Below, one piece after another: positions 1 through 20,814 of a stretch of 20,814 nucleotides of DNA (within the stretch, counting starts at the first letter, position 1; each line of letters begins with the position of its first letter). The DNA is taken from positions 1 through 20,814 of the IMG/VR virus record IMGVR_UViG_3300032116_019631, one strand, 5' to 3'. The notes under the pieces are model-generated. The model did no database searches and was not told the origin of the DNA. It saw only the letters and a program-made list of their open reading frames with translations. The DNA is from a virus. The position numbers and the translations under genes were made by a program.

Positions 1-396
1 TACAGTGTTTCAAATGAACAATGGGAATTAAGATATAATAATGATGGTATCGTATACTACTACAATCCGTATGTGTCAATATTAGGTACATGGTATAATA
101 ATTCTGGTGAGAATTCAGCAGAATATGCCTCCCTCAATCCCTGTTTAACATCAACGCCTACTCCTACTCCATCTGTTACTCCTCCGATACTTCCTGAGGT
201 AACTTTGGTTGGAATGGAAACTCCCACACCAACGCCAACAAACTCATGTACGATTACCAAAACACCCACACTTACTCCGTCTAATTGGGTAACATCTAAT
301 AAATTAAATATTAAATTATTTGATAATAAAGTTAAAATTTATTTTGGATCAAACATAGTGCGTAAAATATATAATCAAAATAATTTAATACAATAA
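1..396 (+). CDS. Pro/Thr-rich protein, C-terminal part (5' end cut by window)
   Basis: Frame 1 is open from the first base to the TAA at 394-396 (131 codons), so the gene continues upstream and the GTG at 73 is not its start. The visible part begins with an aromatic-rich stretch (WELRYNNDGIVYYYN, then LGTWYN). Three Pro/Thr-rich tracts follow (TSTPTPTPSVTPP, ETPTPTPT, KTPTLTP), and it ends in a basic, Ile/Asn-rich tail of about 35 residues. Such tracts are flexible linkers common in phage tail, fibre or decoration proteins and in bacterial surface proteins. I recognise no enzymatic motif. It lies 14 bases before a pair of large unknown proteins, which fits the end of a structural gene block. 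The virion role is inferred from composition and position only. Confidence 0.7.
   Translation, partial: YSVSNEQWELRYNNDGIVYYYNPYVSILGTWYNNSGENSAEYASLNPCLTSTPTPTPSVTPPILPEVTLVGMETPTPTPTNSCTITKTPTLTPSNWVTSNKLNIKLFDNKVKIYFGSNIVRKIYNQNNLIQ
148..285 (+). repeat. Degenerate Thr-Pro codon repeats
   Basis: In-frame alternating ACN/CCN codons at 148-186, 220-240 and 262-282 encode three Thr-Pro tracts separated by non-repetitive spacers. Codons vary (act, aca, acg with cct, cca, ccg, ccc), which suggests selection on the protein rather than recent slippage of DNA. Confidence 0.6.
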
Positions 397-410
397 TTAA
401 GGAAATTAAT

Positions 411-1952
411 ATGTCAGAATGTACTCCATCAGGTGATTCATTTATTTTTACTCAAACAATAACTTTAACAGACACTATCATTGCAACTTATGATATAACT
501 ACAAAAGAAGTTTTTATAGAACCAGAATCAAATAATAAGTGGAATTTACTGCAAGCGGCTACACCTTATACATTTAGGAGCAATATGGCTCCTCTGTCGG
601 ATCCAACTACTGTATCAGAAACGGTTGAAAAAACTATAACTACAACTTATAATTTAACATTTAGAAGGTACGCTATAGTATGCACATTAGCAACTGATCC
701 TGTGTTTGGCACTGCTATACCCGGTACGGAACAATGTTCTGATTGGTATTTGGGGTCAGGAGGCAATTCTTGTTTAGACAAACCTAATCCTGCAGAATGT
801 TTAAATGAAACTCCCCCATTCAATAAAAAAAATGATTTTGGTAATAATATGCGTAAAATTGTAAGCATAACTGATAAAGGATTCGTTCTCGATCCTGCAT
901 CAGTAGCAGCAGAGACTGCAGCAATCAACAATCATGCACAAAAGATCGAAGCTGCTATAAAAGCATTAAATGATAGAGTTGGAAGTAAAATTACAGGAAC
1001 TAAACCAAAACCAGTAACTTTATATGGCTATGTTCCAAAAACTTTTTTTATCAAAGTTTTTGTAAATTTAGATCATGAGTATGATGAAGATGAGGGCACT
1101 TCTCCTTTTAGTTTTGCTAAATATCGTTATAATGTAAAAAAAACAGGAGATCTTCTTGGATGGCCAAGTTATTATGTTGATGCTGCAAATGAATATGTTA
1201 CATCTAATACAGAAGTTTATTTTAAAATTATTGAAGGAGTTCCAGATAGATATAATCCCTATAAATATGTTTGTCCTCCAGAATGGATAAAAGGTTTTTA
1301 TTTATATGGATACGGAGGATCAAATTTGGATGCTCTACAACCAGAATATAAAACTCTTTATGATAAAGCTAAAGCATATCCTGTAAATATACACGATTCT
1401 GGAACTGAAGTAATGTCAGGACTAGGAGCTACTGATGAAAGACCTTTGCCAGAAGTTTATGGTGGACAAGGAGTATCAATATTAAGTACTCCAGAAGGAC
1501 CAATTGGAGGAACATTATATAGATGTTATAGTCCAGCATCAGGACCATCTCCGATATTAAGGTGGCAATCTCCATGTGAAGATCCTTTACAAAAAGATTT
1601 ACCAGATGTTAAGGGTTGTGATCCCGGTCAATATTGTGGGGGTTGCTGGGTTCCAACAGGAGAAATGAGCAAAGCATATCCAGAAAAAACATCTTATAGC
1701 GAAAATGGAGATTGTACTGGTTATCAATATGTTGAATTAATTTATGGAAAATATACTTTAGATAAAATATACAAATATGGTAATTGGGAAAAAATTGCTC
1801 TTACTATAGATGGCTCTATTGATACAATAGAAGACACAGCTTTATCTGGTATTACCACATTTCACTCTGTTGATTGCGGAGCCGGACCTCCAACAGCTAA
1901 TCATGGAGGTAGACCTGTTATAGTAGGGAAAGGTAAGTCTTGTATATGCTAA
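411..1952 (+). CDS. Large protein of unknown function, copy 1 of a tandem paralogous pair
   Basis: This 513-residue protein has a good ribosome site (AAGGAA) before its ATG. I do not recognise a family. It is clearly related to the next gene. Shared blocks in the same order are an N-terminal M-S/A-EC-P-S, a Thr-rich strand ending in TYNLTFRR, the CSDWYLG block, a K-(I)-x-SITDKGFVLD block followed by a helical segment, FKIIEGVPD, YGYGGSNLD, the YGGQG...PIGGTLYRC block, and a C-terminal GKGKSCIC. Alternating polar and hydrophobic strands, many Gly, Tyr and Pro, and scattered Cys (including CGGC near residue 404) suggest a secreted or virion beta-rich protein. There is no signal peptide or membrane segment. 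Its place after a Thr-Pro-rich protein suggests a tail, fibre or baseplate accessory role, which is inference. Confidence 0.75.
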   Translation: MSECTPSGDSFIFTQTITLTDTIIATYDITTKEVFIEPESNNKWNLLQAATPYTFRSNMAPLSDPTTVSETVEKTITTTYNLTFRRYAIVCTLATDPVFGTAIPGTEQCSDWYLGSGGNSCLDKPNPAECLNETPPFNKKNDFGNNMRKIVSITDKGFVLDPASVAAETAAINNHAQKIEAAIKALNDRVGSKITGTKPKPVTLYGYVPKTFFIKVFVNLDHEYDEDEGTSPFSFAKYRYNVKKTGDLLGWPSYYVDAANEYVTSNTEVYFKIIEGVPDRYNPYKYVCPPEWIKGFYLYGYGGSNLDALQPEYKTLYDKAKAYPVNIHDSGTEVMSGLGATDERPLPEVYGGQGVSILSTPEGPIGGTLYRCYSPASGPSPILRWQSPCEDPLQKDLPDVKGCDPGQYCGGCWVPTGEMSKAYPEKTSYSENGDCTGYQYVELIYGKYTLDKIYKYGNWEKIALTIDGSIDTIEDTALSGITTFHSVDCGAGPPTANHGGRPVIVGKGKSCIC

Positions 1953-1971
1953 TCAAAAGAAAGAAATTATA

Positions 1972-3333
1972 ATGGCAGAATGTAAACCAAGTAGTAAATC
2001 ATGGGCATTTAATACAAAAATAAAAAAAATAACTATCATAGATGGTAATTATTTTATAACTCAAAAAATTGGAAAAAAAATAAGTGAAGAAAATTTTCCA
2101 GAGGATATAGAATTACTACAGAAAGTTTCTGAAGCGAAAATTACTAGTCCAAAAATACAAACCATGGGAAATTTAGACAAACCAAGAATAGAGGAATTCT
2201 CTGAAACAGTAACAACAGAATATACTCTCACTTATAGAAATACATATAATATATGTACTGAGGATGGATGCGATGATTGGTATCTTGGTCCAGAATCAAC
2301 AATAGCAGCAGGAAATAATGATCTTTCAAATTTAAGTAAATTATTCGGTAAAAAAATTACAGGAATAACTCCAAAAGGATACCAGCTAGATAAAAGATCG
2401 AGAGAAGCAGAAGAAAATGCAAACGTATCACATGCAAAACAAATACAAGATGTTATTGATTCGCTAATATCCAATCAATATGACGATAAATTTGTTGATA
2501 CATATCGAATCGATACTGTATCTGAAGCTTGGGTTCCAAGCATGTATTATATTGCAGCTGGAGTATCTAGATCTCATACATATGACAGCATAGATCTTCC
2601 AATATTCGGAGGTAGTGCTGACAATACTATGGGTACAGGAGGATGGCTATCTCCATCATTTAATTATAATGTTCAAAAAAGCGGATTTTTTTTACAAGAC
2701 TGGGAAAGTTTTAGTCCCATAGATAAATTAGGAAATTTTTTATATCCGGAATCAACTTTTTATTTTAAAAAAATACCAGGAGTTCCAGATCCAGAAAATA
2801 AATATAGAAGGGTGCCTCCTGACAATTATAGGAAAAGCGCTGGGGGAGGTTATGCATTCAAATCATATGGATATAGTGGACCTACAATAGATGGTATTAT
2901 TTATTATACAGTAAATCAATGGGATGGTCCTATGCCGGGAGCAGTTGAAAATGTAGATAAATATGGCCAGGGTACAACTCCAATAAATGAACCTATTGGT
3001 CCTTTTGGATCAGCCTTATGGGCATGTACAACACCTGATAAAAATGGAATCCCAGAAGAAAATTGGATAGCTTCTCCAACATGTATGAAAGGGGGAGTTG
3101 ACGGGACTTCTAAACAGATTTATGGATATCCATATGATGCATATGAATATAGAAAAGGAACATGGAATGTATACTCTTTTGGTGCTAAGAGTTTTTATGA
3201 AAAGCTTGAAGATAAACTAATAGATAAATTAGAACAAACAACTACTACAGATTGCGAGAATAATTATGATCCCGTTCCTGTTAAAGGCAAAGGCTATCAA
3301 GGAGGTACTGGACAATCATGTAAATGTAATTAG
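1972..3333 (+). CDS. Large protein of unknown function, copy 2 of a tandem paralogous pair
   Basis: This 453-residue protein starts 19 bases after its paralogue, with a weak purine-rich ribosome site (AAAGAAAG). It keeps the blocks of the upstream copy: MAECKPS at the N-terminus, SETVTTEYTLTYR, CDDWYLGPES, KKITGITPKGYQLD followed by a helical stretch, FKKIPGVPDPENKY, YGYSGPTIDG, a KYGQG...EPIGPFGSALWAC block, and a C-terminal GGTGQSCKC. It is about 60 residues shorter, mainly through smaller segments around the first Cys-rich region and before the C-terminus. No enzyme motif, signal peptide or membrane helix is visible. The paired Cys near the C-terminus (CxC) are conserved between copies. 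Ancient tandem duplication is seen directly; a virion surface role is inferred from position. Confidence 0.75.
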   Translation: MAECKPSSKSWAFNTKIKKITIIDGNYFITQKIGKKISEENFPEDIELLQKVSEAKITSPKIQTMGNLDKPRIEEFSETVTTEYTLTYRNTYNICTEDGCDDWYLGPESTIAAGNNDLSNLSKLFGKKITGITPKGYQLDKRSREAEENANVSHAKQIQDVIDSLISNQYDDKFVDTYRIDTVSEAWVPSMYYIAAGVSRSHTYDSIDLPIFGGSADNTMGTGGWLSPSFNYNVQKSGFFLQDWESFSPIDKLGNFLYPESTFYFKKIPGVPDPENKYRRVPPDNYRKSAGGGYAFKSYGYSGPTIDGIIYYTVNQWDGPMPGAVENVDKYGQGTTPINEPIGPFGSALWACTTPDKNGIPEENWIASPTCMKGGVDGTSKQIYGYPYDAYEYRKGTWNVYSFGAKSFYEKLEDKLIDKLEQTTTTDCENNYDPVPVKGKGYQGGTGQSCKCN

Positions 3334-3350
3334 GTGTATATAATAATACT
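3332..3350 (+). promoter_or_regulatory. GGTGTA-type intergenic motif, copy A
   Basis: GGTGTA at 3333-3338 is followed directly by TATAAT (3339-3344) in the 40-base gap before the holin-like gene. The same hexamer followed by an A/T-rich stretch occurs in three other gaps. No TTGACA-like -35 box is visible at the usual distance, so a phage-specific or extended -10 promoter is inferred. Confidence 0.45.
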
Positions 3351-3373
3351 AACTTTTTAAATGAGGTATTATA

Positions 3374-3697
3374 ATGGTTAAAGCTGGTTATAAAACAAGC
3401 GAATTTTGGTTTACTCTTGTTAGCTTTATTTTTAGTGGGGCTTATTTATTTGGGGTATTAGATAATTTTAATCAAAAGGAAGATTTAATACAAGAAACAA
3501 GCAAAGGCATAGAAGCGGCAATACTTATTATCGGCCAATTAACAGTATTATTTAAATATGTAAAAGGAAGAACAGATTTAAAAAAGACTTGGTGGAGCAC
3601 AGCAACACCAGAAGAAAGAAAAATTGCTAATAGGCGTAATTCTAAGAATAAAACTAGAAAGAAAATTAAAAAGCCAATTCAGCCCAAAGTAGAGTAG
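3374..3697 (+). CDS. Small membrane protein, holin-like
   Basis: This 107-residue protein has a GAGG ribosome site 6 bases before the ATG. Two hydrophobic segments are visible: about residues 10-30 (EFWFTLVSFIFSGAYLFGVL) and about 45-62 (GIEAAILIIGQLTVLFKYV). A strongly basic C-terminal tail of about 40 residues follows (repeated KK, RR and KNKTRKKIKK). Two short transmembrane helices plus a charged tail in about 100 residues is typical of class II phage holins, and a K/T-EFW-x-TL start followed by a membrane helix is a style I associate with phage holin-like proteins. Its position at the head of a run of membrane proteins and a peptidase supports a lysis role. Holin activity is inferred from architecture, not from a definitive motif. 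Confidence 0.7.
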   Translation: MVKAGYKTSEFWFTLVSFIFSGAYLFGVLDNFNQKEDLIQETSKGIEAAILIIGQLTVLFKYVKGRTDLKKTWWSTATPEERKIANRRNSKNKTRKKIKKPIQPKVE

Positions 3698-3728
3698 ACA
3701 TACTCTGTCGGTGTATTATTATACAGAG
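3691..3728 (+). promoter_or_regulatory. Two mutually exclusive short hairpins around a stop codon and promoter-like motif
   Basis: AGAGTA (3691-3696) can pair with TACTCT (3701-3706) over a 4-base loop that includes the end of the preceding stop codon. The overlapping CTCTGT (3703-3708) can instead pair with ACAGAG (3723-3728). Both stems are perfect 6-mers but share 3703-3706, so only one can form. No T-tract follows, so a classical intrinsic terminator is unlikely. Confidence 0.3.
3704..3725 (+). promoter_or_regulatory. GGTGTA-type intergenic motif, copy B
   Basis: GTCGGTGTATTATTATAC in the 54-base gap before the gene at 3752 shares GTCGGTGTAT exactly with the copy near 10969 and GGTGTATTAT with the copy near 6025. 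TAGACA at 3695-3700, 16 bases before TATTAT at 3717-3722, could be a weak -35 box, but the other copies lack one. A promoter is inferred from recurrence in gaps. Confidence 0.45.
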
Positions 3729-3751
3729 GGTCTTCTTTAAAGGTAATATTT

Positions 3752-4192
3752 ATGACAGATGCAGCATCAGTAGATTCTATCAAAGCTCAGATCGACAATC
3801 TAATTATTCAGGTTAAGTCTTCATTAGGTAATGTAAAATCTGTGGCTATTGCACAAGCATGGAAAATTCTACAACTAGCAGTAGCAGAAACTGTTCAAGT
3901 TTTAGAACAAAATTCTGGAGAACTACCAGGATCTGATAAAAAAGCTCTGGCTATGGATTATTTATCAAAATTCTATGACAGTGTTTTTGTTATTGTAGAT
4001 GTTCCTATGATTCCAAGTTTCATGCAAATTATAGTTCGTAAGTATATTAAAATATTTTTGATGGCATTAGTTAGCTCTAGTATTGATGCTATGGTGACAA
4101 CCTTTAAGCAAGTAGGAGTTTTCCCATCAAAATCAGTAGTTGTTTCGCAATCAGTCAAACCCAAAGCTAAAAAAATAAGGAAAAAGAAATGA
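3752..4192 (+). CDS. Helical, membrane-associated protein of unknown function
   Basis: This 146-residue protein has an AAAGG ribosome site before the ATG. It is almost entirely helical. An acidic N-terminal amphipathic region (about 1-55) is followed by a GSDKKALAMDYLSKFYDSV segment. Two hydrophobic stretches come next (about 76-95, VFVIVDVPMIPSFMQIIV, and about 100-118, IFLMALVSSSIDAMV), and the tail is very basic (KPKAKKIRKKK). The pattern of an E-Q-x-x-G helix followed by KK-x-x-A-x-x-Y and then hydrophobic helices faintly recalls Gram-positive LL-H-type holins, but I would not assign it. The next gene overlaps its stop by ATGA, so the two are probably co-translated. A role with the neighbouring holin-like protein in the envelope is inference. 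Confidence 0.65.
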   Translation: MTDAASVDSIKAQIDNLIIQVKSSLGNVKSVAIAQAWKILQLAVAETVQVLEQNSGELPGSDKKALAMDYLSKFYDSVFVIVDVPMIPSFMQIIVRKYIKIFLMALVSSSIDAMVTTFKQVGVFPSKSVVVSQSVKPKAKKIRKKK

Positions 4193-4572
4193 ATTATACA
4201 GAAAGCTTCGATCAATTTGCTAGCAGAGTAACTCCAACAGACTTAGCCCTATATGCTGGGGCAGGAATAATCTTGTGGATTCTTTTCAAAGATAGATTAA
4301 GTCCTGTTCAGAAGTTTTTAGGAGATATGCTCGGCGGATTAAAGTCTAAATTAGGTTCAGGGGCCTCGGTTGTTCCTGTTGTTGTGCCAAGTGTTTCTCC
4401 TGTTGAGGTATCTAAAGAAGATAAAGAAGATAACTTTTTTAAGCTAGTAGTTTCTTGGAAGCAAACTAGAGACTTAGCAGTTAAAAGTGGCTGTGATGAA
4501 GCAGTTAAGGTTGCTGATCAAATGTTTCCATTTTTAAGTCCAAACGTATGTTCAAAGGAAAAAACAGTATGA
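4189..4572 (+). CDS. Single-pass membrane protein of unknown function
   Basis: This 127-residue protein begins at an ATGA overlap with the preceding stop. A single hydrophobic segment at about residues 18-34 (LALYAGAGIILWILF) is followed by a basic patch. A Ser/Val/Pro-rich linker (VVPVVVPSVSPVEV) leads to a charged C-terminal helix ending near a Cys pair region (VKSGCDEAV, SPNVCSKE). The order of short N-terminus, helix, flexible linker and helical domain resembles inner-membrane anchored accessory proteins. No family recognised. It sits between the helical membrane-associated protein and a signal-anchored protein, both joined to it by ATGA overlaps, so translation of all three is probably coupled. 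Confidence 0.65.
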   Translation: MNYTESFDQFASRVTPTDLALYAGAGIILWILFKDRLSPVQKFLGDMLGGLKSKLGSGASVVPVVVPSVSPVEVSKEDKEDNFFKLVVSWKQTRDLAVKSGCDEAVKVADQMFPFLSPNVCSKEKTV

Positions 4573-5069
4573 ACCCTAAATTAAAATCCGTCCTTTTACT
4601 AGTTGCTCTGGCATTATTAGCTATTGGAATATTTAAACCAAATCTAGATTTGCTTAATCGTCCAGCATCTCCGTCCACTGTTGTACAACTAGATGTCAAG
4701 GAACCAGAATCTGTCGAGTTAAGAAAGAAAGCAGATATTGTTATTAAAGCTCTATCAGTTAATTCTGATCGTAAAAAAGACGGTTTCAGATTAGCCCAAT
4801 TATATAATGATATGGCAACTTTAATAGCTCTTGATGGCAAAGATGAAGTTATTAAAAATACTGAAGAAATTAGACAAGCTAATAGACTAACGGGAGCAAT
4901 GCTAAAACTAGATATCAAAGGCAAATATGAAGACCTACCAGAAGCTGCTCAAGACTTAGTATTAACAGCAATTGGAGACGACAATGTTTTACTAAATGAA
5001 GATCTGAGAGAAAAAGCTGTTCAAGGTTTTAAGGCTTTATCATGGGCTTGTTTAGAAGGAAGTAAATAA
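4569..5069 (+). CDS. Signal-anchored helical protein of unknown function
   Basis: I chose the ATG at 4569 rather than the in-frame ATG at 4548. It has AAAGGA at a proper distance and makes an ATGA overlap with the preceding stop, as its neighbours do. It also leaves a clean N-terminus of MNPKLK followed by a hydrophobic stretch (SVLLLVALALLAIGIF), an uncleaved anchor or signal peptide. The 166-residue product then has a Pro/Ser/Val linker and an all-helical domain of about 110 residues rich in Lys, Asp, Glu and Leu, ending SWACLEGSK. The domain is therefore probably outside the cytoplasmic membrane. No family recognised. Its stop overlaps the start of the cysteine peptidase gene (TAATG), suggesting coupled translation and perhaps a functional pairing such as docking or inhibition, which is speculative. 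Confidence 0.65.
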   Translation: MNPKLKSVLLLVALALLAIGIFKPNLDLLNRPASPSTVVQLDVKEPESVELRKKADIVIKALSVNSDRKKDGFRLAQLYNDMATLIALDGKDEVIKNTEEIRQANRLTGAMLKLDIKGKYEDLPEAAQDLVLTAIGDDNVLLNEDLREKAVQGFKALSWACLEGSK

Positions 5070-5995
5070 TGGCAAGATATTCACCACAAGAATTATATGA
5101 TAATTATCGTAATGGCTTTAGTGGTTGTTTGTGGGAGCAGCATGTTTTTGATCATTTGATGGAACATAGTAAATATCCATTATTCGGTGATGCTAGCAAA
5201 AAAATAAAAAGTAGTGGCAAGGGTAAATTATCAACACCATATAAAAGTGTTTTAAAATTTGAGAAAAGTCCCTATAACGAAAGACAAACAACAGGAGATT
5301 GTGTATCTCACGGAACGAGAAACGCATGTGATGTTAGTAGAGCAGTAGAGATAGATGTAAATGGGGAAAAAGAAGCCTGGGTCGCCAAAGGAGCGACAGA
5401 AGCCATTTATGGCGCTCGTGGCCATGGCGGAGAAGGAATGAGTTGCTCAAGAGCAGCTGAATTTGTTAGTAAAAATGGTGGAATACTATTAAGACAAAAT
5501 TATAAAGGAGTTGCTGATTTTACTAAATATAATGGTAGTCTTGGCGCAGGATGGGGGGCCAGAGGATTACCAGATAAAGTTATTGACGTAGCAAATGATC
5601 ACCAGATTAGAACAACTAGTTTAATACGAACCGTAGAAGAAGCAAGAGACGCCCTAGCTAATGGCTATGGTTTAGCTGTATGTTCTAGCTATGGATTTAG
5701 TAATAAAAGAGATAAAAAGGGCATATCTAATACTAGTGGTAGCTGGGCCCATTGTATGGCTTGGATAGCATGTGATGATACTGGCAGCGAACCATTATTT
5801 TTGGTACAAAATAGTTGGGGGAAATGGAATGATGGAGGTCATCCAGAATGGGGGCCTATTCCGGATGGAAGTTTTTTAATACGAGCCGACGTAGCAGCAG
5901 GGATGCTTTCACAAAATGGAAGTTATGCATTTAGTAATTTTGACGGGTTCCCTGTACAAAAGCTACCATCTTACGGTTTCGAAGACTATCTATAA
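5069..5995 (+). CDS. Papain-like (C1A-type) cysteine peptidase
   Basis: This 308-residue protein carries the full papain triad in order. A Gln oxyanion candidate lies at Q73 and the nucleophile is Cys78 in RQTTGDCVSHGTRNA, placed like papain's QGSCGSCWAF. His228 lies in SGSWAHCMAWIACDD and Asn248 in FLVQNSWGKWNDGG, the hallmark NSWG motif of family C1. A region of about 70 residues precedes the active Cys and could be a short prosegment. There is no signal peptide. Usual phage peptidoglycan peptidases of the papain fold are CHAP or NlpC/P60 domains without NSWG, so this is a true C1-type domain. It lies among holin-like and exported proteins, so a lysis or envelope role is possible. Virion maturation or attack on a host protein are alternatives. 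The fold is confident, the target unknown. Confidence 0.85.
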   Translation: MARYSPQELYDNYRNGFSGCLWEQHVFDHLMEHSKYPLFGDASKKIKSSGKGKLSTPYKSVLKFEKSPYNERQTTGDCVSHGTRNACDVSRAVEIDVNGEKEAWVAKGATEAIYGARGHGGEGMSCSRAAEFVSKNGGILLRQNYKGVADFTKYNGSLGAGWGARGLPDKVIDVANDHQIRTTSLIRTVEEARDALANGYGLAVCSSYGFSNKRDKKGISNTSGSWAHCMAWIACDDTGSEPLFLVQNSWGKWNDGGHPEWGPIPDGSFLIRADVAAGMLSQNGSYAFSNFDGFPVQKLPSYGFEDYL

Positions 5996-6020
5996 TATAT
6001 AGTCTAATAGGTAACTTTAA

Positions 6021-6044
6021 GTTTGGTGTATTATAATTTATACC
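6021..6044 (+). promoter_or_regulatory. GGTGTA-type intergenic motif, copy C
   Basis: GGTGTA at 6025-6030 is followed by TTATAAT (TATAAT at 6032-6037) and TATACC in the 62-base gap after the peptidase gene. GGTgTAttATaattTATACC is also an imperfect inverted repeat. No -35-like box lies 16-18 bases upstream. This is probably a promoter for the following small genes. Confidence 0.45.
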
Positions 6045-6057
6045 TTAGGGTTATACT

Positions 6058-6252
6058 ATGAAACTTTTAGATAGAATTGTTCTAAATAATTTTTTACGAA
6101 TAATAAGAGATCTTATTATACGAATAGCTGACTTTTTTGAAAAACAAAATAAGCCAGTTAAACCTCAACCAAAACCAGTTCCTAACAAGCCACGACCTTT
6201 GAAAAAAATCATAGATCTAATTCCTGTTCCATGGAGAACAAAAGATGAATAA
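6058..6252 (+). CDS. Small protein with amphipathic N-terminus and Pro/Lys-rich centre
   Basis: This 64-residue protein has AGGG 8-11 bases before the ATG. Residues 1-28 form a strongly amphipathic helix of alternating Leu/Ile and Arg/Asp, too charged for a normal transmembrane helix but able to lie on a membrane. Residues 29-47 are Pro/Lys-rich (KPVKPQPKPVPNKPRP), and the end is IIDLIPVPW. No family recognised. It precedes and overlaps by 8 bases a gene for an exported Cys-rich protein. The layout of a short helix plus Pro-rich rod is reminiscent of small spanin-type or tail-assembly proteins, but neither a lipobox nor a clear membrane anchor is present, so no function is assigned. Confidence 0.55.
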   Translation: MKLLDRIVLNNFLRIIRDLIIRIADFFEKQNKPVKPQPKPVPNKPRPLKKIIDLIPVPWRTKDE

Positions 6253-6592
6253 AATACTAGTTCCAATTTTGGCTGCTGCTATGCTATTTGGTTCATATGG
6301 ATACAATGGATCGACAACTTCTGCGGTTACTCTTGTTGGAGGAATAGTAAAAGCTCAACACACAGAAAGCGTTAAAAAATATAGAAGAAAAGATTGTCCA
6401 GTATGCAAAGGCACTGGCTATTATATTAGTGGCGATAAAATTACTAAAGTCAATTGTGGATATTGTATTCCTGACAAAGCAGAAGTTCCAAAAAATAATC
6501 AGTTAAAAGAATATCCTAAAGTTATTGTTCATCCCCCAATAACTATTCAGCAAAACTGTCCAAATGGCGTTTGTCCAATTCCTAAAAAATAA
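6245..6592 (+). CDS. Exported Cys-rich protein with zinc-finger-like CxxC pairs
   Basis: This 115-residue protein has a GGAG ribosome site 8 bases before the ATG, inside the end of the previous gene. The N-terminus (MNKILVPILAAAMLFGSYGY) is a good signal peptide or anchor, and no Cys lies at a lipobox position. The mature part holds CPVCKGTGYY and, 13 residues after the second Cys, CGYC. The CxxCxGxG half recalls the DnaJ central zinc domain. A Pro/Ile-rich stretch follows, ending in CPNGVCP near the C-terminus. Three Cys pairs in an exported protein suggest metal binding or disulphides outside the cytoplasm. No specific family is assigned. Context is the membrane and exported gene cluster around the C1 peptidase. 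Confidence 0.65.
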   Translation: MNKILVPILAAAMLFGSYGYNGSTTSAVTLVGGIVKAQHTESVKKYRRKDCPVCKGTGYYISGDKITKVNCGYCIPDKAEVPKNNQLKEYPKVIVHPPITIQQNCPNGVCPIPKK

Positions 6593-6602
6593 AGGTTTTA
6601 TA

Positions 6603-7001
6603 ATGGATAATAATTCTGACATTAAATTAAAAGCAATAGCTGAAAAAGTATTAAAAAGAGCTAACGTACCAAATGACGAAAAATTTGGCAGTGTAATAGC
6701 AATATTAATGATGATTAGTATAATATTAACAGTTATTAGAGTATTACAAGAATGCAATAAAAATAAAACAAAAAATATGACAGCAGAAGATAAATATGCT
6801 GTGTATGCCGAAAATATCCATTCATTTAGTAAAAAACGAGGATGGTTTACTCGTATGAGAATCAAAAGAATTGTTAAAAAAGAAATGAGCCATGAGGACT
6901 ATAACAAATATGGTATCAAGCTTGTTGAGGCTTTATTAGATACCGGAGAAGTTCTTGATAGTGACGAAGTAACAACACTAGTGGAGGCAGCAAATGTTTA
7001 G
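6603..7001 (+). CDS. Single-pass membrane protein with cytoplasmic-type charged tail, unknown function
   Basis: The start at 6603 is preferred over the in-frame ATG at 6564, which lies deep in the previous gene. AAAGG lies 7 bases upstream of 6603, in a context (aggttttataatgg) much like that of the holin-like gene. The 132-residue product has a short helical N-terminus, one hydrophobic helix at about residues 29-47 (FGSVIAILMMISIILTVIRVL), and then a charged helical region. That region contains a basic patch (KKRGWFTRMRIKRIVKK) and an acidic C-terminus. No family recognised. Its last 8 bases overlap the start of the GlsB/YeaQ-like gene. Another member of the membrane-protein cluster. Confidence 0.65.
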   Translation: MDNNSDIKLKAIAEKVLKRANVPNDEKFGSVIAILMMISIILTVIRVLQECNKNKTKNMTAEDKYAVYAENIHSFSKKRGWFTRMRIKRIVKKEMSHEDYNKYGIKLVEALLDTGEVLDSDEVTTLVEAANV

Positions 7002-7248
7002 TATATTAATATGGTGTGTTTACGGAATTTTTGTTGGCAGCATAGCAAAAACTTTAGTTCCAGGAGATGAAAACTTTGGATTTGTAAAAACTGTTGCTCT
7101 TGGAGTAAGTGGGTCTTATATGGGCGGAGCTATTCTATACTTACTAGGAAAATACGAATCATTATCTCCTACAGGTTTATTTATGGGCGTAGCAGGAGCT
7201 GTTTTAACCCTGGTTCTATACAACAAACTCACAACAAAAGTTTCTTGA
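6994..7248 (+). CDS. GlsB/YeaQ/YmgE-family small membrane protein
   Basis: This 84-residue protein has three hydrophobic, Gly-rich helices (about 3-20, 31-50 and 58-76). The first carries the family signature of I-x-x-(G)-x-x-VG-x-IAK-x-(L/I)-VPG, then FGFVKTVALG and a G-x-x-x-GG helix. This matches the GlsB/YeaQ/YmgE (transglycosylase-associated, PF04226-type) family of small bacterial stress and envelope proteins, whose biochemical role is poorly known. The length agrees with the family. In this phage context a holin-like or envelope-modifying role is conceivable. It closes the membrane cluster: its stop TGA overlaps the -35 box of the next promoter, so a new transcription unit starts here. 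Confidence 0.75.
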   Translation: MFSILIWCVYGIFVGSIAKTLVPGDENFGFVKTVALGVSGSYMGGAILYLLGKYESLSPTGLFMGVAGAVLTLVLYNKLTTKVS

Positions 7249-7272
7249 CTTAGTAACTGATGTCCGTATAAT
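7245..7272 (+). promoter_or_regulatory. Sigma-70-type promoter for a probable leaderless transcript
   Basis: TTGACT (7245-7250) and TATAAT (7267-7272) are separated by 16 bases, a near-consensus sigma-70 promoter. Seven bases past the -10 box is 7279, the first base of the deaminase ATG. The -35 box overlaps the upstream gene's stop codon. No Shine-Dalgarno sequence fits between the -10 box and the ATG, so the transcript is probably leaderless. Confidence 0.7.
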
Positions 7273-7278
7273 AGTTTC

Positions 7279-7746
7279 ATGCGACCAACATGGAACGACT
7301 ATTTCTTAGGACTAGCTAAAGTGGCTTCTCAAAGAAGTCATGATATTCATACGCAACATGGTTGCGTTATTACGGATAGAAATAATAGAATTCTTGGAGT
7401 AGGATATAATGGATTCCCCAAAGAGTTAGATGATTCGTTATTGCCTAAAAATAGACCAGAAAAGTATCCTTGGATGATTCATGCAGAAAGAAACGCTTTG
7501 TCTAATTGCGTGGTCAGACCAGATGAAGGTATCGCTTATGTAACTGGTCAATGCTGCAACGACTGTATTATGGCTTTGTGGCAAGAAGGAATAAAGAAAG
7601 TATTCATGATTGATGATCACGGAACAAAATTATTTGATACTGAGCAACAAAAAATATTTGATACTTTTATCGAAATGAGCAATATGAAAATATATAAAAT
7701 CTCTCCTGATCTTTCTTGGATCAAAAATCTGTGCGGTGTACTATGA
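7279..7746 (+). CDS. dCMP deaminase (deoxycytidylate deaminase)
   Basis: This 155-residue zinc enzyme converts dCMP to dUMP, the precursor of dTMP. The N-terminus RPTWNDYFLGLAKVASQRS is typical of phage dCMP deaminases. His68 and the catalytic Glu70 lie in MIHAERNAL; Cys93 and Cys96 lie in QCCNDC. The usual PCxxC zinc motif reads CCxxC here, so the Pro is replaced by a further Cys. The length fits the family. It opens the deoxynucleotide block, ahead of RNR beta and alpha; no thymidylate synthase is in the window. Expression should come from the promoter at 7245-7272 without a leader. A tiny membrane ORF follows with an ATGA overlap. Confidence 0.92.
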   Translation: MRPTWNDYFLGLAKVASQRSHDIHTQHGCVITDRNNRILGVGYNGFPKELDDSLLPKNRPEKYPWMIHAERNALSNCVVRPDEGIAYVTGQCCNDCIMALWQEGIKKVFMIDDHGTKLFDTEQQKIFDTFIEMSNMKIYKISPDLSWIKNLCGVL

Positions 7747-7755
7747 CTATACTAT
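7735..7755 (+). promoter_or_regulatory. Possible fifth GGTGTA motif at a gene junction
   Basis: GGTGTA (7735-7740) followed by CTATGACTATACT spans the last codons of the deaminase gene and the start of the next small gene. It resembles the intergenic motifs but is constrained by coding and has a poorer A/T-rich part, so it may be chance. Confidence 0.2.
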
Positions 7756-7910
7756 GTTTTTATTTATCTTTGTTTTATTATCTATATTTACAATACTATA
7801 ATAGTGATATCGAAATAATAAATAAACAATTTCAGTATACCATATTGATTGGTTTAATATCAATTCTAAAACCATCCACAGAAAATTTATTCAAGAGTAA
7901 AAAAACATGA
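7743..7910 (+). CDS. Small membrane protein of unknown function
   Basis: The ATG at 7743 makes an ATGA overlap with the dCMP deaminase stop, and the gene's own TGA overlaps the RNR beta start in the same way, so it is translationally coupled on both sides. I therefore prefer 7743 to the in-frame ATG at 7716. The 55-residue product has two hydrophobic stretches: an aromatic-rich one at about 2-19 (TILCFYLSLFYYLYLQYY) and one at about 35-48 (YTILIGLISIL). It ends in a basic tail (KSKKT). Function unknown. It is notable as a membrane peptide inside a purely metabolic operon. Overlapping starts and stops make it likely real. Confidence 0.55.
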   Translation: MTILCFYLSLFYYLYLQYYNSDIEIINKQFQYTILIGLISILKPSTENLFKSKKT

Positions 7911-8878
7911 TATTTGATGAACAAATAACAAGAAAACCAGACAACTATCCTTGGACTCAAGAATTTATAGAAGCTATGCACAATGGATTTTGGACCCATA
8001 AAGAGTTTAATTTTCAAAGCGACATTCAAGACTTTAGGGTCAATCTAACCGACCAAGAAAGAAATATAATAACAAGGGCATTGTCTACTATTGGACAATT
8101 AGAAATATCTGTTAAGAAATTTTGGGCTAAACTAGGAGATAATCTGCCTCACCCATCAATAAATGATATGGGTTATGTTATGGCCAATACTGAAGTTATT
8201 CATGGAGATGCATATGAAAGACTACTAGAAGTATTAGGAATAGAAGATTCCTTCGAAGAGATACTCAAATTAGATATGATCAAAGGACGAGTAAATTATC
8301 TTAGAAAACATTTGCATAAATTTCATGCGGATAACAAAAAACAATTTATCTATTCTTTGATACTTTTCACTTTATTTGTAGAAAATATTGCTTTGTTTTC
8401 GCAATTCTATACCATAGGTTTTTTTGGAAGATATAAAAATTCTCTCAAAGACACGAACAAACAAGTTGAATATACCTCAAGGGAAGAAAATTTACATGCT
8501 ATAATAGGTATTAAACTTATTAATGTAATAAAATCAGAATATCCGGAAATCTTTGACGATGAACTAAAAAATAAAATCATGCATGAAGCTGCCGAAGCCA
8601 TAAAATATGAGTGTCAGATCGTTGAATGGATTGTTAATGGATACGATCATGACAAATTAAACTCGGGACTTTTGAAAGAATTTATTAAAAATAGAATGAA
8701 TGAATCATTAGTTCAAATAGGATATGACGCTATTTTTGAAGTAGATCAAGAAATGTTATCTAAAACAACTTGGTTTGATGAACAGGTTCTTGGCAATAAT
8801 ATGACAGATTTTTTCCATAGCCGTCCTGTCGAATACTCTAAAAAGTCTCAGAGTTTTTCTGTGGAAGATTTATTCTAA
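7907..8878 (+). CDS. nrdB: Class I ribonucleotide reductase, beta (radical) subunit
   Basis: This 323-residue protein is the metal/radical subunit that, with the alpha subunit, reduces ribonucleotides to deoxyribonucleotides. Probable ligands are Glu66 (QLEISVKKFW), Glu96 and His99 (NTEVIHGDAY), Glu159 (LFVENIAL), and Glu194 and His197 (REENLHAIIG). Tyr103, four residues after His99, sits where E. coli NrdB has its radical Tyr122. The first carboxylate is Glu rather than the Asp84 of E. coli, as in several phage and bacterial subgroups. The C-terminal SVEDLF-type end fits the peptide that docks on the alpha subunit. The gene order beta then alpha, with 33 bases or fewer between, indicates one operon. 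Confidence 0.93.
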   Translation: MIFDEQITRKPDNYPWTQEFIEAMHNGFWTHKEFNFQSDIQDFRVNLTDQERNIITRALSTIGQLEISVKKFWAKLGDNLPHPSINDMGYVMANTEVIHGDAYERLLEVLGIEDSFEEILKLDMIKGRVNYLRKHLHKFHADNKKQFIYSLILFTLFVENIALFSQFYTIGFFGRYKNSLKDTNKQVEYTSREENLHAIIGIKLINVIKSEYPEIFDDELKNKIMHEAAEAIKYECQIVEWIVNGYDHDKLNSGLLKEFIKNRMNESLVQIGYDAIFEVDQEMLSKTTWFDEQVLGNNMTDFFHSRPVEYSKKSQSFSVEDLF

Positions 8879-8911
8879 TTTAGGATGAGTACTTTAGGAA
8901 TAGGAAATAAG

Positions 8912-10567
8912 ATGACAAGTAGTAAGAAGTATTATTGGCTTAATTCTCATAGCAGGATTTTTCTAGAGAGAGGCTATCTGAATGAAGGAGTTACTCCTGA
9001 GCAAAGGATTGAAGATATAGCCAAAAATGCTGAAAAAATACTTAAAATTAAAGGATTCGCTGCAAAATTCGAAGACTATATGAGTAGAGGATTTTATTCT
9101 TTAGCTACTCCTGTATGGACAAATTTTGGAAATAGTCGAGGATTACCAGTATCTTGTTTTGGCTCATATGTGCAAGACACTATGGAATCCATATTAGATA
9201 AAACTGCAGAAGTAGGAACCATGAGTAAAATGGGCGGCGGCACAAGCGGCTATTTCGGCGATTTAAGAGCAAGAGGCACTAAGATTAGTGTAGGTGGAGA
9301 ATCTAGCGGACCAATTCACTTTATGGAATTATTTGACAAAGTAGCAGATGTTGTATCTCAGGGAGCAGCAAGAAGAGGATCTTTTGCAGCATATATTTCG
9401 GTAGATCATCCTGATATAGAGGAATTTTTACAGATACGTTCAGAAGGACATTCTATTCAAAATATGAGTATTGGTATTACTATTACTGATAAGTGGATGC
9501 AAGAATTAAAAGATGGAGATAAAGAAAAAAGAAAGATCTGGGCTAAGATTATTCAAAAAAGATTTGAGACAGGCTATCCATATATCATGTTTAGTGATAC
9601 GGCAAATAAAAATGCTCCAAAAGTTTATAAAGATAAAAAATTAAAAATAAAAGCATCTAATTTGTGCAGTGAGATACAGCTATTGTCCGACAAAGATAAT
9701 TCTTTCGTTTGCGTTCTTTCTTCTTTAAATTTATTGCATTGGGACGAAATCAAAGAAACAGATGCTATCGAAACTCTAATTTGCTTTTTGGATGCCGTTA
9801 ATGAAGAATTCATAACAAAAACAGAAAACATGAGATTTATGGAGTCGGCCAATAGATTTGCTAAATCTCAAAGAGCATTAGGTATGGGTGTTCTAGGATG
9901 GCATTCATTATTACAATCTAAAATGATACCATTCGAATCAATGGAAGCCAAATATCTAAATACAGAGATCTGGAAAACTATAAAAGAAAAATCAAATAAT
10001 GCATCAGAAGAACTAGCAAAGTTATTGGGAGAGCCAGAATTATTAAAAGGATATGGAAGAAGAAATGTCACAACTCTTGCTGTTGCTCCAACAACATCTA
10101 GTTCGTTTATCCTTGGACAAGTCAGTCCCAGTATAGAACCTCTTAATAGTAACTATTTTGTTAAAAATTTAGCTAAAGGTAAATTTACATATAAAAACCC
10201 ATATCTTAAAGAGATACTCAAACACTATCAAAAAAATGATGATCAAACATGGAAAAGCATATTAGTTCGTGGTGGGTCAGTACAACACTTAGATTTTTTA
10301 TCAGAAAAAGAAAAGAATGTATTTAAAACATTTGGAGAAATAAGTCAAAAAGAAATAGTTATTCAAGCTGCACAGAGACAAAAATATATAGATCAGTCTC
10401 AATCATTAAATATTATGATTAGTCCAACGTGCTCTCCAAAAGAAGTGAGCAGTTTATTAATCGATGGTTGGGAAATGGGAATCAAAACCTTTTACTATCA
10501 AAGATCAGCTAATCCAGCACAAGAGTTGGCTCGAAGTATTTTAACATGTTCGTCTTGTGAATCTTAA
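8912..10567 (+). CDS. nrdA: Class I ribonucleotide reductase, alpha (catalytic) subunit
   Basis: Catalytic subunit, 551 residues from 8912, where AGGAA lies 5 bases upstream. An in-frame ATG at 8885 would add 9 residues but has its AGG directly abutting. In 560-residue numbering from 8885, Cys91 (GLPVSCFGSY) and Cys276 (SFVCVLSSLNL) match the redox pair C225/C462 of E. coli. Asn259-Cys261-Glu263 (NLCSE) is the thiyl radical site. Tyr537-Tyr538 (KTFYYQRS) continue the radical path. CSSC at 555-558 is the C-terminal shuttle pair. It is about 200 residues shorter than E. coli NrdA and starts close to the catalytic domain. There is no ATP cone, so it should lack dATP shut-off. Confidence 0.93.
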   Translation: MTSSKKYYWLNSHSRIFLERGYLNEGVTPEQRIEDIAKNAEKILKIKGFAAKFEDYMSRGFYSLATPVWTNFGNSRGLPVSCFGSYVQDTMESILDKTAEVGTMSKMGGGTSGYFGDLRARGTKISVGGESSGPIHFMELFDKVADVVSQGAARRGSFAAYISVDHPDIEEFLQIRSEGHSIQNMSIGITITDKWMQELKDGDKEKRKIWAKIIQKRFETGYPYIMFSDTANKNAPKVYKDKKLKIKASNLCSEIQLLSDKDNSFVCVLSSLNLLHWDEIKETDAIETLICFLDAVNEEFITKTENMRFMESANRFAKSQRALGMGVLGWHSLLQSKMIPFESMEAKYLNTEIWKTIKEKSNNASEELAKLLGEPELLKGYGRRNVTTLAVAPTTSSSFILGQVSPSIEPLNSNYFVKNLAKGKFTYKNPYLKEILKHYQKNDDQTWKSILVRGGSVQHLDFLSEKEKNVFKTFGEISQKEIVIQAAQRQKYIDQSQSLNIMISPTCSPKEVSSLLIDGWEMGIKTFYYQRSANPAQELARSILTCSSCES

Positions 10568-10581
10568 TAAGGAAATATTAA

Positions 10582-10950
10582 ATGACAAATCCATTTGCAG
10601 ATCAAACAAAATTCATGAACGCTTGCGACCAAACAACACAGTCTTATAATGAGCAACAATATAATTTGTATTGTAATCTTATTAGAGAAGAATACGACGA
10701 ATTACATGCTGCTATAACAGAAAACAATAGAGTAGAACAATTAGATGCTTTAACAGATATTTTAGTAGTTACTATTGGAGCAATTAATTCTCTAGGGGCA
10801 GATGGAGAAGGAGCATGGAATGAGGTAATGAAAACTAATTTTGCTAAAATTGATCATGAAACTGGAAAAGTCAGAAAGAGAGATGATGGAAAAGTTTTAA
10901 AACCAGATGGCTGGAGACCGCCAAATTTAGCGGAATTTATACTAAATTAA
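10582..10950 (+). CDS. MazG-like nucleotide pyrophosphohydrolase
   Basis: This 122-residue all-alpha NTP pyrophosphohydrolase-like protein has an AAGGAA ribosome site. The acidic metal-binding pattern is visible: REEYDEL with Glu36, Glu37 and Glu40, then VEQLDALTDILV with Glu52, Asp55 and Asp59, i.e. the ExxE...ExxD arrangement. A conserved C-terminal part follows (NFAKIDHETGKV, DGKVLKPDGWRPP), as in the phage and HisE-related group. Such enzymes hydrolyse (d)NTPs to monophosphates plus PPi, or act on related nucleotides. Standing directly behind RNR, it could clean the nucleotide pool or generate dUMP/dCMP for the deaminase; substrate unknown. The 78-base gap after it carries regulatory signals for the PhoH gene. 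Confidence 0.8.
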   Translation: MTNPFADQTKFMNACDQTTQSYNEQQYNLYCNLIREEYDELHAAITENNRVEQLDALTDILVVTIGAINSLGADGEGAWNEVMKTNFAKIDHETGKVRKRDDGKVLKPDGWRPPNLAEFILN

Positions 10951-10962
10951 TAGATATTAAAT

Positions 10963-11031
10963 AAGAGTGTCGGTGTATAGTATTGGTACAAGAGCTAATT
11001 ACTATAACTCATTAATAAGGGCTCACTCTTG
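10963..11031 (+). promoter_or_regulatory. Competing inverted repeats covering the PhoH start codon
   Basis: CACTCTT at 11024-11030 includes the first two bases of the TTG start (11029-11031). It can pair with AAGAGTG at 10963-10969. The overlapping CTCTTG (11026-11031) can pair instead with CAAGAG at 10989-10994. A transcript beginning at the motif near 10976 would keep only the second partner. Regulation of translation is conceivable but unproven. Confidence 0.25.
10967..10989 (+). promoter_or_regulatory. GGTGTA-type intergenic motif, copy D
   Basis: GTGTCGGTGTATAGTATTGGTAC lies in the 78-base gap before the PhoH-like gene. GTCGGTGTAT is identical to the copy near 3708. TATAGT at 10976-10981 could be a -10 box, with no obvious -35 box. 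Promoter inferred from recurrence. Confidence 0.45.
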
Positions 11032-11757
11032 AAAAAAAATAATAAAAGATCTAAAAGATCTAGGCCGATTGATGCAACTAACGAGATTCATGTCCCGCAA
11101 GCTTATAGGAATAAATTAAAACCCAGAACAGATAATCAAAAAGAATACATAAGAACTGTAGCAGAAAACAGTATTACTTTTTGTCAGGGTGTTGCAGGAA
11201 GCGGTAAGACCCACATTGCTGTCGGCATGGCTTTGGAATATTTATTAGATGAAAAAGTAAAAAAGATTATCATTACAAGACCAGTTGTAGAATCAGGAGA
11301 AAAAATAGGTTATCTTCCAGGGACCGCAGAAGAAAAATTGCATCCTTATCTTTTGCCTTTATTGGATGAAGTAAATCATTTTATATCAGCATCATATTAT
11401 TCTAGTCTTAAAACAAATAATAAAATTGAGATAGTTCCTTTGGGACTTATGAGAGGTAGAAATTTTCATGACTCTTTCATAGTTGCAGATGAATGTCAGA
11501 ATGCATCATATGAACAGATTAAAATGCTTATAACAAGACTAGGCAATAATAGTAAAATGGTATTAACTGGTGACGTTAGTCAGTCAGATTTACACAGAAA
11601 CTATCAAGGTGGATTTTTTAATATGATGGAAGCACTTAACGGATTAGATGGTATTGGATTTTCTAGACTACTATCTAGTGATATAGTAAGACATCCAATA
11701 ATTGGAAAAATTTTAGGACGTTTAGACTTTTACGAAAATGAAAAACCAAAACACTAA
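11029..11757 (+). CDS. phoH: PhoH-like P-loop ATPase
   Basis: This 242-residue PhoH-family NTPase has Walker A GVAGSGKT at 54-61 and Walker B SFIVADECQN with Asp154-Glu155. The family block IITRPVVESGEKIGYLPG follows the P-loop, and LTGDVSQSDL is the sensor-like region. PhoH proteins are ATPases linked to RNA metabolism and phosphate stress in bacteria and are frequent in phages; their phage role is unsettled. The start is TTG with AAGGG 7 bases upstream; no in-frame ATG exists before the Walker A motif, so TTG is needed. The basic N-terminus comes from a perfect 9-base tandem repeat (11044-11061) encoding KRS-KRS. The gene overlaps the HNH gene by 20 bases. Confidence 0.9.
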   Translation: MKKNNKRSKRSRPIDATNEIHVPQAYRNKLKPRTDNQKEYIRTVAENSITFCQGVAGSGKTHIAVGMALEYLLDEKVKKIIITRPVVESGEKIGYLPGTAEEKLHPYLLPLLDEVNHFISASYYSSLKTNNKIEIVPLGLMRGRNFHDSFIVADECQNASYEQIKMLITRLGNNSKMVLTGDVSQSDLHRNYQGGFFNMMEALNGLDGIGFSRLLSSDIVRHPIIGKILGRLDFYENEKPKH

Positions 11758-12334
11758 ATGTTTAATATTAAATGCTGACTATACCCCTATTTGTGTAGTT
11801 AATTGGAAAAGAGCGTTGATATGGTCTATCAAGTATGAACATACTCAGACTATGGGAATTGAGATCATAGATTTCTATAAAAATGATCATATAGTTGGTG
11901 CAAATAATAAAAAATTCCCTATTCCCTCAGTAGCCAAATTATGTCAATATAAAAAGTTTAATTCTGATAGTGTTAATTTTTCTAGGAAAAATTTATTTAT
12001 TAGAGATAATTTTACTTGTCAATATTGTAATAAACAATATGAGATAAAAGATCTAACATATGATCATGTTATTCCAAAATCTCAATGGGATTATTCTAAA
12101 TTAGGAACTCCAACAAATTGGACAAATATAGTTACTGCTTGTTTATATTGCAACAGGAGAAAAGGCAACAAAACTCCAAAACAAGCACATATGCCTCTTA
12201 ATCGTCTTCCAGAAAAACCTCATAAAAATATTAAATACTTGCCACTGAGGACATATCTACATAAAATAAAGCACGATCTGCCAGAAGAATGGTCGATTTA
12301 TTTGCCTCCTTCCTATCTAGATTTTTCATACTAA
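11738..12334 (+). CDS. HNH endonuclease
   Basis: This 198-residue protein has a central zinc-bound HNH domain. Cys94 and Cys97 lie in FTCQYCNKQ, Asp109-His110 in LTYDHVIPKS, and Asn130 in WTNIV. Cys135 and Cys138 lie in ACLYCNRRKGNKTP, where the third catalytic position is Asn139 rather than His (HNN form). The N-terminal domain (CLILNADYTPICVVNWKRALIW) is the one typical of a free-standing bacterial and phage HNH family, not of a group I intron. The C-terminus is basic. It overlaps the end of PhoH by 20 bases and does not interrupt it, so it is part of the operon rather than an invading homing gene. The nuclease class is confident; the target (host DNA, nicking, or recombination) is unknown. 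Confidence 0.87.
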   Translation: MKNQNTKCLILNADYTPICVVNWKRALIWSIKYEHTQTMGIEIIDFYKNDHIVGANNKKFPIPSVAKLCQYKKFNSDSVNFSRKNLFIRDNFTCQYCNKQYEIKDLTYDHVIPKSQWDYSKLGTPTNWTNIVTACLYCNRRKGNKTPKQAHMPLNRLPEKPHKNIKYLPLRTYLHKIKHDLPEEWSIYLPPSYLDFSY

Positions 12335-12335
12335 T

Positions 12336-12680
12336 ATGCCAGAGTATACATATCTTTGTAATAGTTGTAATGAGAAATTCTCGTTGGTTTGTAGTATAGC
12401 AAAATATGAAGAAAAAGCAGAATGTCAATTTTGTAAGTCTAAAAATACAGAAAGATCATATAGAGACGATTTATTAGGGTTAAATACTTCAATAAAATTA
12501 TCAGACAATGAACTAAAAACTATTGGTGATCTAGCTAATAGAAATGCAGAAAAAATGAGCGATGACCACAAACAGCATTTACATGAAAAGCATAATGCTT
12601 ATAGAGATAAAGAAGAGAATCCTCTTCCAAAAGGAATGAGCAGAATGAAGAAACCAACAAAGAGGATAAAATGGACGTAA
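12336..12680 (+). CDS. FmdB-type zinc-ribbon protein
   Basis: This 114-residue protein has an N-terminal MPEYTYLCNSCNEKF and QFCKSKNTERSY pattern that is the FmdB-like zinc ribbon, with Cys8, Cys11, Cys30 and Cys33 as ligands. The remaining 70 residues are charged and helical, with a HLHEKHNAYRDKEE-type tract and a basic end. FmdB-like ribbons occur in putative transcription regulators and in many phage proteins, usually of unknown role. Only one base separates it from the HNH stop, and no Shine-Dalgarno is obvious, so translation is probably coupled. It overlaps the next gene by 10 bases. It starts the block of small unassigned genes between the HNH and recombinase genes. Confidence 0.75.
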   Translation: MPEYTYLCNSCNEKFSLVCSIAKYEEKAECQFCKSKNTERSYRDDLLGLNTSIKLSDNELKTIGDLANRNAEKMSDDHKQHLHEKHNAYRDKEENPLPKGMSRMKKPTKRIKWT

Positions 12681-13066
12681 ATTTTGATGAATTTATTATA
12701 AAGAAAGAACTAACGAAAACAAATACAGAAAATAAGTTCTATACTATGTCTGGTCAGGAAGACTATCTAGATCAAGAGCTAAATCCAAGATTAAAAAAAG
12801 ACAATGATAAAACTGTAGCAAAGGCATTGGCCAGATCTGATAATTCTTCATATAAGTACTTAATAAAAATAGGGGCATATGGTAAAATATATAATCCTAT
12901 TTCCATATACGATCCTGATGCTAAACAGCCCAAGTTTATGACAAGAGTTAGAAAATCAGAGTGGGAATTTAAAGAAGTAAGTCCAAAGGTATTTGATCAT
13001 TATATCAATTTTTTAAGAACCAAAAATCTGTCTTGGTTCAATAACGCAGAAAGGGAACTATCCTAA
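12671..13066 (+). CDS. Conserved-looking phage protein of unknown function
   Basis: This 131-residue protein has a strong AGAGGAT ribosome site just before the ATG, inside the end of the zinc-ribbon gene. No signal peptide, membrane helix or known motif is visible. The first 50 residues are charged and polar. The central part (YKYLIKIGAYGKIYNPISIYDP) looks like a beta hairpin. The C-terminal third has aromatic residues (WEFKEVSPKVFDHYINFL, LSWFNNAE), consistent with a small alpha/beta domain. The stop TAA overlaps the next ATG by one base. It is soluble and cytoplasmic by composition. Function not assigned. Confidence 0.65.
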   Translation: MDVNFDEFIIKKELTKTNTENKFYTMSGQEDYLDQELNPRLKKDNDKTVAKALARSDNSSYKYLIKIGAYGKIYNPISIYDPDAKQPKFMTRVRKSEWEFKEVSPKVFDHYINFLRTKNLSWFNNAERELS

Positions 13067-13425
13067 TGTCAAGAATAAATAAAACACAAATCTATGCAAT
13101 ACAGTGGCTTCAAAGTCAAAACAAATCTTTAGATGAGATTTCAGAAGAACTTAAGATTACTCCTAAGCAAGTATCTTCGGTTCTAGAAAAATATTCTAAG
13201 ACTAATAAAGACGGAGCAAAAATCAAAGAAGCGAAAAGTAGTGCTGCAACCCCTATTAAAAGTAAAGATCTTATGATAACAAAAACTTCTTCAAAAGGAC
13301 ATAATAGTGTGGCTATTATGACAAGAGAAGCATCCGCTCTTAATGACGAAAGCAAAAAGCACCACAGAGCGAGCATCAATCATAGTGCTGTACAACAGTC
13401 AATATATAGACCAAAGAAGAAATAA
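13066..13425 (+). CDS. Putative HTH DNA-binding protein
   Basis: This 119-residue protein starts on the last base of the preceding stop (TAATG). Residues about 7-41 (IYAIQWLQSQNKSLDEISEEL, then KITPKQVSSVLEKY) have the spacing of a trihelical helix-turn-helix: a helix, a short turn at SLDEISEELKI, and a recognition-type helix TPKQVSSVLEK, as in sigma region 4 or MarR-like proteins. The rest is basic, low-complexity and Ser/Lys/His-rich (SSAATPIKSKD, HHRASINHSAVQQS), with KKK at the end. DNA or RNA binding is plausible. It could be a phage transcription factor for the middle or late phase, given its place among zinc-ribbon proteins. The HTH call is by pattern only. Confidence 0.6.
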   Translation: MSRINKTQIYAIQWLQSQNKSLDEISEELKITPKQVSSVLEKYSKTNKDGAKIKEAKSSAATPIKSKDLMITKTSSKGHNSVAIMTREASALNDESKKHHRASINHSAVQQSIYRPKKK

Positions 13426-13430
13426 TAACT

Positions 13431-13802
13431 ATGGATATTAATGAATTATCTAAAGATCCAGATAAAATTAAACAATTAATTTCATTATTAAGTTCTTTTT
13501 TACCAGATACAAATGATAATGAAGAAACTAATGATAGTCCAATAAAAAGTAAAACTACTAAGTTAAACTCTGGCAAAAAAAGAAAGAACAAATTTACTGA
13601 TATGCCAGAAAAAAATATGCATAAAGAAGACGTAGAAATAGATAAAAAGTTACAAAAGGGGCCGCCAACCCCAAGAAGTAGAGAGTCTTCTTTGGTTGAG
13701 GCTTCATGTAGAATTTGTGGAAGGAAAGAAAAAATTAGTTCAGGATTAGTAGATTCATTAGACAGATACAAATGTAACCAGTGTTCAACATCAGCAGGAT
13801 AA
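13431..13802 (+). CDS. Protein with C-terminal zinc ribbon
   Basis: This 123-residue protein starts 5 bases after the HTH-like gene, with no clear ribosome site. The N-terminus is acidic and helical (MDINELSKDPDKIKQLISLL) and is followed by a long, disordered, Lys/Asn/Ser-rich stretch. The C-terminus holds a four-Cys ribbon: Cys93 and Cys96 in CRICGRKEKI, Cys115 and Cys118 in YKCNQCSTS. A short helix, flexible linker and zinc ribbon resembles small transcription or packaging accessory proteins. I do not recognise a named family. Together with the two preceding genes it gives three small candidate nucleic-acid binders in a row. Confidence 0.65.
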   Translation: MDINELSKDPDKIKQLISLLSSFLPDTNDNEETNDSPIKSKTTKLNSGKKRKNKFTDMPEKNMHKEDVEIDKKLQKGPPTPRSRESSLVEASCRICGRKEKISSGLVDSLDRYKCNQCSTSAG

Positions 13803-13805
13803 CAA

Positions 13806-14147
13806 ATGTCAGAAAAAGAATTGTCTGAAGAAGAAAAAATACTTCAATTTGTAAATGAATTATTTGAGGGTAGAAATAAAGATCTACTACAAAATAGTCA
13901 AGGTAACTATGGAGAATTATTTGAAGCACAGCAAAAAAAAACATCTGCTCCTCATGAAATTTTTATAAATGTAGTATTTCATGTAATATCATTAGACTCT
14001 GAAACCCAGAATCAAACAACAACGAAAATGATAGAAGAGAATTATTACGTCCCCCTTCCTGTTAAAGAAGATTTTAACAAATATATAGATAAATTTAATT
14101 CCTCTCTCAAAAAGGCTATAGTAGAGGCTAGTAACGAAGTATCATGA
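13806..14147 (+). CDS. Small acidic protein of unknown function
   Basis: This 113-residue protein has AGGA before the ATG. The N-terminus is very acidic (MSEKELSEEEKILQFVNELF). A central beta-like part (HEIFINVVFHVISLDSE) leads to a YYVPLPVKEDFNKYIDKF segment and a C-terminal helix. No cysteine, signal peptide or membrane segment is present, and no family is recognised. Its last codons overlap the next ATG by 4 bases (ATGA). The size and charge would suit a partner or inhibitor of a nucleic-acid protein, which is only speculation. Confidence 0.6.
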   Translation: MSEKELSEEEKILQFVNELFEGRNKDLLQNSQGNYGELFEAQQKKTSAPHEIFINVVFHVISLDSETQNQTTTKMIEENYYVPLPVKEDFNKYIDKFNSSLKKAIVEASNEVS

Positions 14148-14563
14148 AATATCCATCAAGGTATTCTAATGGCAAAGAAGTCTCAGCGGCTCAATATATC
14201 ACTGAGATTATTTGCGAGAAAAAAGCGAAGATGGACAAAGAAGATCTTCACTATCGGTTTTGGACTAATAAAAAATGGAGTAGATTTTTTAGAGATCAAA
14301 TAGCCACTGCGAATAAACTCATTGATGAGTTTGGAGAAAAGGCTATTATTAGAGCTTTAAATAATACCAAAACTGATCGAATCTATTCCTTGCGAGCGCC
14401 CCATCTCAAGGGTATTATCCTTGAGCAGAAGTCTGTTCTTGAACAAGAGAATACTGAGTTGTCTCAAAATCTTGTTCGCAAAGAAGATGTTATATATAGA
14501 AGCAATATTGGTAATAAAAAATCCATTTTATCTAAACTAGAGGATATTGATCATGGGAATTAA
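14144..14563 (+). CDS. Conserved-looking phage protein of unknown function
   Basis: This 139-residue protein starts at an ATGA overlap. It opens KYPSRYSNGKEVSAAQYITEI and continues with a Lys- and aromatic-rich, mostly helical segment (FWTNKKWSRFFRDQIATANK, then EKAIIRALNN). It ends in a hydrophilic Gln/Glu-rich tail. The NGKE-x-x-x-AQYI-x-E-I-x-C start followed by an FW-x-x-x-x-W-x-x-x-F-x-x-Q pattern looks like a conserved phage domain that I have no function for. It immediately precedes, and overlaps by 11 bases, the RecA-like recombinase, so a role in recombination or replication is possible. Confidence 0.65.
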   Translation: MKYPSRYSNGKEVSAAQYITEIICEKKAKMDKEDLHYRFWTNKKWSRFFRDQIATANKLIDEFGEKAIIRALNNTKTDRIYSLRAPHLKGIILEQKSVLEQENTELSQNLVRKEDVIYRSNIGNKKSILSKLEDIDHGN

Positions 14564-15566
14564 AGAAGCAGTAATGAAAGATTTCGGGAACGACATTATC
14601 CTTTCTGGCAGTTCCATAGTGGACAGGAAGTCCGTTGTGATCCCCGTAAGCCCTGCCCTAGACATGATATTAAATGGAGGCATACCAGAAGGCAGTTTTG
14701 TTGTTTTAACGGGCCAGCCCAAATGCGGAAAGACTACCACATCACTTTTTTTGGCCGCAACAGCACAACAAGAACAATATGCTGGTGGCATTAAAGGTGG
14801 TCGAAAAGTGTACTACCTAAATATTGAAGGTAGACTAAAGAAAAGAGATCTTGAAGGAATTCCAGGATTAGATCTTAACAGGTTTGATGTTATAGGATCA
14901 CAGCAAGGCAAAATATTACATGCAGAAGAATATCTTCAAATAGCCGAACGAATCATAAATGAGGAGCCAGGGTCAGTGCTCATCATAGACTCATATTCTG
15001 CATTATGTACAGAAGCAGAAATAACAAGCGAAATGGACAAAATGCAAAGAGCAGATGGAGCAAAGCTATTAGCTAAATTTTGTCGTAAGGTGGCCAATGT
15101 TATTCCTGTTAATAGAAATATTGTAATAGGAATTACTCACTTAATGGGTAATCCAACAGGATATGGTGCAGAATTTAAAGAAAAATCTGGACAGGCTATT
15201 GCTTATCAAACAGACGTAAAAATTAGAGCAAAATCATTTAAGCCGTGGGTACTAAGTTCCGATAGTACTCAAATAGGACAAGAAGTAGAATGGCAAGTTC
15301 TGTGTTCTGCCCTTGGTCCTCCTGGAGGCCAGATAACAAGTTATATCAGATATGGAGAAGGAATAGATAAGTATATGGAAGTGATTATACTAGCATCTGA
15401 TATGGGTCTTATTAATAAGGGTGGTGCTTGGTATACTCTGGACTATCTAAAGGAAGAAAAACCAAAATTCCAGGGGACAGAAAAAGTCAGACAATATCTT
15501 GTTGATCATCCAGAAGCATATGATAAGCTTTATATTGAAGTAAAAAATATGATGGGAATTAAATGA
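14553..15566 (+). CDS. RecA/UvsX-like recombinase
   Basis: This 337-residue RecA-fold ATPase should form filaments on single-stranded DNA for strand exchange and recombination-dependent replication. From the ATG at 14553, Walker A GQPKCGKT lies at 54-61. The NIEGR segment holds Glu92, the catalytic Glu. Walker B VLIIDSYSAL holds Asp146. IGITHLMGNPTG is the L1/L2-side region. The ATG at 14553, with TAGAGGA about 8 bases upstream, is preferred to the TTG at 14547. It lacks the long C-terminal domain pattern of bacterial RecA and fits a phage-type recombinase. The stop overlaps the following nuclease start (ATGA). The first 240 bases or so are unusually GC-rich for this window. Confidence 0.88.
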   Translation: MGIKEAVMKDFGNDIILSGSSIVDRKSVVIPVSPALDMILNGGIPEGSFVVLTGQPKCGKTTTSLFLAATAQQEQYAGGIKGGRKVYYLNIEGRLKKRDLEGIPGLDLNRFDVIGSQQGKILHAEEYLQIAERIINEEPGSVLIIDSYSALCTEAEITSEMDKMQRADGAKLLAKFCRKVANVIPVNRNIVIGITHLMGNPTGYGAEFKEKSGQAIAYQTDVKIRAKSFKPWVLSSDSTQIGQEVEWQVLCSALGPPGGQITSYIRYGEGIDKYMEVIILASDMGLINKGGAWYTLDYLKEEKPKFQGTEKVRQYLVDHPEAYDKLYIEVKNMMGIK

Positions 15567-15970
15567 TAGTAAAGGATCTTGATGGAAACACACATAATTG
15601 GCACTTGACAGGTAATTTGGCTCATGCTAGAATTAGTGCAAAGTCGTCTCTGCACCTTAGGGCTAGGAAGCTTCTTTCGGAAATATTTCCTACCATGCAA
15701 GTTTTGGAGGAAGTTCCGATACATTTAAGGAAATCAGAAACATTATATTTAGATTTTTATTGTCCGCTAATCAAAACATGTATAGAAGTACATGGCGAAC
15801 AACATTATAAATTTGTTTCTCATTATCATCATACAAGATTAGGCTTTATGAAGCATCAAAAAAGAGACAGGGAAAAGATAGAATGGTGCAATACTAATAA
15901 TATCACATATATAGAATTACCATTTGATGAAGAAGATTCTCAATGGTCTAAAAGGATTAAAAATGACTAG
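15563..15970 (+). CDS. PD-(D/E)XK endonuclease-like protein (Vsr/DUF559 type)
   Basis: This 135-residue protein begins with an ATGA overlap. A SSLHLRARKLLSEIFP helix is followed by a strand with Asp64 (ETLYLDFYCP), a strand with Glu75 (KTCIEVHGEQHY), and a later FMKHQKRDREKIEWCNTNNI segment ending YIELPFDE. Asp, then E-x-H-G-x-QHY, then a K-x-x-x-RD helix is the arrangement of small Vsr- and DUF559-like nucleases of the restriction-endonuclease fold. It probably nicks or cuts DNA during recombination, repair or host DNA breakdown. The gene pair with the recombinase supports a recombination or repair role. The exact substrate is unknown. It could also be a Holliday-junction-type resolvase, which would suit the position. 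Confidence 0.72.
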   Translation: MIVKDLDGNTHNWHLTGNLAHARISAKSSLHLRARKLLSEIFPTMQVLEEVPIHLRKSETLYLDFYCPLIKTCIEVHGEQHYKFVSHYHHTRLGFMKHQKRDREKIEWCNTNNITYIELPFDEEDSQWSKRIKND

Positions 15971-16439
15971 TAAAGAGCAAGTTGAATCTTGGGATAAAGT
16001 TCTAGATGAGTATGAAAGCTCAATAGGTCTATCTACATATAAAAATGATGTGTTGCCAAGTGATGAGTTAGATCTTTATTTTACAATGAGTAGAGATCAA
16101 ATAGAAAAGCTAACTCCAGAAGATTGTGCCCAAATATCATATAGATTAGGTCAATTTTCTTTTCATATCCAAAGAACAGTAAATAGAGAAATAGCCAGAA
16201 TGAACTGGGCGGAAGAAACAATTAAGGAAGTTATAGCTGATGAGATTAATAACTATAAAGGTTATGGTTTCGTAGAAAAATCTTTACAAGCTATCAAACA
16301 TAATGAGAAAGCTACATCATTAAACAAAATTAAAAAATATGCTAAACAAAGAAGTGACAGATTGGTATATTTAGCTAATAGCATTAATAATCTATCAAAT
16401 ATAATGCTATCGATACAAAAAACAAAGAATAAACATTAA
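15963..16439 (+). CDS. Small helical protein next to the recombinase; possible recombination mediator
   Basis: The start at 15963 is preferred over the in-frame ATG at 15924. It has AAGGA a few bases upstream and only an 8-base overlap with the nuclease gene. The 158-residue product is acidic at the N-terminus (residues 1-50). It is then almost wholly helical and increasingly basic, including QISYRLGQFSFHIQRTVNRE, IARMNWAEETIKE and a final YLANSINNLSNIMLSIQKTK helix. No membrane segment or Cys cluster is present. I do not recognise it by sequence. The length, all-helical basic composition and position between recombinase and helicase genes are those of T4 UvsY, the mediator that loads UvsX on gp32-coated DNA. 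That analogy is an inference from context. Confidence 0.6.
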   Translation: MTSKEQVESWDKVLDEYESSIGLSTYKNDVLPSDELDLYFTMSRDQIEKLTPEDCAQISYRLGQFSFHIQRTVNREIARMNWAEETIKEVIADEINNYKGYGFVEKSLQAIKHNEKATSLNKIKKYAKQRSDRLVYLANSINNLSNIMLSIQKTKNKH

Positions 16440-16453
16440 TTATTGGAGATAAT

Positions 16454-17914
16454 ATGATTCTGTGCGATCCAGCAGCCGAGAGGGCTGTGTTAGCTGGTAT
16501 ATGTTCATATGGTGAAACTACATATCTTGATATTGCAGATATTGTACAGGAAACGTCATTCACTGTTGATAGTAATGCTATCATTTATAAGTGTCTAAAA
16601 AGTATTTGTGAAAAAGAACATAGACCGACTATAGATATAGCATCTATATATTCTGTAGCCCAAGAACTTGGATTTTCTCATATATTATCTAAAAAAGAAG
16701 AAGTTCAGCATCTAAAAGCCATATTAGATTTTCCTGTTAGCACTGAGAATATCAGAAAGTTTGCTGCCAAAATTAGAAAGCTTGAAATAGCAAGACTATT
16801 ACATAAAGAACTAGAGACGGCAAAAGAAAAACTATTAGATGTTACAGGAAGCGAGCCTATTAGTTCGATTTTGGGCGTAGCTGAGGATACCATATTTGAT
16901 TTTGCTTCAAAGCTTAGTGATACTGAAAATAATCCTATATCTATAGGACATAATATTAATGAATATGTTCAATTCTTAGAAGAAAACAAAGTTGATCAAG
17001 TTGGTATATCTACAGGATTTCCAATATATGATCAAGCAATTGGTGGAGGATTAAGAAAAGGAACAGTCAATGTTATTGCTGCTAGACCCAAAACAGGTAA
17101 GACATTATTAGCAGATAATATGGGATTTTATATAGCCAATAAATTAAAATTACCAGTATTGAATATGGATACAGAAATGACCAAAGAAGACCATATTAAT
17201 AGAATTTTGGCGATGATGACGGAAATAGAGATCAACAGCATAGAGACAGGTAAATTCGGGGAAAGCAATGATCAAAAAACAAAGATCTACGATGCTGTAA
17301 AAGAGTTGGAGAAAACCAAACTATACTATAAATGTATTGCTGGAAAACCATTTGATGAACAACTATCAATTATGAGAAGATGGCTTGTTAAAGATGTTGG
17401 TCTAAATCCTGATGGAACAGCAAAAGACTGTGTCATTTTTTATGACTATTTAAAACTAATGGATACTCAGGGTATGTCTCAGGATTTAAAAGAATATCAA
17501 CTTTTAGGTTTCATGATGACATCACTACATAATTTTGCTATTAAATATAAAGTTCCAATATTAAGCTTTATTCAATTAAATAGAGATGGTATTAGTAAAG
17601 AAAGCACAGACACAGCGTCTGGATCGGACAGAATTATCTGGCTATGCAGCAACTTTACTATATTCAAAAGAAAATCTGATGAAGAAATAGCTGAGGATGG
17701 ATCTAAGAGTGGTAACAGAAAATTAGTTCCTCTTATTAGTCGCCACGGAGGAGGATTAGATGATAACGATTACATCAACTGCAACATGAAGGGTTGGTGT
17801 GCAAAAATTACAGAAGGTAAAACTAAGCTAGAATTAAGTAGTGGAAAAAATACAGAAAAAGACGGATTTATAGTAGATGAAAACAATGAAGAAAACCAAA
17901 TCTCCTTTACATGA
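16454..17914 (+). CDS. dnaB: DnaB-like replicative DNA helicase
   Basis: This 486-residue hexameric helicase has a GGAG ribosome site. The N-terminal domain (1-110, CDPAAERAVLAGICSYG) corresponds to the DnaB primase-interaction domain, and a linker helix follows. The RecA-fold motor begins ISTGFPIYDQAIGGGLRKG. Walker A is ARPKTGKT at 210-217 (E. coli GRPSMGKT type) and is followed by LNMDTEMT, which carries the catalytic-Glu region. Walker B-like CVIFYDYLKLM and the SFIQLNRDG motif (polar sensor) come later. The C-terminus is acidic and probably flexible. It overlaps the primase gene by 38 bases, as expected for a helicase-primase pair. It unwinds the fork 5'-3' on the lagging strand. Confidence 0.9.
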   Translation: MILCDPAAERAVLAGICSYGETTYLDIADIVQETSFTVDSNAIIYKCLKSICEKEHRPTIDIASIYSVAQELGFSHILSKKEEVQHLKAILDFPVSTENIRKFAAKIRKLEIARLLHKELETAKEKLLDVTGSEPISSILGVAEDTIFDFASKLSDTENNPISIGHNINEYVQFLEENKVDQVGISTGFPIYDQAIGGGLRKGTVNVIAARPKTGKTLLADNMGFYIANKLKLPVLNMDTEMTKEDHINRILAMMTEIEINSIETGKFGESNDQKTKIYDAVKELEKTKLYYKCIAGKPFDEQLSIMRRWLVKDVGLNPDGTAKDCVIFYDYLKLMDTQGMSQDLKEYQLLGFMMTSLHNFAIKYKVPILSFIQLNRDGISKESTDTASGSDRIIWLCSNFTIFKRKSDEEIAEDGSKSGNRKLVPLISRHGGGLDDNDYINCNMKGWCAKITEGKTKLELSSGKNTEKDGFIVDENNEENQISFT

Positions 17915-19040
17915 TCAATCTAGACTAAAAATAGTTTGTGATCATATTTGTGACGATATAGAGAATTTATTGAATATTCTTAATATAGAATATAAAATAA
18001 ATAACAAAATGATAACGATGTGTTGTCCCATACACGGAGGAGACAATCCATCCGCTGTTAATGTATATCCTCATGGAGACTATTATAGAGGCAATTGGAA
18101 ATGTAGAACACACGGATGCGATAATATTTTCAAGGGGTCTATTATAGGTTTCATTAGAGGTGTTATTTCCAAACAAAAATATAATTGGTCAAAAGAAGGA
18201 GACGATACTTGTTCTTTTGATGAAGCTGTTAAATTTGGTTTGGAGTTTATCAACAAAGATATTAAGCAAATTAGTGTTTCTAAAACACAGGCTGAGAAAA
18301 CATCATTTACTAGAATTGTTCAGAATATAACACAACCCGAATCAGAAGGATCTCTGCCAAAGATTACCAGAACTCAAGTAAGGCAATCGCTAGAAATTCC
18401 TGCAGAGTATTATCTGGATAGAAACTATACTAAAGAGATATTGAATAAATATGATGTGGGGCTATGTAATAAGCCAAATAAAGAGATGTATAACCGTGTT
18501 GTCGTTCCAATTTATTGTCATGAAGGGAAAAATATCATAGGTTGTACCGGCAGGAGTGTATTTGAAAAATGCTCTAAATGTTCCGGATTTCATGATCCAT
18601 TAGATGGTTGTCCTGATAAAGATAATCTTTGGAAGTTTTCTAAGTGGAAGCATAATCACGGATTTAAATGTCAAAATCATTTATATAATTTTGCTAATGC
18701 AAAAGATTATATACAAAAAACAAAAACTATTATCATAGTAGAAAGTCCAGGAAACGTATGGAGACTGGAACAGAATGATATACATAATAGTGTGGCTATT
18801 TTTGGATGTAATTTAAGCGATAGACAAAAATTATTAATTGATTGTTCTGGAGCTATGAATATTATAGTTTTAACAGACAATGATGAGGCTGGCGAAAAAG
18901 CATATCAACAAATTACAGATAAGTGTAAAAAAATCTATAGAATCTATAGACCAGTTATATCTAAAAATGATATAGGAGACATGACGTCTGAAGAAATAGA
19001 TATTCAAATCAAACAATTTATAAAGAATGAGATCAAATGA
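17877..19040 (+). CDS. dnaG: DnaG-type DNA primase
   Basis: This 387-residue primase synthesises RNA primers with the DnaB-like helicase encoded just upstream (38-base overlap). The N-terminal zinc domain shows Cys50 and His53 (CCPIHGGDNPS) and Cys76, His79 and Cys81 (WKCRTHGC), a CHC2-like finger. The TOPRIM domain has Glu289 (TIIIVESPG) and Asp334-x-Asp336 (VLTDNDEAG). Between them lies an additional Cys group (KCSKC at 232-235, GC at 245) after a GRS motif, probably a second zinc knuckle found in some phage primases. The protein ends soon after TOPRIM, so the helicase-binding C-terminal domain of bacterial DnaG is absent. ATG at 17886 is an alternative start. Confidence 0.88.
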   Translation: MKTMKKTKSPLHDQSRLKIVCDHICDDIENLLNILNIEYKINNKMITMCCPIHGGDNPSAVNVYPHGDYYRGNWKCRTHGCDNIFKGSIIGFIRGVISKQKYNWSKEGDDTCSFDEAVKFGLEFINKDIKQISVSKTQAEKTSFTRIVQNITQPESEGSLPKITRTQVRQSLEIPAEYYLDRNYTKEILNKYDVGLCNKPNKEMYNRVVVPIYCHEGKNIIGCTGRSVFEKCSKCSGFHDPLDGCPDKDNLWKFSKWKHNHGFKCQNHLYNFANAKDYIQKTKTIIIVESPGNVWRLEQNDIHNSVAIFGCNLSDRQKLLIDCSGAMNIIVLTDNDEAGEKAYQQITDKCKKIYRIYRPVISKNDIGDMTSEEIDIQIKQFIKNEIK

Positions 19041-19633
19041 ATCCTAAAATTATAGCATTTGCTGGTCGTAAACAATCGGGGAAAACAACCTGCTCCCAAT
19101 TTATAGAGAATCTTTTTATACAAAATAATCCTACTGGTTCTGTAAAGATATATAATTTTGCAGATCCTCTTAAGCAAGAAATTTGTATTAATATTTTAGG
19201 ATTATCTTATGAACAATGCTATGGTGATGATACTCAAAAAAATATGAAAACCGATATTGTTTGGGAAGACCATAATCTTACAGCAAGAGAAGTTATGCAA
19301 TTTGTTGGTACTGATATTTTTAGAAAAATGAAGAATGATGTCTGGGCAAGTGCTACAATTAATAAAATTAAAAGAGAAAATCCCAATATAGCCATTATTG
19401 CAGATTGCAGATTCCCTAATGAAGTTGATGTGGTTCGCAATGCTGGAGGAATAGTGATTAAATTGACTAGAGATCCTTACCATTCTGATCATTCTAGCGA
19501 GACTGCCTTGGATACAGACAATTACGATCAATCAAATTTTGATTTGATTATTAGCAATCACTGTTTGTCTATTACAGAGCAAAATAAAACCTTAGATAGT
19601 TTTCTCAAAGAAAAAGGAATATTACCATTATAA
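19037..19633 (+). CDS. Deoxynucleoside monophosphate kinase (T4 gp1-like)
   Basis: This 198-residue P-loop kinase starts at an ATGA overlap. GRKQSGKT at 10-17 is the phosphate loop. NFADPLKQEI, LTAREVMQFVGTDIFRKM and IADCRFPNEVDVV are conserved blocks of the phage dNMP kinase family, where the last gives the Arg/Asp contacts to nucleotide. It phosphorylates dGMP, dTMP or modified dNMPs to diphosphates and so recycles nucleotides from degraded host DNA into the pool fed by RNR and the deaminase. The length fits the family. The last codons (AAAAAGGAAT at 19611-19620) contain the likely ribosome site for the following Cas4-like gene. Confidence 0.88.
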   Translation: MNPKIIAFAGRKQSGKTTCSQFIENLFIQNNPTGSVKIYNFADPLKQEICINILGLSYEQCYGDDTQKNMKTDIVWEDHNLTAREVMQFVGTDIFRKMKNDVWASATINKIKRENPNIAIIADCRFPNEVDVVRNAGGIVIKLTRDPYHSDHSSETALDTDNYDQSNFDLIISNHCLSITEQNKTLDSFLKEKGILPL

Positions 19634-20670
19634 TTACCTATTTTAGAAGTTCATCTTATAATACTCACTCTATGTGTGAGCAACAATATTTCTTTGAATA
19701 TGTATTAGGATGGAGAGGACCGAGTAATCAAAAAGCAGATAAAGGAACTATAGTCCATAAGGCTCTGGAGATCCTAGCCTGTATCAAACAAGGACAACAG
19801 AATTCTAATAAAACTATTGAAGATGATATATTAGGAGAAATATCAACATCAACATATAATTTAGATCATATAATAGAACAAGTCTATAAATATTATACCT
19901 CTAAATTTTCTCACCATAAATGGTCAGATAAAGACTACAAGGATTGCTACAATTGGACATATAAAGCTATTCATTATGCTGGTGGTATGTTTGACCCAAG
20001 AAACAAAGATATTGTCTGTCCAGAACAACATTTTGATATTGTAATAGATAAGCCATGGGCAGCATATAAATATGATACAAAAGACGGGATTATAGAAGGA
20101 AATCTTGCCATCAAAGGCACTATAGATCTAATAACCAGAGTAGATGACAAAACATTAGAAATAGTAGATTGGAAAACAGGTAAAAGATTAGATTGGGCTA
20201 CAGGACAAGAGAAAACACAAGAAAAACTAGAGAATGATCCACAATTAAGAATATACCACTATGCTGTACAAAAATTATATCCAGATATTGAACATATAAT
20301 GGTTACTATATTTTTCATTAATGATGGAGGACCATTTAGTATATCATTTGATAAAAAAGATTTACCAGCAACAGAAGAAATGCTAAAAAATAAGTTTGAG
20401 ATAATAAAGAAAACTAAAAAACCCAGACTAAATAAAACTTGGATGTGTAGTAAATTGTGTCATTTTGGCAAAAGCACATTTGAAAATACTCATGTGTCAT
20501 CAATCAAAGAGTATAGAGAAAACCAGCTATGTTCTATAGATAATAATATGACCAAGTGTGAGCAAGTTAGACACGATATAGAGCTAAAGGGATTAAATTC
20601 CGTAGTTGACGAATACACGGTTCCTGGCTATACTGTAGGTAAGTACAAAGCACCAGGAAGCGTAGAATGA
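19627..20670 (+). CDS. Cas4/RecB-like PD-(D/E)XK nuclease with probable Fe-S cluster
   Basis: RecB-fold exonuclease, 347 residues if started at ATT 19627; the first ATG is at 19672 (332 residues). In the latter numbering the nuclease motifs are His29 (GTIVHKALEI), Asp152 (GTIDLITRV), and Asp166 with Lys168 (EIVDWKTGKR). Cys2 plus Cys259, Cys263 and two later Cys (287, 296) fit the one-plus-three iron-sulphur arrangement of Cas4 and AddB. Upstream of the ATG the frame reads ITYFRSSSYNTHS, the S-x-S-x-x-N-x-x-x-x-C motif that begins such domains, so translation should start upstream. No ATG, GTG or TTG exists before the in-frame stop at 19597. AAGGA at 19614-19618 is 8 bases before ATT. It probably processes DNA ends for the RecA-like protein. 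Confidence 0.82.
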   Translation: MIITYFRSSSYNTHSMCEQQYFFEYVLGWRGPSNQKADKGTIVHKALEILACIKQGQQNSNKTIEDDILGEISTSTYNLDHIIEQVYKYYTSKFSHHKWSDKDYKDCYNWTYKAIHYAGGMFDPRNKDIVCPEQHFDIVIDKPWAAYKYDTKDGIIEGNLAIKGTIDLITRVDDKTLEIVDWKTGKRLDWATGQEKTQEKLENDPQLRIYHYAVQKLYPDIEHIMVTIFFINDGGPFSISFDKKDLPATEEMLKNKFEIIKKTKKPRLNKTWMCSKLCHFGKSTFENTHVSSIKEYRENQLCSIDNNMTKCEQVRHDIELKGLNSVVDEYTVPGYTVGKYKAPGSVE

Positions 20671-20814
20671 AGAAATATATACCACTGCATGTACATTCTC
20701 ATTATAGTTTACTTGACGGATTAAGTAAGCCAAAACAAATAGCGGATAGATGTTCAAAAATCGGAGTATCTTCTTGCGCCTTAACTGATCACGGAAACAT
20801 ATCTGGTGCTGTAC
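20667..20814 (+). CDS. dnaE: DNA polymerase III alpha subunit (DnaE-type), N-terminal PHP part, cut by window end
   Basis: The reading frame starts at an ATGA overlap with the nuclease gene and stays open for 49 codons to the window end. The N-terminus LHVHSHYSLLDGLSK and, 22 residues on, CALTDHGNISGAV are the first two PHP motifs of bacterial DnaE/PolC replicases, with His8, His10, Asp41 and His42 as metal-ligand positions. So the phage has a C-family replicative polymerase, not the A- or B-family enzyme of T7 or T4. It follows primase, dNMP kinase and nuclease genes, which is the expected replisome neighbourhood. A stand-alone PHP phosphatase with this start is a less likely alternative, since the polymerase domain lies outside. 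Confidence 0.85.
   Translation, partial: MKKYIPLHVHSHYSLLDGLSKPKQIADRCSKIGVSSCALTDHGNISGAV

Follow-up and report, generated by a model that had tools for sequence, protein, structure and literature searches.

A papain-type cysteine peptidase in an apparent lysis operon of large aquatic phages

What use does a phage have for a peptidase whose active-site motifs look like those of papain? The window analysed here is the whole 20,814-nucleotide stretch of IMG/VR record IMGVR_UViG_3300032116_019631, and an earlier, sequence-only reading of it had proposed a true papain-family (C1A) peptidase that may be an unusual lysin, a capsid protease or a host-directed effector. The gene and its neighbours are arranged as follows.

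3374..3697, + strand: small protein with two TM-like segments, the syntenic neighbour upstream (synteny, segment prediction)
3752..4192, + strand: holin-like membrane protein, gene 1 of the coupled operon (PHROG 6918, holin, E 9.3e-5)
4189..4572, + strand: small protein, gene 2 of the operon (N-terminal hydrophobic stretch that falls under the simple TM threshold applied)
4569..5069, + strand: membrane-anchored partner, gene 3 of the operon (N-terminal TM helix, linker, five-helix domain)
5069..5995, + strand: papain-type (C1A-like) cysteine peptidase (308 aa, ATG to TAA, complete ORF)
6245..6592, + strand: small protein, its N-terminus signal-like, with a zinc-knuckle-like CxxCxGxG motif
6564..7001, + strand: membrane protein kept in both clades (hhalign 98.95% to its marine counterpart)
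6994..7248, + strand: two-TM protein of the Transgly_assoc family (PF04226, E 6e-6)

The motifs on which the sequence-only reading was built, GDCVSH, SWAHCMAW and QNSWGKWNDGG, are all present in the peptidase ORF, and catalysis is predicted from the residues that they contain. Gln73 (codon 5285-5287) and Cys78 (codon 5300-5302) lie in QTTGDCVSH, His228 (codon 5750-5752) in SWAHCMAW and Asn248 (codon 5810-5812) in QNSWGKWNDGG. All four residues are without variation in an alignment of 24 close homologues and in a second alignment of 58 diverse homologues, which includes a marine-type clade whose members are 51-59% identical; homologues lacking the Cys or the His, which that reading had named as evidence against itself, do not occur among the 58. 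Purifying selection on the gene is strong, with pairwise dN/dS values of 0.03-0.10 between close pairs. In two loci (L303 3648-5690 and L306 3648-5690), an intein-like insert interrupts the peptidase exactly before the catalytic Cys, and Pfam recognises intein and LAGLIDADG signatures in the L303 insert. The placement of the gene in a phage is borne out. At least 512 candidate IMG/VR stretches code for relatives of the peptidase, and the IMG/VR contigs closely related to the window reach lengths of 244 kb. A sequence search of 50,697 phage records detected no match to this family, and no homologue in any isolated phage of that collection.

The papain family is matched clearly by fold and weakly by sequence profile. 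The Pfam model PF00112 (Peptidase_C1) matches the window peptidase weakly (E 0.0097, 16.4 bits), below its curated cut-off of 20.7, which is a detection threshold and no structural criterion; at E up to 1 it matches 10 of 24 family members, the best at E 0.0015. Searches of PDB sequences with the peptidase and with both family profiles gave no usable match. The best AlphaFold model has moderate confidence (pLDDT 69.7, pTM 0.79; pLDDT 48-57 for the remaining four), and its top PDB match in Foldseek is the C1A protease xylellain (3ois, E 1.5e-9), followed by cathepsins, Der p 1 and plant papain relatives. In this model, Cys78 opens a long helix (78-98), His228 lies within a strand (219-236) and Asn248 follows directly after another (243-247), which in the predicted structure is the papain arrangement.

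The window peptidase shares with papain and xylellain the Gln-Cys-His-Asn order, the NSWG motif and, in the model, the fold, whereas it differs from C1A enzymes in its sub-threshold Pfam score, in having no propeptide domain that Pfam recognises and in its own conserved N- and C-terminal extensions. CHAP and NlpC/P60 endolysins are Cys-His peptidases of papain-like fold that serve in phage lysis, and the window peptidase resembles them in both the Cys-His pair and the fold. A role in phage lysis is described for CHAP lysins (PMC10318531). Unlike either group, the window peptidase has an NSWG site, finds its best fold matches among C1A proteases and has no Pfam match to PF05257 (CHAP) or PF00877 (NlpC/P60). 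The comparison with papain and CHAP folds that the sequence-only reading had proposed as a check thus upholds its preference for a papain-type enzyme over a CHAP or NlpC/P60 one. The gene is real, but its kind is not a novelty among phages, because BFVD already lists fold matches to papain C1A proteins, several from uncultured Caudovirales and one from Streptomyces phage Shady, likewise phage proteins of the same fold. Three features are unusual: the operon, a gene set rich in proteases, and the paralogues that have no active site.

We now consider the operon, of which the peptidase is the last, translationally coupled gene. Across 115-120 loci the holin-like gene comes first, followed by those for the small membrane protein, the anchor and the peptidase, with median gaps of +2, -4 and -1 bp, the last measured over 120 loci, and the wider gene order round the operon is near-constant. 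In the window, the stop codon of the anchor gene overlaps the peptidase start; the anchor ORF opens at 4548 and its start is probably at 4569. The holin-like protein has one TM-like segment, and its PHROG holin match is weaker or missing in its relatives. The anchor protein is modelled with high pLDDT (91.1) and is homologous to the marine-clade anchor (hhalign 99.8%), and a fold search with it found no known relative. Its domain is argued to face the periplasm, because in one phage (L281) the anchor is a predicted lipoprotein. The peptidase sequence was inspected for a signal peptide or membrane segment and neither was seen.

Downstream of the peptidase, many loci code for zinc-knuckle-like or thioredoxin-like exported proteins. 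The 6245..6592 protein is the counterpart of marine-type proteins that combine knuckle and thioredoxin (hhalign 93.5% over 30 columns). A WCxxC thioredoxin motif lies within 4 kb of the peptidase in 32 of 83 marine-type loci, a motif count in which loci are taken individually and not as independent lineages; near the peptidase of most freshwater-type loci, the window included, this motif was not found.

The same genomes were surveyed for lysins and other proteases, using 19 phage contigs of 122-244 kb that were picked for carrying the papain-type gene and may be incomplete. Family searches detected Amidase_2, Phage_lysozyme, M23 and CHAP in none of the 19 contigs, and Amidase_3, SLT, NLPC_P60 and Peptidase_M15_4 were equally undetected (0 of 19); the peptidoglycan-hydrolase searches found their positive controls in known genomes. 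This result is an absence of detection and no proof of absence: it concerns eight families, to which GH25, GH108, GH19, glucosaminidase and others do not belong, and the scan took in ORFs of up to 1300 aa, where longer ones exist (one reaches 4261 aa). In one of these phage genomes, G001, there is no lysin among the Pfam families listed, up to 25 at a time, for most ORFs of 110-1300 aa. Because the eight common wall-cutting families went undetected in 19 genomes, the peptidase is a candidate for the enzyme that opens the host cell. Alongside the papain-type gene (19 of 19 contigs), a trypsin occurs in 15 and a subtilase in 13, and G001 codes for a separate ClpP-like protein. In several freshwater-type genomes the trypsin-like gene adjoins a subtilase of about 310 aa (for example G001:C1:147180-148603). 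There are also long subtilases with an LExLExRxLLS-like N-terminal motif (L216 16611-18218 and L231-L233); this motif was dropped as a planctomycete mark, since identity to subtilases of other phyla is about 44%.

Taken together, the peptidase lies in what looks like a lysis operon that has no member of a common lysin family, and the large aquatic phages that carry it are an abundant group. Our preferred reading, to which we give roughly even chances, is that the peptidase acts on the host envelope and probably is the enzyme by which these phages lyse their hosts; among the three roles offered by the sequence-only reading, that of an unusual lysin best fits an operon of membrane proteins and 19 contigs with no common lysin detected. 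In its favour are the invariant residues, the C1A fold match, the purifying selection and the intein at the catalytic Cys, together with a tight conserved operon, a holin-like first gene, membrane or signal-like partners and eight undetected lysin families. Against it, the holin assignment of the first gene is weak and some relatives do not share it, and a trypsin or subtilase could do the lysis work instead.

We infer the action of the holin, the site of action and the role of thioredoxin, and the mechanism would run as follows. Late in infection, the membrane proteins of the operon would permeabilise the inner membrane, which would let the signal-less peptidase into the periplasm; in other phages, peptidase homologues are membrane-anchored instead. 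Beside its anchored helical partner, the peptidase would then cut a structural wall protein or peptide cross-links, a wall protein being the probable substrate. As for the exported proteins of zinc-knuckle or thioredoxin-like type, they may maintain the catalytic thiol in its reduced state, or alternatively they may open disulfide-bonded wall proteins. A narrower and more tentative version of this proposal, which we consider possible but distinctly less probable, is that lysis proceeds by proteolysis of a protein wall and not by peptidoglycan digestion, with a papain-type endolysin, its partner anchored in the membrane and a disulfide reductase that is exported, a combination that would suit the disulfide-bonded protein walls of planctomycetes.

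The hosts may be Planctomycetota, on evidence that is thin. The main hint is a single distant homologue of the peptidase in a planctomycete phage-plasmid, pPLIM01, and published work portrays Planctomyces envelopes as made of protein with much proline and cysteine, stabilised by disulfides (PMC3035269), and planctomycete peptidoglycan as scarce (PMC5814848). The MAG bins of related contigs are Flavobacteriales, SAR202 and Lokiarchaeota, and point away from planctomycetes. DnaB-like and UvsX-like proteins were dropped as a means of host placement, their matches in isolated phages being only about 27%.

The best-surviving alternative is that the enzyme is a functionally ordinary endolysin, which would use its papain fold to cleave the peptide portion of peptidoglycan in the manner of CHAP and NlpC/P60 enzymes. 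Related members of the papain clan do cut this part of peptidoglycan, and the precedent counts for such a role; the operon context and the undetected common lysins fit it equally. The planctomycetes tested do have some peptidoglycan, in low abundance (PMC5814848). However, the active site and fold resemble those of C1A proteases that act on protein substrates, and Pfam recognised no wall-binding domain in the peptidase, so that we regard this alternative as possible though improbable.

Somewhat less probable still is an envelope effector that serves another purpose, such as superinfection exclusion or the processing and activation of exported phage proteins, the trypsin and subtilase among them. 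Such an effector would agree with the anchored and exported partner proteins and with the other proteases coded by the same genomes, and the paralogues without a working active site that lie close to the operon suggest that the fold may serve in binding, but taken alone it would leave the holin-like gene and the lack of common lysins unexplained. A capsid or tail maturation protease is very unlikely. Phages need such enzymes, and tail-like proteins do lie upstream in the window on inspection; the conserved neighbours of the peptidase, however, are membrane and exported proteins rather than capsid genes, homologues in other phages carry an N-terminal membrane anchor, and the ClpP-like protein of G001 is a separate gene, leaving the capsid role suggested by the sequence-only reading poorly supported. 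The idea that the motif is a chance occurrence or an inactive remnant, for which the sub-threshold Pfam match might speak, is refuted by 58 homologues with invariant residues, the low dN/dS, the fold match and the intein at the Cys.

If the preferred reading of an envelope-directed lysis enzyme is true, phage lysis would include true envelope proteolysis besides the cutting of peptidoglycan, with a disulfide reductase helping. It would provide a testable handle on how phages exit from hosts with much disulfide-bonded protein in their walls, it would suggest hosts for abundant and apparently uncultured large aquatic phages, and it would make the peptidase a conserved marker gene of that phage group.

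The family extends to more diverged relatives. The Planctopirus limnophila pPLIM01 protein WP_013112484, annotated as hypothetical, is homologous to the peptidase over 213 columns (hhalign 97.7%, E 1.7e-12) and aligns with it at the same Cys, His and Asn, but unlike the window peptidase it has an N-terminal membrane anchor and a length of 344 aa. On the replicon pPLIM01 (NC_014149.1), genes for terminase, portal, capsid and tail lie beside ParB, which gives it the look of a phage-plasmid. A peptidase profile that includes this protein retrieved further, more diverged relatives. Among the viral contigs, L242 (38 kb) codes for a peptidase bearing a membrane segment, and its consecutive genes specify a hydrophobic protein, an anchor, the TM-anchored peptidase and an exported thioredoxin (PF00085, E 3.7e-10). 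The L242 anchor is related to the pPLIM01 anchor (29%, E 1e-16); for the proteins encoded upstream in L242 and pPLIM01, hhalign found no link from their C-terminal domains to the anchor family. Two tblastn matches of the Planctopirus homologue in Microbacterium phages (E 0.2 and 0.6) were rejected as chance, as they lie opposite an annotated gene.

In 11 of the loci analysed, a second and longer copy of the peptidase (515-627 aa) lies near the operon, including L034 8189-9736, L095 10561-12141, L061 10630-12513 and eight others. These long paralogues carry a Cys-rich insertion, and all 11 have lost the catalytic Cys, with Gly or Thr in its column and a motif without Cys. The His is kept in 10 of the 11, as is the Asn, and the Gln73 column holds Pro, Ser, Ala or Thr, with an adjacent Gln in most. 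Judged from their residues, the long paralogues look like pseudo-enzymes.

Two minor features of the window lie outside the operon. The motif GGTGTATTAT occurs on either side of it, at 3710-3722 and 6025-6037, and the two copies are possibly promoters; the motif was dropped as a mark of the operon, having been chosen post hoc and being kept in close relatives only. Further upstream, 411-1952 and 1972-3333 code for adjacent proteins with alike starts and Cys-rich ends, which by eye resemble duplicated tail-type proteins.
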